Assembly (NCBI RefSeq): GCF_003550175.1 | Contig: NZ_QXDF01000001.1 | Location: 582,501-646,500 of the forward strand | Source: Dichotomicrobium thermohalophilum | Lineage (GTDB): Bacteria; Pseudomonadota; Alphaproteobacteria; Rhizobiales; Rhodomicrobiaceae | Direction: 5' to 3' | Length of the DNA stretch: 64,000 nt | Shown: positions 1 to 64,000 of the stretch, in pieces | Position numbering within the stretch: position 1 is the stretch's first letter | Layout: each line of letters begins with the position of its first letter | Notes under the pieces: model-generated | Seen by the model: the letters and a program-made list of their open reading frames with translations, nothing else | What the model was told of the DNA's origin: nothing | The model's database searches: none | Position numbers and translations under genes: made by a program

Positions 1-132
1 AAAGGCATCAATATCGAAGCGATTTCGACTTCGGAGATAAAGGTCAGTGTTCTCATCGATGCAGACTATGCCGAACTCGCGATCCGCACCCTGCACAGCG
101 TCTATGGGCTGGATGCGACGGAAACGGCGTAA
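1..132 (+). CDS. lysC: Aspartate kinase, C-terminal fragment (cut by window edge)
   Basis: The first 43 codons are open from base 1 and end at TAA 130-132. The peptide ([20 protein letters not shown] and on to LHSVYGLD) matches the last ACT-domain strand and helix of aspartate kinase, which makes aspartyl phosphate for lysine, threonine and methionine synthesis and is feedback-controlled through the ACT domains. The catalytic part lies outside the window. lysC directly before ptsP is the usual order in Hyphomicrobiales, which supports the assignment. Only the tail is visible, so confidence is good but not full. Confidence 0.85.
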
Positions 133-328
133 AATTTGACGGAAGTTATTGAGCGTTCGCCCCGCTCATGTGTTTTCCCATATCAACGATAAGAAAGGGC
201 GGCGGCGCATTTGCCGCATCGTGAGGTTTCGGCCGCGTCTAGGGGCGGGCGAAGCCAGACGGCGCTCGCGACCTGGATGACAGACCGCCATGACAGCGGC
301 CAATTCCACGCAAGGAGACACCGGGCGC

Positions 329-2593
329 ATGCCTTGGAGACTGAGCGCACCACGGGTCCTGCTACGGCGGCTGCGCGAGGCCATGGCCAATTCCCCCGGC
401 GGCAAGGTCAGTCTCGATGCCATCGTGGAGTTGGTTGCCGCGAACCTGGTTGCCGAAGTCTGCTCCATTTATATCAGCCGGTCAGACGGGGCACTGGAGC
501 TTTACGCCACACAGGGCCTGAAGCAGGAGGCCGTGCATAACACGCGGCTGAAGCCGGATGAGGGCCTTGTCGGCCTGATCGCCTCCAGCGCGCGGCCGGT
601 GAATCTGCCGGATGCGCAGTCGCATCCCGCGTTTTCGCTGCGGCCCGAGACCGGCGAGGAGAGTTACAGCTCGTTCCTCGGCGTGCCCGTGCTGCGCGGT
701 GGACGGACGCAGGGCGTGCTGACGATCCAGAACGTCCATCCGCGCAAATACACCGACGAGGAAGTCGAGGCGCTGCAGACGATCGCCATGGTGCTGGCGG
801 AGATCATCGGCTCCGGCGCCATCGAAGGCGTCAGCCCGACCGAGGCCGACCCGCGCCGCACGCAGACGCAGTCTGCCGAGGGCGTCGTGCTGTCTGAGGG
901 TATCGCGCTGGGCCACATCGTGTTCCACGAGCCGCAGGTCATGGTCACGCGGCTGATTTCCGACGATCCGGCCAGTGAGCTGAGCCGGCTGGAGATGGCG
1001 GTCGAGCAGCTGCGCAAGAGCGTCGACGAGATGCTGGAGCGCCGCGATGTGCCCCTGACGGGTGAGCACCGCGAAATCCTGGAGGTCTACCGCGTCTTCG
1101 CCCATGACGAAGGCTGGCTGCGCCGGCTGCGCGAGGCGGTGAATGCCGGCCTGACGGCCGAGGCCGCCGTCAAGCGCGTGCAGAACGTCCAGCGCGATCA
1201 GATGCTGCGTCACCGCGACTCGTTCTGGCGCGAGCGGCTGCACGACATGGACGACATCGCCAACCGGTTGCTGCGGCTGCTGGCCGGGCGCAACGAGACG
1301 GCGGCAAGCGAGGAACTGCCGAAGGACACGATCCTGGTCGCGCGCACAATGGGCGCGTCGGAACTGCTCGACTACAACCGCGAGAAGCTGCGCGGGCTGG
1401 TACTCGAAGAGGGAGGGCTCACCAGCCATGTGGCGATCGTTGCGCGTGCGCTCGACATCGCGGCCGTTGGTGAGACGGAGAACGTGCTGACGATGACCGC
1501 GCCGGGCGATGCAGCGATCCTCGATGCCGAGCAGGGCGTGCTGCACGTTCGGCCGAGCGGTGATCTGGTCAAGTCCTACACCGACAAGGTGCGCTTCCGC
1601 GCGCGGCGTCAGGCGCAGTATGCCCGGCTGCGCGACCGGGAGCCCCGCACGCTCGATGGCCAGCGTATCTATCTGCGAATGAATGCGGGCCTGCCGATCG
1701 ACGTACCGCACCTGGTGGATAGCGGCGCGGACGGGATCGGCCTTTACCGTACTGAGCTGCAGTTCATGATCTCGTCGAACCTGCCGCGGCTGCATCAGCA
1801 GATCCGAACCTATCAGGAGATCATGGACACGGCGGACGACAAGCCGGTGGTGTTCCGTACGCTTGATATTGGCGGGGACAAGGTTCTTCCCTATATACGG
1901 CATACACACGAGCCAAACCCGGCTCTGGGCTGGCGCGCCATCCGCATTGCGCTTGATCGGCCGGCCCTGCTGCGCACCCAGATGCGGGCGCTGTTGCGCG
2001 CCTGTGCAGGGCGCGACCTGCGTATGATGATCCCCTTCGTTACGGATGTCGCGGAACTGCGCGAGGCGCGCGGCTACCTGAACAAGGAACTCGCGCACGC
2101 GAAGCGCCACGGCTATGAGTTGCCGCGCGAAGTGCATATGGGCGCCATGATCGAGGTGCCGTCGCTGCTATGGCAGCTTGACGAGATTCTGCCCGAGGCG
2201 GATTTCATATCGGTCGGCAGCAACGATCTGTTTCAGTTCCTGTTCGCTGCGGACCGGGGCAATGCGAATGTCGCGGCGCGGTTCGATCCGCTGTCGCTGC
2301 CGGGTCTGCGCGTGCTGCGCCAGATCGCGGAAAGCGCCGAGCGCCATAAGGTGCCGCTGACGCTGTGCGGTGAGATTGCCGGACGCCCGATCGAGGCAAT
2401 GGCGCTGATCGGGCTGGGTTACAGGTCGATTTCAATGTCGGCGGCCTCGATCGGTCCGGTCAAGGCGATGGTGCTTGAGCTTGATGCGCAGAAGCTGGAA
2501 AGCTATGTGCTCGAGTGGCTGGAGACCGGCAATCAATCCATTCGCGCACGGCTGCGGGACTTCGCCGAGGCCAACAACATTCCCCTTGGCTGA
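329..2593 (+). CDS. ptsP: Phosphoenolpyruvate-protein phosphotransferase PtsP (enzyme I-Ntr)
   Basis: The gene encodes 754 residues with the PtsP layout: an N-terminal GAF sensor domain (about 20-150), a PEP-utilising N-domain, the phospho-histidine swivel with TSHVAIVAR (active His367), and a C-terminal PEP-binding TIM barrel with the active-site Cys680 in [11 protein letters not shown]. It takes phosphate from PEP and passes it to NPr and EIIA-Ntr, a regulatory chain linked to nitrogen and potassium status. An in-frame ATG lies 39 bases upstream at 290. I chose 329 because AAGGAG at 312-317 sits 11 bases before it and because family members start with a [10 protein letters not shown]-type segment right after this Met. 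It lies between lysC and prfA. Confidence 0.95.
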
Positions 2594-2634
2594 CCCGCGC
2601 GTGGAACGCGCCATTAGAGACGCAACCTGAAAAC

Positions 2635-3726
2635 ATGCCAGAGATTTCGTCCGAGAAGCTCGATAGGCTCGTGGAACGCTGGGAGGCGGTCCAGTCCGAG
2701 CTTGCCTCTGCACCGGAGCAGGAACGCTTCGTGGCGCTGTCGCGGGAGTTCGCCGAACTCGACCCGATCGTGGAGGTGATCCGTGACCTGCGCGGCGCGG
2801 AGGACGAGCTTGCGCAGACCGAGGAATTGCTGGCCGCGCCGGACACCGACCCGGAGATGGCAGAGCTTGCGCGCGCGGAACAGGCCGAGCTGCGCGAACG
2901 TATCGAGGCGCTGCAGAGCGATCTGCAGATCAAGCTGCTGCCCAAGGACGCCGCCGACGAGCGCAACGTGATCCTCGAGGTCCGTGCGGGGACCGGGGGT
3001 GACGAAGCGGCGCTGTTCGCCGGCGACCTGTTCCGGATGTACCAACGCTACGCCGAGGCGCACGGCTGGTCCGTTCAGGTGCTCTCGGCGAGCGAATCGG
3101 AAGTTGGCGGCTACCGTGAAATCATCGCTTCGATCTCCGGGAAAGGCGTCTATGCGCGGCTGAAGTTCGAGTCCGGCGTGCACCGCGTCCAGCGTGTGCC
3201 CGAGACCGAATCGGGCGGGCGCATCCACACCTCGGCGGCGACGGTTGCTGTGCTGCCGGAAGCCGAGGAGATCGATATCGAAATCCGCAACGAGGACTTG
3301 CGTATCGACACCATGCGCTCTTCGGGCGCGGGCGGCCAGCACGTCAACACCACCGACAGCGCCGTGCGCATCACGCATCTGCCCACCGGGATCGTTGTAA
3401 CATCATCGGAGAAGTCGCAGCATCAGAACCGGGCGCGGGCGATGCAGGTGCTGCGCGCGCGGCTGTTCGACGAGGAGCGGCAGCGCGCCGAGCAGGAACG
3501 CGCGGCCGAGCGCAAGGATCAGGTCGGCTCGGGCGACCGCTCCCAGCGCATCCGCACCTACAACTTTCCGCAGGGGCGCGTGACCGACCACCGCATCGGA
3601 TTGACGGTGCACAAGCTGTCGCAGGTGCTGGCCGGCGACGGGCTGGACGAGATCATCGACGCTCTGATTACCGATTACCAGACGCGCCAGCTCGCGGCGA
3701 TGGATCAGCAGGAAAGCTATGCGTGA
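2635..3726 (+). CDS. prfA: Peptide chain release factor 1
   Basis: The 363-residue protein has the normal RF1 length. The catalytic GGQ motif, which positions water for peptidyl-tRNA hydrolysis, is at residues 233-235 ([10 protein letters not shown]). The stop-codon recognition region reads [13 protein letters not shown], where RF1 of many alphaproteobacteria has a P-x-T tripeptide. The open frame extends upstream into ptsP, but [10 protein letters not shown] at 2635 is the family start. The gene begins 41 bases after ptsP and overlaps prmC by 8 bases, so the factor and the enzyme that modifies its GGQ glutamine are translationally coupled. Confidence 0.97.
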
Positions 3727-4660
3727 GTTGGCGGCCGGGATCGCGGTCGAGGCAGCGCGGCAGACGCTCACGCGGGTGTTTCGCGAAGGCGGTATCGTTA
3801 CCCCGGCGCTGGACGCGCGGCTGCTGCTGATGGCGGCCTGCGGCGTGAGCCATGCGGAGCTGATTCGCCATCCAGAGCGCGTGCTGACGGAGGATGAGCG
3901 CACATGCCTCGTGGCGTGCGCCGCGCGTCGGCTGGGCGGCGAGCCCGTCTCACGCATTCTCGGTAGCCGCGCGTTCTGGGGGCTGGAGTTTCGCGTGGTA
4001 CCCGAAACGCTGGATCCGCGCCCGGACACCGAGACACTGGTCGAGGCCGTACTGGCTGCGCTGCCCGAGCGCGACGCCCCGCTGCGTCTTCTCGATCTGG
4101 GAACGGGCACGGGATGCATCCTGATCGCGCTCCTGAGCGAATGTCCCGGCGCGACTGGAATCGGGACAGATATCAGCCAAGCTTCGCTTCTAAACGCCCG
4201 CGAGAACGCGCGGCGGGTCGGTGTCGCGAGCCGGGCGCACTTCCTGCAGGGGGAGTGGCTGCGGGGGATCGGCGGCAGTTTCGACGTGGTTGTCTCGAAT
4301 CCGCCCTATATCGCGCGGGCGGAGCTTGCCGGCCTGAGCCGGGAGGTGCGCGAGCATGACCCTGAAGCTGCGCTTGATGGCGGCGCCGACGGGCTGGATG
4401 CGTACCGAGCGATTCTTGGCGACATTGACCGCGTGCTGAAACCGGGCGGCTTTGCGGCTTTCGAAGTGGGACGGGGCCAGGCCGCAGCGGTGAGTGCGAT
4501 GATGGCCGATGCCGGACTCGTGCCGGCGCTGCCCCATGGTGTGGCCGTCGTGCACGATCTCGCCGGCATCGAACGCGCGATCGTCATGCAGCGGCCGGAA
4601 CGCGGTGGAATGGCAAAAAAAGAGTTGGAAAGCCGCGCCATTCGCGCTAGCCTAATCTAA
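3719..4660 (+). CDS. prmC: Peptide chain release factor N5-glutamine methyltransferase
   Basis: PrmC/HemK uses S-adenosylmethionine to methylate the GGQ glutamine of release factors. The 313-residue protein has an N-terminal helical domain, the SAM-binding [11 protein letters not shown] motif, and the substrate-glutamine motif NPPY at residues 194-197 ([10 protein letters not shown]). It overlaps the end of prfA by 8 bases. The C-terminal tail beyond about residue 293 ([13 protein letters not shown]) is not part of the fold and is encoded through a run of seven adenines. The assignment is otherwise routine. Confidence 0.95.
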
Positions 4661-5083
4661 ACATCGCGGGCGCCAATTTGCGCATGCGGTCCCGATGGAC
4701 CCTGTTCCCGAGCGCCGCCCGAGCGGTCAAGCAATTCGCCAAGATAACGTGTTACCGGTGTTCAGCAGAGCGAGCTGTAGAACGGCCGTGAGGTGATCGG
4801 ACCCGGGCAATCGGATGACGCGGCCGACGAACGCCACAAGTTTGTCAGCACCTGATCAGGGTAACGGCGCGCCATTGCGGCATGTGACGCAGCCAGCTTT
4901 CAGGACGTTCCGGCGACGATGAATGCATAAGCCATCACCCGAAGGCATGAAACGGTGAGCAAGCCGTAATCCCAACGCACGCCTGCACCTTTTGGCAGGG
5001 ACCGGCGTCATTCACCTTGGCGCGTCGAGCGCTTTGCGCGAGCGCGTCAGATCGTTTGTGGCAACAACCCAAGACAGGAGCCC
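4661..5083. other. Long intergenic region before the DUF4167 gene
   Basis: These 423 bases hold no convincing coding frame on either strand. A short hairpin can form from CCTGC/GCAGG around 4983-5000 (loop ACCTTTTG). AGGAG at about 5075-5079 is the ribosome binding site of the next gene. The region probably carries its promoter and a long 5' leader. I see no known riboswitch pattern. Confidence 0.4.
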
Positions 5084-5710
5084 ATGAGGCAAGGACAGCA
5101 AAACCGCAGGGGGCGCAACCGTAGCGGCCGTAAGCCGCAGAGTGCGCTGACGCGCAACTTCGAATCCAACGGACCCAACGTGAAAATCCGCGGCACGGCC
5201 GCGCACATCGCCGAGAAGTATCTGGCGCTGGCGCGTGATGCGTTGTCGTCCGGCGACATCATCGTGGCCGAGAGCTACTTCCAGCACGCGGAGCACTATA
5301 ACCGCATCATCATGGCGGCGCAGGCCGAGCGTCAGAACGGCGCCGAGCGGCCAGCGCAGCAGAGTGGGAACGGTCGCGATCACGGCGATGATTTCGATGT
5401 GGACAGCGCCGAGGAAGAGCCGGCGCTGGCCGGCGATGGCGCGGCACAGCCGTCTGCGGCCGCCGAGGCGGAACAACCGCAGGCCAACCGCCGCCGCAAA
5501 TCCGGTAATGGTTCCGGCAATTCCGAAGCGAAGGCTGAGGGAAGCGGCAGCGAGGGACAGAAACAATCGCGCGGCGCGCAGGCTCGGCGCAAGCGACAGA
5601 AGGTCGAATCGACCGGCGCGCGCCAGAAGGCGGCCAAGGCCAACGGTGCCAGCGCGAACGGCGCAAGCGCTAGCCCTGACGACAGCGCATCGGAAGGCTA
5701 CTCGGCGTAG
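5084..5710 (+). CDS. DUF4167 domain-containing protein
   Basis: The 208-residue protein starts with a basic RNA-binding-like tail (RQGQQNRRGRNRSGRK), followed by the conserved DUF4167 helical segment at about 17-85 (RNFESNGPNVKIRGTAAHIA, then EKYLALARDA and YFQHAEHYNRI). The rest, about 120 residues, is low-complexity (Glu/Ala/Gln/Asn, then Lys/Arg/Ser) and likely disordered. The family is widespread in alphaproteobacteria near prmC and has no established function. The basic N-terminus fits RNA or ribosome association, which is only inference. The start has AGGAG five bases before ATG. Confidence 0.9.
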   Translation: MRQGQQNRRGRNRSGRKPQSALTRNFESNGPNVKIRGTAAHIAEKYLALARDALSSGDIIVAESYFQHAEHYNRIIMAAQAERQNGAERPAQQSGNGRDHGDDFDVDSAEEEPALAGDGAAQPSAAAEAEQPQANRRRKSGNGSGNSEAKAEGSGSEGQKQSRGAQARRKRQKVESTGARQKAAKANGASANGASASPDDSASEGYSA

Positions 5711-5719
5711 TCCCGCGCG

Positions 5720-5751
5720 AACGGCGGCTCACCGGCGCGCCGTTGCTTTTT
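5720..5751 (+). terminator. Rho-independent terminator after the DUF4167 gene
   Basis: AACGGCG (5720-5726) pairs with CGCCGTT (5738-5744), followed by GC and five T. It starts 9 bases after the stop codon and would end the rightward transcript. Confidence 0.75.
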
Positions 5752-5761
5752 CAGCGCATGA

Positions 5762-5790
5762 AATAAAGGGGCCGTTACCAGCCCCTCTTT
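5762..5790 (-). terminator. Rho-independent terminator after the BI-1 gene
   Basis: GGGGC (5768-5772) pairs with GCCCC (5781-5785). Read leftward, the stem is followed by TTTATTT. It lies 74 bases past the stop of the leftward Bax-inhibitor-1 gene and back to back with the rightward terminator. Confidence 0.6.
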
Positions 5791-5863
5791 CCGATCTCGC
5801 GAATCTGCGTCCGTCGCTGTGAACGCGCCAAGGCCGCACCACCGGCGACGATGGCCGGTGCGC

Positions 5864-6646
5864 CTACTCGCGCTGACCGAACAGCGACAGCAGCATGATG
5901 AACAGGTTGATGAAGTCGAGATAGAGCCGCAGCGCGCCCATGATCGCCTTGCGGCCGGCGACGGCGGTGCTGTCGCCCTCGAAGTACATCTCCTTGATCT
6001 GCTGCGTGTCATAGGCCGTCAGGCCGGCGAACACGAGAACACCAATCACCGAGATCGCGAACTGCAGGGCCGTCGAGCCGATGAACAGGTTCACGACCGC
6101 GGCGATGATGATGCCGATCAGGCCCATGAACAGGAATGAACCCCAGCCGGACAAGTCCTTCTTCGTGGTGTAGCCCCACAGGCTCAGCGCGCCGAAGGCG
6201 GCGGCGGAGATAAAGAACACCTGCGCGATCGAGCCGTGCGCGTAAACAAGGAAGATCGACGACAGCGACGCGCCCATCAACGCGGCGAAGATCCAGAACG
6301 CCGTCTGCGCGCCGGACACGCTCATCTTGTGCACGCGCGCGGACAGGTAGAACACCATGCCGAGCGGCGCGAGGAACACCACCCACTTCAGCGGGCTGGC
6401 GAACAGCGCGTAGCCGAAATCGGTCAGGTACAAGCCGTCGCGCACCTGTGCGGCCGCGCCAGCGGCGGTCGGCTGCACGGCGAAGGTATAGAGCGCATAA
6501 GCCACGAGGCCGGTGATGGCAACGCCAGCGGCCATGTAGTTATACACTTGAAGCATATAGGACCGGAGGCCCTCGTCTATGGCCTCCTGAGCGCCAGTGC
6601 GCGCGTAAGTCGCCTGGTTCCTGTCGAAATCCGCCATCTGTGTCAT
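5864..6646 (-). CDS. Bax inhibitor-1 family membrane protein (YccA/YbhL-like)
   Basis: The 260-residue protein has about seven hydrophobic segments and the BI-1 family pattern: a short soluble N-terminus (ATYARTGAQEAIDEGLRSYM), then strongly conserved helices such as ALMGASLSSIFLVY, and a C-terminal DTQQIKEMY followed by ALRLYLDFINLF. Bacterial members are inner-membrane pH-gated Ca2+ leak channels (BsYetJ) or interact with FtsH (YccA). The start ATG is at 6646. An FNR/FixK-type palindrome lies about 68-81 bases upstream. It is a single-gene unit with its own terminator. Confidence 0.92.
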   Translation of the reverse strand: MTQMADFDRNQATYARTGAQEAIDEGLRSYMLQVYNYMAAGVAITGLVAYALYTFAVQPTAAGAAAQVRDGLYLTDFGYALFASPLKWVVFLAPLGMVFYLSARVHKMSVSGAQTAFWIFAALMGASLSSIFLVYAHGSIAQVFFISAAAFGALSLWGYTTKKDLSGWGSFLFMGLIGIIIAAVVNLFIGSTALQFAISVIGVLVFAGLTAYDTQQIKEMYFEGDSTAVAGRKAIMGALRLYLDFINLFIMLLSLFGQRE

Positions 6647-6713
6647 TCCCCTGTTGAAACCAAAGTCACGTGGCCGTCCGGCCGGGAAAACTGGCTCGCG
6701 CTATTAATATGTT

Positions 6714-6727
6714 TTGATCCAGGTCAA
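6714..6727. promoter_or_regulatory. FNR/FixK-type binding site upstream of the BI-1 gene
   Basis: TTGATCCAGGTCAA matches the FNR/FixK consensus TTGAT-N4-ATCAA at nine of ten half-site positions. Its centre is about 74 bases before the BI-1 start codon. A TATTAAT -10-like sequence lies at 6702-6708 between the site and the gene. The match is seen directly. Binding and oxygen control are inference. Confidence 0.55.
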
Positions 6728-6789
6728 AAACAAGTGTCATCGCACCGCAGACCAGCCGATTTGCGACGGAGGTCTTATGCCGCCGCCGC

Positions 6790-9366
6790 TCATTCACTCC
6801 GCAGGTAGGGCGCCGCCTTGGCGCCGAGCACCTGTAGCGTGCCGATCGAGCCGAAGATCACCATCAGCAGAACCGCAAGCACGCCCGCCTGCACCAGCGC
6901 CAGCGCCGAGAAGGTGAAATCCACGCCCAGCACAAATGTTACCAGCAGCCATGCGCCAGCCGCGCCCAGGCCGGCCGCGAACACGGCCACGGCAACGGCC
7001 ATGAGCACGTATTCCAGGATGTGCGCCATGACGATATTCCGCCGCTGCGCGCCAAGCACCTTCAACACGACCGCTTCGTAAACACGCCGTCGCTGCACCG
7101 TGGCGAATGCGCCGGCCAGTACGATCACGCCGGCGATCAGGGTCAGGCTCGCGGCAACGCGGATTGCTGTCATCACCTGCTCCAGCACGCGCCCGACGGA
7201 TTGCAGCACGTCGCGCACGGTCACTGCCGTGACGGTCGGGAAGTTTGCCGTGATCGCCCTAAGCGCCGCGTTCTCGGCCTCCGCGTTGCGTCCTTCGGGC
7301 CAGTTCAGGGTTGCCAGCACCCGGTAGGGTGCATTTTCCAGCGCGTTCGGCGAGAAGATCATCACGAAGTTGATGCTCAGCCGCTCCCAGGCGACGGTGC
7401 GGAGGTTGGCCACGCGCGCGGTGATCTCGCGGCCCAGCACGTTGACCGTCAGCGTATCGCCGACCTCTATCCCGAGTTGGCGGGCCAGTTCGTCCTCGAA
7501 GGAAACCAGCGGCTCGCCTTCATGGTCCGGCCCCCACCACTCGCCGGCGACAACCTCGGAATGTTCCGGCAGCTTTTCCGAATAGGTGATGCCGCGATCG
7601 CCATCCAGCACCCATTGCGCGTCCTGCGGCGCGTCGATCTCGCTTGTCGGCGTGCCGTCGATCGCGGTGATGCGCCCGCGCAGCATCGGGGCGGTGTTCA
7701 GCTCGGCCGAGGGCGCGTTGTCGGCAATGATGCGGCTGAAGTCAGAGAAACGCTCCTTCGGGATGCCGAGGAAGAACTGGCTCGGCGCATTCTCGGGCAG
7801 ATCAGTCTGCAGTTCGCCGCGCAGCGAGGTGTCGGTCAGCGCGATCATGGTCAGCAGCGCCAGCCCCGCACCGAGCGACAGCGCCAGCGTGATGGTCAGC
7901 CCGGCCGGCCCCCCGATATTGGCCAACGCCAGCGCCATCTCGGGCTGGCGCGGACGCGGGGTGCGCGCTGCCAGTCCGCGGATGAGCCGTCCGACGCCCA
8001 GAAAGATCGCGAATACCACCCCGATGCCGACAACCGTGATCGCGGCGATCAGCCGGACCTCCGACAGCCAGATCGCCAGACCGGCCAGTGCCAGGGCGCT
8101 CATCACCGAGCCTGTGATGAAGGCGCGCGGCGGCCAGCTCTTCTGCTCGGTGATTTCCTCGCGCAACAGCTCAGCAGGCCGGATCTGCCCGGCGCGGCCC
8201 AGCGGCCACAGAATGAAGGCAAGCGCCGTTAACAAGCCATAGGCCGCCGCCAAAACGAGCGCCCCGGGCTGTAAGCTCAGGTCGATCTGGATCGGCAGCA
8301 AATCGGCAAAGGCGCGGTCCAGCACGATCGGGATCAGCGATCCGGCGATCAAGCCGACGACGATCCCGAGCGCTGCCACCATCAGCACTTGGAGGGCGAA
8401 CGAGGTCAGCGTCAGGCCGGTTGACGCGCCGATCGCCTTGTAAATGGCGGCAGACTTACGCTTCCGGGCCACGAAGGCCGAAATCGCATTCGCCACGCCG
8501 ATGCCGCCGATCAGCAGCGCCGCCAGCCCCACCAACGTCAGGAAGCTCGACAGCCGGTTGACCGCGCGGGTGATCTGCGGCGACGGGTCGGTGCGGTCGC
8601 GCACTTCAAAGCCGCTGTTCTCAAGCTCGGTGTCGATGGCCTCGCGGAAAGCGGCGATGCGTTCCTCGTCCGCACTCGCGGGGAAAGCGACGCGGTAGCG
8701 CCAGTCGATGAGCGTGCCGGGGGCGAGCAGGCCGGTGCCTTGCAAGGTCGGGATGGTCGTCAGCAGTCGCGGTCCGAACGCTGCGCCGCCCGACAGACGG
8801 TCCGGCTCCAGCGCGATCACCCCGGTGATCTCCAGCAGGCTCTCGCCCAGCTTGACCTTATCGCCGACTTCAAGATCGAGCCGGTCCAGCAACCCCTGCT
8901 CGACGACCGCCGTGTTGGGCTCGGCCAGCGCCTCGCGCAGCGACCGATCGCCTTCAAGTTCGAAGTTGCCGTAGAGGGGATACGCCTTATCCACAGCCTT
9001 TACGCCGATCAGCACCTGCGCGTCGCCATCGGGCCGCAGCCCCATCGCCCGCATGGTCCCGACCTCGCTGACCGTGCCGAAGCGCGCGAACACCGCGCGC
9101 TCTTGTTCGTTGGCGCGGCGATGCACGACCGATGCCGCCACGTCGCCGCCGAGGATAATCTGCCCCTGGCGGGCAATGCTGTCCTGGAGCGCGCCGGTGA
9201 CGGTGCCGACCGTGGCGATCGCCGTGACACCAAGAGCAATGCAGAGAATGAAGACATAGAAACCGGACAGGCCGCCGCGCAGCTCACGCAGGGCAAGACG
9301 TACTGAAAGTGGCATTGGCAGCCGTGTTTGCCGAACGGCCGGAGCGCTGGTGGAGATGCTCGTCAT
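6790..9366 (-). CDS. ABC transporter permease, FtsX/MacB superfamily (YbbP-like)
   Basis: The 858-residue protein has an N-terminal membrane helix (FYVFILCIALGVTAIATVGT), a long periplasmic MacB-type domain, a block of three to four helices with an FVARKRKSAAIYKAIGAS coupling motif, a middle membrane region and a second FtsX-like block near the C-terminus (VQRRRVYEAVVLKVLGAQ). This duplicated layout is that of the YbbP family. I set the start at 9366 rather than further upstream because its ATG overlaps the TGA of the ATPase (ATGA), a coupling signal. With the ATPase it forms a lipid- or lipoprotein-type export system of unknown substrate. Confidence 0.9.
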   Translation of the reverse strand: MTSISTSAPAVRQTRLPMPLSVRLALRELRGGLSGFYVFILCIALGVTAIATVGTVTGALQDSIARQGQIILGGDVAASVVHRRANEQERAVFARFGTVSEVGTMRAMGLRPDGDAQVLIGVKAVDKAYPLYGNFELEGDRSLREALAEPNTAVVEQGLLDRLDLEVGDKVKLGESLLEITGVIALEPDRLSGGAAFGPRLLTTIPTLQGTGLLAPGTLIDWRYRVAFPASADEERIAAFREAIDTELENSGFEVRDRTDPSPQITRAVNRLSSFLTLVGLAALLIGGIGVANAISAFVARKRKSAAIYKAIGASTGLTLTSFALQVLMVAALGIVVGLIAGSLIPIVLDRAFADLLPIQIDLSLQPGALVLAAAYGLLTALAFILWPLGRAGQIRPAELLREEITEQKSWPPRAFITGSVMSALALAGLAIWLSEVRLIAAITVVGIGVVFAIFLGVGRLIRGLAARTPRPRQPEMALALANIGGPAGLTITLALSLGAGLALLTMIALTDTSLRGELQTDLPENAPSQFFLGIPKERFSDFSRIIADNAPSAELNTAPMLRGRITAIDGTPTSEIDAPQDAQWVLDGDRGITYSEKLPEHSEVVAGEWWGPDHEGEPLVSFEDELARQLGIEVGDTLTVNVLGREITARVANLRTVAWERLSINFVMIFSPNALENAPYRVLATLNWPEGRNAEAENAALRAITANFPTVTAVTVRDVLQSVGRVLEQVMTAIRVAASLTLIAGVIVLAGAFATVQRRRVYEAVVLKVLGAQRRNIVMAHILEYVLMAVAVAVFAAGLGAAGAWLLVTFVLGVDFTFSALALVQAGVLAVLLMVIFGSIGTLQVLGAKAAPYLRSE

Positions 9367-10082
9367 GTCGCCGCAGCCATCAGCGGGCTTTCCTTGGTCA
9401 TGCGCCCGTCCTCGATGCCCACGACCCGGTCGCATTTCCGTGCCAGCGTCAGGTCATGCGTGATGAGCACCAGCGTCGCGCCATGTCGCTTGCGCAGCGC
9501 GAACATCATGTCGACGATCGCCTCGCCCGTGGTGCCATCGAGGTTGCCGGTCGGCTCGTCGGCGAAAAGAATTTTCGGCTCCGGCGCCAGCGCCCGGGCG
9601 AGCGCCACGCGCTGCTGCTCCCCGCCCGACAGCTCCGCGGGGAAGTGGGTCAGGCGATGATCCAGCCCGACCTCGCCCAGCACCGCTCCCGCACGATCGA
9701 AGGCATCGGCGCGGCCGATGAACTCCAGCGGTAGCGCGACATTCTCGATCGCCGTCATGGTTGGGACGAGGTGAAACTGCTGGAACACAATCCCGATGTT
9801 CTCGCCCCGGATACGCGCCAGCGCGTCCTCGCCCAGCGCGCTGAAATCATGGCCGGCGACCCGCACCTGCCCCGAGGAGGCGCGTTCCAGCCCGGTCATC
9901 ACCATCAGCAGCGTGGACTTTCCCGAGCCGCTGGGGCCGACGATGCTCACCGCCTCGCCGGTGGCGATTTGCAGATCGACGCCGCGAAGGATGTCGACAC
10001 GTCCGGCGCGGCTCGATAGCGACAGGTGGACATCCTGCAGATCAATGACCGGCGGGCGCGGCTCGGGACTTGTTTGTTGCAC
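9363..10082 (-). CDS. ABC transporter ATP-binding protein (YbbA/LolD-like)
   Basis: The 239-residue ATPase has Walker A GPSGSGKST at residues 49-57, the Q-loop near FQQFHLVPTMT, signature LSGGEQQ at 151-157 and Walker B ILFADE at 171-176, followed by PTGNLD, typical of the MacB/LolD/YbbA class. It precedes its permease with a 4-base overlap. A secreted esterase gene diverges from it 72 bases away. The same trio (tesA, ybbA, ybbP) occurs in Escherichia coli, so the transporter and esterase probably work in one envelope lipid process. Confidence 0.95.
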   Translation of the reverse strand: MQQTSPEPRPPVIDLQDVHLSLSSRAGRVDILRGVDLQIATGEAVSIVGPSGSGKSTLLMVMTGLERASSGQVRVAGHDFSALGEDALARIRGENIGIVFQQFHLVPTMTAIENVALPLEFIGRADAFDRAGAVLGEVGLDHRLTHFPAELSGGEQQRVALARALAPEPKILFADEPTGNLDGTTGEAIVDMMFALRKRHGATLVLITHDLTLARKCDRVVGIEDGRMTKESPLMAAAT

Positions 10083-10154
10083 GGAAAATCGCTCCTTATG
10101 TTGCGATCAGGATTTGGTCCTGCGCGCGCAGAATGTAAACATCGGGAGATGACC

Positions 10155-10856
10155 ATGCGCCGAACGATCCATGGCTGGCCGGTCGCGCTGAGCAACCTTG
10201 CACTTATCGTTATATACGCCGCGCTGATGGCGGCGGTTTGGCCGGACCGCGCGCGGGCAGAACAGGCGGGCGCCGGCGAGGAAGTGGTGATCGTTGGTTT
10301 CGGTGACAGCTTGATGGCGGGCTATCGGCTAGCGCCAGGGAAGTCATTTCCGGCTCAGCTTCAGGATGCGCTACGGGAGCAGGGCCGGAACGTGCGCGTG
10401 GTCAACGCCGGCGTGTCCGGCGACACGACGGCTGACGCGCTTGCCCGGCTGGACTGGGCGCTGCCAGATGACGCGGACGCGGTGATCGTCGAGTTGGGGG
10501 CGAACGACGCGCTGCGCGGGTTTGAGCTGTCCGAGACGCGAAGCGCGCTCGATGAAATCCTGTCGAAGCTGAAAGCGCGCGACCTCCCCGTCCTGCTCAC
10601 GGGCATGGAGGCGCCGCGCAATTACGGCGAGGATTATGCCAAAGCGTTCCGCAACATGTACCAGGAACTGTCGGAGAAGCACGAGACGCTGTTCTATCCG
10701 TTCTTCCTGAAGGGCGTCGCGCTGGAGCCGGAACTCAATATGCCGGACGGCATCCACCCGACGGCAGAGGGCGTCGCGGTGATCGTCGAGAACATCCTGC
10801 CGAAGGTGCATGACCTGATCGCCCGCGCCCGCGAGCGCACCGCAAACGTCAACTGA
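10155..10856 (+). CDS. SGNH/GDSL arylesterase, TesA-like, secreted
   Basis: The 233-residue protein starts with a signal sequence (hydrophobic about 11-30, cleavage near ARA-EQ at 35-36). The GDSL block is GFGDSLMAGY with nucleophile Ser52. The oxyanion blocks are VSGDTTAD and GANDALRG. The catalytic Asp198 and His201 sit in DGIHPTAEG. TesA hydrolyses acyl-thioesters, aryl esters and lysophospholipids in the periplasm. Of three in-frame ATGs, 10155 has GGGAG at 10144-10148 with six bases of spacing. The divergent YbbA/YbbP exporter supports TesA-like function. Confidence 0.92.
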   Translation: MRRTIHGWPVALSNLALIVIYAALMAAVWPDRARAEQAGAGEEVVIVGFGDSLMAGYRLAPGKSFPAQLQDALREQGRNVRVVNAGVSGDTTADALARLDWALPDDADAVIVELGANDALRGFELSETRSALDEILSKLKARDLPVLLTGMEAPRNYGEDYAKAFRNMYQELSEKHETLFYPFFLKGVALEPELNMPDGIHPTAEGVAVIVENILPKVHDLIARARERTANVN

Positions 10857-10882
10857 TAAGCAAGAACATCACGGGGGTCAGC

Positions 10883-11926
10883 ATGGAGTATCGCCCGCTC
10901 GGACGAACGGGAATGCGCGTGAGCGCGATCTGCCTGGGCACCATGAACATGGGCGAGCAGAACACTGAAGCCGAAGGTCATGAGCAGCTCGACTATGCGC
11001 TCGATCAGGGCGTGAACTTCATCGACACAGCGGAGCTATACGCCATCCCGCCGAAGCCCGAGACGCAGGGACGGTCCGAGGAGATCGTTGGCTCCTGGCT
11101 GGCTTCCCGGCGTAACCGCGACAAGGTGATTCTGGCCACGAAGGTGACGGGACGCAGCCAGCGCATCGACTGGGTTCGCCAGGACGGCCGCCTTCCGGAC
11201 CTCAGCCCGGAAAAGATCTTCGAGGCGGTGGATGATAGCCTGCGGCGGCTGCGTACGGATTACATCGACCTGTATCAGACGCACTGGCCTGATCGGCAGA
11301 TGCGCCTTTTTTCAGGCCTCGAGTATACGCATCTCGGCGGCGACTCGATTCCGATCGAAGAGACCCTCGGCGCGCTGGACGAACTGGTCAAGGCGGGCAA
11401 GGTCCGCGCGGTCGGCGTTTCGAACGAAACGCCATGGGGCACGATGCGCTATCTGATGGCTTCAGAGACCAAGGGTCTGCCGCGCATCGCCTCGATCCAG
11501 AACGCCTACAACCTGCTCAATCGGACCTTCGAGATCGGCCTATCCGAGATCGCCTACCGCGAGGATGTCGGGTTGCTGGCTTATTCACCGCTGGCCCAAG
11601 GGTATCTGACCGGCAAATATGAGGGCGGCGCGCTTCCCAGGGGCTCGCGCAAGCAGCTCTACAACCGTTTGCAACGCTACGAGACGCCGCGCGCGCCCGC
11701 CGCAATCACCGCCTATGTCAATCTCGCGCGCGAGCACGGCCTCGACCCGGCGCAGATGGCGATCCAGTTCGTGACGACCCGTCCGTTCGTGACCTCGAAC
11801 ATCATAGGCGCGACGACGATGGACCAGCTCCGCGCGGATATTGACAGCATCCACGTGAAATGGACGGAGGAGCTGGAACAAGCGGTCGAGAATATCCATC
11901 TACATAATCCGAACCCGTGTCCCTGA
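10883..11926 (+). CDS. Aldo/keto reductase, Tas-like
   Basis: The 347-residue protein is a TIM-barrel NADPH-dependent aldo/keto reductase. The family residues are visible: Asp-Tyr in FIDTAELYAIPP, Lys in ILATKVTG and His in LYQTHWPDR. The segment EYRPLGRTGMRVSAICLGTM and the long PPKPETQGRSEE loop resemble E. coli Tas more than other AKRs. The physiological substrate is unknown. It follows the esterase by 26 bases with a GGGGG-type ribosome site, so both may share a transcript. Confidence 0.9.
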   Translation: MEYRPLGRTGMRVSAICLGTMNMGEQNTEAEGHEQLDYALDQGVNFIDTAELYAIPPKPETQGRSEEIVGSWLASRRNRDKVILATKVTGRSQRIDWVRQDGRLPDLSPEKIFEAVDDSLRRLRTDYIDLYQTHWPDRQMRLFSGLEYTHLGGDSIPIEETLGALDELVKAGKVRAVGVSNETPWGTMRYLMASETKGLPRIASIQNAYNLLNRTFEIGLSEIAYREDVGLLAYSPLAQGYLTGKYEGGALPRGSRKQLYNRLQRYETPRAPAAITAYVNLAREHGLDPAQMAIQFVTTRPFVTSNIIGATTMDQLRADIDSIHVKWTEELEQAVENIHLHNPNPCP

Positions 11927-11962
11927 ACGGCGCGGGCGAGCCGATAACAACAGGAGACTTTC

Positions 11963-12520
11963 TTGCCACGACTGTTTACGGCGCTGGAAATCCCCGGCGA
12001 GCTGGTGCCAAAATTGGAAATGCTGCGCGGACGGCTGGCGGGGGCGCGCTGGATCGACCCTGAAAACTACCACCTCACATTGCGGTTCATCGGCGACGTC
12101 GAGGCCCCGGACGCAGATGATTTCGTGGAGGCGCTGTCTGAGATCTGGGTTGAGCCCTTCTCGCTGAAGCTCTCGGGCGTCGGCAGCTTCGGCGGGCGCA
12201 AGCCGCGCGCGCTGTGGGTCGGTGTTGAGGAGTGCGAGCCGCTGATGCGCTTGCAGCGGGCGAACGAGCGGGCTGCGCGTCAGGCGGGTCTGCCGCCCGA
12301 AACGCGGAACTTCTCTCCCCATGTGACGCTGGCGCGGCTGCGCGGGGCGGAGCAGGGGGCGGTGGCCAATTACCTCTCCGCAGTGGGCGCGTTCGAGGCT
12401 GAGCCCTTCCCGGTGGACCAATTCGTGCTGATGTCGGCGCGCGAAGGTTCGGGCGGCGGCCCCTATGTTGTCGAGGAGCGCTTCCCGCTGGTCAGTCCGA
12501 GCGCGCGTAAGCGAGCGTAG
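11963..12520 (+). CDS. thpR: RNA 2',3'-cyclic phosphodiesterase ThpR (LigT family)
   Basis: The 185-residue 2H phosphoesterase has both H-x-T-x motifs: HLTL at 37-40 and HVTL at 120-123. The enzyme opens 2',3'-cyclic phosphates on RNA to 2'-phosphates. The start codon is TTG at 11963, supported by AGGAG at 11952-11956 and by the family N-terminus PRLFTALEIP. Its 3' end overlaps the convergent phosphatase gene by 29 bases. Confidence 0.92.
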   Translation: MPRLFTALEIPGELVPKLEMLRGRLAGARWIDPENYHLTLRFIGDVEAPDADDFVEALSEIWVEPFSLKLSGVGSFGGRKPRALWVGVEECEPLMRLQRANERAARQAGLPPETRNFSPHVTLARLRGAEQGAVANYLSAVGAFEAEPFPVDQFVLMSAREGSGGGPYVVEERFPLVSPSARKRA

Positions 12521-13007
12521 ACTCTTCCTTCATCAGCGCGGCGAGCAGACCGCGGCTGGCCACTTCGATCAGGTTGAGCACGTAATCGAAGCCCTCCGGG
12601 CCGCCGAAGAACGGGTCCGGGATCTCACAGATCCCCATCTCCGGGGCGTATTTCATGAAGAGGCGGATGTTCGGCTCATAGACATCCGGCGCGAGGTTCA
12701 TCAGCCGGTCGTGGTTCGACCGGTCCATCGCCAGAACGAGATCGAAGCTCTTGAAGTCGTCGCGCGTGACCTGTCGCGCACGCTGGGTCGATATGTCGAT
12801 GCCACGCATCCCGAGGGCCTGCTGCGCGCGGATGTCCGGCGGACGACCCACATGCCAGCTTCCGGTGCCCGATGAGTCGATCCGAAAGCGATCGGCCATA
12901 CCGGCATCGGCCACCACCTGGCGGAACACGCCCTCGGCCATCGGCGAGCGGCAGATATTGCCGAGGCAGACGAACAAAACGGAGATCTGCTGCCCTGCGT
13001 CCCGCAT
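12492..13007 (-). CDS. Low-molecular-weight protein-tyrosine phosphatase family protein
   Basis: The 171-residue protein has the P-loop CLGNICR (Cys14 to Arg20) after VLFV and the catalytic aspartate in EIPDPFFGG, the complete LMW-PTP signature. Members dephosphorylate tyrosine-phosphorylated proteins, often in exopolysaccharide control. No partner kinase is nearby, so the substrate cannot be inferred. It overlaps thpR tail to tail by 29 bases. The 195 bases upstream of its start show no other gene. Confidence 0.93.
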   Translation of the reverse strand: MRDAGQQISVLFVCLGNICRSPMAEGVFRQVVADAGMADRFRIDSSGTGSWHVGRPPDIRAQQALGMRGIDISTQRARQVTRDDFKSFDLVLAMDRSNHDRLMNLAPDVYEPNIRLFMKYAPEMGICEIPDPFFGGPEGFDYVLNLIEVASRGLLAALMKEESTLAYARSD

Positions 13008-13202
13008 TAACAGGCGCCTTCAACTCATCATGACTCAAGGATGAACAGCTTACCAAAGCGGCACGCTCAGGCAAGACAAGGCGGGGGCGCAGGTTAATGA
13101 CCCCGGCGGATTTGTCGCGGAAAAGTTAATGAAGCAGGGGACTTAACGCATGCGGCGTGAAGTCGTACGCCTTTGGTCGTATGTGGACAGTGCAGCCACG
13201 CA

Positions 13203-14801
13203 TCAGTCGGCCGGGCGGAAGCCTTCCAGGCGATAGAAATGCAGCTCCCGGCTGTCGGTCGGGCCTGCGGAGAAGCGCTCCTGCCCGAGCTTCGTCACAC
13301 TGTCGAACCGCTCGCCGATACTGCCGATGCGTTCGCGGCGCGTCACCAGGAGCACCGGCTCCGGTGTCTGCGCGGTGATCGGCCGTGTCATCTCGAAGTG
13401 GTCGCTGGGCGGTCCCTCATTCCGCCATCTCGCAATCGGGATGTCCGTGTCGCGCAGGTAGTAGATCAGCTCGGCCGCGAGCGAGCGGCGGTCAGTCATC
13501 ACGCTCGCGAAATCCCCATCTGCGAATCGTGCCTCGGTGCCCTTCGCGATCGCCTGCCACCCCAGAACCCGCGCAAACGGGTCTTTCCCGCCTGGCAGCG
13601 AAATTTGCCCCGCGAACACCGTTCCGAAGGAAATGGTTGCAAGCGCAAGGAGGTGGATCAGAAACGAGGCCGCATACCAGCCGCGCGCACTGCGTTCGAC
13701 CATCAGCGCCGCAACAAGTACCGACGCCGAGACATAGGCCACCGCCGCCCAGTTGGCATGCGCGCGCGACAGGAACGCCTGCACCGTGATCAGCAGGATG
13801 ACCGGCACCGCAAAGCACAGCAGCAGCCGGTAGGGATCACTCCAGCCCTCGCGCACCGCCCGCCATGTCGCCCAGATCAGGATGCCGAACAGCAAAGGCC
13901 CGAATACGCCGAACTGCGCACCGAAGAACTCCAGCGCCTCGATGGGATTGCCCAGCGAGCCGCTCCAGTTGGCGTTGTCAGCCGTGTGCGAGAAGGTCGC
14001 GAAGCCGTGCTGCAGGTTCCAGATGACGTTCGGCGCGAGCAAGGCACCGGCGAGCAGCAGCACCATCGCGCCGCGCAGATCGGTGAGCAGCCAGCGCGCT
14101 CGCGGGCTGAGGAGCATGTAAACGGCCAGCCCGAGGAAGAAGTACACCATCGCGTATTTCGCAAGCAGCCCCACCCCCACTGTGAGCCCGAGAGCGACTG
14201 ACCAGCGCCAGGCCCGGGTCTCCAGAAGCTTGACGAGACACAACAGCGCCAGCGCCCAGAAGAACAGGAGCGGCACATCGGTGGAGATCAGCGTCGAGGA
14301 TAGCGAGATTCCCGGAAGCGTCGCGAACACCACGGCCGCCCAGAAGCCGAACCGTGCATCGAACAGCTTGCGCGTCAGCAGGAAGACGATGACGCTCGTC
14401 GCCGTATGCATGACCGGGGAGATGGCGCGAATGCAGGCTTCGCCGTTCCCGCAGATTTCGCTCGCGGCACGGATCAGCCAGGCGATCACGGGCGGCTTGG
14501 AATAGTAGCCCCAGTCGAGATCGCGCGACCACGCCCAGTATTGCGCCTCGTCGAAGAAGAAGTCCGTGCCCGCGAAGTAGACAGTGGCGAGCCGGACCGC
14601 TGTCAGCGCGCCCAGAAACACCACCAGCCGCCAGACAAACCCCTGGGGCAGCATGTCGACCGGAAAGATCGGGCGCGGCTCGCTCGCCCCCGGCGGCGCG
14701 TTGCCGCCCGCGCGGGGATGCGCCGACAATTGATCGCTGGTGTCTTGCGGATGGATTTGCACGTCGGACCGCCGCCCCGTCTTACGCCTCCCTCGCAGCA
14801 T
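13203..14801 (-). CDS. Family 39 glycosyltransferase (ArnT/PMT-like), membrane
   Basis: The 532-residue multi-pass protein has the GT39/PMT_2 hallmark in the first periplasmic loop: an acidic pair in FFFDEAQYWAWSRDLDWGYY followed by SKPPVIAWLI. Such enzymes move a sugar from an undecaprenyl carrier to lipid A or another periplasmic acceptor. About 50 residues precede the first helix, and an internal Met at about residue 50 is an alternative start. It diverges from a GT2 gene with 122 bases between them. With that gene and the LAB_N gene it forms a likely lipid A or cell-envelope glycosylation module. Confidence 0.88.
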   Translation of the reverse strand: MLRGRRKTGRRSDVQIHPQDTSDQLSAHPRAGGNAPPGASEPRPIFPVDMLPQGFVWRLVVFLGALTAVRLATVYFAGTDFFFDEAQYWAWSRDLDWGYYSKPPVIAWLIRAASEICGNGEACIRAISPVMHTATSVIVFLLTRKLFDARFGFWAAVVFATLPGISLSSTLISTDVPLLFFWALALLCLVKLLETRAWRWSVALGLTVGVGLLAKYAMVYFFLGLAVYMLLSPRARWLLTDLRGAMVLLLAGALLAPNVIWNLQHGFATFSHTADNANWSGSLGNPIEALEFFGAQFGVFGPLLFGILIWATWRAVREGWSDPYRLLLCFAVPVILLITVQAFLSRAHANWAAVAYVSASVLVAALMVERSARGWYAASFLIHLLALATISFGTVFAGQISLPGGKDPFARVLGWQAIAKGTEARFADGDFASVMTDRRSLAAELIYYLRDTDIPIARWRNEGPPSDHFEMTRPITAQTPEPVLLVTRRERIGSIGERFDSVTKLGQERFSAGPTDSRELHFYRLEGFRPAD

Positions 14802-14923
14802 CGCGCGGGGTATTTGCTTAAATCAGCCTTGATTGCGTGTTTTGCCTGCGGAGTGTGGCATCAACAAGCTTGTAGCGCGCCGGCGCGGCCTGCTATGCGG
14901 ATTTCATTGAAGAGCGAGTTGTT

Positions 14924-15793
14924 ATGGTAACGGTTGATCAACCAGAGCTGCCGGCCGTCTCTGTGGTCATTCCGGCGCTGAACGAGGAGGGCAACATCGC
15001 CAAGCTCGTGCAGGAAACGCTGGATGTCGTGCCGGCCCACGCACTGACCGAGATCATCGTCGTGGATGACGGCAGCACCGACTCCACACCTCAGGTGCTC
15101 CGCGGAATGGCCGAACGGGAGCCACGCCTGCGCGTAATCCGACACGGCGAGCGTTGCGGCCAGAGCACGGCGCTGCGCACGGGCATTCTCGCGGCGCGAA
15201 GCGACGTTGTCGCCACGATGGACGGCGACGGGCAGAACGATCCGCGCGACATTGTCAGCTTGCTGTCGAAGCTGGGGCAGCCGCACGGGGCTGGCCCGGC
15301 GCTCGTCGGCGGTCACCGGGTCACGCGCAAGGCCAGCGGCGCGAAGCGACTTGCTTCCCGCGTGGCCAACCGGGTCCGTGGTGCGCTGTTAAAGGATGAC
15401 AGCCCGGATACCGGCTGCGGGATCAAGGTGTTCTGGCGCGATGTGTTCCTCCGGCTGCCGTTCTTCACCAGCATGCACCGCTATTTGCCGATGCTTTTTC
15501 GCGTCTACGGGTTCGAGACGGCAACGCACCCGGTCAATGACCGCCCGCGCGTGGCTGGCGAATCGAAATACACAAATTTCGGCCGGCTGATGATCGCGAT
15601 CTATGACCTGATCGGCGTGGTCTGGCTGCGCCGGCGGACGAAAATTCCACAGATCGCGATGGATACAGGCGCGGCGGCGCGGCGTTGGTCGCTGGATTAC
15701 GGGGCGCAGCCGCGGATTGATGAAACACGACCGGAGGTGGCGACGTCACCCGCGCGCAACGCGCAGCGGCACGAAACGGCCCTAAACGGCTAG
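14924..15793 (+). CDS. Family 2 glycosyltransferase, polyprenyl-phosphate sugar synthase type
   Basis: The 289-residue protein has the GT2 nucleotide-sugar fold: SVVIPALNEEGNI, IIVVDDGSTDS, and a metal-binding DGDGQNDP. Then come CGIKVFWRDVFLRLPFF and a C-terminal hydrophobic stretch (LMIAIYDLIGVVWL). This is the DPM1/ArnC-like class that loads a sugar onto a polyprenyl phosphate on the cytoplasmic face. Its neighbours GT39 and LAB_N fit a donor-lipid synthase feeding the GT39 transferase. The last about 35 residues are polar and look disordered. Confidence 0.9.
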   Translation: MVTVDQPELPAVSVVIPALNEEGNIAKLVQETLDVVPAHALTEIIVVDDGSTDSTPQVLRGMAEREPRLRVIRHGERCGQSTALRTGILAARSDVVATMDGDGQNDPRDIVSLLSKLGQPHGAGPALVGGHRVTRKASGAKRLASRVANRVRGALLKDDSPDTGCGIKVFWRDVFLRLPFFTSMHRYLPMLFRVYGFETATHPVNDRPRVAGESKYTNFGRLMIAIYDLIGVVWLRRRTKIPQIAMDTGAAARRWSLDYGAQPRIDETRPEVATSPARNAQRHETALNG

Positions 15794-15941
15794 TCCGATT
15801 GAAGAGGCGTAAGTTTTCGTTTAACCAATAGTTTCGAGGGCAGCGCCGCGGCACGGCGCGATTGCTCCGCCACCGGCGAAACGCGGAGCACACGGCGAAG
15901 AATTCGCGCAGCAAGCGCGACAGCCCTGGGGGCACAACACG

Positions 15942-16304
15942 ATGGACATGAACCAGGCCGCAGGCTGGTGGGCGAATATTTCGTGGCTCGAACTGAGCTG
16001 GCTCGCCGTCGGCTTCATGGCGCAAGCCATGTTCTCCATGCGGTTCCTCATGCAGTGGATTGCCAGCGAGCGCGCGCGTCAGAGCGTCATGCCGGAAGTG
16101 TTCTGGTATTACAGCTTCGCGGGCGGCCTGATGCTGTTCGTCTACGCGATTTACCGAATGGATCCGGTGTTTATCCTCGGCCAGGGCACGGGGCTGTTCA
16201 TCTACTCCCGCAACATTTACTTTATCTGGCGGGCAAAGAAGATGGCGCCCCCGCCAGCTCAGGAAGGAACTCCGGCCCCCGCCGCCAAGGTTCCGGCCGA
16301 GTAG
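15942..16304 (+). CDS. Lipid-A-disaccharide synthase N-terminal domain (LAB_N) protein
   Basis: The 120-residue protein has three hydrophobic segments and the LAB_N pattern: FMAQAMFSMRFLMQWIASER, MPEVFWYYSFAGG and FILGQGTGLFIYSRNIY. Despite the name it has no LpxB catalytic domain. Such proteins accompany GT2 and GT39 genes in lipid A modification clusters and are thought to act in sugar-lipid flipping or assembly, which is inference. It follows the GT2 gene by 148 bases. The tail is Pro/Ala-rich. Confidence 0.9.
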   Translation: MDMNQAAGWWANISWLELSWLAVGFMAQAMFSMRFLMQWIASERARQSVMPEVFWYYSFAGGLMLFVYAIYRMDPVFILGQGTGLFIYSRNIYFIWRAKKMAPPPAQEGTPAPAAKVPAE

Positions 16305-16341
16305 CGCGGATCGGCGCCGCACCACGACCGAAGGAGAGGTC

Positions 16342-16833
16342 ATGAGCCGGAGAGGAATCATCTGGCCTGTTGCAGCAGTGTCTCGCGCTCTAGCTGCTTT
16401 CGCGCTGACGCTCGGCTTTCTTGCTGGTGGAGTACAGGCGCAGGACAGCCTGATCGTGAAGGAAAGCCCGCACAGCGTTGCGGACACCCTGGATCGACTT
16501 GCCGTTGCCGCCGAAGAAAAGGGGCTGAAGGTCTTTAGCCGCGTCGACCACGCGGCTGGCGCGGAAACCGCCGGTCTCGATCTGCGGCCCACTCAGTTGC
16601 TGGTCATCGGCAATCCGAAGGTCGGCACACCGCTTATGCAGGCTGACCAACGGATGGCGCTGTCATTGCCGTTGCGTATCGCGTCCTGGCAGGACGAAGA
16701 CGGCTCGGTCTGGGTTGGCTACTGGTCGCCGGAAGTGTTCGCCGTCCAGTACGGCGTCTCGGGCCAGGCGGAACGACTCAAGAAAATGGCGGATGCCCTG
16801 GACGGGCTCACAAACGCCGCGATCGCTGAGTAG
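16342..16833 (+). CDS. DUF302 domain-containing secreted protein
   Basis: The 163-residue protein has a signal peptide (hydrophobic about 12-31, cleavage likely after VQA at 33). A full DUF302 domain follows at about 40-160, with VADTLDRLAVAAEEKGLKVF, the RVDHAAGA motif, LLVIGNPKVGTPLM and LPLRIASWQDEDG. DUF302 is a small alpha/beta domain found in periplasmic or membrane proteins of unknown function. AGGAGAGG directly precedes the start. It lies 37 bases after the LAB_N gene and may be co-transcribed. Confidence 0.9.
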   Translation: MSRRGIIWPVAAVSRALAAFALTLGFLAGGVQAQDSLIVKESPHSVADTLDRLAVAAEEKGLKVFSRVDHAAGAETAGLDLRPTQLLVIGNPKVGTPLMQADQRMALSLPLRIASWQDEDGSVWVGYWSPEVFAVQYGVSGQAERLKKMADALDGLTNAAIAE

Positions 16834-16859
16834 CTGCGCCGGTCCCGGAGATTTGCGTC

Positions 16860-17363
16860 GTGAGCGATCGGGAGCAGAGCGGGGCGCCGCCATCAGTCGG
16901 TGACATGCCCGACTGGCAGTCCGGCACGCGGCTGCCGCGTGTGTCCGTGCGGGCACTGGTCCTCGACGGTGACGACATTGTTGCGGTCGAGAACCTGAGT
17001 GCGCCGGGTAAGCTGCACATGCCGGGCGGTGGCATCGAGCATGGCGAGACAATGCTGGATGCCCTGAAACGCGAGTTGCGCGAGGAGCTTTGCGTTGGCC
17101 CCGCCACGGCAGATTACCTGCTTGCGATCGAGAACTTGTTCGACACCTACCTTGGGCTTTACCACTGCGTGGAACACGTCTTCGTCGTTACGCCCGACGG
17201 CCGCCCCCGCGCAGGCGAGGACGGCCTGAAAATGCACCGCCTGCCGTTTGCAGAGATTGGCCGCGCCAACTTATATCCGACCGCGTTCCGCGACGTCCTG
17301 GCGCGGACGGATTGGCGCGAACAGCGGTGCTTACGGGCGGGGAAATTCGCGGACGATCACTGA
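16860..17363 (+). CDS. Nudix hydrolase
   Basis: The 167-residue protein starts at GTG 16860 behind CCCGGAG. The Nudix box is GGIEHGETMLDALKRELREE followed by LCV, where the consensus glycine after EE-x is Cys. The metal-binding Glu residues of RELREE are present. Nudix enzymes hydrolyse nucleoside diphosphates linked to another group. The substrate cannot be told from sequence. The loop YHCVEHVFVVTPDG resembles those of ADP-ribose or NTP pyrophosphohydrolases. It ends 3 bases before the convergent folE stop. Confidence 0.9.
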   Translation: MSDREQSGAPPSVGDMPDWQSGTRLPRVSVRALVLDGDDIVAVENLSAPGKLHMPGGGIEHGETMLDALKRELREELCVGPATADYLLAIENLFDTYLGLYHCVEHVFVVTPDGRPRAGEDGLKMHRLPFAEIGRANLYPTAFRDVLARTDWREQRCLRAGKFADDH

Positions 17364-17366
17364 GCG

Positions 17367-18044
17367 TCAGCCGACGCTCGGCCGGCGGCCGTGCACCATG
17401 TTCAGGAAGCGGTCGCGATAATCGCCGTCTTCCTTGAATACGCCAGTAAAGCGCGTGGTGATGGTCGAAACGTCGGTCTTGTGCACGCCGCGCGTGGTCA
17501 TGCACTGATGAAGCGCATCCACCAATACCGCGACGCCGCGGGGCTTCAGCGCCTGCTCGATGGCCTCGGCAATCTGAGCTGTCATCGTCTCCTGCGTCTG
17601 CAAACGCTTGGAGAAGATCTCCACGACACGCGCGAGCTTCGAGATGCCCACGACGCGATCGCGCGGCAGATAGGCCACATGCGCAACGCCCAGGATCGGC
17701 GCAATGTGATGCTCGCAGTGGGACTCCAGACGGATGTCGCGCAGCATCACAAGATCATCATAGCCGTGGACCTCCTCGAAGGTGCGCGACAGCACTTCGA
17801 AGGGATCCTCATGGTAGCCGGCAAAATATTCGCGGTACGCGTCCACGACGCGGCGCGGCGTATCGCGCAGACCCTCGCGCGCCGGATCGTCGCCCGCCCA
17901 ACGGATGAGCGTGCGCACGGCGGTCTCGGCCTCTTCACGCGTCGGCGCCGGCTCAAGATGGCTGTCCGCGCCCCCGTCGCCCGCGCCGTTGTTGCGCGTC
18001 GGGGCCTCGAGATCGCCGGTAGAGGTGTTCAACGCAGCTTTCAT
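17367..18044 (-). CDS. folE: GTP cyclohydrolase I
   Basis: The 225-residue enzyme converts GTP to 7,8-dihydroneopterin triphosphate for folate. Zinc and active-site motifs are present: LESHCEHHIAPI, the second Cys in LVDALHQCMTTRGV, and ISKLARVVEIFSKRLQTQE. The first about 45 residues are acidic and poorly conserved. An in-frame TTG lies 15 bases upstream at 18059. I prefer the ATG at 18044 although neither has a strong ribosome site. The start region faces the Fe-S scaffold gene, so 18045-18306 is a shared divergent promoter region. Confidence 0.95.
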   Translation of the reverse strand: MKAALNTSTGDLEAPTRNNGAGDGGADSHLEPAPTREEAETAVRTLIRWAGDDPAREGLRDTPRRVVDAYREYFAGYHEDPFEVLSRTFEEVHGYDDLVMLRDIRLESHCEHHIAPILGVAHVAYLPRDRVVGISKLARVVEIFSKRLQTQETMTAQIAEAIEQALKPRGVAVLVDALHQCMTTRGVHKTDVSTITTRFTGVFKEDGDYRDRFLNMVHGRRPSVG

Positions 18045-18306
18045 GTCCTGTCTATCCAAAGCTCAGCTCGTTACGCCGGTTGTTCCTGATCGGATCGGTC
18101 CGCCCGGTGTCCTGCGGCCCCGGCACATCTTGACATGCTCATCCCGGGGTTCCCATTCTTTTCGAGGTGAACGCAAGCGCGGATTGTCCGCGATATAGGA
18201 AAATCGCGCCTGTGCGTGAAGTGCACAAGCACACATTCATTGTTACGCGCGGTCTGCGCAAAAGGATGAATCGGAGCCGTTGTTCGCCAGCACGCCGGAA
18301 GGTGAC

Positions 18307-18774
18307 ATGACCGATCTCGAGGACATTTATGCCGACAAACTGCTCGCGCTTGCCGCGGCGATCAGCCGGACCGACCGTCTGACGGCGCCGGACGCGAGCG
18401 CCTCGGCGCATTCGAAGCTGTGCGGCTCGACGGTCGCCGTGGACGCCTGCTTCGAGGATGGGCGCATTACGGATTTCGGGCAGGAGGTGAAGGCCTGCCT
18501 CCTCGGTCAGGCCACAGCGTCGGTCGTTGCGCGCGAGATCGTCGGCACACCGATCGAAGAGTTCCGCGAGGTCGCCGCGCAGATGCGGGAGATGCTGAAA
18601 GCTGGCGGTGAGCCGCCTGGCGGACGCTGGGCCGATCTGTCGCTGCTGGAGCCCGTCCGCGATTATCGCGCGCGCCATGCGTCCACCCTGCTCGTGTTCG
18701 ACGCGCTCGAAGAGGCGATCGACAAGTACGAAGCCGGCAAGACCGATGCGCCCGCCGCAGCGGCCGGGCAATAG
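18307..18774 (+). CDS. Iron-sulfur cluster assembly scaffold protein (IscU/NifU-N family)
   Basis: The 155-residue protein has the IscU-like fold: EDIYADKLLALAA, AHSKLCGSTVAV and EVKACLLGQATASVVA, carrying the first two scaffold Cys ligands. The third position, normally Cys, reads ARHAST, so His replaces it. This variant seems typical of an alphaproteobacterial subgroup and may bind clusters less tightly. ATG 18307 has GGAAGG four bases upstream. A TTG at 18280 is an unlikely alternative. It is followed by cupin and yidD genes in the same direction. Confidence 0.88.
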   Translation: MTDLEDIYADKLLALAAAISRTDRLTAPDASASAHSKLCGSTVAVDACFEDGRITDFGQEVKACLLGQATASVVAREIVGTPIEEFREVAAQMREMLKAGGEPPGGRWADLSLLEPVRDYRARHASTLLVFDALEEAIDKYEAGKTDAPAAAAGQ

Positions 18775-18794
18775 CCGGGGAAAGGCATTTCAAA

Positions 18795-19256
18795 ATGGCC
18801 AAGGTGGCTGACAGCCGGCATGTGGATGCGCGGCGCGGGTCGGTCTATCCGCATCCGTTCCGCGACCAGCTCGAAGGCAGGCTGAAACGCAGGCTCGGCG
18901 ATATCGTGGGCCTCAGGCAGTTCGGCGTGAACCTGGTGACGCTTGAGCCGGGCGCGTGGTCCTCGCAGCGCCATTGGCACGAGAAAGAGGACGAATTCGT
19001 CTACATCCTCACCGGCGAAGCCACGCTGGTCACGGATGATGGCGAGCAAACGCTTGGCCCCGGCATGTTCGCCGGCTTCCCGGCGGGCGAGGCAAATGCG
19101 CACCGACTGGCGAACAACACGGACACGCCGGTGGTTTATCTGGAGATCGGCACGCGCACGCTGGATGAGCGGGCCTATTATCCCGATGTGCAAATGAAGG
19201 CGCACAAGGTCGATGGCAAATGGGTCTTCACGCGGAATGACGGCACGCCCTATTGA
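18795..19256 (+). CDS. Cupin-domain protein
   Basis: The 153-residue protein is a single-domain cupin. Motif 1 is [20 protein letters not shown], with the metal-binding His-x-His and Glu. Motif 2 is [20 protein letters not shown], with the final His. The fold binds a metal and a small sugar or acid, and the reaction is not predictable. It follows the Fe-S scaffold gene by 20 bases and overlaps yidD by 20 bases. Confidence 0.9.
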
Positions 19257-19602
19257 GCAGCACGGCCCGCTGGCGCGTCTGGCGCGCGCGGGGCTAAAGC
19301 TGCCGATCCATTTCTACCGGTATGTTATATCGCCCGTGATTGGTCCGCGCTGCCGCCACCTGCCAACCTGCTCGCAATACGCGCTGGAGGCGATCGACAA
19401 GAACGGCGCATGGAAGGGCGGCTGGCTGACCCTGTCGCGGCTGTTGCGTTGCCACCCCTGGGGCACGGATGGCTTCGACCCCGTGCCAGATCTGCGCGGA
19501 GAGCGGCATCGTTTCGCGCCATGGCGCTACGGCCGCTGGACACGGCGGCAGATGGATCTGTCGGTTGAAAAAGTGAAGGATAATCAGAAGTTTAAAGGCT
19601 GA
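19237..19602 (+). CDS. yidD: Membrane protein insertion efficiency factor YidD
   Basis: The 121-residue protein has the YidD signature: [20 protein letters not shown] with two conserved Cys, [10 protein letters not shown], and [16 protein letters not shown]. YidD is a small peripheral inner-membrane protein that helps YidC insert proteins. It usually sits between rnpA and yidC, so its place after a cupin gene is a relocated but known alphaproteobacterial arrangement. I chose ATG 19237, inside the cupin end. The about 25 C-terminal residues beyond the core are charged. Confidence 0.93.
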
Positions 19603-19734
19603 GCTTCCTCAAAAAAGTCGCACATGTCCCAATAAGCTCGCTGACAGTCGCGCAAATCCGCGTTAGTCTCGCAAAGTCCGAGGGAGGGTGTTACCCCGTC
19701 CGGCGCCTGGCGCCGTGGGGAAAGGAGTGAGACG

Positions 19735-20085
19735 ATGCGCTATCAACTCCTCTCGGCTCTTGCCGTGGCCGGAGCCTTGCTGACGGCAGCCTTTGCCACG
19801 CCGGCCTCGGCTGTTCCATCGACCAGGATACTCGGCCAGCCTGCTGGCCTCTTGGATCGGGTGTCGAGCGAGACGGTCAATAAGGTCTACTATCGCCGTT
19901 ATCACCGGCGCAGATTCAGGCGGCATTGGCGGCGCAAGTTCCGCCGCCATTTCCGGCGCTATCACCGCCATGCCCGGCCATATTACCGGAGGCGGCACCG
20001 TTACTGGAAACGGCGCCATTACCGCCGGTATCACCGGCCTCGTTATCGTCGGCACCATTACTGGCGGTACAACCATCGCTACTGA
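19735..20085 (+). CDS. Secreted polybasic Arg/His/Tyr-rich protein, function unknown
   Basis: The 116-residue protein has a clear signal peptide (MRYQLL start, hydrophobic core, cleavage after ASA at 26). From residue 51 to the end, 66 residues consist almost only of Arg (about 29), His, Tyr and Trp in YRRYHRR-like units, with no Asp or Glu. A strong ribosome site (AAAGGAG) precedes the ATG, and a strong terminator follows. I do not recognise a named family. Such proteins occur in Hyphomicrobiales, where metal, nucleic acid or LPS binding would be plausible. Confidence 0.75.
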   Translation: MRYQLLSALAVAGALLTAAFATPASAVPSTRILGQPAGLLDRVSSETVNKVYYRRYHRRRFRRHWRRKFRRHFRRYHRHARPYYRRRHRYWKRRHYRRYHRPRYRRHHYWRYNHRY

Positions 20086-20147
20086 TCGCTGAAACAGGGC
20101 GTGGTCCGTTCGGGCCGCGTCCCACTTGGCAATCCGAAGCCGGGCAG

Positions 20148-20171
20148 GCCCGCCTCAGCGCGGGCTTTTTT
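20148..20171 (+). terminator. Rho-independent terminator after the polybasic protein gene
   Basis: GCCCGC (20148-20153) pairs with GCGGGC (20160-20165) with a six-base loop, followed by TTTTTT. It lies 62 bases past the stop codon and separates that gene from thrS. Confidence 0.85.
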
Positions 20172-20273
20172 CGTTGCCTGGGCCGGTCTCCGGTTGACAC
20201 GGGGCGGCATACTCGCCACCACATCTGTGTAACGTCTTACCCGCTTTGTTGGCGGGAGTGAGAGGAGCACGAC

Positions 20274-22247
20274 ATGATCCACCTGACCTTCCCCGACGGC
20301 GCTGAACGCGAATACGAATCCGGTATCACCGGCGCTGACATCGCCGCGCAAATCTCGAAATCGTTGAGCAAGAAGGCCGTCGCGATGAAGCTCGACGGCG
20401 AGCTGCGCGACCTTGCGGATCCGATCGAGAGCGACGCGAAAATCGAATTCATCACCCGGGACGACCCCGACGCGCTGCCGCTCATCCGGCACGATTGCGC
20501 GCATGTCATGGCCGAGGCCGTACAGGAGTTGTGGCCCGAGACGCAGGTCACGATCGGTCCGGTCGTAGAGAACGGCTTCTATTACGACTTCGCGCGGGAC
20601 GAGCCGTTCCACCCCGACGACCTCCCCAAGATCGAAGCGAAGATGCGCGAGATCATCGAGCGCGACAAGCCGTTCACGAAGGAGGTCTGGGACCGCGAGG
20701 AGGCCAGGCGCTTCTTCCGCGAACAGGGCGAGCACTACAAGGTCGAGCTTGTCGACGCGATCCCCGAGGATCAGGACATCCGCATCTACCGCCAGGGTGA
20801 ATGGCTCGACCTGTGCCGCGGGCCGCACATGACCTCGACGGGCAAGGTCGGCAAGGCCTTCAAGCTGATGCGCGTCGCGGGCGCTTACTGGCGCGGCGAC
20901 CCGAACAACCCGATGCTCCAGCGCATCTACGGCACCGCCTGGGCGAACCAGAAGCAGCTCGACGCCTATCTCCTGATGCTGGAGGAGGCCGAGCGCCGCG
21001 ACCATCGCCGTCTGGGCCGCGAGATGGACCTGTTCCATTTCCAGGACGAGGCACCCGGCGCGGTCTTCTGGCACGCCAAGGGCTGGCGGCTGTTCCAGTC
21101 GCTGATCGGCTACATGCGCCGCAAGCAGGAAGAGTGGGGCTATCTGGAGGTCAACTCGCCCGACATGCTCGACCGCAGCCTCTGGGAGACCTCCGGCCAC
21201 TGGGAAAAGTTCGGCGAGAACATGTACGCCGTCGAGATGCCCGACGAGCGCGTCTATTGCTGCAAGCCGATGAACTGCCCCGGCCATGTGCAGATCTTCA
21301 AGAACGGGCTGAAGTCCTACCGCGACCTGCCCATGAAGATCGCCGAGTTCGGCAAGGTCCACCGCTATGAACCGTCCGGCGCGCTGCACGGCATCATGCG
21401 CGTGCGCCACTTCACGCAGGACGATGCGCACATTTTCTGCACCGAGGAGCAGATCACCCAGGAATGCGTGACGCTCAATGAGCAGATGCTGGCGATCTAC
21501 CGCGACTTCGGCTTCGAGGACGTCGAGATCAAGTTCTCCGACCGGCCGGAAAAGCGCGTCGGCTCCGACGAGGTGTGGGACAAGGCCGAGGCCGCGCTGC
21601 GCTATGCGGTCGAGACGGCGGGCATGGACTATGAGTTGAACCCCGGCGAGGGCGCGTTCTACGGGCCGAAGCTGGAATACACCTTGCGCGATGCCATCGG
21701 CCGCGAGTGGCAGTGCGGCACGGTGCAGGTGGACCTGAACCTGCCGGGCCGGCTCGGCGCCTTTTACATCGGCGAGGACGGCGCGAAGCACACGCCGGTG
21801 ATGATCCACCGCGCGATGTTCGGCAGCCTGGAGCGCTTCACCGGCATCCTGATCGAGCATCACGCCGGGCACCTGCCGCTGTGGCTGTCGCCGGTGCAGG
21901 TGATGGTCTGCACGATTGTCTCAGACGCGGACAAATACGCCGAGAAGGTCGCGCGGGAGCTGGCGAAGGCCGGGCTTCAGGCCGAGGTCGATTTGCGCAA
22001 CGAGAAGATCAACTACAAGGTCCGCGAGCACTCCCACGCCAAGGTGCCGCTGCTGTTCGTTGTCGGCAAGCGCGAGGCGGAGGAGAAGACCGTGTCGATC
22101 CGCCGGCTGGGCAGCAAGGGGCAGGAGGTCCTGCCGCTGAAGGACGCGGTGAAGATGGTGAAGGCCGAGGCCGTGCCGCCGGACATGAAGAAGGCGGAGA
22201 GCGCGAACGGCAAGGCGAAGAAGAACGGCGCGCGGCAGGCTGCTTAG
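20274..22247 (+). CDS. thrS: Threonine-tRNA ligase
   Basis: The 657-residue synthetase has all usual parts: a TGS domain (1-60), the SAD editing domain (about 65-225, [10 protein letters not shown]), the class II core with [20 protein letters not shown], and [13 protein letters not shown], and the anticodon-binding domain. The zinc ligands Cys, His and His are present. An extra Lys/Ala/Asn-rich tail of about 20 residues follows the anticodon domain. AGGAG is eight bases before ATG. A small inverted repeat, CCCGC/GCGGG, overlaps the 5' leader at about 20240-20257. Confidence 0.98.
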
Positions 22248-22275
22248 CGATCGCCGCCAACAAGAAGAGTTCCGA

Positions 22276-23241
22276 ATGACCGAAAAGCCTGTCCTGTGGA
22301 TCACGCGCAAGCTCTCGGCCAATACCGAGGCCCGCGCCGCGCGCGACTATGACGTGATCCTCAACCCGGAGGACCGCGTGTTCTCCCGCGACGAGATCTT
22401 GGAGATGAGTTCGCGCGTCGATGCGATCCTGCCGTGCCATTCGGAGATCTTCGACGCAGAGACGGTCGCGCGGCTCGACCCGCGCGTGAAGATCATCGCC
22501 AACCATTCGGTGGGCGTGGACCACTGCGACCTCGACGCACTGAAAGGCCGGGGTATCGTCGTGACCAACACGCCGGACGTGCTGTCCAAGGCGACCGCCG
22601 AGATCGCCCTGCTGCTCATGCTTGCCGCCGCGCGCCGGGCGGGTGAGGGCGACCGGCTGGTGCGCGCGGGGCAGTGGGATAGCTGGAGCCCGTCCTTCAT
22701 GCTCGGCACGCAGATGACCGACAAGCGCCTCGGCATTGTCGGCATGGGCCGCGTCGGGCAGGCCTTCGCCAAGTTGGTCGAAGGCTTCGACATGGAAATC
22801 CACTATTATAACCGCCGTCGCCTGCCGCCCGAGCAGGAGCGCGGCGCGATCTACCACGAGACGGTCGACGACCTGCTGCCGCACTGCGATTTCGTGTCGC
22901 TGCACTGCCCGGCGACGCCGGAGACCGAGAACCTGATGAATGCCGAGCGCCTTGCTTTGCTGCCCGACGGCGCGATCCTCGTGAACACCGCGCGGGGCAA
23001 GCTGGTGGATGAGGACGCGCTCATCGCCGCGCTGAAGTCCGGTAAGCTGGCGGCGGCGGGGCTGGATGTGTTCAAGACCGAGCCGGGCGGCAACCCGGCT
23101 TTTGCCGAACTCGACAACATCTTCATGCTCCCGCATATCGGCAGCGCCACGCGCGAGACCCGCGACGCGATGGGCTTTCGGGCTCTTGATAATCTGGACG
23201 CTTTTTTCGCCGGAGAGGAGCCGCGCGACCGCGTGGCGTGA
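22276..23241 (+). CDS. D-2-hydroxyacid dehydrogenase (glyoxylate/hydroxypyruvate reductase-like)
   Basis: The 321-residue protein has the NAD(P)-binding GMGRVGQAFAK motif and the catalytic triad of the family: Arg in LVNTARGKLVD, Glu in FKTEPGGNP and His in LPHIGSATRETR. It belongs to the GyaR/glycerate dehydrogenase class that interconverts glyoxylate or hydroxypyruvate with glycolate or glycerate. Substrate specificity is inferred from overall similarity only. It starts 28 bases after thrS. Confidence 0.9.
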   Translation: MTEKPVLWITRKLSANTEARAARDYDVILNPEDRVFSRDEILEMSSRVDAILPCHSEIFDAETVARLDPRVKIIANHSVGVDHCDLDALKGRGIVVTNTPDVLSKATAEIALLLMLAAARRAGEGDRLVRAGQWDSWSPSFMLGTQMTDKRLGIVGMGRVGQAFAKLVEGFDMEIHYYNRRRLPPEQERGAIYHETVDDLLPHCDFVSLHCPATPETENLMNAERLALLPDGAILVNTARGKLVDEDALIAALKSGKLAAAGLDVFKTEPGGNPAFAELDNIFMLPHIGSATRETRDAMGFRALDNLDAFFAGEEPRDRVA

Positions 23242-23390
23242 CACTGGCGCGCTGTGGAGCCGGTCCCGACTGCGTTTGACGCGCGGCGTCTTGTGCCTGA
23301 TAACTAGGGGAGGTGTGGAAAACACCGCCACCTTGGCGTGTTCCGGTTTTCGGGCCGCCGAACCTTGTACTCGAACGTCAGGAGCCTCTT

Positions 23391-23771
23391 TTGACTTCAG
23401 ATGATAGCGGCAACCTTCCGACTGATGCCGAACTGGACCAAATGCTGACCGATCCGGGCATTCGCTCCAAGCTCGGGCAGATCCTCGAAGCGAACGACAT
23501 CGACACCCCGCTCGATGACATGACGCAGGAGACGCAGCGCGACGTTCTGCGTCAGGTTATCCATCAGCAACAGCAGCAGGCGCAGGCGTCCGAAGTGCCT
23601 GAGCATCTGGTGGACGCGCTGCTCGGCGATGAGAAGATGCGCCCGGCCCTGGAACAGGCCCTGCAGGCCGCCGGCATCGACAAGTCGCTTGACGAGATGG
23701 AGGAAGATGAGCGGCGGCATTACGCGCGCCAGTTCATTGAGGCCCTCCAGCAGTCGCAGCAGAACCAGTAG
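23391..23771 (+). CDS. Small acidic protein with an internal tandem duplication, function unknown
   Basis: The 126-residue protein is Gln/Glu/Asp-rich and almost fully helical by composition. I set the start at TTG 23391 because AGGAG at 23380-23384 lies six bases before it, and upstream codons in the frame give a Pro/Trp-rich, unlikely N-terminus. Residues 15-57 and 74-116 align without gaps at a 59-residue offset. They share L-x-Q-x-L-x-A, the I-D-x-x-L-D-x-M core and a final RQ-x-I. The copies are linked by a Gln-rich stretch. No family is recognised. Confidence 0.7.
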   Translation: MTSDDSGNLPTDAELDQMLTDPGIRSKLGQILEANDIDTPLDDMTQETQRDVLRQVIHQQQQQAQASEVPEHLVDALLGDEKMRPALEQALQAAGIDKSLDEMEEDERRHYARQFIEALQQSQQNQ

Positions 23772-24052
23772 CGACCGCCAGCGGGACCGTAAGACGACAT
23801 GACGCGCATTTCAGCGCGGCAGGTCGTTGTGTGACGTTCCCGCGGCGGCGACCCGTCCCCAAGCGCGATCCCCCCTTGCGGGGGCTATCTTTCCCCCACC
23901 AACACACAATCTTGAGCCGACGTGAACAGCCGTCATTTTGTTGGCTGCAAGGGGGACGTCTATTCTCGCCTGTATGGTTGCTCTCGGAGGACGCGCGGAC
24001 GGAACCCGCCTGCGCATCCTCGTTGAGCGATATGCAGTGCTTCGGAGACACC

Positions 24053-25411
24053 ATGTCGCGCGACGACCAAGGCGGTCATCCGGTCCAGCTCGAGTCGCAG
24101 AAGGCGCTGGACGCCTGGAACGCAACGGTGCGCGGGTTCCTCGCGCATTCGGCCCGCACACCGGAGTATCTCCAGACGGTCATGCAGGAAGCGCCCGGCT
24201 TCGCCCTGGCCAGGATAGCCATGAGCTTTTTCCTCCTTCTGCTTGGGCGCGCGGAACTGACAGAAGAGGCGCGACGCAATGCCGCCGAAATCGAAAGCCT
24301 CGCGAGACAGGGCGCGCTGGATGCACGCGAGCGCCGTTATGCGGTGGCGCTTGAGGAATGGCTGCGCGGACGGCCGAGCGCGGCCGCAGCCGAGCTTGAG
24401 GGCGTGCATCGGCGCTGGCCCGGCGATGCGCTCGCGCTGAAACTGTCTCACGGCATTCGCTTTATGCTCGGCCAGCGTTCAGCGATGCGCGGTGCACTGG
24501 AGGATGCCCTGGGGGTCTACGGCCCGGATCATCCTCTCGCCGGATTTATGCATGGCTGTTACGCCTTTGCGCTCGAGGAGACAGGCGCTTATCGCTCTGC
24601 CGAAGGGGAAGGGCGGCGCGCGCTGGACCTCGCGCCGGATGATGCCTGGGCCCTGCATGCGGTCACGCACGTTTATGATATGACCGGCCAGTCATCTCAC
24701 GGGGCCGACTTTGTTCTGGAAAACAGAAGCGCGTGGGGTCACTGCAATAATTTTCGCTATCATGTGTGGTGGCATTTGGCGCTATTCCATCTCGATATGG
24801 GCGATTATGACGCCGTCCTGACCCTCTACGATCACCGCATTCGCGCCGACGGCACAGACGATTACCGTGATATTGCAAATGCCACCTCATTGCTGGCCCG
24901 CCTGGAACTGGAAGGCGTCGACGTGCGCGCACGCTGGAAAGAACTCGCCGATCTGGCCGAACGGCGGATCAATGACGCCAGCGTGGTCTTTGCGGATCTG
25001 CACTACATGCTTGCGCTGACGGGTGACAAACGCACCGGCTCGGCGCAGCGGTTGATCCAGCGGCTTGATTCTTCGGCCGCAGCGCCATCAGGCGAAATGG
25101 ACGCCGTGGCTGCCCGTGCGGGCGTCCCCGTGGCTGAGGGGTTACAGGCATTCAAAAATACCGATTACCAAGGCGCCTATCAGCTATTGGCCAAGGCTCG
25201 GCCGCATCTCGAGTCTATCGGTGGCAGTCATGCGCAACGGGATGTGTTCGCGCGAATAACCATCGACGCCGCCATCCGCGCCGGCGCGGTCCGCGAGGCT
25301 CGCGGCTTGATCGAACAGCGGGAGCGGGAGCGCGGCGCGACGGATCGGTTCTCGCGATCCCGTGCTGCCTGGATTGACGAAGCGCGACGGCATCCGGAGA
25401 CAGCAGTCTGA
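24053..25411 (+). CDS. TTC38-like tetratricopeptide repeat protein
   Basis: The 452-residue protein matches the TTC38 family: ALDAWNATVRGFLAHSARTP near the start, LARIAMSFFLLLLGR, HPLAGFMHGCYAFALEETG, and NNFRYHVWWHLALFHLDMG in the middle, with helical repeat pairs throughout. The family is shared between bacteria and animals, and no biochemical role is settled. Alternative upstream starts exist. ATG 24053 has CGGAGA five bases before it and the best N-terminal match. A G/C-rich hairpin (CCCCC/GGGGG, 23871-23884) lies in the 281-base gap upstream. Confidence 0.88.
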   Translation: MSRDDQGGHPVQLESQKALDAWNATVRGFLAHSARTPEYLQTVMQEAPGFALARIAMSFFLLLLGRAELTEEARRNAAEIESLARQGALDARERRYAVALEEWLRGRPSAAAAELEGVHRRWPGDALALKLSHGIRFMLGQRSAMRGALEDALGVYGPDHPLAGFMHGCYAFALEETGAYRSAEGEGRRALDLAPDDAWALHAVTHVYDMTGQSSHGADFVLENRSAWGHCNNFRYHVWWHLALFHLDMGDYDAVLTLYDHRIRADGTDDYRDIANATSLLARLELEGVDVRARWKELADLAERRINDASVVFADLHYMLALTGDKRTGSAQRLIQRLDSSAAAPSGEMDAVAARAGVPVAEGLQAFKNTDYQGAYQLLAKARPHLESIGGSHAQRDVFARITIDAAIRAGAVREARGLIEQRERERGATDRFSRSRAAWIDEARRHPETAV

Positions 25412-25458
25412 AACGGCCGGGATCGGCGCGTCCAGCCTGAGGAGAAGGGGGCACGAAG

Positions 25459-26688
25459 ATGAATTTCGAGAGCGCGCCAACCGGACGTCGACCGCGCGAC
25501 CCGCGCCTGGACTTCTTCCGCGGATTGGGGATGTTCATCATCTTCATCGCCCATATCCCCCTGAATGTCTGGACGCTCTGGATACCGGCGCGCTTCGGCT
25601 TTTCCGACGCGACCGAGATCTTCGTGTTCTGCTCCGGCATGGCCTCGGCCATTGCCTTTGGTCGGGTGTTCGATGAGCGCGGCTGGTGGATGGGCACGGC
25701 GCGTGTCAGCCACCGCGTCTGGCAGGTCTATTGGGGGCACATCGCGCTGTTCCTCATCATCGCCGCGATGGTCGTGGGGCTCGACGCTACGGGCTGGTAC
25801 GGGGAAGAAAACCACTTCCGCGACCGGCTCAATCTCGTCTGGTTCTTCGATAACACCGCGACCAACCTCGTTGGCCTGCTGACATTGACCTACGTGCCGA
25901 ACTATTTCGACATCCTGCCGATGTATCTCGTCATTCTGGCGCTGATGCCGCTTGTTGTGATGCTTGGTTGGCAAAGCCGCTATCTGGCGGCTGCGTTTAT
26001 CGCTGCATTGTGGCTCGGCGCGAACCTTGGGTGGCTCTGGCTGCCGGCAGAGCCTTGGAGCGATCGCGAGTGGTTCTTCAACCCGTTCGGCTGGCAGCTT
26101 GTGTTCTTCACGGGCTTTGCCTTCATGCGCGGCTGGATCCCCGCGCCGCCCGTCAGCCGGGCGCTTATCGTCGCCGCCCTTGCCGTCGTCGTTCTGACGG
26201 TCCCGGTGGCGTGGTACCGCATCTATACCGAGGTGCCGCTGTTCATGGGGTGGCGCGAGGCGCTAGGGCCGCTGATTGCCAAGACCGACTTCGGCATCCT
26301 GCGCTATGTGCACTTTCTTGCGCTGGCCTATCTGGCCTGGGCGGCCGCGGGTGAGCATGGACGGCGGTTGCTCGGCGGCGGTGTTTGGGGCCGGTTCGTC
26401 CGTGTCGTGCAGAAGGTCGGGCAGCAGTCGCTGGCGGTGTTTCTGACGAGCATGGTCCTGGCCCAGATGAGCGGCGCTGTGCTCGACTTTATCGGGCGGG
26501 AGCCGGTGACCTTTGCGCTGGTCAACATTACCGGCTTCGGCGTGCTGATTGTGACCGCTTACGTGACAGCGTGGTACAAGTCACAGCCTTGGCGTGGCCC
26601 GAAGCCGGCAAGTTTTGCGACCGAAACGGCGCCGCTCGCGGGCGGTTCGGCCAGATCGGCCGAGTTGGCCGGCGCGCGCCGCGACTAG
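25459..26688 (+). CDS. opgC: OpgC-domain membrane protein
   Basis: The 409-residue protein has about ten membrane helices and the OpgC family start: RDPRLDFFRGLGMFIIFIAH, FGFSDATEIFVFCSGMASAIAFG and WQVYWGHIALF. OpgC-type acyltransferase-like proteins add succinyl groups to osmoregulated periplasmic glucans. No opgG or opgH is in the window, so the glucan backbone genes must lie elsewhere. Its TAG is within the palindrome CTAG, which also supplies the stop of the convergent acidic protein gene. Confidence 0.9.
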   Translation: MNFESAPTGRRPRDPRLDFFRGLGMFIIFIAHIPLNVWTLWIPARFGFSDATEIFVFCSGMASAIAFGRVFDERGWWMGTARVSHRVWQVYWGHIALFLIIAAMVVGLDATGWYGEENHFRDRLNLVWFFDNTATNLVGLLTLTYVPNYFDILPMYLVILALMPLVVMLGWQSRYLAAAFIAALWLGANLGWLWLPAEPWSDREWFFNPFGWQLVFFTGFAFMRGWIPAPPVSRALIVAALAVVVLTVPVAWYRIYTEVPLFMGWREALGPLIAKTDFGILRYVHFLALAYLAWAAAGEHGRRLLGGGVWGRFVRVVQKVGQQSLAVFLTSMVLAQMSGAVLDFIGREPVTFALVNITGFGVLIVTAYVTAWYKSQPWRGPKPASFATETAPLAGGSARSAELAGARRD

Positions 26689-29078
26689 CGCAGCAGCCAC
26701 GCTTTCAGTTCGGAAATCTGGCTGCTGCCGTTGGGATTGCCCAGTTCCGCCGCTCGCTGATACCAGCGGAACGCCTCCGTAGCGTCGGGGCTGGCATTCG
26801 CCGAAGTCAGGCCCGTGAACGTGCGCGGATCGTAGGATGTGCCGAGCGCAAGGGCAGCCGCCGCGCTGCCGTCCTCGGTTTCAGAACGGAGGATTTCACG
26901 TGCCGCCAGCACGTCGCCCTCACGAATCAGGTTCTCGGCGCGTTCGATCGGGGATCGCTGCGGCTCGGTCGCCGCTGGCGATGTCTCCGCGCCCACTGCG
27001 GCTGTGCGCGTCTCGCTGGCCTCGGCCACCTGCGCGCCCGCGACTTCAACGTCAAACGCGACCTCTTTGCCCAGCGGCGTACGGGCGTCCGCGCCCAGAA
27101 GCTGTGCGTCGAGCGTGAACACACCTGTGAAGCCGTCGGGGACGGTCAGCGTAAGATCTTTCGCGCGGCCTGCTGAAAGCAGCCAGCTTCCGTTGCCAGT
27201 GTCCACGCCCGCGGAGAGCTTCACACCGTCCGGCAAGCCGGTCATCCGGATGAAGCGGTCGCCGTCGCCGCTGGGCACTGACAGAGCCAGGGGGATCGCC
27301 TCGTTGGCACGACCGGAAACGGAACTCGCATCAATCAGTGCGGCTGTTTTGGATTCTCCGCCGCCCGCGTCTGGCGCCGTTGCCGGGGTATCAGGCTGAG
27401 TGGCGGCGGCAGTCTGCGCGGTCTCGCTCTGCGTGTCCGCGCGAGGCTCGACCGGTGCGGACTGTGTCGACTCTTCTGTTGTCTGGCCCGTGGCGGAGGG
27501 ATCCGACACGGCTTCGGCCACTTGATCCTCCCTCGTGTCGCTTGCCGGTGCTCCGCGCTCCGGTTCAGACGTCGCTGTCTCTTCAAGCTGGGACGAGGTC
27601 GATGGCGTGGTGGTTGCAGGCTCCTGTTGCGTCACGAAGGAGTTGAATACGAATACTGCGGCTACGCCGGCCGCCGCAATACCGCCGATAAGACCCAGAC
27701 CGGCGGCGCCCAGCAGCTTTCCGCTCGCTTCAGACTCGCCGGCGCCGACGTCGATTGGCGGGTGGAAGGTTCCCGCGGGCTCTGGTGAGGGCGCCGGGTC
27801 AGCCGGTTGCGCGCTTTCAGGCGCATGGGCAGCTCCCATGGCGTCAGTGCGATAGTCGGCTGCATTCACGGACGGCTCCGGCGTCTCGGCCGGCTCCGGG
27901 GCGGCCCAGGCATCGTCTGGACCGTCGGCCGCAAAATCCGTACGGGCGCGCGGCTCGTCGGCTGCTGCCTGCGGCGTGTTCGGCGATGACGCTTCGTCGC
28001 CGACGTGCTCATAGAGATAGCTGAGGACCGCTTCAGTGGTTTCCTCGTCGATTGCCGCCGTGTCCTGCCGCGGATCGCCTGGCTCAGCGTCGAAGTTTTC
28101 CTCATCTACCGCCGCATCGTGCGCCTCATCGGGGACGTTCGCGCCTGCCCACTGAAGGATTGGGCCGCTGGCCGTGCCTTCCGCGTCCTCGCGGGTGTAG
28201 CCGTGATTTTCGCCCTTCTCGTCGTCGCCATACACGCTGCGCAGAGCCGACTGGACGGCGTCGGCCAGCGGGTCGCCGGGTGCTCCGCCGAACGCGTTGG
28301 TATCGGCTTGCGGGGCGTCCTCACCAAACCCCGTCAGGCCAGCGCCTTTCGCGGGCTGGGAGTCCGCCGGAGTCGCGTTGAGCATACCGTCCACAGGCAG
28401 GTCGAAGGGCAGGTCGCTCTCATCGTCGGAGTCGCTTTCCACCCCGCTCCGCGATGCGCTACCGCCCGAGGCCTGTGTGGCGGCCCGCGTCTCTGGCTTG
28501 GCCTCGCGCGCCAACTCGAAAGTGTCTGTCGGGTCGGCGAATTCCGGTTCCGAGCTGGCGAAAAGCGCGCGCAGGTCGAGTGGCTCCTCCTCGTCCTGCT
28601 CGTCCACGCTGGCTTCTGTCGCCGCGCCGTCTGTCTCAGCCGCAGCGACTTCGGCATTCTCGGCCGCGGCTTCCGCTTCCGCGGGGGGCTCGGACGTTTG
28701 CTTGCCCGCGGTTTGGCCCGCGTTGGGATTGCCCATTGCGTCCCGGTCCTCGGGCCGATCCTCAGCCTTTTCCCATTCCTCCTCAGCCGCCGTTTCCGAT
28801 TTAATCTCGCCATCGGGCTTCGCCTCCGCGCCCGCAGGCTTTTTCCCATCCTCAAGGTTCGTAGGCTTTGCCTCCGCGCTCGCGGCCGTCGCGGCCTCTT
28901 CGCGATCCGGCTCGCCGGCCGCGGCTGGTCTCTCGTCTTTCACCGTTTGCGTCGTATCGTCCTTGGCGTTGTCCGTTTCGCTCGCCCGCGCGGGTGCCTC
29001 GGGCGTCTGCGCTTCGGGTTCCGTCTTCAGCGAAGCGTTTGAATCACCGGAGGTTTTCGGGCTTGTCGAGCTGGACAT
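26685..29078 (-). CDS. Large acidic single-pass membrane protein with C-terminal Sel1-like repeat
   Basis: The 797-residue protein has three parts. Residues 1 to about 453 are Glu/Asp/Ala/Pro/Thr-rich low-complexity sequence, probably disordered and cytoplasmic. A single membrane helix spans about 455-480 (LGAAGLGLIGGIAAAG). A periplasmic part follows: a Thr/Ser/Gln-rich linker, a beta-rich domain at about 585-690 (AIPLALSVPSGDGDRF to LDAQLLGA), and a Sel1-like end (EAFRWYQRAAELGNPNG). ATG 29078 has AAGGAG six bases upstream. I know no named family for the whole. It shares a CTAG stop with opgC. Confidence 0.75.
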   Translation of the reverse strand: MSSSTSPKTSGDSNASLKTEPEAQTPEAPARASETDNAKDDTTQTVKDERPAAAGEPDREEAATAASAEAKPTNLEDGKKPAGAEAKPDGEIKSETAAEEEWEKAEDRPEDRDAMGNPNAGQTAGKQTSEPPAEAEAAAENAEVAAAETDGAATEASVDEQDEEEPLDLRALFASSEPEFADPTDTFELAREAKPETRAATQASGGSASRSGVESDSDDESDLPFDLPVDGMLNATPADSQPAKGAGLTGFGEDAPQADTNAFGGAPGDPLADAVQSALRSVYGDDEKGENHGYTREDAEGTASGPILQWAGANVPDEAHDAAVDEENFDAEPGDPRQDTAAIDEETTEAVLSYLYEHVGDEASSPNTPQAAADEPRARTDFAADGPDDAWAAPEPAETPEPSVNAADYRTDAMGAAHAPESAQPADPAPSPEPAGTFHPPIDVGAGESEASGKLLGAAGLGLIGGIAAAGVAAVFVFNSFVTQQEPATTTPSTSSQLEETATSEPERGAPASDTREDQVAEAVSDPSATGQTTEESTQSAPVEPRADTQSETAQTAAATQPDTPATAPDAGGGESKTAALIDASSVSGRANEAIPLALSVPSGDGDRFIRMTGLPDGVKLSAGVDTGNGSWLLSAGRAKDLTLTVPDGFTGVFTLDAQLLGADARTPLGKEVAFDVEVAGAQVAEASETRTAAVGAETSPAATEPQRSPIERAENLIREGDVLAAREILRSETEDGSAAAALALGTSYDPRTFTGLTSANASPDATEAFRWYQRAAELGNPNGSSQISELKAWLLR

Positions 29079-29408
29079 GTCGAACTCCTTGTCCCGTACA
29101 GGGATCATGGCCTTATACTGAGCGTGGATCGCCCGTGCGCGCCGCGTGGTCGTGCCTTGTCCAGCGGGTCACCGCGCCGCGGCCCGTCACGGGTCGCCGC
29201 AGAAATCTTCGGAAGCGGTTGACCGAAACCGGACAGGACCGCAAGCGATCGAACCAATACACCGAATGATTGCAGTTGTCAGTGAGCCTCCACTTAAACC
29301 GTTGTTTAACCGGGAAATACGGCATCACTGAGCAAATTCAAAGCCGAAAAACATCGCGATACGGTCATTGATCAACACGCGCTCTCGTCGCGTCTCAGGA
29401 GACCTTTC
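29079..29408. promoter_or_regulatory. Divergent intergenic region between acidic protein and phosphoesterase genes
   Basis: These 330 bases contain no believable gene. The AT-richer part at about 29265-29380 is the likely promoter of the rightward phosphoesterase, whose AGGAG lies at 29398-29402. Two TTAA tetramers at 29294-29297 and 29306-29309 are spaced by eight bases, one more than a CtrA box. Confidence 0.4.
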
Positions 29409-30179
29409 ATGGCAAGCGAAACCGGCTCGGAAAATGGTGACGGCGCGCAAGAAGGGCCGAAGACCCCGCGCGTTCCGGATGACATCAGGGTCTATGCGAT
29501 TGGCGATATTCACGGGCGGGCGGACCTGCTTTCCGAGATGATGCAACGCATCACACGTGATAGCAACGCTGCGCCGCCTGTGCGAGAGACGATTTTGGTG
29601 TTCGTCGGCGATTACGTCGATCGCGGGGCGGACAGCGCGGGCGTGATCGACCAGCTTGTCGCGCTCAAGGGCGGCGACAGGTTCAAGACGCATCTGCTGA
29701 AGGGCAATCACGAGGTGATGTTCCTCGACTTCCTGGCAGAGCCGTCGGCGTTCTTCCAGTGGGCGGCCAACGGCGGTGTGACGACCCTGGAATCCTACGA
29801 TATCGACGTCGCGGCGGTGCCGGAGGATAGCCCAGAGCGGCTGCGCCACATGGCGCTGGAGACCATTCCCGATGAGCATCTGAAGTTGCTGCGCAGTCTC
29901 GAGACCTCAGTGATTATCGGCGACTACATGTTCGCCCATGCCGGTGTGCGGCCAGGTGTGCCGCTCGATGCGCAGCTGGAGCGCGATCTGATCTGGATTC
30001 GCGAGCCGTTCCTGGATTACCAGGGGGATCTCGGCAAGGTCGTCATTCACGGGCACACGCCCGTGCCCGAGCCGGAAATCCGCGCGAACCGCATCGATAT
30101 CGACACGCTGGCCTGGCGCAGCGGGATGCTGACCGCGCTGGTGCTGGAAGGGGCAAACCGCCGGTTCCTGCAGACCTGA
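29409..30179 (+). CDS. Metallophosphoesterase, PrpA-like Ser/Thr protein phosphatase family
   Basis: The 256-residue protein has all calcineurin-like motifs: AIGDIHGRADLL, VGDYVDRGADS, LLKGNHEVMF, the AHAG-like FAHAGVRPG and VIHGHTPVPEP. These place two metal ions for phosphomonoester hydrolysis. Similarity is to the bacterial PrpA/PrpB group of protein phosphatases or bis-nucleoside tetraphosphatases, and the substrate is open. AGGAG is seven bases before ATG. It diverges from the acidic membrane protein gene. Confidence 0.92.
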   Translation: MASETGSENGDGAQEGPKTPRVPDDIRVYAIGDIHGRADLLSEMMQRITRDSNAAPPVRETILVFVGDYVDRGADSAGVIDQLVALKGGDRFKTHLLKGNHEVMFLDFLAEPSAFFQWAANGGVTTLESYDIDVAAVPEDSPERLRHMALETIPDEHLKLLRSLETSVIIGDYMFAHAGVRPGVPLDAQLERDLIWIREPFLDYQGDLGKVVIHGHTPVPEPEIRANRIDIDTLAWRSGMLTALVLEGANRRFLQT

Positions 30180-30226
30180 GTGCGAGAATGCTTGCCGTCA
30201 TTGCGCCGGCCAAAGGGCAGCAGGGC

Positions 30227-31153
30227 TCAGCGTGTCGGCACGGGCGGGTCGCTGCGGTAGTCATAGAAGCCGCGCCCGGCCTTGCGGCCCAGCCAACCTG
30301 CCTCGACGTATTTCACCATCAGGGGACACGGGCGATACTTCGAGTCGGCCAGCCCTTCGTACAGCACCTGCATGACGGACAGGCACGTGTCCAGCCCAAT
30401 GAAGTCGGCGAGTTGGAGCGGGCCCATCGGGTGGTGCGCGCCGAGCCGCATCGCTGTGTCGATTGCTTCCACATTGCCGACGCCTTCGTAGAGGGTGTAG
30501 ACCGCTTCGTTGATCATGGGGAGCAGAATGCGGTTGACGATGAAAGCCGGGAAGTCCTCGGCCACGGCCACCGTCTTGCCGATGGTCTCCACGAAAGCGC
30601 GCGAGGTGCGGAAGGTATCGTCTGCGGTGGCGATGCCCCGGATCAACTCGACCAGTTTCATGACCGGCACCGGGTTCATGAAATGCATGCCGATGAACTG
30701 CTCGGGCCGGTCGGTGGTCGAGGCGAGCCGCGTGATGGATATCGACGACGTGTTGGAGGCGAGAATCGCGCTGGCCTTCAGGTGCGGGCACAGGTCGGTG
30801 AGGATGCGCCGCTTGATGTCCTCGTCTTCGGTTACCGCCTCGATAATGAGGTCGCAATCGCCGAGCGCCTCCAGGCCGTCAGCGAAGCTGATCCGCGCCA
30901 GGGCCTCGTCGCGTTCCGCCTCGGTGATCTTTCCCTTGGAAAGCTGGCGTCCAAGGTTGTTGGAGATAATCTCGATCGCCGCGTCATACTGGGCGCGGGA
31001 CAAGTCGTTCAGCTCCACCTCATAGCCCGCCAGCGCGGCGACGTGGGCGATACCGTTGCCCATCTGGCCAGCGCCGATGACGCCGACCTTGCGGATCGAC
31101 AGCTCGGCGCGAGAAGAGCCTTCGGGATTGCGTTCAAGCGCGTCCTCAGCCAT
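30227..31153 (-). CDS. 3-hydroxybutyryl-CoA dehydrogenase
   Basis: The 308-residue protein has the NAD-binding GAGQMG at 28-33, the catalytic His in GMHFMNPVPVMKLVE, and PGFIVNRI-like AFIVNRILLPMINEA in the C-terminal domain. It oxidises or forms (S)-3-hydroxybutyryl-CoA in butyrate, PHB-linked or fatty acid metabolism. The N-terminus is about 20 residues longer than average. It is the last gene of a leftward block after etfB and etfA, a common alphaproteobacterial order that couples acyl-CoA and electron transfer steps. Confidence 0.94.
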   Translation of the reverse strand: MAEDALERNPEGSSRAELSIRKVGVIGAGQMGNGIAHVAALAGYEVELNDLSRAQYDAAIEIISNNLGRQLSKGKITEAERDEALARISFADGLEALGDCDLIIEAVTEDEDIKRRILTDLCPHLKASAILASNTSSISITRLASTTDRPEQFIGMHFMNPVPVMKLVELIRGIATADDTFRTSRAFVETIGKTVAVAEDFPAFIVNRILLPMINEAVYTLYEGVGNVEAIDTAMRLGAHHPMGPLQLADFIGLDTCLSVMQVLYEGLADSKYRPCPLMVKYVEAGWLGRKAGRGFYDYRSDPPVPTR

Positions 31154-31213
31154 GCGATGCGATGTCCTTTCGCCTTGATGAAGCGTCCCGCCAAAGCCCT
31201 CTGGGGCCGAGCG

Positions 31214-32167
31214 TTATTCGCCCGGCGCGAGTTCGCGGTCCAGCTCCTGCTCGATTTCCGGTATGGCCTCGAAAAGGTCTGCGACCAGGCCGTAATCGGC
31301 AACCTGGAAGATCGGCGCTTCCGGGTCCTTGTTGATGGCCACGATGACCTTGGATTCCTTCATGCCCGCCAGATGCTGAATCGCTCCAGAGATTCCGACT
31401 GCGATATAGAGGTCTGGCGCGATAACCTTGCCGGTCTGGCCGACCTGATAGTCGTTCGGCACGTAGCCCGCGTCCACCGCCGCGCGGCTGGCCCCGATCG
31501 CTGCGCCGAGCTTGTCAGCCAGGCGCTCCAGCATCTGGAAGTTTTCGCCGGACTGCATGCCGCGTCCGCCGGAGATCACGATCTTCGCGCTGGACAGGTC
31601 CGGCCGGTCGGAGGCGGTAAGCTGCTGGTCGACGAAGGTACTCAGGCCCACCGGCTCCGGCGCGTTGACGGCTTCAACCGGCGCTGGTTCCGCGCGCTTG
31701 CCGCTATCCGGGAAAGCCGTCCCGCGGACCGTGACGATCTTTTTCGGGTCGGTCGTCTGCACGGTCTGTAGCGCATTGCCCGCGTAGATCGGGCGCTCGA
31801 AGGTGTCGGGGCCGTGCACGGCGATGATGTCGGAGACCTGCCCGACGTCAAGAAGCGCGGCGATACGCGGCATGATGTTCTTGCCGGAGCTCGTCGCGGC
31901 GGCGATAGCGGTATCGTAGCTATCCATCATCGGCACGACGAGCGCGGCCATTTCCTCGGCGATCTGGTGGTCGAGATGCGGCGCATCGGCGTGCAATACC
32001 TTGGCGACACCCTCCATCCGTGCGGCCTGATCCGCGGCGGCCTCGCAGTTGTGGCCAGCCACGAGGACATGCACGTCGTCCTCGATCTGGCGCGCGGCGC
32101 TGAGAACCTTGCTCGTGGCCGCGTCCAGCTCTCCATTCGTCAATTCGGCGATCAGCAACACGCTCAT
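31214..32167 (-). CDS. etfA: Electron transfer flavoprotein subunit alpha
   Basis: The 317-residue subunit has the N-terminal ETF domain and the C-terminal FAD-binding domain with SGRGMQS-type [36 protein letters not shown] and [18 protein letters not shown]. It carries electrons from acyl-CoA dehydrogenases to ETF-ubiquinone oxidoreductase. It starts two bases after the etfB stop, so the subunits are coupled. The order etfB-etfA-HBD is conserved in the group. Confidence 0.97.
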
Positions 32168-32169
32168 GG

Positions 32170-32928
32170 TTACAGCACCCGCGCTTCGTTTCTCAGCTTG
32201 TCGATCAGTTCCTGGACACTTTCGACCTTCACGCCGCCCTGGCGCTCCGGCGGCTCTGTCGTATTCAGCACCTTGAGCCGCGGCGCGAGGTCGACGCCGA
32301 GATCGGCAGGCGCCATCTCCTCGAGAGGCTTCTTCTTCGCCTTCATGATGTTTGGTAGCGAGGCATAGCGCGGTTCGTTGAGGCGCAGGTCCGTCGTGAT
32401 GATCGCCGGCAGCTTCATCGACAGCGTTTGCAGACCGCCGTCGACCTCGCGGGTGACATGCAGGCCGCCATCCACCGCTTCCAGCTTGGAGGCGAATGTC
32501 GCCTGCGGCCAGCCCAGCAGCGCGGCGAGCATCTGACCGGTCTGATTGCAGTCGTCATCGATCGCCTGCTTGCCGAGAATGACAAGCTCCGGGGCTTCCT
32601 TCTCGATCACCGCCTTGAGCGTCTTGGCGACCCCGAGCGGTTCGACGGTCTCGTCCGTCTTGATGAGGATCGCGCGGTCCGCGCCCATCGCCAGCGCCGT
32701 GCGCAGGGTTTCCTGCGCCTTCTGCGGTCCGATCGACACCGCGACGATCTCTTCGACGCCCTTGTCGCCCGCTTCGCGCAGCCGGATCGCTTCCTCGACC
32801 GCGATCTCGTCGAACGGGTTCATGGACATCTTGACGTTGGTGGTCTCGACGCCGCTGCCGTCCGGCTTGACGCGGATTTTGACGTTGTAATCGACGACCC
32901 GCTTAACCGGGACGAGGATCTTCTTCAT
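32170..32928 (-). CDS. etfB: Electron transfer flavoprotein subunit beta
   Basis: The 252-residue subunit starts at [20 protein letters not shown], preceded by GGGAGAC. The frame stays open upstream, but that part has no family match. It shows [16 protein letters not shown], the AMP-site region [12 protein letters not shown] and [16 protein letters not shown]. It binds AMP structurally and pairs with EtfA. The about 280 bases upstream (32929-33209) hold no gene and likely the promoter. Confidence 0.97.
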
Positions 32929-33209
32929 GCGTGTCTCCCGTGCCGGGCTTTGCCTGCCATTCCGTGGATAGTGATGTTCGCTCGACCCGACAACATTAGC
33001 GGAACAGACCGAGGGCAACAATGACGCGCGCGACCTTCCGAGAGCGTTCTGGGACAAGCCGTTGCTGCGACGCGTTGACGCCCTCTGCGCGTCGGCCCGA
33101 TGGCTCGCAAGCGCGCGCATCTCGCATCTGCGAAGTTGCAAACGCTAGTCCCGCACGCGCGGCAAGTCAATCTCTCGAAAACCTTGGGCGTGCCGGGCTC
33201 CTGCGCGGA

Positions 33210-33926
33210 CTATGCAGCGGCGCGATCGAACAGCGGAACACCCGGTCGACGCATGAACAGCACCAGGATTGCGCCCGCGCCGAGCCCGCCGACATGCGCC
33301 CACCAGGCGGTGTGGCTGTCGGCCGAAAAGAACAGGCTGTAGAGCTGGAACGCCACCCAGATGCCCAGAGCGACGCCAGCGCTGATCCGCAACGGGAAGA
33401 AGGGCAGCGCCAGCACCCATAACCGCACTTTGGGATGCAGCATCAGATAAGCGGCCACGACGCCCGAAGTCGCCCCGCTCGCGCCGATCAGCGGCTGTTC
33501 GGAGCCCGGCACGGCCAGCGTATGCGCCAGCCCGGCGAAGACGCCGCACATGATGTAGAACAGGAGGAACCGGATGTGGCCCATCGCGTCTTCGACGTTA
33601 TCGCCGAACACCCACAGGAAGGCCATGTTGCCGGCGAGATGCAGGATACTGCCGTGCAGGAACATGTAGCTGACCAGCGTCAGCCGCTCTGGCACCTGGG
33701 CCTGCCCGCCGAACACCTGGTAGGTGGAGTCGCCGAAAAAGCCGGCATTGAGCAGTTCCGCCGGGATCAGTGCGTAGCCCCAGATGCTGTACACATCCGC
33801 GACCGATACCGCGCCCGACTGGAACACCACGTAGATAATGATGTTCGCGGCGATTAGCGCCAGCGTTACGGCCTGGAAGTGAATTTTCTCGACGGGGTTG
33901 TGATCCCAGACCGGAATGAACGGCAC
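33210..33926 (-). CDS. Rhomboid family intramembrane serine protease
   Basis: The 238-residue protein has six hydrophobic segments. The catalytic dyad is complete: Ser150 in IGASGATSG and His211 in WWAHVGGLGAG. The oxyanion residues His96 and Asn100 in LHLAGNMAFLW are also present. It cleaves membrane-anchored substrates, here unknown. The adenosyltransferase gene ends 18 bases upstream of its start, suggesting one transcript. Rhomboid between an adenosyltransferase and EtfB is a known alphaproteobacterial gene order. Confidence 0.93.
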   Translation of the reverse strand: MPFIPVWDHNPVEKIHFQAVTLALIAANIIIYVVFQSGAVSVADVYSIWGYALIPAELLNAGFFGDSTYQVFGGQAQVPERLTLVSYMFLHGSILHLAGNMAFLWVFGDNVEDAMGHIRFLLFYIMCGVFAGLAHTLAVPGSEQPLIGASGATSGVVAAYLMLHPKVRLWVLALPFFPLRISAGVALGIWVAFQLYSLFFSADSHTAWWAHVGGLGAGAILVLFMRRPGVPLFDRAAA

Positions 33927-33944
33927 GCGCTTTTCCCCAAGTCC

Positions 33945-34535
33945 CTAACGGTTGGCGCCCGGCTTCCAGAGCACGTCGCCGGCACCCTTGTCATTAAGGT
34001 AGCGGCTGGCGACGAACAGGTAGTCAGACAGCCGGTTGATGTATTTGAGCGCCGGCTCGCTCACATGCTCGTCCTCCGTGGCCGCCAGCGCCACGATCAG
34101 GCGTTCGGCGCGCCGGCAGATGGTCCGCGCCATGTGCAGCGCCGCCGCGGCGGGCGTACCGCCGGGAAGCACGAAGGAGGTGAGCGGCTGCAGTTCGCCG
34201 TTCATCCGGTCGATCTCGCTCTCCAGCCAGGCGGCCTGCTCGTCGGTCATGCGCAGCGGTTCGTAGGGGAGTTCCTCGCCCGTGTCCGGCACGCAGAGAT
34301 CGGCGCCAAGATCGAACAGGTCGTTCTGGATGCGGATGAGACTGGCGCGCATCTGCGCATAGTCGGCTGGCGTATCGGGCACCGACAGCAGCGCCATGCC
34401 GAGCGAGGCGTTCAGCTCGTCGACCGTTCCGTAGGCCGAGATCCGCAGATGGTTCTTCGGGACGCGTGCGCCCGTGCCGAGCGCGGTCGTGCCGCTGTCG
34501 CCGGTACGGGTGTAGATTTTCGTGAGGACGACCAT
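33945..34535 (-). CDS. Cob(I)yrinic acid a,c-diamide adenosyltransferase (PduO type)
   Basis: The 196-residue protein has the PduO-type ATR signature: KIYTRTGDSGTTALGTGARV near the start, AYGTVDELNASLG, FVLPGGTPAAAALHMARTICRRAER and YLFVASRY at the end. It makes adenosylcobalamin from cob(I)alamin and ATP. Adenosylcobalamin-dependent enzymes such as methylmalonyl-CoA mutase are not in the window. It lies between a PagL-like outer membrane enzyme and the rhomboid gene. Confidence 0.95.
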   Translation of the reverse strand: MVVLTKIYTRTGDSGTTALGTGARVPKNHLRISAYGTVDELNASLGMALLSVPDTPADYAQMRASLIRIQNDLFDLGADLCVPDTGEELPYEPLRMTDEQAAWLESEIDRMNGELQPLTSFVLPGGTPAAAALHMARTICRRAERLIVALAATEDEHVSEPALKYINRLSDYLFVASRYLNDKGAGDVLWKPGANR

Positions 34536-34572
34536 AAGCTACCTGTTACTGGGCGCCTGTCAGACGCCGCCA

Positions 34573-35166
34573 TTACCAGCGGTAGCCTAACTGCACCCCG
34601 GCGCTGGTCAAGCCCTGGTTCTCGTCGCACAGCCCGCCATTGGACATGTGCGACACTGTTGCGAGGAGTTTCCACTCCGGCGAGAGCGCGATGCCGAGCG
34701 CGGCGGACTCGCGGAAATTGGCCGTGCATCCGAAGGAGTTGTGGGAATCGCCCGTCGGACCGTTGTGGATCGCGCCGCCGAAACTCCCTTCGATAAAGAC
34801 GGAATCCGTCAGCCAGGCATCCCAGGTCAGGCCGAAATACGCCAGGCTGGTATCGCCGGAGGTGTTGATCTGCGCGCCGACATGAGGGCGCGGGCTGAGC
34901 AGGATGCCCAGCGGATCACCCGTGCGCGGGCCAAGCCGGTGCAAAAGCAATTCGGCGTTGATGTCCCAGCCATCTTCGTTGTCGTTGGTTTCAAGGTCAT
35001 GCGCGAGCACGCCCAGGCGGACCTCGTCAACGAGACCGGGCGCCCGCGGAGCAGGCTCCGCAAAGGCCGCGACCACCGAAAGCAACCACGCGAGCGCGGC
35101 AACACCGAAAACGAAATGCGGAAAATAGAGTCTGCGCAGCCGCGCCGCCGCCTGCCGAATCATCAC
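34573..35166 (-). CDS. Acyloxyacyl hydrolase / PagL-like lipid A 3-O-deacylase
   Basis: The 197-residue protein has a long signal peptide (cleavage near AFA at 36-37) and beta-barrel strands ending in the outer-membrane C-terminal signature LGYRW. The catalytic His and Ser lie in VSHMSNGGLCDENQG, as in PagL (His-x-Ser-Asn). An upstream FRESAALGIALSPEWKLL matches the family. It removes acyl chains from lipid A in the outer membrane. Its insertion between cobalamin and twin-TM genes may be recent or regulatory. Confidence 0.85.
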   Translation of the reverse strand: MMIRQAAARLRRLYFPHFVFGVAALAWLLSVVAAFAEPAPRAPGLVDEVRLGVLAHDLETNDNEDGWDINAELLLHRLGPRTGDPLGILLSPRPHVGAQINTSGDTSLAYFGLTWDAWLTDSVFIEGSFGGAIHNGPTGDSHNSFGCTANFRESAALGIALSPEWKLLATVSHMSNGGLCDENQGLTSAGVQLGYRW

Positions 35167-35283
35167 GCCCCCCGATATTTATTAATCTTGTGTGAAACGG
35201 CGGGGTGGCTAAGTCAAACAGCCTGCGGCATTTCGCCCAAATTGTGACAGCGCCTGTGGCGCGAGCCACACAGAGGCGGGGGC

Positions 35284-35472
35284 TTACCGGGAGAAGAAGA
35301 CCGCGGCCATGATGATGACGATGGCGAGAAACTGCAGACCGACGCGCCAGCGCATGAGCTTCTGGCTGGTGTCGCTGGAGCCGAGACGGAACAGGTTGAC
35401 CAGTCCCGCAACGAGCACCACCGCGACGGCCCCGACGGCGAGATAGGTCAGATTGTGCGTCAACATTGCCAT
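35284..35472 (-). CDS. Twin transmembrane protein (HIG1-like), 62 residues
   Basis: The small protein has two helices (NLTYLAVGAVAVVLVAGLVN and QFLAIVIIMAAVFF) joined by a polar loop (FRLGSSDTSQKLMRWRV). This matches the short alphaproteobacterial twin-transmembrane/HIG1-type family, linked in other bacteria to respiratory complexes. It is the usual first gene upstream of the adenosyltransferase/EtfBA block in Hyphomicrobiales. Confidence 0.88.
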   Translation of the reverse strand: MAMLTHNLTYLAVGAVAVVLVAGLVNLFRLGSSDTSQKLMRWRVGLQFLAIVIIMAAVFFSR

Positions 35473-35567
35473 GTCGTGCGTGCCTGCATGATTGTTCGCG
35501 CTGCGCCGTTTGACGCGCGCATCTGTCTGCGTGGCGGTGAAACGACCGTGCCGGTCAGGCCGCGGGT

Positions 35568-36020
35568 TCAGGCGTTACGCCCGGCGATCAGCCAATAAAC
35601 CAGGCCGGCCGCGAAGCCGCCGGTGGCATAGATCGTGAGGTACTGCGCAGACGGCACCGCCTCCGCAGGCGCGTTCTGCACGATGTATGCCAGAGGCATG
35701 ACGATCATCGCCAGGCCACCTGCCACTATATAGTAAAGCGCAGCGCGGATTTTAGCCACCTCCCCGACGATCACCGCGACGAGCCCTGGCAGCACGCTGA
35801 GCGTCGGCGCGACCGTCACGAAGAAGGCGACGAATCCGATGCCGCGCAGGAACACCTCCTCTGGCGGCTCGCGCGGGTCGGCCAGCTCGTTCGAGTGGGC
35901 GGCCAGTTCGCGCGCCGCCCAGTCCGCGCCCACGGCGAACAGCACGATCAGCGCCGTCAGGCAGGCGAGCGTAAAAGCAAATACGACAGCGATGATCCGG
36001 CGGATCGCTGGCCAGATCAT
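35568..36020 (-). CDS. Multi-pass membrane protein, function unknown
   Basis: The 150-residue protein has about four hydrophobic segments (IIAVVFAFTLACLTALIVLF, FVAFFVTVAPTLSVLPG, YYIVAGGLAMIVMPLAYIV and ATGGFAAGLVYWLIAG). I set the start at 36020 because AAGGAG lies seven bases upstream. The open frame extends further, but that extension reads through the inverted repeat at 36093-36177 and is not real. No family is recognised. Resemblance to small uncharacterised alphaproteobacterial membrane proteins is likely but unproven. Confidence 0.7.
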   Translation of the reverse strand: MIWPAIRRIIAVVFAFTLACLTALIVLFAVGADWAARELAAHSNELADPREPPEEVFLRGIGFVAFFVTVAPTLSVLPGLVAVIVGEVAKIRAALYYIVAGGLAMIVMPLAYIVQNAPAEAVPSAQYLTIYATGGFAAGLVYWLIAGRNA

Positions 36021-36092
36021 TGGCGTCTCCTTCTGAATCGCTTTTCGGCTGGACCGGATGATCCATTGCCCTTTTCGCTGGCTCTGAAAGTC

Positions 36093-36177
36093 GTCATTGC
36101 CGGGCTTGACCCGGCAACCCAGCCGATAGGCACTGCTGTTAAGGGCATGGATGCCCGTGTCAAGCACGGGCATGACG
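36093..36177. repeat. REP-like inverted pair (BIME-type element)
   Basis: GTCATTGCCGGGCTTGACCC (36093 on) is matched, in reverse orientation, by a near copy ending at 36177 (GCCCGTGTCAAGCACGGGCA then TGAC). Each arm is itself a hairpin (GCCGGG..CCCGGC and GCCCGTG..CACGGGC). The pattern is that of the intergenic palindromes common in many alphaproteobacteria, which often give spurious peptides like LDPATQ and RVKPGNDD. Only one copy is seen in this window. Confidence 0.8.
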
Positions 36178-36206
36178 TCTTGGCAATAGAATGCCCCGCC
36201 AGAAAG

Positions 36207-36232
36207 AAAAAACGGAGGCGCGAACGCCTCCG
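36207..36232 (-). terminator. Rho-independent terminator after the FadL-family gene
   Basis: CGGAGGCG (36213-36220) and CGCCTCCG (36225-36232) form a perfect 8-bp stem with a CGAA loop. Read leftward, it is followed by TTTTTT (36212-36207). It begins 36 bases after the stop of the leftward porin gene. Confidence 0.9.
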
Positions 36233-36267
36233 TCTGTCAAGTGTGCCCATTCAGGCCGGGCCAGCGG

Positions 36268-37644
36268 CTATTTCAGCGGCTCGAGCTCAGGCTCGGGGCC
36301 GCCGAAGTTATGCGTCAAACCCAGTGTGACGATGTCGATGTCACCCGTACCTTCCGCCTCAAGGGTACCGCAGTCCGGCTCCGCCTCGCAAACCGGGCCG
36401 TCCTCGATGAACAGGTGCGAGTAGCCGAAGTCGAGCTTGGTGCTTTCGCTCAGCTTGGTGCTGAAGCCCGCGCTCAGCCACAGGCGGTCATTGTCCGGCA
36501 GCAGCACGTCGCGCGTCTCGTCGTAGATCGGCGAAATCTCGTAGCCGATGCCGGTGCGCAGGATCGTGGACGGGCTGTAAGCGTACTCGACGCCGCCGGA
36601 GAAGAACCAGCCGTCGTCATAGTTGAGCGGAAGCGCGTCCACCGGCTCGCCGGACTCGTCGTTGACGATCTGGACCGTGCCGAGGCGGCTCCAGTTGCTC
36701 CACTCGACCGTGCCGAGCACGCGCCAGCGATCGCTGACCTGATGGCTCAAGCCCACCGTCACCAGTTCGGGCAGGGTCAGGTCTGCCGTCACGTCCGGCG
36801 ACTGAGCATCACAAGCGGCCAAGCTGCCGGTACCTGGTGAGGAGCTGATGGCGCTCGCACCGCCTTGCGCTTTAAAGGTGCTCAGGCCGGCGCCCTCGCA
36901 TGTGCCATCCAGTTCGACCTCGATCGCGGAGCGGAAGCCGACCCCCAGTCGCGTCCCGGGCATCGGGTTCCAGATCACGCCGGCCGTCGCGCCAACGCCC
37001 CAGTCATCTCCTTCTGTCTCGCGGCCGGGCAGCGTATCGATTACCGCTCCCGATGAATCGGTGATGGTCGCGGGACCACTGCGCAGTCGCACATCGAAAT
37101 ATTGTACTTGCGCGCCCACGCCGACCGTCAACTCATCTGTAACCTGATAGGCAAGGTTCGGATTGAGGTTCACCGAAAACACTTCGGAGGTGATCGCCAA
37201 AGCGCTTCCGGCCCAATCCTCGTTATCAGGTTTGGTATTGAAGCCGTAACCCGAGTTCAGGCCGACACCGAGGAAGAGCCGCTCACTGACCTGGTAGTTG
37301 GCGTATGTCGCCGGGACGAAAGTCGGATCGCCGATCTCGCCGCTATCGTCTTCCAGAGCGGCTGCCAGCGCGCCCCCCGTGGCCTCAATCTCCCGGTGCG
37401 GCACGACCAGCGCCGCATGCGCCGAAACATTGATCCCCGGCGCGCTTGCCGCCGCTGCGGAGTTCCAGAACATCGCGCTGAGATCATCGCCCGCCGCGGC
37501 ACCCGCAAAGGACATCCCCTGATAGTAGGACGACTGCTCGCGGATGGCGAAGGCGCCCGCATGGGCGGACGTGCTCGCGACAAGACCTGCGCACAGAGCG
37601 GCACCAGCGACGCTCCAGCGCTTGAAAGCATTTCCTCCCGGCAT
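36268..37644 (-). CDS. OmpP1/FadL family outer membrane transporter
   Basis: The 458-residue protein has a signal peptide (hydrophobic about 12-27, cleavage after AHA at 30). The mature N-terminus GAFAIREQSSYYQGMSFAGA with NPA-like MFWNSAAAA is the FadL hatch pattern. Many amphipathic strands follow. Family members import long-chain fatty acids or aromatic hydrocarbons across the outer membrane. The start at 37644 has GGGGAG upstream, while the longer frame adds an unrelated basic leader. It is a single-gene unit with its own terminator. Confidence 0.92.
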   Translation of the reverse strand: MPGGNAFKRWSVAGAALCAGLVASTSAHAGAFAIREQSSYYQGMSFAGAAAGDDLSAMFWNSAAAASAPGINVSAHAALVVPHREIEATGGALAAALEDDSGEIGDPTFVPATYANYQVSERLFLGVGLNSGYGFNTKPDNEDWAGSALAITSEVFSVNLNPNLAYQVTDELTVGVGAQVQYFDVRLRSGPATITDSSGAVIDTLPGRETEGDDWGVGATAGVIWNPMPGTRLGVGFRSAIEVELDGTCEGAGLSTFKAQGGASAISSSPGTGSLAACDAQSPDVTADLTLPELVTVGLSHQVSDRWRVLGTVEWSNWSRLGTVQIVNDESGEPVDALPLNYDDGWFFSGGVEYAYSPSTILRTGIGYEISPIYDETRDVLLPDNDRLWLSAGFSTKLSESTKLDFGYSHLFIEDGPVCEAEPDCGTLEAEGTGDIDIVTLGLTHNFGGPEPELEPLK

Positions 37645-38058
37645 GGTAAAGCTTCTCCCCCTCGGACTCGGGCTTTTACAGATGCTTTGACGGCGTGCGA
37701 CACCGCCATTTTTCCTTGTGTAATGATTGTATTTCATTTCGATCGCGCCCTGCCAAGCGCCCGATTTTCCCGTCGATGCCGGAAGACTGCGCGTCAGGGT
37801 TGCAAATTATGACAGCCGCGTTGGGCGTGACGAAGGCTGCGCAATTGCCACCCAACAACGAATCGCCACCTCACCGCGGCCGTGGCGCGCCCCTGTCATT
37901 AACATCTTGCAAGCAACCGGAGGTTGTTCCGGATTCGCCGCCGACACAAGCGAGGGCCGACATTTTCGTGCGTGCTGTGGCGCATGCGCAACGAATTTGG
38001 CGCGTTGGGGAGCTGCATGACCTTAGGGTAAGGGAGGGACGAGGCGCGTCAGGTCCCG
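37645..38058. other. Intergenic region upstream of the FadL-family gene
   Basis: These 414 bases contain no convincing gene on either strand. The part next to 37645 carries the ribosome site (GGGGGAG) and presumably the promoter of the leftward porin gene. The methyltransferase gene ends at 38059 on the same strand. I see no strong terminator or repeat. Confidence 0.35.
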
Positions 38059-38661
38059 TCACTCGGCCCGCTCATAGACCCAGATCGCCGCGGGGGGCAG
38101 GTTCGCCCAGACCAGGCAGCGGCGCTGCGCCGTCAGCCCGAGCGCCTTGGCGAGCCGCAGCGGGACCGGGCTGCTTTCCCGGTAGGTGAACTGCACGAAC
38201 ATGCCGCCCGGCGCGATCACCTGAAAGCTGCTCTTCATGATCGAGCGGATCATGGGCTTGGGGAACAGGCGCATCGGCAGCGTCGAGACGATCGCGCCAA
38301 CATCCGGCCCCTGCCGCTCCGCCCAAAGCTCGGAAAGCTGTTGCGCCGGGGCGATCATCACGTCGACCCCCGGAAAGCTGCGGCGCAGATGTCCGCCCAG
38401 GGCCGGGTCGAGTTCGACGAGGGTCAGGTTGTCCTCGCGCACGCCGTTGCGGATCAGTTGCCGGCTGACAGCGCCGGTGCCCGCGCCCAGCTCGATCACA
38501 TGCGGCGCCGGACGCGACACGATCGCATCGGTCATGGCGCGCCCGACAAAAGGGCTGGACGGAAAAAGGCTGCAAATCTGCCGCGGATTGCGCAGCGAAC
38601 GCCCCCAGAACAGCAGCGGACCTTGCGCGCGTGTTGCCAGTTGTTCGAGTTGCTCGTTCAT
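38059..38661 (-). CDS. SAM-dependent methyltransferase, phospholipid N-methyltransferase-like (PmtA type)
   Basis: The 200-residue protein has the SAM motif VIELGAGTGAVSRQLI and the PmtA-like pattern: RSLRNPRQICSLFPSSPFVGRAM before it, VSTLPMRLFPKPM, and VQFTYRESSPVPL near the C-terminus, ending in LPPAAIWVYER. Rhizobial PmtA makes phosphatidylcholine from phosphatidylethanolamine. The same fold is often named rRNA adenine N-6-methyltransferase family, which fits less well. No neighbour settles the substrate. Confidence 0.82.
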   Translation of the reverse strand: MNEQLEQLATRAQGPLLFWGRSLRNPRQICSLFPSSPFVGRAMTDAIVSRPAPHVIELGAGTGAVSRQLIRNGVREDNLTLVELDPALGGHLRRSFPGVDVMIAPAQQLSELWAERQGPDVGAIVSTLPMRLFPKPMIRSIMKSSFQVIAPGGMFVQFTYRESSPVPLRLAKALGLTAQRRCLVWANLPPAAIWVYERAE

Positions 38662-39185
38662 GCGCGCTTTACCCTCTCGACATAACTGTCAGGGACCGCA
38701 TGGCTTGGTTTTGCCGGCCCCCCGAAAGGCGAGCGTCATGGTGCCGGCGGCGACCCCTCACGTGTTGAACTCTAAACCTTTTTTCGCCTACAGCGCTGAT
38801 ATGACACGGCGCCTCGAACTGCCTTGAGGGAAAGGCCAGCGCCCTCAGATCGGGATGCGCGAGCGGACCTGAGGCAGGCTGGGTCCGTCGGGCGGGGCAT
38901 TGCGCCGTCACCGATCCGGGCAGACCTGGCACGAATATTCGGCATCGAGAAAGTCAAATATGATAGGCTGTCTCCAATCTGCGGAAAATACGTCAAGCGT
39001 AACCGATGGACAAGAGCCGACGGCGAAGGGCAGATGCGCGTGGGGCATGGATTTCGGCGACGGTCATGCCTATCTCTCGCATGTTTGCCTGCATGGATGT
39101 GCCCGCGGCCCCGTAGATGCTAAACAATGATCATGAGTCCGATCGGCCTGGCCCGGACGACAGACAGCCCGACGAAGAGGTTCGT
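38662..39185. other. 524-base region without a recognised gene
   Basis: Short frames of about 75-100 codons exist on both strands, but they have no ribosome site, coherent composition or family match. A hairpin GGCATG/CATGCC spans 39044-39070. The right end holds AGAGG for the next gene. The methyltransferase promoter should lie near 38662-38800. Confidence 0.35.
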
Positions 39186-39467
39186 ATGACGCGTTTCGTT
39201 CTTGGTGAGATCAGGCGTTACGTGATGTTGGTCATGGGGCTGTTCTTTCTGATCGTCGGGGCGATCGTCCTGCCCCTGCCGCTGCCTTTCGGCGCGGCGA
39301 TGATCCTGATCGGGCTGTCCCTGCTGATCGTCAATAGCGAGTTCGCCCGCACCAAGTTTCTCAATCTGCGCGCCCGCTGGACGAGCATGGACAACTGGCT
39401 GCGCTCCGTTGAGCACCGCCTGCCGCGTCCGCTACGCAATGCCATCACGCCTGACGACAGCGACTAG
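39186..39467 (+). CDS. Small two-helix membrane protein, PGPGW-like
   Basis: The 93-residue protein has two close hydrophobic helices (YVMLVMGLFFLIVGAIVLPL and FGAAMILIGLSLLIVN) and a basic amphipathic tail (FARTKFLNLRARW). The layout, with a Leu-Pro turn between helices, resembles the PGPGW family of small membrane proteins, though the exact motif here is PLPLPFG. The start at 39186 has AGAGG five bases upstream. Function is unknown. It lies upstream of the tkt block. Confidence 0.7.
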   Translation: MTRFVLGEIRRYVMLVMGLFFLIVGAIVLPLPLPFGAAMILIGLSLLIVNSEFARTKFLNLRARWTSMDNWLRSVEHRLPRPLRNAITPDDSD

Positions 39468-39524
39468 CCCGCCGATTATTCCGCTGCGTGAAAAATTCGT
39501 TGCAGCCAAAATTCCGGGTTGATC

Positions 39525-39647
39525 CCTGCGCCGTGAACGGCGACAGGTGTGTTTTCGGGAAGTGCATTCCTTTCCAATACACGCTAAGAAGGAGCCGGCG
39601 CGCGAGCGCCTGCACAGTCGGTTGTGTGCCTTGCGTTCGGGGGCACA
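39525..39647 (+). other. Hairpin-rich leader between small membrane protein gene and tkt
   Basis: Two clear stem-loops are visible: CCTG-c-GCCG (39525-39533) with CGGC-ga-CAGG (39538-39547) and loop TGAA, and TGTGCC (39625-39630) with GGCACA (39642-39647). The first is followed by TGTGTTTTC and could end the upstream transcript. The second lies 27 bases before the tkt start codon. No known riboswitch is recognised. Confidence 0.4.
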
Positions 39648-39674
39648 GCGCCATAACGGCCGGGAGAAGAAGTC

Positions 39675-41693
39675 ATGGCGGAAACAATGAGAAAACCGGA
39701 AACAGCGCCGGAGGTCGCGCATCGCGACATGGCGAATGCCATCCGCGCGCTCTCGATGGACGCCGTCCAGGCGGCCAATTCGGGCCACCCGGGCATGCCG
39801 ATGGGTATGGCCGACGTCGCGACCGTCCTGTTTCGCCGGTTTCTCAAGTTTGATGCCGCGAACCCCGACTGGCCGGACCGCGACCGCTTCGTCCTTTCCG
39901 CCGGTCACGGGTCAATGTTGCTTTATAGCCTGCTGTATCTGACGGGCTATCCCGGCATGGAACTGGATCAGCTCAAGAATTTCCGCCAGCTTGGGTCGCA
40001 CACGCCGGGCCACCCGGAATATGGCGAGGCGCCGGGGATCGAAACAACCACAGGGCCGCTCGGCCAGGGGCTGGGCAACAGTGTCGGCATGGCGCTGGCG
40101 GAACGGCTGCTGAACGCGCGCCATGGCGACGACATCGTCGACCACTTCACCTATGTACTGGCGAGCGACGGCTGCCTGATGGAGGGGATAAGCCACGAAG
40201 CCATCTCGCTGGCCGGCCACCTGAAGCTCGGCAAGCTGATCGTGCTTTTCGACGACAACCACATTTCCATTGACGGGCCGACCGATCTTGCCGTGTCGGA
40301 CGATCAGGTCGCGCGCTTTGCCGCCTGCGGCTGGCACACGACGCGCGTGGATGGGCACGACCCCGAGGCGGTCGCCGCGGCGATCGAAGCGTCGCGTGAG
40401 GAGACCGGCCGGCCGTCGCTGATCGCCTGCCGGACGGTTATCGGCTACGGGGCGCCGAACAAGCAGGGAACCGCGGACACTCACGGTGCGCCACTGGGCG
40501 CGGACGAGATCGCAGCCGCGCGCGCCGAGCTGGGCTGGACCTATCCGCCTTTCGAGGTGCCGGACCACATTCTGAGTGCCTGGCGCGAGACCGGGGCGCG
40601 TGGCCGCGCAGCATTCGAGGCGTGGGAGGAAGCCGCGAGCCGACTGGGCGCGCAGGAACGCGCCCGTCTGCATGACCCGATCGACGCCGCAGCGCGCGAG
40701 GACATCGCCGCAGTGATCCGCAAGGTGAAGGCGGGCTTCAGCGAAGGCGGTGAGAAGCTCGCCTCGCGCAAATCGTCGCAGCAGGTACTTGAGGCGCTGG
40801 TCCCGGTCCTTCCTGCGCTGATCGGCGGTTCGGCTGACCTCACCGGCTCCAACGGCACCAAGACCAAGCAGCACCGCGATGTCTCCGCCGAGGACTTCGC
40901 CGCGAATTACATCCACTACGGCGTGCGCGAGCATGGCATGGCCGCGGCGATGAACGGCATGGCGTTGCACGGCGGCGTTGTTCCCTATGGTGGCAGCTTC
41001 TTGGTCTTTACCGACTATTGCCGCCCGTCGATCCGGCTGTCGGCGCTGATGGGCCAGCGTGTCATCTACGTGATGACGCACGACTCCATTGGCCTGGGCG
41101 AGGACGGCCCGACGCATCAGCCGGTCGAGCATCTGGCGGCGCTGCGGGCCATGCCGAACCTGAACGTCTACCGCCCGGCGGATTCGGTTGAATGCGCGGA
41201 GGTCTGGGAGTTGGCACTGAACAGCGCGGATACACCGTCGATCCTCGCACTGACGCGCCAAGGCCTGCCGATCCTGCGATCGGAACATGATGATGCAAAT
41301 CTGAGCGCCCGGGGAGCTTACGTGCTGCGCGAGGCGGATGGCGGGCGCGATGTGACGCTGCTGGCGACCGGGTCGGAGGTCGCGCTGGCTGTCGAGGCGG
41401 CGGACATGCTGGCTCAGGACGGAATCCGCGCGGCGGTCGTGTCCATGCCTTGCTGGGAACTTTTCCGGGCCCAACCGCGTGAGTACCGCGAGCGCGTGCT
41501 CGGCGCGGCCCCGCGAGTTGGCGTCGAAGCGGCAGCGGCGCTCGGCTGGCACGAATGGCTGGGCGCGTCGGGCCGGTTTGTCGGGATGGACAGCTTCGGG
41601 GCCTCCGCGCCCGCCGGACAGCTGTTCAAGCATTTCGGCATCACGGCCGAGCGGGTCGCCGAGGAAGCCCGCGCCGCCGTTAGAAAGGGTTAG
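39675..41693 (+). CDS. tkt: Transketolase
   Basis: The 672-residue enzyme has the family start ([20 protein letters not shown]), the thiamine-pyrophosphate region [14 protein letters not shown], the pyrimidine-domain [14 protein letters not shown] and [19 protein letters not shown]. It transfers two-carbon ketol units in the pentose phosphate and Calvin cycles. GGGAGAAG is a few bases before ATG. It heads a rightward run with pgk, fba and gph. In most Hyphomicrobiales gap follows tkt, but here pgk follows after 25 bases. Confidence 0.97.
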
Positions 41694-41718
41694 GCCGGTC
41701 ACACGGGAGCAGTGAGCG

Positions 41719-42921
41719 ATGCTTGAGAGTATCAAGCGGATCGACTCCGCCGAGGTTAATGGCAAGCGTGTGCTGGTCCGCGCCGACCTCAACGTACCGA
41801 CGGCTGACGGCAAGGTCACGGACGCGACGCGAATCGAGCAGGTGCTGCCGCTGATCCGTGATCTGTCGCAGCGGGGTGCGAAAGTCGTGGTGATGTCGCA
41901 CTTCGGCCGCCCCAAGGGCAAGCGCGTCGAGGAGATGTCGCTGAAGCCGGTCGCCGACAAGATTGCGGAGATGCTCGCGCCGATCAGTGTGCACTTCGCG
42001 CCGGACTGCATCGGCGAGGAGGCGAAAGCCGCCGTCAACGCGCTGGAGCCGGGCGGCGTCTGCGTTCTGGAAAACCTGCGCTTCCATGCCGGCGAGGAAG
42101 CCAACGACGCGGCCTTCGCCGCCGCGCTGGCGGAACTCGGCGACATTTACGTCAACGACGCGTTCTCCGCCGCCCACCGCGCGCACGCCTCGACCGAGGG
42201 TATCGCTCATCTGCTGCCCGCCTATGCCGGCCCGGCGATGATGTCGGAGATCGAGGCCCTGACCATTGCGCTGGAAAAGCCGCATCGCCCGGTCGCGGCG
42301 CTGATCGGTGGCGCAAAGGTCTCGACCAAGATCGACGTGCTCTCCAACCTCGTCGAAAAGGTCAACCTGCTGGTCATTGGCGGGGCGATGGCCAACACCT
42401 TCCTGCACGTCGAGGGCCGCGGAATTGGCAACTCCTTGTTTGAGCCGGGCGAGGCCAATACGGTTGAGCAGATTATCACCAATGCGACCGAAAGTGGCTG
42501 TCAAATCCTGCTGCCGAAAGATGCGGTCGTCGCGCCAGAGCTGCGCAAGGGCGCGGCAACCGAGGTCCGCTCTGTGACGGATATCCCCGATGATGCTATG
42601 ATCCTCGATATCGGACCCGATACCGTGGCCGAGATTTCGGCGCGTCTGGCCGACTGCCACACGGCGCTCTGGAACGGCCCGCTCGGCGCGTTCGAGGTCG
42701 CTCCGTTTGGGGAAGGCACGTTTGCGGTTGCCCGAGAGGTCGCACGGCTCACAGAGGAAGGCGGTGTGACCAGCATTGCCGGCGGCGGCGACACGGTGGC
42801 GGCGCTGAACGCAGCTGGGGTCACGGACGCGTTTTCGTATGTTTCAACGGCGGGCGGCGCCTTCCTGGAGTGGCTGGAGGGGCGCGAATTGCCCGGCGTC
42901 GCTGCGCTCAAGAGCGCCTGA
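41719..42921 (+). CDS. pgk: Phosphoglycerate kinase
   Basis: The 400-residue enzyme has the N-domain motif RVLVRADLNVP, the HFGRPKG phosphate-binding loop, ENLRFHAGEE, the hinge GGAKVSTKI and the C-domain GGGDTVAAL. It interconverts 1,3-bisphosphoglycerate and 3-phosphoglycerate with ATP. GGGAGCAG precedes ATG. It lies between tkt and fba with short gaps (25 and 18 bases), so it is part of one operon. Confidence 0.98.
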   Translation: MLESIKRIDSAEVNGKRVLVRADLNVPTADGKVTDATRIEQVLPLIRDLSQRGAKVVVMSHFGRPKGKRVEEMSLKPVADKIAEMLAPISVHFAPDCIGEEAKAAVNALEPGGVCVLENLRFHAGEEANDAAFAAALAELGDIYVNDAFSAAHRAHASTEGIAHLLPAYAGPAMMSEIEALTIALEKPHRPVAALIGGAKVSTKIDVLSNLVEKVNLLVIGGAMANTFLHVEGRGIGNSLFEPGEANTVEQIITNATESGCQILLPKDAVVAPELRKGAATEVRSVTDIPDDAMILDIGPDTVAEISARLADCHTALWNGPLGAFEVAPFGEGTFAVAREVARLTEEGGVTSIAGGGDTVAALNAAGVTDAFSYVSTAGGAFLEWLEGRELPGVAALKSA

Positions 42922-42939
42922 CGCAATCGGAGGTCAATC

Positions 42940-44019
42940 ATGGCACGAGTGACACTGAGACAGCTTCTCGATCACGCCGCAGAACACGGCTACGGCGTGC
43001 CCGCTTACAACATCAACAACATGGAGCAGGGCCTGGCGATCATGCAGGCCGCGCAGGACACGCAGTCACCGGTGATCATCCAGGCGAGCCGCGGCGCGCG
43101 CAAATACGCCGGCGACTTCATGCTCGCCAAGCTGATCGAGGGTCTGGAAGCGCTGTACCCGGACATCCCGATCTGCCTGCACCAGGACCACGGCAACAAC
43201 CCGGCGACCTGCCTCTCCGCGATCCAGCACGGCTTCACCTCGGTGATGATGGACGGCTCGCTGGAGGAGGACGCCAAGACGCCGGCCTCTTATGACTACA
43301 ACGTCGGCGTGACCAAGAAGGTCACCGAGATGGCGCATTGGGTCGGCGCGAGCGTCGAGGGCGAGCTGGGCTGTCTCGGCTCACTGGAAACGGGCGAGGG
43401 TGAGGCCGAGGACGGCCACGGCTTCGAGGGCGCGCTGAGCCGCGACAAGCTGCTGACCAACCCGGACGAGGCAAAGCAGTTCGTCGCCGAGACGAAGGTG
43501 GATGCGCTGGCTGTTGCCATCGGCACGAGCCACGGCGCCTACAAGTTCACGCGCAAGCCCACTGGCGAGATCCTGGCGATGGACGTGATCGAGGCGATTC
43601 ATGAGCGCCTGCCGAACACGCATATCGTCATGCACGGTTCCAGCTCGGTGCCGCAGGACCTCCAGGACATGATCAACGCCTACGGCGGCGACATGCGCGA
43701 GACCTATGGCGTGCCGGTGGAGGAGATCGTGCGCGGCATCCGCCACGGCGTGCGCAAGGTGAACATCGACACGGACCTGCGCATGGCGGCCACGGGCACG
43801 ATCCGCAAGGTCTTCCACGAGAACCCGGCCGAGTTCGATCCGCGGAAATACCTCAAGCCCGCGATGGAAGCCATGCAGAAGGTCTGCGCGGAGCGCTTCG
43901 AGGCGTTCGGCACAGCCGGCAACGCGCCGAAGATCAAACCGATCCCGATGGCGGAAATGGCCAGGCGCTACGCCGAGGGCGCGCTTGATCCCCAGATCGG
44001 CACGGCGCGCGCGGCCTGA
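42940..44019 (+). CDS. fba: Fructose-bisphosphate aldolase class II, Calvin-cycle subtype
   Basis: The 359-residue zinc aldolase has the catalytic Asp and zinc His in HQDHG (residues 81-85), [39 protein letters not shown] and [11 protein letters not shown]. Its length and the [16 protein letters not shown] insert match the CbbA-type subfamily named after the Calvin cycle, which also acts in gluconeogenesis and on sedoheptulose-1,7-bisphosphate. GGAGG precedes the start. The next gene, phosphoglycolate phosphatase, supports a carbon-fixation or C2-salvage setting. Confidence 0.96.
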
Positions 44020-44036
44020 GGCACCAGAGGCGGGCC

Positions 44037-44771
44037 ATGAATGTTTGTTACGCGCCAGATCGTGGCCCGCACTGGCCGCGCGCCGTGGTCTTCGACCTTG
44101 ACGGCACGCTGATCGACAGCATTGGCGACATTGCTGACGCGCTGAACGCGACGCTGGCGACGCGCGGGCTGCCCGCCCTGCCTGAGGATCAGATCAAGCA
44201 GATGGTCGGCGCGGGCGTGCCGGAGTTGGTGCGCCGGGGCCTGTCGGCGCATGGCGTGCCTGCTGACGACATCAAGCCGTTCGTGCGGGAATTGGTCGAA
44301 CGCTATTCGGCGCAGCCGGCCGCGCGCACGCGGCTTTACGAGGGCGCGCGCGAACTGCTTGCCGCCCTGAGCGAAGCGGGCGTCCGGCTCGGCATCTGCA
44401 CCAACAAGCCGCAGGGGGTCACCGAGCTGGTGCTCGCGGATTTGGGCATTGCCGCGCATTTCGGCGCTGTGGTCGGCACGACGCCTGATCTGCCGCGCAA
44501 GCCTGATCCCGCCATGCTTCGCGCGGCGCTCGACCGGCTGGCGGTGCCGGCTTTCGATGCCCTGATGGTCGGCGACAGCGCCTCGGACGTCGGCACGGCG
44601 CGGGCGCTCGGGGTGCCGGTTATCGTGCTGCGCTCGGGCTACGGCAGGGAAGCACCTGAGGAGCTGGCCGCGGATGTGCTCATCGACTCGCTGAGGGAAG
44701 CGCAGGCGGCGATCGACGCGCTGCGCAACGGTGTGGTGCCTGGCGGATTGCTCCAGGCAGGAGGCGGTTGA
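44037..44771 (+). CDS. gph: Phosphoglycolate phosphatase (HAD family)
   Basis: The 244-residue protein has the HAD motifs: FDLDGTLIDS (nucleophile Asp), GICTNKPQGVTE, the Lys in PRKPDPAML and MVGDSASDVGTAR. The helical cap is that of Gph/CbbZ. It removes phosphate from 2-phosphoglycolate, made by RuBisCO oxygenation or DNA repair. It begins 17 bases after fba. The substrate is inferred from family and context. Confidence 0.9.
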   Translation: MNVCYAPDRGPHWPRAVVFDLDGTLIDSIGDIADALNATLATRGLPALPEDQIKQMVGAGVPELVRRGLSAHGVPADDIKPFVRELVERYSAQPAARTRLYEGARELLAALSEAGVRLGICTNKPQGVTELVLADLGIAAHFGAVVGTTPDLPRKPDPAMLRAALDRLAVPAFDALMVGDSASDVGTARALGVPVIVLRSGYGREAPEELAADVLIDSLREAQAAIDALRNGVVPGGLLQAGGG

Positions 44772-44892
44772 GCCCCAAGCGAACGTCCCGGCCGTCGTTC
44801 CCAACTCACGCGGCGTCCGTTCGCCGGCGCATGTGCCGGCCTGCACGGCCAATCTGTTTCTCAGTGCGCGGAAATCGTGCATTCTGGAGCCG

Positions 44893-45768
44893 ATGAGCAA
44901 CCGGCCGACATACTTGTGTGCGACGGCACGCCGTAGGAGCGCGGCGAGGCGTGGTTCCCGCTTCGCACTAACGCTGATGCTGGCCGTCGTCCTTCCGCTT
45001 GCTGCCCTGGCGCAAAAGGCCCAGTTGGCCCAGCCGGTTCAGCCGCCTGCGGGGCACCCGCTGCCCGAACTTTTTTCCGGCTATCGCTACCAGCCTGAAT
45101 ACGTGCGGGAAATCCAGAACGAGGATATCAAGAATCCCGGCACGCTCTGGCGCAATTACGGTCGCAGGCTCTGGTCTCAGGTCGACGGCGAGGCGGGCAA
45201 GTCCTGCGCCGACTGCCACAACGTTGCGGAAAAGGCGATGCACGGCGTTGGCGCGCGCTATCCGAAATTCTATCCGCCCGAGAGCCGGCCGATCACGCTT
45301 TCCGAGCGGATCAATTTGTGCCGGACGCTCAACATGAAAGCCAAACCCTGGCCGCAGGGCTCCAGTGCTCTGGTCGCCATGACCACCTATGTAAGCGCAC
45401 AGTCCCGCGGGATGCCGGTGCGCGTGAAGACAGACGGGCAAGCCAAACCGTTCTTCGAACAGGGGCGGGACTACTACTACAGCCCGCGCGGGGAGCGCGG
45501 CCTGTCCTGCGCGGCGTGCCACGAGCGGAAGGCGGGTAAGAAGCTCGACGCCGCGACGCTGAGCCAGGGGCACAGCAACGGCTTCCCGGCCTACAAGATC
45601 GCCACGGAGCGCGTCGAACCGTTGCACCGGCAGTTCCAGCGCTGCAACAAGCGCGTCGGTGCCGAGCCATTGCCGCTGGGCGCTGATCCATATGTCAATC
45701 TTGAACTGTATCTCGCGTGGCGCGGGATGGGACTGCTGGTGGAGACGCCGGCGGTGCGCAACTGGTGA
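44893..45768 (+). CDS. soxA: Sulfur oxidation c-type cytochrome SoxA, diheme
   Basis: The 291-residue protein has a signal peptide (SRFALTLMLAVVLPLAALAQ) and matches SoxA: DIKNPGTLWRNYGRRLW, GAGKSC-like EAGKSCADCHNV, LSERINLCRTL, YVSAQSRGMPV, GLSCAACHE, LSQGHSNGFPAYK, RCNKRVGAEP and YLAWRGMG. Two heme sites are at C105-C108-H109 and C206-C209-H210, with the Cys ligands Cys143 and Cys251. SoxAX joins thiosulfate to SoxYZ in the periplasm. No soxX, Y, Z or B lies in the window. GGAG is three bases before the chosen ATG, so the start is moderately certain. Confidence 0.92.
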   Translation: MSNRPTYLCATARRRSAARRGSRFALTLMLAVVLPLAALAQKAQLAQPVQPPAGHPLPELFSGYRYQPEYVREIQNEDIKNPGTLWRNYGRRLWSQVDGEAGKSCADCHNVAEKAMHGVGARYPKFYPPESRPITLSERINLCRTLNMKAKPWPQGSSALVAMTTYVSAQSRGMPVRVKTDGQAKPFFEQGRDYYYSPRGERGLSCAACHERKAGKKLDAATLSQGHSNGFPAYKIATERVEPLHRQFQRCNKRVGAEPLPLGADPYVNLELYLAWRGMGLLVETPAVRNW

Positions 45769-45802
45769 CGGGGCACACAGCCGAGAAGAAACGGAACGCA
45801 CA

Positions 45803-46621
45803 ATGACGATACCCAACGTGTTGACGATCGCCGGTTCGGACTCTGGAGGCGGCGCCGGCATTCAGGCGGATCTCAAGACCTTCGCGGCGCTGCGCACTTA
45901 TGGCGCGTCGGCGATCACGGCGGTGACGGCGCAGAACACGCAAGGCGTGCGCGCGGTGCATCAGGTGCCGCCGGAATTCATCACGGCCCAGATTGCCGCG
46001 GTTTTCGAAGACCTGCAGATTGCGGCGGTCAAGATCGGGATGATCGGTAATGCAGAGGCGATCGAGGCGGTGGCGTCAGCATTGGAGCGCGTGTCGGGCG
46101 TCCCGATCGTGCTCGATCCGGTAATGGTGGCGGCAAGCGGCGATCCGCTGCTGGAAGCCGGCGCGGAGGCCGTGCTGAAATCGCGGCTTCTTCCGCTCGC
46201 AGATGTGCTGACACCGAACCTGCCGGAAGCCGCGCGGCTACTGGGCCGGGACCGCGCGGAAGAAGAGGCGGCGATGCGTGATCAGGCCGAGGCGCTGGCG
46301 GCGCTTGGGCCGAAGGCCGTGCTCATCAAGGGCGGCCATGGCACGGGCGACGAGGCGCTGGACATCCTGTTCGACGGCCAGGACTTCGCCCGCTTCACCG
46401 CGCTGCGCGTGGCGACGAAGAATGTCCACGGCACCGGCTGCACGCTGTCATCCGCGATCGCTGCGCTTCTGGCGCGCGGCTTCAGGCTGCACGAAGCGGT
46501 GCGGGAGGCGAAGATGTACCTCACCAGCGCCCTGTTGGAAGCCGACAAGCTCAGCGTCGGCCAGGGCGCGGGGCCGCTCAACCACTTCTACGCGCTGTGG
46601 GGGGCGGCCGGCGAGGGATAG
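45803..46621 (+). CDS. thiD: Hydroxymethylpyrimidine/phosphomethylpyrimidine kinase
   Basis: The 272-residue kinase has TIAGSDSGGGAGIQADLKTF, YGASAITAVTAQNTQGV, VLDPVMVAASGDPLL, TPNLPEAARLLG and the catalytic VHGTGCTLSSAIA. It phosphorylates HMP twice for thiamine pyrophosphate, the cofactor of the nearby transketolase. The frame extends upstream into soxA, but 45803 is the family start. It follows soxA by 34 bases. Confidence 0.96.
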   Translation: MTIPNVLTIAGSDSGGGAGIQADLKTFAALRTYGASAITAVTAQNTQGVRAVHQVPPEFITAQIAAVFEDLQIAAVKIGMIGNAEAIEAVASALERVSGVPIVLDPVMVAASGDPLLEAGAEAVLKSRLLPLADVLTPNLPEAARLLGRDRAEEEAAMRDQAEALAALGPKAVLIKGGHGTGDEALDILFDGQDFARFTALRVATKNVHGTGCTLSSAIAALLARGFRLHEAVREAKMYLTSALLEADKLSVGQGAGPLNHFYALWGAAGEG

Positions 46622-46631
46622 CCCGGCCGCC
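46603..46631. terminator. Possible bidirectional terminator hairpin between thiD and the cold-shock gene
   Basis: GGCGGCCGG (46603-46611) pairs with CCGGCCGCC (46623-46631). The loop contains the thiD stop. No T-run follows, so it is a weak candidate placed between convergent genes. Confidence 0.35.
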
Positions 46632-46643
46632 GGGGTCGGCCGC

Positions 46644-46859
46644 TCAGGCCGACATCGCCAGATTAACCGCCTTCGGGCCCTTGCCGCGCGGATCCGGTTC
46701 GGTCTCGAAGCTCACGCGCATACCTTCGTCGAGCGCGGGCAGGCCCGACCGCTCCACGGCGGAAATATGGACGAACACGTCCTTTCCGCCCTCGTCAGGC
46801 GTGATAAAGCCGTAGCCCTTGGTCTGGTTGAAAAATTTGACCGTGCCGGTTTGCTGCAT
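46644..46859 (-). CDS. Cold-shock domain protein (CspA family)
   Basis: The 71-residue protein is a single cold-shock domain with RNP1-like KGYGFITP and RNP2-like VFVHIS. It binds single-stranded RNA or DNA. ATG 46859 has AGGAGA five bases upstream. A longer frame exists but lacks the family match. About 290 bases without a gene lie upstream (46860-47152) with a CCCCGCG/CGCGGGG hairpin near 46962-46978, which may belong to a long 5' leader as in other csp genes. Confidence 0.95.
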
Positions 46860-47152
46860 GACGTCTCTCCTGGTCCCCACGACACTCGAATGACGCGGCG
46901 CGTGCCACGCCAGAAAAACTTGGCCGGCACGTCTGGAAACGGGGAGAGACTTTACAGCGCCCCGCGCGAGCGCGGGGTTAGGCTCAGTTCATCCACCGGG
47001 TCGAGAATGCCGCCCGATGCGCGTAATATGCAGGATTTCAGGCGTTGCGACAAGCAGAATCGGTTGAAAATGCGCGGCTTATCTGGCGCCTGTCTCGTGT
47101 TCACGCGATCGTGAGGCCGCTCTTCTTGCGCTCGAGCGGTAAAGCGCGACCG

Positions 47153-47569
47153 TTACGATCTTAACGTGTGCCCGGCTGGCACAGCGGAGATGATGACCAC
47201 CGCCTGAGCCTGGGGATAGTCGTCGGTGATGGTGAGGTCGATGCGCGGCTCGTAGCCCTCCGGCACGAGGCTTTCGAGTTGGCGGGCGGCGCCGCCGGTG
47301 AGTTTCATTGTCGGTCGCCCGGATGGCAGGTTGACCACGCCCATATCGCGCCAGAACACGCCATTGCGAAAGCCAGTGCCGAGCGCCTTGGCGCAGGCCT
47401 CCTTGGCCGCGAAGCGTTTTGCATAGGACTCCGCGCGCAGCCGCCGACGGTCGGATTTCCGCCGCTCGATATCTGTGAAGATGCGGTTGATGAAGCGCTC
47501 GCCGTAGCGATCGAGCGTCGCCTCGATGCGCCGAATGTCGATGATGTCGTTGCCAAGTCCAAGAATCAT
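47153..47569 (-). CDS. acpS: Holo-[acyl-carrier-protein] synthase
   Basis: The 138-residue enzyme starts [18 protein letters not shown] and has [15 protein letters not shown], the metal- and CoA-binding motifs of AcpS. It moves 4'-phosphopantetheine from CoA to acyl carrier protein. It is the last gene of the leftward housekeeping run, 7 bases after pdxJ. The usual next genes (lepB, rnc, era) are not found in this place; the cold-shock gene follows. Confidence 0.96.
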
Positions 47570-47576
47570 GCCGGTT

Positions 47577-48350
47577 TCAAGCGCTGAGGCTGCCGGTCGC
47601 CCCCGCGCGGGCTTTCTGCATCAGCGCGCGCATCCGCCGGACGGCGGAGTCGAGGCCCGAGAATATCGCCTCCCCGATAAGGAAGTGACCGATGTTAAAC
47701 TCGACGATCTCGGGAATTTCGGCAATCGGGGCGACCGTATCGAAGGTCAGGCCGTGGCCGGCATGGACCTCCAGTCCCGACGTGTCCGCCATCCGCGCAC
47801 CTTCGCGCAGGCGCTCCAGTTCGGCGTCGCGCGCGCGTTGGTCGCTCTTGATCGCCGCGTCGCAGTACGCGCCGGTGTGCAGTTCTACGACCGGGGCCCC
47901 CAGCGTACTCGCCGCCTCGATCTGGTGGGGATCGGCGTCAATGAATAGCGAAACGCGGATGCCGGCCTGGCGCAGTGAATCGACCACCGGCTCCAGTGCC
48001 GTGCGTTGGGTCGCCACATCGAGCCCGCCCTCTGTCGTCAACTCTGCGCGCCGCTCCGGCACAAGGCAGCACGCATGGGGCAGATGGCGCAGCGCGATAT
48101 CGCGCATCTCGTTCGTCGCGGCCATCTCCAGGTTGAGCGGCAGATCGGTCTCGCACTTCAGCCGCGCAATGTCATCGTCGCAGATATGCCGGCGATCCTC
48201 GCGGAGATGCGCCGTGATGCCGTCCGCACCGGCCTCTGCGGCGAGCCGCGCCGCGCGCACCGGGTCCGGGTGAACGCCGCCGCGCGCGTTCCGGATCGTG
48301 GCCACGTGGTCAATGTTGACGCCGAGACGGATGTCGCTTCGGATGCTCAT
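47577..48350 (-). CDS. pdxJ: Pyridoxine 5'-phosphate synthase
   Basis: The 257-residue TIM barrel has [18 protein letters not shown] near the start, [43 protein letters not shown] and [12 protein letters not shown]. It condenses 1-deoxyxylulose 5-phosphate with 3-amino-1-hydroxyacetone phosphate to vitamin B6 phosphate. It is coupled to acpS (7 bases) and follows the DUF2062 gene by 12 bases. Confidence 0.97.
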
Positions 48351-48362
48351 TCGCTCGCAAAC

Positions 48363-49010
48363 TCAGACGCTTTGGGTACTTGAACCCGACGGTAGCCCCA
48401 GCGTGTCCGCTAAAGAGGTGCCGGAACGCGCACCAATACGCTCGCGCCGCCGCCGTTGGCGCAGTTCCACCATTTGACGTACAGCAATATAGGACACACT
48501 GGCCGCCAATGCACCGATTGGCAATGAGCCGAGCGCCATCGGCTTGATGACCGGCCATATGCCTTCGAAAACCAGCAACGCCGCCTCCATGGAGAAATCC
48601 ATCAGCCGCTCGAACACGGCGCTGCCCCAGCCGGCGAGACCTTCCGGCAGAGTGCCGCAGGAGCCTAGGACATTGCCGGTCAGCATGACGCAGCCGAGCT
48701 TGTAAGTGGAATACCAGATCACCGGGAAGCTGATCGGGTTGGCGACGAAGGTGCCGAGCGCCGCGGCGACGATGCTGCCGCCAAGCACCCATGCGAGCAG
48801 AGCCGCCAGCACGAACTGGAAACCGTAAAGCGGTGTGAAGCCGATGAACACGCCAGCCGCGCAGCCCACGGCGATCGCGTGGGGCGAGCCGGACAGCCGC
48901 CAGAGCCGATAGAACACGTATCTCACCGATCGCGCGAATGATCGGCGCGGCCAAACGGCGATCCGCAACATTTCCAGAAAGGACGGCCGCTCACGGCGAC
49001 GAAAAAGCAT
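48363..49010 (-). CDS. DUF2062 domain-containing membrane protein
   Basis: The 215-residue protein has four hydrophobic segments and the DUF2062 pattern: GSPHAIAVGCAAGVFIGFTP, ANPISFPVIWYSTYKLG and VIKPMALGSLPIG. Function is unknown. It sits between pyrE and pdxJ in the same direction, a conserved place in Hyphomicrobiales. The 228 bases upstream (49011-49238) have no gene and may contain its promoter. Confidence 0.92.
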   Translation of the reverse strand: MLFRRRERPSFLEMLRIAVWPRRSFARSVRYVFYRLWRLSGSPHAIAVGCAAGVFIGFTPLYGFQFVLAALLAWVLGGSIVAAALGTFVANPISFPVIWYSTYKLGCVMLTGNVLGSCGTLPEGLAGWGSAVFERLMDFSMEAALLVFEGIWPVIKPMALGSLPIGALAASVSYIAVRQMVELRQRRRRERIGARSGTSLADTLGLPSGSSTQSV

Positions 49011-49238
49011 TGCGTCCTGAACTCCACCTCAAGCGGCCGCATGGTGCATGTTGGCCGGGTGCAAAAATGATTTGCTTTGCGGATATAGGCAAGCGCGCTG
49101 TGGTGACAACTGTGTCGGACGCAACACAGCTACGCCGAAACCTGCAACCGCCTCATTGGCCTCGGTTGTATCGCGCCCGCCCTGCACGCGAAACGCTAGG
49201 CTGCTCCTGCGCTGAATATCGTTTGGCGGCTGTTGCGC

Positions 49239-49826
49239 CTACGCCGCACCCAGTTTCCGGCTACCCGGCTTGACGGCGGGGATATCGCGCAAATGCGGCG
49301 GCAGCGCGTCGGGATCGTATGCCGGAGCGTCCAGTTCGAGGAGTGAGACGAGCGGCACGCCCAGTTCGGCGCGTCCGCCGGAGCGGTCGACAAGGCAGGC
49401 CTCGGCGGCCACATCACCGCCTTCAGCGCGCGCGGCAGCCATGCACTCGCGCGACGACAGCCCTGTGGTCACGACATCCTCGACCATCAGACACCGGGCA
49501 CCCGCGGGGATCGTAAAGTCGCGGCGCAAGGTGAATACGCCGTCCACGCGCTCGAAGAATACCGCCGGCACACCGAGCTGCCGGCCCATTTCGTAGCCGA
49601 CGATCACCCCGCCCATCGCCGGAGAAACGACCATGTCGATCTCCGTAGCCTGCGCGCGGACCTTTTCGGCCAGCGCCGCGCAAAGCGTCTCGGCCCGCCA
49701 GGGATACTGGAGTACCTGGGCGCACTGCACGTAGGTGTCACTGTGCAGACCGGAGGTGAGGATAAAATGCCCTGTGCGCAGCGCGCCGCTGTCCTTTAGG
49801 ATCGCCAGAATCTCGTCTCTGCTCAT
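49239..49826 (-). CDS. pyrE: Orotate phosphoribosyltransferase
   Basis: The 195-residue enzyme has GHFILTSGLHSDTYVQCAQV, PAMGGVIVGYEMGR and the PRPP loop CLMVEDVVTTGLSS. It makes orotidine 5'-phosphate in pyrimidine synthesis. I start at SRDEILAILKDSGAL (49826), 19 bases after the rsh stop. An ATG at 49868 overlapping rsh by 23 bases with GAAGG upstream is a real alternative that would add 14 residues. Confidence 0.94.
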   Translation of the reverse strand: MSRDEILAILKDSGALRTGHFILTSGLHSDTYVQCAQVLQYPWRAETLCAALAEKVRAQATEIDMVVSPAMGGVIVGYEMGRQLGVPAVFFERVDGVFTLRRDFTIPAGARCLMVEDVVTTGLSSRECMAAARAEGGDVAAEACLVDRSGGRAELGVPLVSLLELDAPAYDPDALPPHLRDIPAVKPGSRKLGAA

Positions 49827-49845
49827 GGGCCGCGTCTGTTCGTTC

Positions 49846-52071
49846 TCAGGAGGGTGCCCGCTCAGCATTGCTGACGACCTTCAGGCCGCGCAAGCCGGAA
49901 AGGATGTCGTTCAGATGCTTCAGGTCGTAGACCTCCAGCGTGATGTGCATCTGGGTGTAGTCGACCTGCCGGTTGGTCATCTCGATACGGTCGATGTTGC
50001 TGCCGGATTCTCCGATGAGCTGTGCGATTTGCGCCAGTGTGCCGGGCGCGTTGATGGCGTTCACGGTGATATCGACCGGGAAGCGCGCCCTCGAGCCTTC
50101 CTCGATGTCCCAGGTGACGTCGATCCAGCGGTCAAGCTGGTCGTCATACTCGGTCAGCTTGGACGAATGGATCGGATAGATCGTGATGGTCTTGTCGTCC
50201 TCGAGAATGCCGACGATGCGGTCGCCCGGGACCGCACCACCCGGCGCGAAGCGGATCGGCTCCCCCGCCTGCGCGCCGCGGATGGGCATGCCGTCGACAA
50301 GCTCTCGCGGTGAGGACTGCTGCCCGCCGAGCAGCCGGAATTTGACGTGGCGCACCCAGCCGAGATTGAACCAGCCTTCGTCGTCTCGCCGGATCGCCTT
50401 GCGCTTGGGCGTCTCGGTCCATTCGCGGCCTGGGTGTACGGCTTTAAGCACCTCGGAAGAGGTCAACTCGCCGCGGCCCACCGCCGCCAGCACATCCGCC
50501 GTTGAGGTCTGCGCGAGACGGTGCAGGCCATTCGCCAGCGCGTCCTCGTCGAATTCCACCCCGACGTTCTCGAAGGCGTTGCGCAGGATTTGGCGCCCCA
50601 GATCGCAGTACTGCTTGCGCACGGCGTCGCGTGTGGCGCGGCGGATGGCCGAGCGTGCCTTGCCGGTTACGGCGATCCGCTCCCATGCCGGCGGCGGCGT
50701 CTGGGCGTCGGAGGTAATGATATCGACTTCGTCGCCGTTCTTGAGCTGCGTGACCAGCGGCATATGTCGGCCGTTGATCTTGGCGCCGACGCAGCGGTTG
50801 CCGATGTCGGTGTGCACCGCGTAGGCGAAGTCGATGGCGTTGGCGCCGCGCGGCAGCGCGATCAAGCGACCCTTGGGCGTAAAGCAGTACACCTGGTCCT
50901 GGAACAGCTCCAGCTTGGTATGCTCCAGAAACTCCTCCGGGTTGTCGCCCTCCAGCAAGTTGTCCACCAGCTTGCGCAGCCACTGATAGGGCGCGCTCTC
51001 TTCGCTCAGCGGCCGGCGTGCCTGCCCGTTCAACTTCTCCGGCGCGTCCTTGTAAAGCGAATGTGCGGCGACGCCGTATTCCGCAACATTGTGCATCCAC
51101 CGGGTACGGATTTGCAGCTCGACGCGCTGGCGCTGCGGGCCGACGATCGTGGTGTGGATCGACTGATAATCATTCTGTTTCGGCGTCGAGATGTAGTCCT
51201 TGAAACGCCCGGGCACGACCCGCCACTTCGTATGGATGCAGCCGAGCACGCGGTAACAGTCCGGCACATCCTCGGTGATGACGCGGAAGCCGTATATGTC
51301 AGACAGTTGCTCCAGCGAAATCTGCTTGTTCTCCATCTTCCGCCAGATGGAATAGGGCTTCTTCTCGCGGCCGTAGACTTCCGCCCTGATGCCTTCGGCG
51401 GTGAGCCGTTCCTCAAGCTCTGAACGGATGTCCTCGATCAGCCCTTCGTTGCGCTGGCGTAGCGTCTGCAGCCGCGAAACGACCGTCTTGTAGGCGTTCG
51501 GGTTGAGGTAATAGAAGGCCAGATCGGACAGTTCGTCCTTGATCTCCTGAATGCCCATGCGCCCGGCCAGCGGCGCGTAAATCTCCATAGTCTCCGCCGC
51601 GATCTGCTTGCGCTTGTGCGGCTTGACGTGCTCCAGCGTGCGCATGTTGTGCAGGCGGTCGGCGAGCTTGATGAGCAGCACGCGGATATCGCTGGAAATG
51701 GCCAGCAGCAGCTTGCGGAAATTCTCCGCCTGCTCGACGCGCTTGCTGGCCAGATCGAGCTTGCGCAGCTTGGTGAGACCGTCGACGAGATCGGCGATTT
51801 CCTCGCCGAACAGGTCCTGGATCTCGTCCTTGGTGGCCTGCGTGTCCTCGATCGTGTCATGCAGAAGCGCGGCGGCGATGGTGGCGTCGTCGAGCTTGAG
51901 GTCCGCCAGCACCGCAGCGACTTCCAGCGGATGCGAGATGTAGGGATCGCCCGAGGCGCGGCGCTGGTTGCCATGCGCGCGCATGGCGTAGATGTAGGCG
52001 CGGTTGAGCATAGCCTCGTCCGCGTTCGGGTCATACCGCATGACGCGTTCGACAAGCTCATATTGCCGCAT
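49846..52071 (-). CDS. rsh: Bifunctional (p)ppGpp synthetase/hydrolase (RelA/SpoT homologue)
   Basis: The 741-residue protein has the HD hydrolase domain (His47, HDTIED at 71-76), the synthetase domain (YQSIHTTIVGPQRQRVELQI then RTRWMH), a TGS domain (VYCFTPKGRLIALPRGANAI) and a C-terminal ACT domain (VDITVNAINAPGTLAQIAQL). Both active sites look intact. Alphaproteobacteria usually have this one enzyme for the stringent response. rpoZ precedes it, and omega is part of a ppGpp binding site on RNA polymerase. Confidence 0.97.
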   Translation of the reverse strand: MRQYELVERVMRYDPNADEAMLNRAYIYAMRAHGNQRRASGDPYISHPLEVAAVLADLKLDDATIAAALLHDTIEDTQATKDEIQDLFGEEIADLVDGLTKLRKLDLASKRVEQAENFRKLLLAISSDIRVLLIKLADRLHNMRTLEHVKPHKRKQIAAETMEIYAPLAGRMGIQEIKDELSDLAFYYLNPNAYKTVVSRLQTLRQRNEGLIEDIRSELEERLTAEGIRAEVYGREKKPYSIWRKMENKQISLEQLSDIYGFRVITEDVPDCYRVLGCIHTKWRVVPGRFKDYISTPKQNDYQSIHTTIVGPQRQRVELQIRTRWMHNVAEYGVAAHSLYKDAPEKLNGQARRPLSEESAPYQWLRKLVDNLLEGDNPEEFLEHTKLELFQDQVYCFTPKGRLIALPRGANAIDFAYAVHTDIGNRCVGAKINGRHMPLVTQLKNGDEVDIITSDAQTPPPAWERIAVTGKARSAIRRATRDAVRKQYCDLGRQILRNAFENVGVEFDEDALANGLHRLAQTSTADVLAAVGRGELTSSEVLKAVHPGREWTETPKRKAIRRDDEGWFNLGWVRHVKFRLLGGQQSSPRELVDGMPIRGAQAGEPIRFAPGGAVPGDRIVGILEDDKTITIYPIHSSKLTEYDDQLDRWIDVTWDIEEGSRARFPVDITVNAINAPGTLAQIAQLIGESGSNIDRIEMTNRQVDYTQMHITLEVYDLKHLNDILSGLRGLKVVSNAERAPS

Positions 52072-52192
52072 GGCTTATGCCCTCAGATATGGCCGCCGGG
52101 TTCGCTCTTCCGGCGCGGCATGAAAAAGGCGCGCAAGCAAACCGCCCGCGCGCCGTTGCCTCGTCCGCAGTGGTCGCGGATCTTTGCGATCG

Positions 52193-52600
52193 TCAGCGCG
52201 ACCGCCCGCTCGGCGCGCCGCCGCCGATGGTTCCCCCCTCAAGGCCACGGAGCAGCTCCTCCTCTGAGAGCGGGTCGATCTCGGTGTCGTTTGCCATGTC
52301 ATCGCGGGTCAGCGCCGGCGTCGTCTCCTCGCCGCCGATCGTCGGGCCAGCTTCGCCTTCCGGCTCGTCCACCTCTACATAGCGCTGCATGGAGTGGATG
52401 AAGTCTTCCTTCAGGTCATCCGGCGACAGCGTCTCATCGGCGATTTCGCGCAGCGCGACGACCGGGTTCTTGTCGTTGTCGCGCTCGACAGTGATCGGGG
52501 CGCCGGCGGAGATCGCGCGTGCGCGGTGCGCGGACAGCAGGATCAGTTCGAAGCGGTTGGGGACCTTGTCGATGCAGTCTTCAACAGTAACGCGGGCCAT
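52193..52600 (-). CDS. rpoZ: DNA-directed RNA polymerase subunit omega
   Basis: The 135-residue protein starts [20 protein letters not shown] and has [20 protein letters not shown] and [14 protein letters not shown], the omega core. The about 60-residue acidic C-terminal tail is longer than in E. coli but common in this group. It assists polymerase assembly. GGAGAAC precedes ATG. It is directly upstream of rsh. Confidence 0.96.
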
Positions 52601-52722
52601 GCGTCGTGTTCTCCTCTGTAAGCCGGGGAGCGTAAGATGAAACCGATCGCGTTACAAGAGGCGGGCCCTCGCGCGGATCGGATCTCCTCATCTGCAGAAC
52701 AAACGCATTCAGTGGCTGCAAG

Positions 52723-53322
52723 TCAAGCCGCGTCCGCCAGCAAACGTTGAATATGGCCCTCGGCGGAAACGCGTGGCAGCCCTGTGAGCAGTTGTCCGAC
52801 GGACTCGCCCGTGACAGGGTGATGCCAGCGCGGCAGCACATCCATCAGAGGTTGCAGCACGAAGGGGCGAAGATGAAGCTGGGGATGCGGCGCGACCAGT
52901 GCTGCCCGCGCGCGGGTACGCTCAGCGGGCGACAGATGAATGCCGGCCTGCGCCCTCGCTTCGTGACGTAGTGTCTGAAAAAACGGACCGGGCCAGTTGA
53001 TGACGCGTCCGGCATAGTCCAGAATGTCGATATCCAGCGGGCGTGGCCCCCAGCGCCGCGTCTTGCGCCGCCCGGCCGTTTGCTCCAGTTGCTTGAGCGT
53101 TCTGAGTAAAGCCTCGGGCGGCATGCCTGTGCGCGCGACCACGACCGCGTTTACGAAATCGGCCTGCTCCTGAATGCCAAGCGGCGCGCTTTCATAAAGC
53201 GGTGACCGGGCTTCAACGCAAATCCCGTTCACCCCAAATAAATTGAGGAAGTGTCGAATGGTCTGAGAAGGCGCGCCCCAGACGCTGTTCACATTTGCGC
53301 CAAGCCCAAGCACGATCCTCAT
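52723..53322 (-). CDS. folK: 2-amino-4-hydroxy-6-hydroxymethyldihydropteridine diphosphokinase
   Basis: The 199-residue protein has RIVLGLGANVN at the start, SPLYESAPLGIQEQADFVNA and the signature RRWGPRPLDIDIL. It pyrophosphorylates hydroxymethyl-dihydropterin in folate synthesis, the pathway begun by FolE in this window. The frame is open upstream of 53322 but without a family match. The C-terminal about 40 residues exceed the usual length. It diverges from the NYN gene. Confidence 0.93.
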   Translation of the reverse strand: MRIVLGLGANVNSVWGAPSQTIRHFLNLFGVNGICVEARSPLYESAPLGIQEQADFVNAVVVARTGMPPEALLRTLKQLEQTAGRRKTRRWGPRPLDIDILDYAGRVINWPGPFFQTLRHEARAQAGIHLSPAERTRARAALVAPHPQLHLRPFVLQPLMDVLPRWHHPVTGESVGQLLTGLPRVSAEGHIQRLLADAA

Positions 53323-53461
53323 GATTCGGCACGATTCTCTGCGCGTTTCGATTGCAAAACCCTGTGGCGGCCCCATTTGCAGCCTAAACCGACATGACGA
53401 CCGCCATTTTCGCAAGTCATAAGCGGGCTTGCGGCGGTTTCCTTATTGACGAGGTCAAACG

Positions 53462-54097
53462 ATGAATTTCTACCCGCATGAGCGCGCTGCGCTGTTCATT
53501 GACGGCGCCAATCTCTATGCCGCCGCGCGTGCGCTCGGTTTCGACATCGACTACAAGCGCCTGCTCGCGCTGTTTCGCTCGAAGTGCTACCTCGTGCGCG
53601 CCCTCTATTACACCGCGCTTGCGGAGGACCAGGAATATTCCTCCATCCGGCCCCTCATCGACTGGCTGGATTACAACGGCTATACGATGGTCACCAAGCC
53701 GATCAAGGAATTTACCGATCCGAGCGGACGGCGCAAGATCAAGGGCAACATGGACATCGAGCTGACTGTCGATGCCATGGAGTTGTCCAGTTATCTCGAC
53801 CACATCGTCCTGTTCTCCGGGGACGGCGACTTCCGCAGCCTCGTCGAGGCGCTGCAGCAGAAGGGTCGCCGCGTGAGCGTGGTGTCGACGCTCGCCACCC
53901 AGCCGCCGATGATCGCCGACGAGTTGCGCCGCCAGGCGGACCAGTTTATTGATCTGCGGGAATTGGAGAAGGACATCTGCCGCGTCTCGAACGGCCGTGA
54001 CCGGCGGCCGCCCGCGCCCCAGGCGGAACCGGAGTTCTATGACGATGAGGACGACGACGAGATCGACACCGCGCCCGAAGGTTCGCACAAGCTCTGA
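53462..54097 (+). CDS. NYN-domain (LabA/DUF88) protein
   Basis: The 211-residue protein has the NYN nuclease-like pattern: ALFIDGANLYAAARAL (Asp14), MDIELTVDAMEL and VLFSGDGDFRSLVEALQQKG. These acidic residues fit a PIN-like metal site, so an RNase role is likely. VSVVSTLATQPPMIADELRR is typical of the LabA subgroup. The acidic C-terminal tail (DDEDDDE) may be disordered. It precedes the uracil-DNA glycosylase gene by 16 bases. Confidence 0.92.
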   Translation: MNFYPHERAALFIDGANLYAAARALGFDIDYKRLLALFRSKCYLVRALYYTALAEDQEYSSIRPLIDWLDYNGYTMVTKPIKEFTDPSGRRKIKGNMDIELTVDAMELSSYLDHIVLFSGDGDFRSLVEALQQKGRRVSVVSTLATQPPMIADELRRQADQFIDLRELEKDICRVSNGRDRRPPAPQAEPEFYDDEDDDEIDTAPEGSHKL

Positions 54098-54113
54098 GCG
54101 CACCGGGTAGGCG

Positions 54114-54764
54114 GTGGCAGATGACCTGACGCCGGAGCCGCCGCGTGACTGCCAAATATGCGAGCGGCTGGTCGCGTACCGCCAGGACAACCGTGCGGAA
54201 CACCCCGAGTGGTTCAATGCGCCGGTCCCCTCCTTCGGTCCTGAGGACGCCCAACTTCTGGTCGTGGGGCTGGCGCCGGGGCTGCAGGGCGCCAACCGAA
54301 CAGGGCGGCCCTTCACCGGCGACTACGCCGGGGAACTCCTGTATCAGACGCTGCTGGAGACTGGTATGGCCAAGGGCGAGTACGAGGCCGACCCTGAAGA
54401 CAGTCTGCGCCTGAAATCCTGCATGATTACCAATGCGGTGCGCTGTGTGCCGCCAGAGAACAAGCCTACTGGCGCCGAGATCAAGGCGTGCCGGCAATTC
54501 CTCCGTGGGCGCATGGCTCATCTGCCGGAGTTGCGTGCGGTCCTCGCGCTCGGTCGTATCGCCCATGACTCGGTGATATCGGCGCGGGATCAGAAACAGG
54601 CGGACTTTCCGTTCTCACACGGCGCGCGCCACGAGATGCCGGACGGGCTGGTCGTCTACGACAGCTATCACTGCTCGCGCTACAACACGAACACTGGCCG
54701 GTTGACTGACGAGATGTTCCGCGACGTCCTGAAGCAGATTCGCGAGGATCTCGGACTTTCATGA
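54114..54764 (+). CDS. Uracil-DNA glycosylase, family 5-like
   Basis: The 216-residue protein starts at GTG 54114. It has VVGLAPGLQGANRTGRPFTG, the uracil-binding motif, and YHCSRYNTNTG near the C-terminus, most like family 5 (UDGb). Cys residues in DCQICERL and CMITNAVRC fit the Fe-S cluster of families 4 and 5. It removes uracil and related bases from DNA. It shares direction and probably a transcript with the NYN gene. Confidence 0.88.
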   Translation: MADDLTPEPPRDCQICERLVAYRQDNRAEHPEWFNAPVPSFGPEDAQLLVVGLAPGLQGANRTGRPFTGDYAGELLYQTLLETGMAKGEYEADPEDSLRLKSCMITNAVRCVPPENKPTGAEIKACRQFLRGRMAHLPELRAVLALGRIAHDSVISARDQKQADFPFSHGARHEMPDGLVVYDSYHCSRYNTNTGRLTDEMFRDVLKQIREDLGLS

Positions 54765-54767
54765 AGA

Positions 54768-54794
54768 AGCCGCCCGCGCGGGAGGCGGGCGGCT
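54768..54794. terminator. Bidirectional terminator-like hairpin between glycosylase and peroxiredoxin genes
   Basis: AGCCGCCCGC (54768-54777) and GCGGGCGGCT (54785-54794) form a 10-bp stem between convergent genes. T-runs are absent on both sides, so termination strength is uncertain. Confidence 0.5.
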
Positions 54795-54816
54795 CTCATG
54801 CGCCTGTCGCGGCGCG

Positions 54817-55476
54817 TTACTTCGGCTGCGGCACAAGACGCAAATACGGCGTCTCTTCCTTCCAGCCTTCCGGATACTTCTTCTTCGCTTCCTCATCCGG
54901 CACCGACGGGGCAATTATGACTTCCTCGCCCTGATGCCAGTCTGCCGGGGTGGACACCTGATGCTCGGAGGTGAGCTGCAGAGAGTCCAGAATCCGCAGG
55001 ATCTCGTTGAAGTTGCGCCCGGTGCTCATCGGGTAGACGAGGATCAGCTTGATTCGCTTGTCGGGCCCGATGATGAACACGTTGCGCACCGTCTGGTTGT
55101 CCACCGGCGTGCGGCCCTCCGCGGTGTCGCCCGTGTCGGCCGGCAGCATTCCGTAGGCCTTGGAAACCGACAGGTCGGTATCGCCGATCATCGGATAGTT
55201 CACCGAATGGCCGGTCACCTTCTTGATGTCCTGGTCCCACTCCTTGTGGCGGTCGACCGGGTCGACGCTCAGCCCGATGATTTTCGTGTTGCGCTTGTCG
55301 AACTCCGGCTTGAGGCCGGCCATCGTACCAAGTTCGGTCGTGCAGACGGGTGTGAAGTCCTTGGGGTGCGAGAACAGGATGCCCCAGGAATCGCCGAGCC
55401 ATTCATGGAAGCGGATGCGGCCTTCGGTTGTTTCGGCTTCGAAGTCGGGGGCGATATCGCCGAGTTGCAGTGACAT
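54817..55476 (-). CDS. 1-Cys peroxiredoxin (Prx6-like)
   Basis: The 219-residue protein has the peroxidatic motif HPKDFTPVCTTELG and the long C-terminal region of Prx6-type enzymes (TGRNFNEILRILDSLQLT). The only Cys near the active site is the peroxidatic one. It reduces peroxides. GGGAGAC precedes ATG 55476. The frame remains open upstream but lacks family match. A promoter must lie in 55477-55670. Confidence 0.94.
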   Translation of the reverse strand: MSLQLGDIAPDFEAETTEGRIRFHEWLGDSWGILFSHPKDFTPVCTTELGTMAGLKPEFDKRNTKIIGLSVDPVDRHKEWDQDIKKVTGHSVNYPMIGDTDLSVSKAYGMLPADTGDTAEGRTPVDNQTVRNVFIIGPDKRIKLILVYPMSTGRNFNEILRILDSLQLTSEHQVSTPADWHQGEEVIIAPSVPDEEAKKKYPEGWKEETPYLRLVPQPK

Positions 55477-55648
55477 GGTGCTGTCTCCCTTCGCTCGTGA
55501 GCGTGTGACTCTGTTAGCGCCTGTGGCGCCGGACAGATTAGCGAGGATACATATCAGAAATGATGATGCGGCGCCCGTTGCGTCAATGAACGGTTGCCAC
55601 TCGCAACGCCTGGCGGAAAACACTGTTTTACGCAGCGGGCGTTTCGTG

Positions 55649-55671
55649 AAACAGCCCGCCACAGGCTGTTT
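55649..55671 (-). terminator. Terminator after the TRAP transporter genes
   Basis: AAACAGCC (55649-55656) pairs with GGCTGTTT (55664-55671) around a seven-base loop. It begins 6 bases past the stop of the leftward large permease gene. U-rich pairing is inside the stem in both directions, so it may act both ways. Confidence 0.5.
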
Positions 55672-55676
55672 TCAGC

Positions 55677-57299
55677 CTACTGACCGTACAGCGCAACCGG
55701 GAGCCACGTGGCAATCTCGGGCGTGTACCACAGCACGATCAGGGCGAGGAGCTGGATGATCACAAAGGGGATGATGCCCTTGTAGATCTCGATCGTGCGT
55801 ACCTCCGGCGGGGCCACGCCGCGCAGGTAGAACAGCGCGAAGCCGAAGGGTGGTGTCAGGAACGAGGTCTGCAGGTTGATCGCCATCATTACGCCGAGCC
55901 AGACCGGGTTGATCGGCTCGCCCGGAGCGATCTCCATCTGCAGCAGGATCGGCGCGACGATGGGCACGACGATGAAGATGATCTCCAGGAAGTCGAGGAA
56001 GAAGCCCATGACAAACATCGTCAGCATGACCAGAAGCACCGCACCAACCGCGCCGCCAGGCAGGCTGGACAGAAACTCCTCGATCCACTCGTCGCCGCCG
56101 AAGCCGCGAAACACCAGTGAAAACATGCCTGCGCCGACGAGGATGATGAAAACCATCGACGAGATCGTCATGGTCGAACGCATGACCAGTAGCAGCACGC
56201 GCTCCCCGTTTTCGTCGCGGGTCTGGTAGGCACGCCACGCGGCCAGCGCAACGCCGGCGAACAGCACTGCCGTGAGCAGCATGGCGACGATGATCGCGAT
56301 CATCTCCTGCTGCGGGATCACGTCGCGCTGCAGCCGCAAATCGAACGACGCGCTCATCACTAGCAGGATGACGAGGCTCACCCCGCCCGCGATGAGCAGG
56401 CCGGAGCGCGACGGCAGCAGCTTGTAGCCAGCCAGCATCATTGCCCCGACCGCGCCGACCCCTGCCGCCTCCGTGGGCGAGGCCAGTCCGCCAAGGATGG
56501 AGCCCAGGACGGCGACAATCAGGATGATCGGCGCGAACAGCACACCCGCCAGATGCACGAGTTGTTCGCGCGGGGTACGCCCGCTGTCCGCCATCTGCAC
56601 GGCCGGCGCGAGTTCGGGGCGGAGCCAGGTCAGCACGAGCTGATAGAGCATGTACATGCCCACCAGCAGGAGGCCGGGCAGCAGCGCGCCGGCGAACAGG
56701 TCATTAACGGACACCGTGTCCGGGGCGAAGATGCCCATGTCGAACTGCGCCTGCTGATAGGCCGAGGAAAGCTGATCGCCCAGCAGCACCAGCACGATCG
56801 AGGGCGGGATGACCTGTCCCAGCGTGCCGGAGGCTGCGATGGTGCCGCAGGAGAAGGACCGGCTGTAGCCGCGGCGCAGCATGGTCGGTAGCGAGATCAG
56901 GCCCATCGTCACGACGGTTGCGCCGACGATGCCCGTGGAGGCCGCCAGGAGCGCGCCGACCACGCACACGGAGAAAGCCAGCCCGCCTGGCAGCGAGCCG
57001 AACATACGGCCCATGTTGTCCAGAAGTTCCTCGGCGACCTTCGATCGCTCCAGCATTACGCCCATGAAGACGAACAGCGGCACCGCGACCAGCACCTCGC
57101 TGCTCATGGTCTGGAAGATGCGCTGCGGAAAGGCGCTCAGGAACCCAAGATCGAAGACGCCCAGCGCATAACCTATGAAGGCGAAGGCGGCGGAGGTGCC
57201 CGCAAGGACGAATGCGACCGGGAAACCGGTCAGCAGCAGCCCCACCGTGGTGAGGAACATGATGAGACAGAGGACTTCAGGGTCGAGCAGGAAGCTCAT
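55677..57299 (-). CDS. TRAP transporter large permease (DctM/FcbT3 type)
   Basis: The 540-residue protein has many helices and the DctM pattern: VLVAVPLFVFMGVMLERSKV, ASTGIVGATVVTMGLISLPT, GTIAASGTLGQVIPPSIVLV and NPVWLGVMMAINLQTSFLTP. It is about 100 residues longer than standard DctM because of an extra membrane region in the middle (about 285-375), as in the mannitol/chloroaromatic (COG4664) branch. It imports a small carboxylate with Na+ or H+. The small permease is 22 bases upstream. Confidence 0.94.
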   Translation of the reverse strand: MSFLLDPEVLCLIMFLTTVGLLLTGFPVAFVLAGTSAAFAFIGYALGVFDLGFLSAFPQRIFQTMSSEVLVAVPLFVFMGVMLERSKVAEELLDNMGRMFGSLPGGLAFSVCVVGALLAASTGIVGATVVTMGLISLPTMLRRGYSRSFSCGTIAASGTLGQVIPPSIVLVLLGDQLSSAYQQAQFDMGIFAPDTVSVNDLFAGALLPGLLLVGMYMLYQLVLTWLRPELAPAVQMADSGRTPREQLVHLAGVLFAPIILIVAVLGSILGGLASPTEAAGVGAVGAMMLAGYKLLPSRSGLLIAGGVSLVILLVMSASFDLRLQRDVIPQQEMIAIIVAMLLTAVLFAGVALAAWRAYQTRDENGERVLLLVMRSTMTISSMVFIILVGAGMFSLVFRGFGGDEWIEEFLSSLPGGAVGAVLLVMLTMFVMGFFLDFLEIIFIVVPIVAPILLQMEIAPGEPINPVWLGVMMAINLQTSFLTPPFGFALFYLRGVAPPEVRTIEIYKGIIPFVIIQLLALIVLWYTPEIATWLPVALYGQ

Positions 57300-57321
57300 G
57301 TCGCCGGGGCCTCCTACGCTA

Positions 57322-57888
57322 TCATGACTGTTCTGCCGCGCCTGGCTGGTCCCAGCTCATCGGGCCGGGGGAATAGCGCGGCCATCGTCCCATGAGAAAC
57401 AGGAACGCCTTGATGCCCGTGGACAGCGCCTGCAGCCCGACAAACGCGGCGAAGACCCAGATCACCGTCTTGTACAGGAAGATCAGCGGGAGACCCGCCA
57501 GTTCGGTCGAGCCTTCGAGCACCCGCCACGCATTGATGACATAGCCCCAGGACAGCCAGATGGTGAGGATGCAAAGCGGGATGATGAACACGACCGATCC
57601 GAGCAGATCGACCCAAGCCTTATATCGCTGGCTGGCCTCGCGGTAGAACACGTCGACCCGCACATGGCCGTCATAGAGCAGTGTGTAGCCCGCGCCGATC
57701 ATGAACAGCAGGCCGTGCAAATACCAGATCGACTCCGACAGCGCCGTGTTCGAGAAGGCGAAGACGTAGCGCAGGATCACGACGCCGAACTGGATCAGCA
57801 CCATGAGGAATGCCGCCCAGGCGATAACGTTGCCGACCCGGGTGTTCAGCGCGTCGATGGCGTTGGCGATACGGTAAAGCGTCTGCAT
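57322..57888 (-). CDS. TRAP transporter small permease (DctQ/FcbT2 type)
   Basis: The 188-residue protein has four helices with the DctQ pattern WAAFLMVLIQFGVVILRYVF, SESIWYLHGLLFMIGAGYTL and HVRVDVFYREASQRYKAWVD. It forms the membrane unit with the large permease. I use ATG 57888. A GTG 21 bases upstream is possible. It lies between the binding-protein and large-permease genes. Confidence 0.92.
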   Translation of the reverse strand: MQTLYRIANAIDALNTRVGNVIAWAAFLMVLIQFGVVILRYVFAFSNTALSESIWYLHGLLFMIGAGYTLLYDGHVRVDVFYREASQRYKAWVDLLGSVVFIIPLCILTIWLSWGYVINAWRVLEGSTELAGLPLIFLYKTVIWVFAAFVGLQALSTGIKAFLFLMGRWPRYSPGPMSWDQPGAAEQS

Positions 57889-58003
57889 CTGGGGCGCGCC
57901 TTGTCGCACGGCTGGGACGGAGCCCGTCCGTCCGTTTCTGCCTAGAGTTCAGACCCACGGACGAGCGGCACGTTGTAAACGTACCGCCCGCGTGTCGTCG
58001 CGC

Positions 58004-59092
58004 TTAGCCTTCGGCCAGCGCACGCTTCTGCATGTAGGACTGGTCAGACAGCTTCGACCACTCCAGGGCGATCTTCCGGAAGGCGGAATAGCTGTCATAG
58101 ACCTTCTTGGTGATCGCATCGGCGTTCGCCGCGTCAGCCAGTACGTCTTTCGCGGCCTTGCTGGCCTGGACGAAGACCTCGTCGGGCATCTCGTGCAGGT
58201 TGACGCCGTGCTCGTTGACGAGCGTGTTCAGCGCCTGGGCGTTCTTGGCGTTGAACTCGGCGAGGTCGATGTTGTTTTCCGCCACGGCGCACGCCTGCAG
58301 TGCCGCCTTGTCCGCGTCCGACATGCTTTCGTAAAGCTGGCGGTTCACGCCAAGGCCGAGCGCCGCGCCCGGTTCGTGGAAGCCCGGATAGTAGTAGTTC
58401 TTCACCACCTTGTAGAAGCCGAAGGCCAGATCGTTATAGGGGCCGACCCATTCGGTCGCGTCGATCGTGCCGGACTGCAGGGCTGGCAGGATTTCCGCTC
58501 CGGCCAGGGTCACCGGCGAGCCGCCCAGGGCGCGGATCACGTCGCCACCAAGGCCCGGAATGCGCATCTTCAGGCCCTTGAAGTCCTCGGCCGAGGTGAT
58601 CTCCTTGTTGAACCAACCTGCCATCTGCGAGCCGGTGTTGCCGCAAAGGAACGGCTTGACGTTGAAGTCGGCGGAAAGCTCGTCCCAGAGTTCCTGACCG
58701 CCGCCGTGATGGATCCAGGCATCCATCTCGTCCGGACGGAAACCGAACGGCACGGCCGCGAAGAACGAGAAGGCCGGGGTCTTGCCCTGGTAGTAGTATT
58801 CGGCGGAGTGGTACATATCCGCCGTGCCCTCCTGGACGGCGTCCAGACCCTTGAGCGCCGGCACAAGTTCGCCGCCGCCATAGATGCGAATCTTGTAGCG
58901 GCCTTCCGTGGCGGCCTCGAAGCGCCGGGCAAAGCGTTCGGGCGCGGTGCCAAGACCGGGGAAACCCTTCGGCCAAGCCATCACGAGCTTGAGTTCCTTG
59001 ACGCCCTGGGCGATAGCGGGCGCGGCAACCGCGGAGGCGGCGGTCGCGCCGGCGGCGACGCCGGTAGTCTTCAGAAACGAACGACGATCCAT
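58004..59092 (-). CDS. TRAP transporter substrate-binding protein, TakP/FcbT1-like, Tat signal
   Basis: The 362-residue protein begins with a Tat signal (MDRRSFLKTTGVAAGATAAS, cleavage near AIA-QG). ELKLVMAWPKGFPGLGTAPE, MYHSAEYYYQGKTPAFSFFA, MRIPGLGGDVIRALGGSPV and GTIDATEWVGPYNDLAFGFY match the COG4663 class, which includes the 2-keto acid binder TakP and chlorobenzoate FcbT1. ATG 59092 has AGGAG eight bases upstream. Ligand likely a hydroxy-, keto- or halo-acid. It is first in the leftward TRAP operon. Confidence 0.94.
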   Translation of the reverse strand: MDRRSFLKTTGVAAGATAASAVAAPAIAQGVKELKLVMAWPKGFPGLGTAPERFARRFEAATEGRYKIRIYGGGELVPALKGLDAVQEGTADMYHSAEYYYQGKTPAFSFFAAVPFGFRPDEMDAWIHHGGGQELWDELSADFNVKPFLCGNTGSQMAGWFNKEITSAEDFKGLKMRIPGLGGDVIRALGGSPVTLAGAEILPALQSGTIDATEWVGPYNDLAFGFYKVVKNYYYPGFHEPGAALGLGVNRQLYESMSDADKAALQACAVAENNIDLAEFNAKNAQALNTLVNEHGVNLHEMPDEVFVQASKAAKDVLADAANADAITKKVYDSYSAFRKIALEWSKLSDQSYMQKRALAEG

Positions 59093-59154
59093 CAAAGCTC
59101 TCCTAAGTTCCTCCACACACAGTTCGGCCGCGTGGGCCTTTTGCAGGCTGGCCT

Positions 59155-59853
59155 TTACGCGGCCGGGGCCAGAAGGTCCTGGAAGTCGGACAGAGAGTTA
59201 ATGACAGCTAAGGGCTTGGCAGGCAAGTGCTCGGGGGGCTGGGAGAACCGGTTCAGGTGGCAGACGGCCAGGCCAAAGTGGGCGGCTCCAGCGACGTCCC
59301 AGCCGTTGGCCGATACGAAACCGATCTGCTCGCGTGGCAGGTCGAAGGCGTCGACGGCGAGCTGATAGGTTCGCGGATCGGGTTTGTAGATGCCCACCGT
59401 ATCGACGGAAATGACATGGTCGAGCAGGTCTGGAAAACCAGCGTGTGCCACCGCCTGCTGCAGCATATCTGGCGCCCCATTGGACAGGATCGCCGTGGCG
59501 ATGCCGCGCTCGCGCAGCGCGGAAAGAGCGGACGCGGCGTCGTCATAGGTGTCGAGGTCGCGGTAGAGCGCCAAGAGCTTGTCGCGTAGCTCGGGAGTGG
59601 CGATACCGTGCGCCTCCAGCGCGTAGTCCAGCGCATCGCACGTGACCTGCCAGAAGTTCGCGTAGTCGCGCATCAGGCTGCGCAGCCAGGTGTATTGAAG
59701 CTGCTTTTGGCGCCAAAGTTCCGAGACGAGCGCGGCGTTAGGCCCGATCTCGCCAGCGAGCCGGGCCATTGGCGCGTGCACGTCGAACAGTGTGCCGTAC
59801 GCGTCAAAGGCGACGGCCCTGAGGCCGGAGAGAGATGGGGCGGGGTCGCTCAT
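59155..59853 (-). CDS. Haloacid dehalogenase type II
   Basis: The 232-residue protein has the L-2-haloacid dehalogenase motifs: AFDAYGTLFDVHAPM (nucleophile Asp17), QLQYTWLRSLMRDYANFWQV, AILSNGAPDML, YKPDPRTYQLA and FVSANGWDVAGAAHFG. These are specific to type II dehalogenases rather than general HAD phosphatases. It replaces halogen with hydroxyl on 2-haloacids such as chloroacetate. It ends 63 bases from the start of the TRAP binding protein gene and is read in the same direction, so it may be the first gene of that operon. Confidence 0.9.
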   Translation of the reverse strand: MSDPAPSLSGLRAVAFDAYGTLFDVHAPMARLAGEIGPNAALVSELWRQKQLQYTWLRSLMRDYANFWQVTCDALDYALEAHGIATPELRDKLLALYRDLDTYDDAASALSALRERGIATAILSNGAPDMLQQAVAHAGFPDLLDHVISVDTVGIYKPDPRTYQLAVDAFDLPREQIGFVSANGWDVAGAAHFGLAVCHLNRFSQPPEHLPAKPLAVINSLSDFQDLLAPAA

Positions 59854-59926
59854 GCCGGGTCTGCTGCGCTGTTGATGCTGGCGGCATCATGCACGGTGCG
59901 CGCCGCGAGACGCAAGGCGCGAAGGC

Positions 59927-60958
59927 TTAGAACGGGCGGGCCGGACCAAGGGAGGCGGCAAACAGCACCACCCCCAGCATCATGACCACAAAGCCCCCGC
60001 CCAACGCCGCGACGGTCTGCACGCGCTCGGCCCACAAAGAGCCAGTCCCTCCGGCGCGCGCGGCCAGTTCCCGCGAGCCCACGGCAGCCGCCGCGAGCAC
60101 GGAAACGGTGATCGCCGTGCCGAGCGACATGGCGAAGGTGGACAGAATGCCGGCCCAGAACAGGCCCTGTGTCAGCGCGAAGACCAAGACGACGATCGCC
60201 CCGGTGCAGGGCCGAACGCCGACCGCCAGCATGATCGCCGCTGCGCTGCGCCAGGACCATGTGCCTTGCAGCGTGCTTGGGTCGGGCATGTGGGCGTGGC
60301 CGCAGCATTCGTCGTCATGCGCGTGGTCGTGCCGGTCGGCGTGCGTGCGCCGCCGCAAGATGCGCCGTACCGCGGCGACGAGCATCACCGCGCCGACGAC
60401 TGCAACCAGCGCATAGCTGAGCGTCTCCAACTCACCCACCCGCTCACGGATGCTGAGCCCTGCTGCGTTCAGGAGGATCGCCATCACGCCGACGAGGACG
60501 ATGGCCGACAGCGCCTGCACGAACGACGAGCCGAAGGCCAGGATGATCCCGCGCCGCGCCGTGCGCTCGTTCGCAAGCGCGTAGGACGATATCACGGCCT
60601 TCCCGTGGCCTGGTCCGATCGCGTGAACCACGCCGTAGAAGAAACTGAGCAGGACGAGAGCCAAACCGGCGGAAAATGCGCGCTCCTCCTTCAGTGTACG
60701 CACGCCGCCGGCAAGTTCGCGATAGAGCTGTTGCTGTGTCTGCTGGATCCAGTTCCAGAAACGACCGAAAGGGCCGGGTTCGCTCCCCGGCGCGGGCGCG
60801 GCGCTCGGCGGCGTGCGCGTGCCGAACGGATTCTGCGCGCCGTCGGCCTGCGCGACAACGGTGGTGTCAAGAGACGCTGCCGTTTCGGAGGTGAACGCGC
60901 CAACAAGCAGTGTGATCAGCGCCAGGGCTGTCAGTGCCCATTTCGTCCACCCAGTCAT
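59927..60958 (-). CDS. Nickel/cobalt exporter, NicO/RcnA-like
   Basis: The 343-residue protein has a signal-anchor start, six to seven helices and the NicO motifs HAIGPGHGKAVISSYALA and GVRPCTGAIVVLVFA. Between helices is a His/Cys/Asp-rich loop (ADRHDHAHDDECCGHAHM) suited to metal binding. It probably exports Ni2+ or Co2+. ATG 60958 is used. A GTG 24 bases upstream is an alternative. It follows a Met-rich EF-hand gene and a DUF1007 gene. Confidence 0.9.
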   Translation of the reverse strand: MTGWTKWALTALALITLLVGAFTSETAASLDTTVVAQADGAQNPFGTRTPPSAAPAPGSEPGPFGRFWNWIQQTQQQLYRELAGGVRTLKEERAFSAGLALVLLSFFYGVVHAIGPGHGKAVISSYALANERTARRGIILAFGSSFVQALSAIVLVGVMAILLNAAGLSIRERVGELETLSYALVAVVGAVMLVAAVRRILRRRTHADRHDHAHDDECCGHAHMPDPSTLQGTWSWRSAAAIMLAVGVRPCTGAIVVLVFALTQGLFWAGILSTFAMSLGTAITVSVLAAAAVGSRELAARAGGTGSLWAERVQTVAALGGGFVVMMLGVVLFAASLGPARPF

Positions 60959-61030
60959 GAAAGCACCCCCGTCTGCCTTCACCTGCGGATTGTCAGGCGG
61001 CGGGCGGATGGCCCACCCGCCGCGCGCGCT

Positions 61031-61690
61031 TTACTCGGTCCGCTCCTGTTGGCCCGGCCCATAGCCACGGCCCATGCCCCGACCCATGCCTTGGTGCATA
61101 CCGCGCCGCATCATGCCGCGACCTCTCATGCCGCGACCATCATTGCGGCCCATGAACCGGTTCATGCGCTCGAACGGCGCCTGCAATTCCGACAGGGTCA
61201 CCGTGGCATCGCCGTCATCATCGAAGAACTGAAAACGGTCCACCATCATCGGCCGCGTGTGTGCCGCATGCATTTCGGCGAATTCCTGCAGCGACAGATT
61301 GCCGTCGCCATCCGCGTCAAATTTTTGCACCTGCTGTTTCCAGAAGTTTGCGGCCTCTTCTTCCGAGACGCGGCCATCCTCATCGGCGTCGGCCATCTCC
61401 TTGAAACGCATGCGCGCGCCGGGCCCCATGCCGTGCATCATGCCCCAGCCGCGGCCCATCATGCCGGGCCACATTCCCTGGCCCATCATGCCGCGGCCCA
61501 TCATTCCAGGGGTCATTCCGTGATGCATCATCATGCCACGTCCCATCATGCCGGGCCCCATGCCATAGCCCATTCCCCGGCCATAACTAGACTCCTCACC
61601 GTTCTCGTCCTGAGCGACGGCGAGGCCGCCAAGACCCGCCAGTCCGATGGTCGCAACGGCAAGTGCGGCGATTAAGCTTTTCCCGTACAT
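61031..61690 (-). CDS. Secreted Met/Gly-rich EF-hand protein
   Basis: The 219-residue protein has a signal peptide (cleavage near VAQ-DE at 27). A Met/Gly/Arg-rich segment (about 36-95) is built from PGMMGRGMM-like units. Three EF-hand loops follow at 101-112 (DADEDGRVSEEE), 125-136 (DADGDGNLSLQE) and 157-168 (DDDGDATVTLSE). A second Met/Gly/Arg tail spans 180-210. It contains about 30 Met in all. ATG 61690 has GGAGG six bases upstream. It lies between DUF1007 and the Ni/Co exporter genes, so a metal-binding periplasmic role is likely. Confidence 0.82.
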   Translation of the reverse strand: MYGKSLIAALAVATIGLAGLGGLAVAQDENGEESSYGRGMGYGMGPGMMGRGMMMHHGMTPGMMGRGMMGQGMWPGMMGRGWGMMHGMGPGARMRFKEMADADEDGRVSEEEAANFWKQQVQKFDADGDGNLSLQEFAEMHAAHTRPMMVDRFQFFDDDGDATVTLSELQAPFERMNRFMGRNDGRGMRGRGMMRRGMHQGMGRGMGRGYGPGQQERTE

Positions 61691-61850
61691 TCTTGTCCTC
61701 CATTTTCGAGGTTTTTTCAGGCGCCCCACATCCAACCCCCTCGGGATGCACGCAAGACACTGGTGTCAAAACGATGGGAGGCAGTTGGCCGTTCCTTAAC
61801 TTTTCTCGGTGGCGCCGCCGCACGGCTCCGCTACCACTTGCATTTCGCGG

Positions 61851-62513
61851 CTATGATGCCGGCTTGCAACGCAGCGCGACGTCCTGGGCGAATTGCGCGC
61901 CCCAGTCTTGCGCCGGGTCAAGCGAATCGAAGAACGCTTCGCCAAGAGTCTGCGTTGTGGTCGATGCTGCCGGAGCCTCGCCGATCTCGGTGGTGCAGCC
62001 CGCTGGGACGTTGCCCGCGAGTGTGACCGGTTGCTCGTCCGCGAGGCTGAAGGACACGAAAAAGGTCGGGTCGTACACAGAGAAGCTGAACTGGCCGGCC
62101 TTTTCCGGCGGCACCGGCTCGGCCAGCGGCAGTGTGAAGTGCAGCGTCAGCAGTGTGCCGTCATAGACGAGGTCGTAGTCGACCGGATCGTTCCGCAACA
62201 GCTTCTGCTCGCCCAGTTCGGCAAAGGTGAAGTAGTCGAAATCGCCCAGGCTCTCGATGTTCGTGCGGGCCAGAGGTTCAAGCTCCGCCGCGCTGTATTC
62301 GCCGTCGCCGTTTGCATCCATGCCTTGCAGAGCGAAGGCGGTATAATACTCATCGAAGACCCATTTGTGCCGGAAGCCAGTGATCGCGCCGGCGTCGTTG
62401 AACACCACCTTGGTCTCGACTGTCACCCAGACATGCGGATGGGCCTGCCCCGGCACAGGCGCCAGCAGCACGGCCATGGCCGCGAATGAAGCCAGATATC
62501 GCCAGATCGTCAT
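61851..62513 (-). CDS. DUF1007 family periplasmic protein
   Basis: The 220-residue protein has a signal peptide (cleavage after GQA at 24) directly followed by HPHVWVTVETKVVFND, the DUF1007 hallmark with N-terminal His residues. An EF-hand-like DANGDGEYSAAE lies at about 66-78. YDLVYDGTLLTLHFTLPLAE and VYDPTFFVSF follow. DUF1007 genes usually precede NicO-type exporters, and the exposed His-Pro-His suggests metal delivery. AGGAG is eight bases before ATG 62513. Confidence 0.9.
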   Translation of the reverse strand: MTIWRYLASFAAMAVLLAPVPGQAHPHVWVTVETKVVFNDAGAITGFRHKWVFDEYYTAFALQGMDANGDGEYSAAELEPLARTNIESLGDFDYFTFAELGEQKLLRNDPVDYDLVYDGTLLTLHFTLPLAEPVPPEKAGQFSFSVYDPTFFVSFSLADEQPVTLAGNVPAGCTTEIGEAPAASTTTQTLGEAFFDSLDPAQDWGAQFAQDVALRCKPAS

Positions 62514-62575
62514 CTCTCGCACTCCTCGCTGAATCCGATAACTGGCCTGACATTTTGTCGAGATTGGGTCCGGGC

Positions 62576-63196
62576 TTACGACGCCTTGGCGCCTCTCCGG
62601 CTGCGCCAGTAAACCCACGCGGCGACCAGCAGGGCGAGCAGGAACGGCACCGCCAAGATGACGAGGGCGTGCTCGTTGACGAAAGCCTGCAACCCGCTGA
62701 TCCGCTGACCGAGCACATAGGCACCGCCGCCCCAGACCAGCGCCCACAGCCCGCTGCCCAGCAGATTGGCGATCAGAAAAGCGGGCCAGGACATGTCCGC
62801 TGCGCCGGCCGCGACACCTTTCATTTGGCGCAGGAACGGGAAGAACTGGGCGAAGAACACCAGCTTCATGCCGTTGCCACGCAGGCGTCTCTGCGTTTCC
62901 TCGATCCTGGCGGGAGTGATCCGCAGACGGTGGCCGTATCGCTTGAGCGCGGGCAAGCCGCCATAGCGCCCGATGACATAGGCGATGATGCCGCCCGCCG
63001 CGCCGCCGAGCCAGCCCGCGAGAATGACGTGCCAGACCCAGAAGGACTGCGACGTCGACAGCAACGCCGCGACGACCAGAAGCGTTTCCGCCGGTGTCGG
63101 CCCGCCGATCTTTTCCAGGAGCACGCTGGCGAACACCGTGAACGCGCCATACTGATACAGGAACGGCTCGATCGAGCTCAGATCGGCGGAGATCAA
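62576..63196 (-). CDS. DedA family membrane protein
   Basis: The 206-residue protein has five to six hydrophobic segments and the DedA/SNARE-associated core: EKIGGPTPAETLLVVAALLS, GGIIAYVIGRYGG, VFFAQFFPFLRQMKGVAAGA and NLLGSGLWALVWGGGAYVLG. DedA proteins are undecaprenyl-phosphate or phospholipid flippases. It is read leftward and followed 62 bases later by the DUF1007 gene, so it may be co-transcribed with the metal module, though function is separate. Confidence 0.92.
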   Translation of the reverse strand: MISADLSSIEPFLYQYGAFTVFASVLLEKIGGPTPAETLLVVAALLSTSQSFWVWHVILAGWLGGAAGGIIAYVIGRYGGLPALKRYGHRLRITPARIEETQRRLRGNGMKLVFFAQFFPFLRQMKGVAAGAADMSWPAFLIANLLGSGLWALVWGGGAYVLGQRISGLQAFVNEHALVILAVPFLLALLVAAWVYWRSRRGAKAS

Positions 63197-63608
63197 CGCC
63201 AGTTATCCTTCATACACGCCGGGCGGTGCGCGCGCCGCTCGGCCGGCCTCTTTCGCTTGTGAAATTAGGATGTGACGCGGCGCAGAAAACCCATACGCGC
63301 AGGGAATTGCAATCCCGTTGTTCAGCGCGCCTGCTTTTTGGTCATTTTGCGCCCCTCCGCGTTGTACGCAAGAAAAGCTGCCGCTACCGCAACCTCCAAA
63401 GGCCATGGTTGGGGCATACAGCCCTCAAACACTTTCTCCTGGGCACGGCCTGCTGGTGCGGCTTTGGAAAGCCTCCATTCCAGTCCTTGATAGACCAGGT
63501 TTATCGACGCGGCTCTGGCTCACATCAAGTCTTGTCGTGGCCACAATTCCGGTTAGGTTTTGCGCGAAAAATTAAATTGCAGTGTTTATTGCAGCGACGG
63601 GCGGGGTG
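63197..63608. promoter_or_regulatory. Intergenic region between dedA and sat starts
   Basis: These 412 bases carry no believable gene. They contain the divergent promoters of dedA and sat. An 8-bp palindrome ATTGCAAT lies inside GGGAATTGCAATCCC near 63302-63316. The part nearest sat (63540-63600) is AT-rich. CGGGCGGGG just before the ATG is a likely ribosome site. No sulfur-related riboswitch is recognised. Confidence 0.4.
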
Positions 63609-64000
63609 ATGGCGTATCAAGAAGGATCGGGGCAAGACAAGGCGGCAGCGCCATTTTCGGGAGAGCGTGAGCACGCGGAGCTTTTTGCGGAGCGGCAGCG
63701 AATTGAAGGCCTCAAGCGCGAGGCCGGGGAGCTGCCGAGCTGGGATCTGACGGCGCGCCAGATCTGCGATCTCGAACTGCTGATGAATGGCGGCTTTGCG
63801 CCGCTGGACGGCTTCCTGCGCGAGGCTGATTATCACAGCGTCTGTGACACCATGCGGCTGGAGAGCGGCGCGCTCTGGCCGATGCCGGTGACGCTCGATG
63901 TGAGCGCCGAGTTCGCCGATCGCGCCCGCGCCGCCGGGCGGATCGCGTTGCGGGACGCCGAGGGCGTGCTTCTCGCGCTGATGGATGTCGAGTCGGTCTG
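63609..64000 (+). CDS. sat: Sulfate adenylyltransferase (ATP sulfurylase), N-terminal part
   Basis: The first 130 codons are in the window. They hold a polar 25-residue leader, then the ATP sulfurylase PUA-like domain: LKREAGELPSWDLTARQICD, LELLMNGGFAPLDGFLREAD and LWPMPVTLDVSAEF. The enzyme makes APS from sulfate and ATP, or runs in reverse in sulfur oxidisers. Many alphaproteobacterial forms are fused to APS kinase (CysC), which cannot be seen here because the window ends inside the gene. Confidence 0.9.
   Translation, partial: MAYQEGSGQDKAAAPFSGEREHAELFAERQRIEGLKREAGELPSWDLTARQICDLELLMNGGFAPLDGFLREADYHSVCDTMRLESGALWPMPVTLDVSAEFADRARAAGRIALRDAEGVLLALMDVESV

Follow-up and report, generated by a model that had tools for sequence, protein, structure and literature searches.

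A methionine-rich EF-hand gene lies within a putative ZevAB-type metal importer operon of Dichotomicrobium thermohalophilum

Does a methionine-rich EF-hand protein encoded between a DUF1007 protein and a NicO-family transporter take part in the transport system around it, and in which direction does that system move metal? The question is raised by a locus of Dichotomicrobium thermohalophilum (assembly GCF_003550175.1, contig NZ_QXDF01000001.1, positions 582,501-646,500), which we analyzed as one stretch of 64,000 nucleotides, here called the window. The original prediction had placed a secreted protein, rich in Met and carrying three EF-hand loops (hereafter Met-EF), in a metal-export module and had proposed that the three gene products form a periplasmic metal relay. 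Coordinates, Met count, and Pfam matches agree on the presence and position of this protein. Near the end of the window, the minus strand carries, in order, genes for a DedA/VTT-domain protein, DUF1007, Met-EF, NicO, and a HAD-type hydrolase (Table 1).

Table 1. Features of the DUF1007-NicO locus in the window.
Feature	Position	Strand	Basis
DedA/VTT-domain membrane protein, heads the co-directional run	62576..63196	-	ORF; PF09335, 61.7 bits (cut-off 33.9)
DUF1007 (ZevA-like) periplasmic protein	61851..62513	-	PF06226, 212 bits, 1.2e-62
EF-like loop of DUF1007, DANGDGEYSAAE	62283-62318	-	Seen in 25/30 DUF1007 loci
Gap between DUF1007 and Met-EF genes, 160 nt	61691..61850	-	Sequence, motif scans
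Met-rich EF-hand secreted protein, 219 aa (P0001)	61031..61690	-	ORF, translation, Pfam
N-terminal Met/Gly-rich tail, residues 40-99, imperfect tandem repeats	61394..61573	-	Translation, TRF
EF-hand loop 1, DADEDGRVSEEE	61355..61390	-	Translation, alignment
EF-hand loop 2, DADGDGNLSLQE	61283..61318	-	Translation, Pfam, alignment
EF-hand loop 3, DDDGDATVTLSE, Gly6 replaced by Ala	61187..61222	-	Translation, alignment
C-terminal Met/Arg/Gly-rich tail	61055..61165	-	Translation, TRF
NicO-family (ZevB-like) transporter, His/Cys loop	59927..60982	-	PF03824, 139.8 bits, 1.5e-40
HAD-type hydrolase, downstream of NicO	59155..59853	-	ORF; assigned by eye

The intergenic gaps, in gene order, measure 62, 160, 48, and 73 nt; the third becomes 72 nt if NicO starts at the ATG at 60958 instead of the GTG at 60982. 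A pattern scan gave no promoter-like site and terminator-like sites only at chance level. A single operon is thus plausible, in which these genes would be co-transcribed. The gap upstream of Met-EF holds a palindrome, GACACCAGTGTC, to which we assign no meaning. No tRNA, and no RNA family at the gathering threshold, was found within the 64 kb.

With the initiator counted, 32 of the 219 residues of Met-EF are Met: 20 lie within residues 1-95, 6 within 96-185, and 6 within 186-219. The protein has six His and no Cys. Its N-terminus reads by eye as a Sec-type leader, and the TRF repeat arrays of the N-terminal tail fall within 61448-61573. Three loops have Ca ligands at positions 1, 3, 5, and 12, where at least two loops define an EF-hand protein, and the best match to the EF-hand Pfam models has an E-value of 9.7e-11 (EF-hand_5). 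A fourth loop, present in many relatives, is absent by eye. We compared Met-EF with a set of 77 distinct EF proteins, its own included, obtained from 90 loci after 13 loci were dropped as repeats or for having fewer than two loops. Met-EF ranks second in Met content, and its excess over the 3.8% median of the set (P = 9e-11) is too large to be due to chance. Runs of Met can arise as low-complexity drift. A sequence search of solved structures with the EF core matched calmodulins and other EF-hand proteins. The predicted structure (mean pLDDT, 46.7; block means of 49-80 over residues 101-180 and below 50 elsewhere) is too weak a model to inform the readings discussed here. Two named EF-hand identities were rejected. 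The NCBIfam lanmodulin model LanM scored 24.2 bits against a cut-off of 135, and loop position 2 is Ala, Ala, and Asp in the three loops, whereas lanmodulin loops have Pro there; the model for the calcium-binding effector XopAW scored 30.3 bits against a cut-off of 120.

Conservation of the trio was analyzed by a DUF1007 and NicO profile search of 61 genomes, including that of D. thermohalophilum. DUF1007 was found in 38 genomes and NicO in 40, and the two lay side by side in 31 pairs, the window's counted, confirming that DUF1007-NicO is a real and common pair. One further pair, the second in G022 (C18), was left out; it has NicO first, a weak NicO match, and a gap of 401 nt. The spacing between profile hits was 206-401 nt in 30 of the 31 pairs, which therefore have no room for a gene the size of Met-EF, and 1201 nt in D. 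thermohalophilum. In G001, a genome of the same family, DUF1007 directly adjoins NicO in a similar gene frame; judged by eye, an ATP-sulfurylase-like gene lies farther upstream and a HAD-type gene behind the pair, as in the window. By eye, a similar HAD-type gene also comes after DUF1007 in G002, so we count it as part of the syntenic frame. Because the window holds the sole pair with room for the EF gene and the pair is adjacent in G001, the gene is, on present sampling, an insertion in the window lineage.

The EF gene was found apart from the pair when the search was run from its side. DUF1007 or NicO flanked just one of the 77 EF genes, the window's own (about 1.5 kb per side, less at contig ends), and neither was present in the 51 wider contexts taken around other EF genes. 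Among 347 genomes of the order, the EF profile matched 217 (E ≤ 1e-8) and the DUF1007 profile 280 (E ≤ 1e-10); by eye, no other genome combined EF gene and DUF1007 together among the matches listed. Weak EF matches came from the family relatives G002, G003, G005, G006, and G007 (best E-values of 3.5e-11 to 9.7e-9). The original prediction had named, as an outcome that would refute it, an EF gene scattered in relatives apart from DUF1007/NicO; this is what the collected loci show, and neither they nor the matches listed for the order hold a second trio. The trio is real, yet it is not a conserved module, though it may have a role special to the window's lineage.

These distributions bear on the proposed relay, in which Met-EF would bind metal and hand it over first to DUF1007 and then to NicO, serving the transporter as a dedicated third part. 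The position of the EF gene between the other two suits such a role, as does the prediction that all three proteins are exported or membrane-bound, each with metal-binding motifs. Against the relay, 30 of the 31 pairs lack an EF gene, the other 76 EF proteins lack DUF1007 or NicO in their flanks, and no other trio was seen by eye among the matches listed for the order. Soft-metal tails also do not fit the zinc-type neighbors of DUF1007 described below. We consider the relay very unlikely.

The origin of the inserted gene was examined through its relatives. A public genome collection, when first searched for EF relatives, yielded a single locus, L106; with the L106 protein as query, 385 genomes of the class yielded 30 loci, and the distinct ones were added to the tree. 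In the 51 larger EF contexts (4.6-10.2 kb), which were chosen as top hits or for Met content and not at random, a conserved OmpR-type response regulator and histidine kinase accompanied the EF gene in 26. A script placed the EF gene close to this two-component system and on the opposite strand in 24 of these 26 loci. Upstream of the 24 divergent EF genes, the commonest 7-mers were TGTCGCA and TTGTCGC, each in 18 regions, whereas the top word of each of five block shuffles reached 6-8 of the 24. A TGTCGC-type box preceded the EF gene in 18 of the 26 loci with the two-component system versus 4 of the 25 others, where about 3-4 are expected by chance from the window rate of 23 per 64,000 bases. 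In several loci the box reads TGTATC-N4-TGTCGCA, which would suit an OmpR-type regulator, for which a tandem site is expected. Pairing of an EF-hand gene with a two-component system and a shared DNA box is thus widespread in this family, an unexpected find. Literature searches on EF-hand proteins with a two-component system or a divergent kinase returned no name for it.

The nearest published case of an EF-hand gene paired with a regulator that we met is Caulobacter CaBP (CCNA_02838), described as a periplasmic protein of 133 aa with three EF-hands, a Sec leader, and sigV as neighbor (PMC13171946). Met-EF shares the three EF-hands, the Sec leader, and the (predicted) periplasmic location. The differences lie in size, in the neighbor, which for CaBP is a sigma factor and not a transporter, and in the tails, since the passages describing CaBP mention no Met-rich ones.

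Met-EF is homologous to the EF core of the proteins paired with two-component systems, as indicated by profile hits and alignment; unlike them, it has no adjacent regulator. The conserved regulator and kinase had no match in the window, and no TGTCGC-type box lies upstream of the Met-EF gene. The D. thermohalophilum genome gave no full-length kinase match, the best covering residues 194-462 at 38% identity, and the G001 match is likewise restricted to the kinase domain. G002, G003, and G005 have near full-length kinase matches (41-43%), and the surrounding 8 kb holds no multi-EF-loop gene in any of them. A tree was built from 83 EF cores (five of 88 left out); it rests on few columns and an unsettled bootstrap. 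In it, the window protein grouped at 89/84 with L106 and L018, the latter on a very long branch, and then at 88/81 with L007; both supports are moderate and below the top class. Regulator and kinase are both encoded at the loci of L106 and L007 (L160), and these two proteins also appear by eye to lack the fourth loop. Given these tree neighbors and the missing kinase match and box, the window copy looks like a member of the branch linked to two-component systems that has no partner.

A second set of neighbors points toward copper. At L106, genes for a heavy-metal P-type ATPase, DsbD, and DUF302 are nearby, and a multicopper oxidase, a cupredoxin, CusF, and DUF411 are encoded near the EF protein of G030, a 142-aa relative that is shorter and has two loops (E = 1.2e-6). 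No other EF context among the 51 is as rich in Met as these two. Seven copper-type queries run over all 51 matched at L106 and G030 only, a count of two loci that are themselves the source of the queries, so other copper genes could go undetected. The same queries found no copper-type genes in the contexts that follow in Met content, from L219 on, or in the window; at L219, the third most Met-rich, a Metal_resist protein is encoded nearby (30.0 bits; cut-off, 29.2). Dense Met motifs are a feature of Met-rich periplasmic copper-binding proteins, and Met-EF shares them, but on an EF-hand scaffold and with no copper-type gene in the window. The literature searches made gave no paper on a Met-rich EF-hand copper protein. 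Soft-metal binding by the tails, as originally suggested, is in this respect consistent with the copper-type genes at the two most Met-rich contexts.

The same observations have to be set against a simpler reading, that the EF gene was inserted by chance in a zev operon and encodes a lone periplasmic calcium-binding stress protein whose Met tails are drift. An insertion unique among the 31 pairs, in a family whose other 76 members are all unlinked to DUF1007 and NicO, would be expected under this reading, and family tails vary freely, being His-, Gly-, Arg-, or Met-rich; the imperfect TRF repeats in the tail DNA agree with it as well. It is harder to reconcile with the extreme Met excess, with an EF gene that is co-directional with NicO at a spacing of 48-72 nt, and with copper-type genes at the two most Met-rich other contexts. 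We regard a chance insertion as a possibility to be kept in view, ranked below a functional link to the importer.

The direction of transport was assessed from the DUF1007-NicO pair. In the window, the DUF1007 and NicO domains lie on the same strand with one gene between them, the tandem arrangement of a ZevAB-type module. In ZevAB of Haemophilus influenzae, a periplasmic protein and a membrane protein are likewise encoded together; we take ZevA to be the DUF1007-type member and ZevB the NicO-type member, and HI1248 is presumably ZevB. The window differs from ZevAB in its inserted EF-hand gene and in having no Zur-like box. The DUF1007 protein of the window has the predicted mature N-terminus HPHVWV, and HPHV[WF] directly follows an apparent signal peptidase site in 26 of 30 DUF1007 loci. 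Its EF-hand-like loop, pointed out in the original prediction, is indeed present but is no special trait, since 25 of the 30 loci, the window counted, have one. A sequence search of solved structures (E up to 1) gave no match for DUF1007 or NicO. Published descriptions of ZevAB in H. influenzae present it as a zinc system serving uptake (PMC3872050, PMC10563805, PMC8000910), and HI1248 appears in one source under the annotation of a nickel/cobalt transporter (PMC3877243). The treatment of nickel/cobalt transporters in PMC2667541 does not, in the part concerned, decide the direction of DUF1007-NicO.

Besides the window, 14 DUF1007 contexts of 6-11 kb were read, nine with NicO (9-11 kb) and five without. 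ZnuA is encoded divergently in two of the nine (G008 and G059) and nitrile hydratase nearby in two (G047 and G019), with G020 a third by eye; no metal gene was recognized by eye in the remaining four. Among the NicO-less contexts, G002 has ZnuA, G005 has ZrgA, an ABC protein, an FtsX-type permease, and DUF3299 (Pfam), and G003, G004, and G006 resemble G005 by eye. A Zur-like motif was defined from three sites, the znuA promoter of D. thermohalophilum itself and two DUF1007 promoters. A full match was present upstream of DUF1007 in all five NicO-less family relatives, two of which had defined the motif while the other three share a genus with one of these. None of the 25 other DUF1007 loci (23 with NicO alongside, window included) had a box within 400 nt upstream; G042 has one about 800 nt upstream. 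Zinc control of solo DUF1007 is therefore indicated by the distribution of these predicted boxes. Zur control of the window operon was rejected, as no box matching at 10/10 positions was found in the window (best, 8/10 at 62530). The 260,068 bases of EF contexts held no Zur-like box either.

The DUF1007 neighbors (ZnuA, ZrgA, and nitrile hydratase), together with the putative Zur sites at solo genes, point to import. The exporter label that the original prediction had attached to NicO did not hold up: the NCBIfam nickel/cobalt efflux model PRK10019 gave 21.2 bits against a cut-off of 195, by which an RcnA-type identity was rejected, and the metal genes recognized near DUF1007 are those of uptake systems or metalloenzymes. 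The NicO family does include exporters, RcnA among them, and copper-type genes lie near Met-rich relatives of Met-EF. One could thus picture a nickel/cobalt or copper exporter with Met-EF as a periplasmic sink for the exported metal, but the efflux-model score, the uptake-type neighbors, and the Zur-like boxes at solo DUF1007 all speak against it, and we hold this to be unlikely. As judged from sequence, the window's DUF1007-NicO pair most likely imports a divalent metal, with zinc first and cobalt or nickel possible, a direction and a metal that we infer for this locus.

Taken as a whole, the evidence leads us to favor, tentatively and at something short of an even chance, a ZevAB-type importer operon joined by an orphaned Met-rich periplasmic protein, structured by calcium, that would buffer a Cu(I)-like metal. 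A zev-type operon, consisting of the DUF1007 binding protein and NicO, would have acquired a gene of different origin in the window lineage, and this gene would stem from a family that occurs widely and is frequently encoded beside a two-component system, the window copy having neither partner nor box. Calcium would fold the EF-hand core of Met-EF, and its long, probably unstructured Met-rich tails would ligate Cu(I) or a comparable soft metal. Produced along with the importer, Met-EF may then act as a periplasmic buffer that keeps the wrong metal off it; both this buffering and any joint role of the trio are what we infer. We rank this importer and its buffer above an unlinked insertion and consider the relay and the exporter with a sink less likely.

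A broader and more speculative reading, which we regard as doubtful, is that the EF family belongs to an unnamed, widespread alphaproteobacterial envelope-sensing unit. The EF protein would modulate the divergent OmpR-type two-component system or report to it, acting through TGTATC-N4-TGTCGCA, and the EF part would be modular. Met-rich versions would have been recruited to copper defense, and the window copy would have parted from its kinase and come under a zinc-type importer operon. There, calcium occupancy together with soft-metal load might gate or protect metal uptake.

If the importer and buffer reading is true, a single periplasmic EF-hand family would have moved among different partners, namely a two-component system, copper defense, and a metal importer. 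Such a case would tie calcium to the handling of soft metals in the envelope in a way that can be tested, and would argue for import, and against export, at DUF1007-NicO loci.

A conserved OmpR-type regulator and kinase adjoin a periplasmic EF-hand gene in 26 of the loci fetched from other genomes, which were chosen among the top hits or for Met content, and in 24 of these the EF-hand gene is divergent to the regulator/kinase genes. A TGTCGC-type box precedes the EF-hand gene in 18 of the 26. The gene for the Met-rich EF-hand protein in the window has the palindrome GACACCAGTGTC (minus-strand reading) upstream of it, overlapping a TTGACA-like hexamer.

Each of five DUF1007 genes without an adjoining NicO gene ("solo") is preceded by a Zur-like palindrome, as is the window genome's own znuA; the motif was built from this znuA promoter and two DUF1007 promoters. 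ZnuA or ZrgA is the neighbor of solo DUF1007.

Positions of loci and upstream elements (locus:position in locus)
Feature	Location
EF-hand gene with regulator/kinase	L106, L138-L143, L145-L149, L154-L156, L160, L163, L164, L167, L222, L225, L229, L231, L232, L235, L236
Zur-like palindrome, solo DUF1007	L092:4805, L093:5916, L094:5063, L095:5458, L096:4757
Zur-like palindrome, window genome's znuA	L184:3744
Palindrome upstream of Met-rich EF-hand gene	61756-61767 of the window

In 26/30 DUF1007 proteins (61851-62513 of the window and L031-L060), HPHV[WF] directly follows the apparent signal peptidase site, so the predicted mature protein would begin with His, as in histidine-brace metal sites. 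Nitrile hydratase genes lie near DUF1007-NicO pairs at L102 and L103 (Pfam) and L104 (by eye), which hints at cobalt delivery as a possible role for some members.
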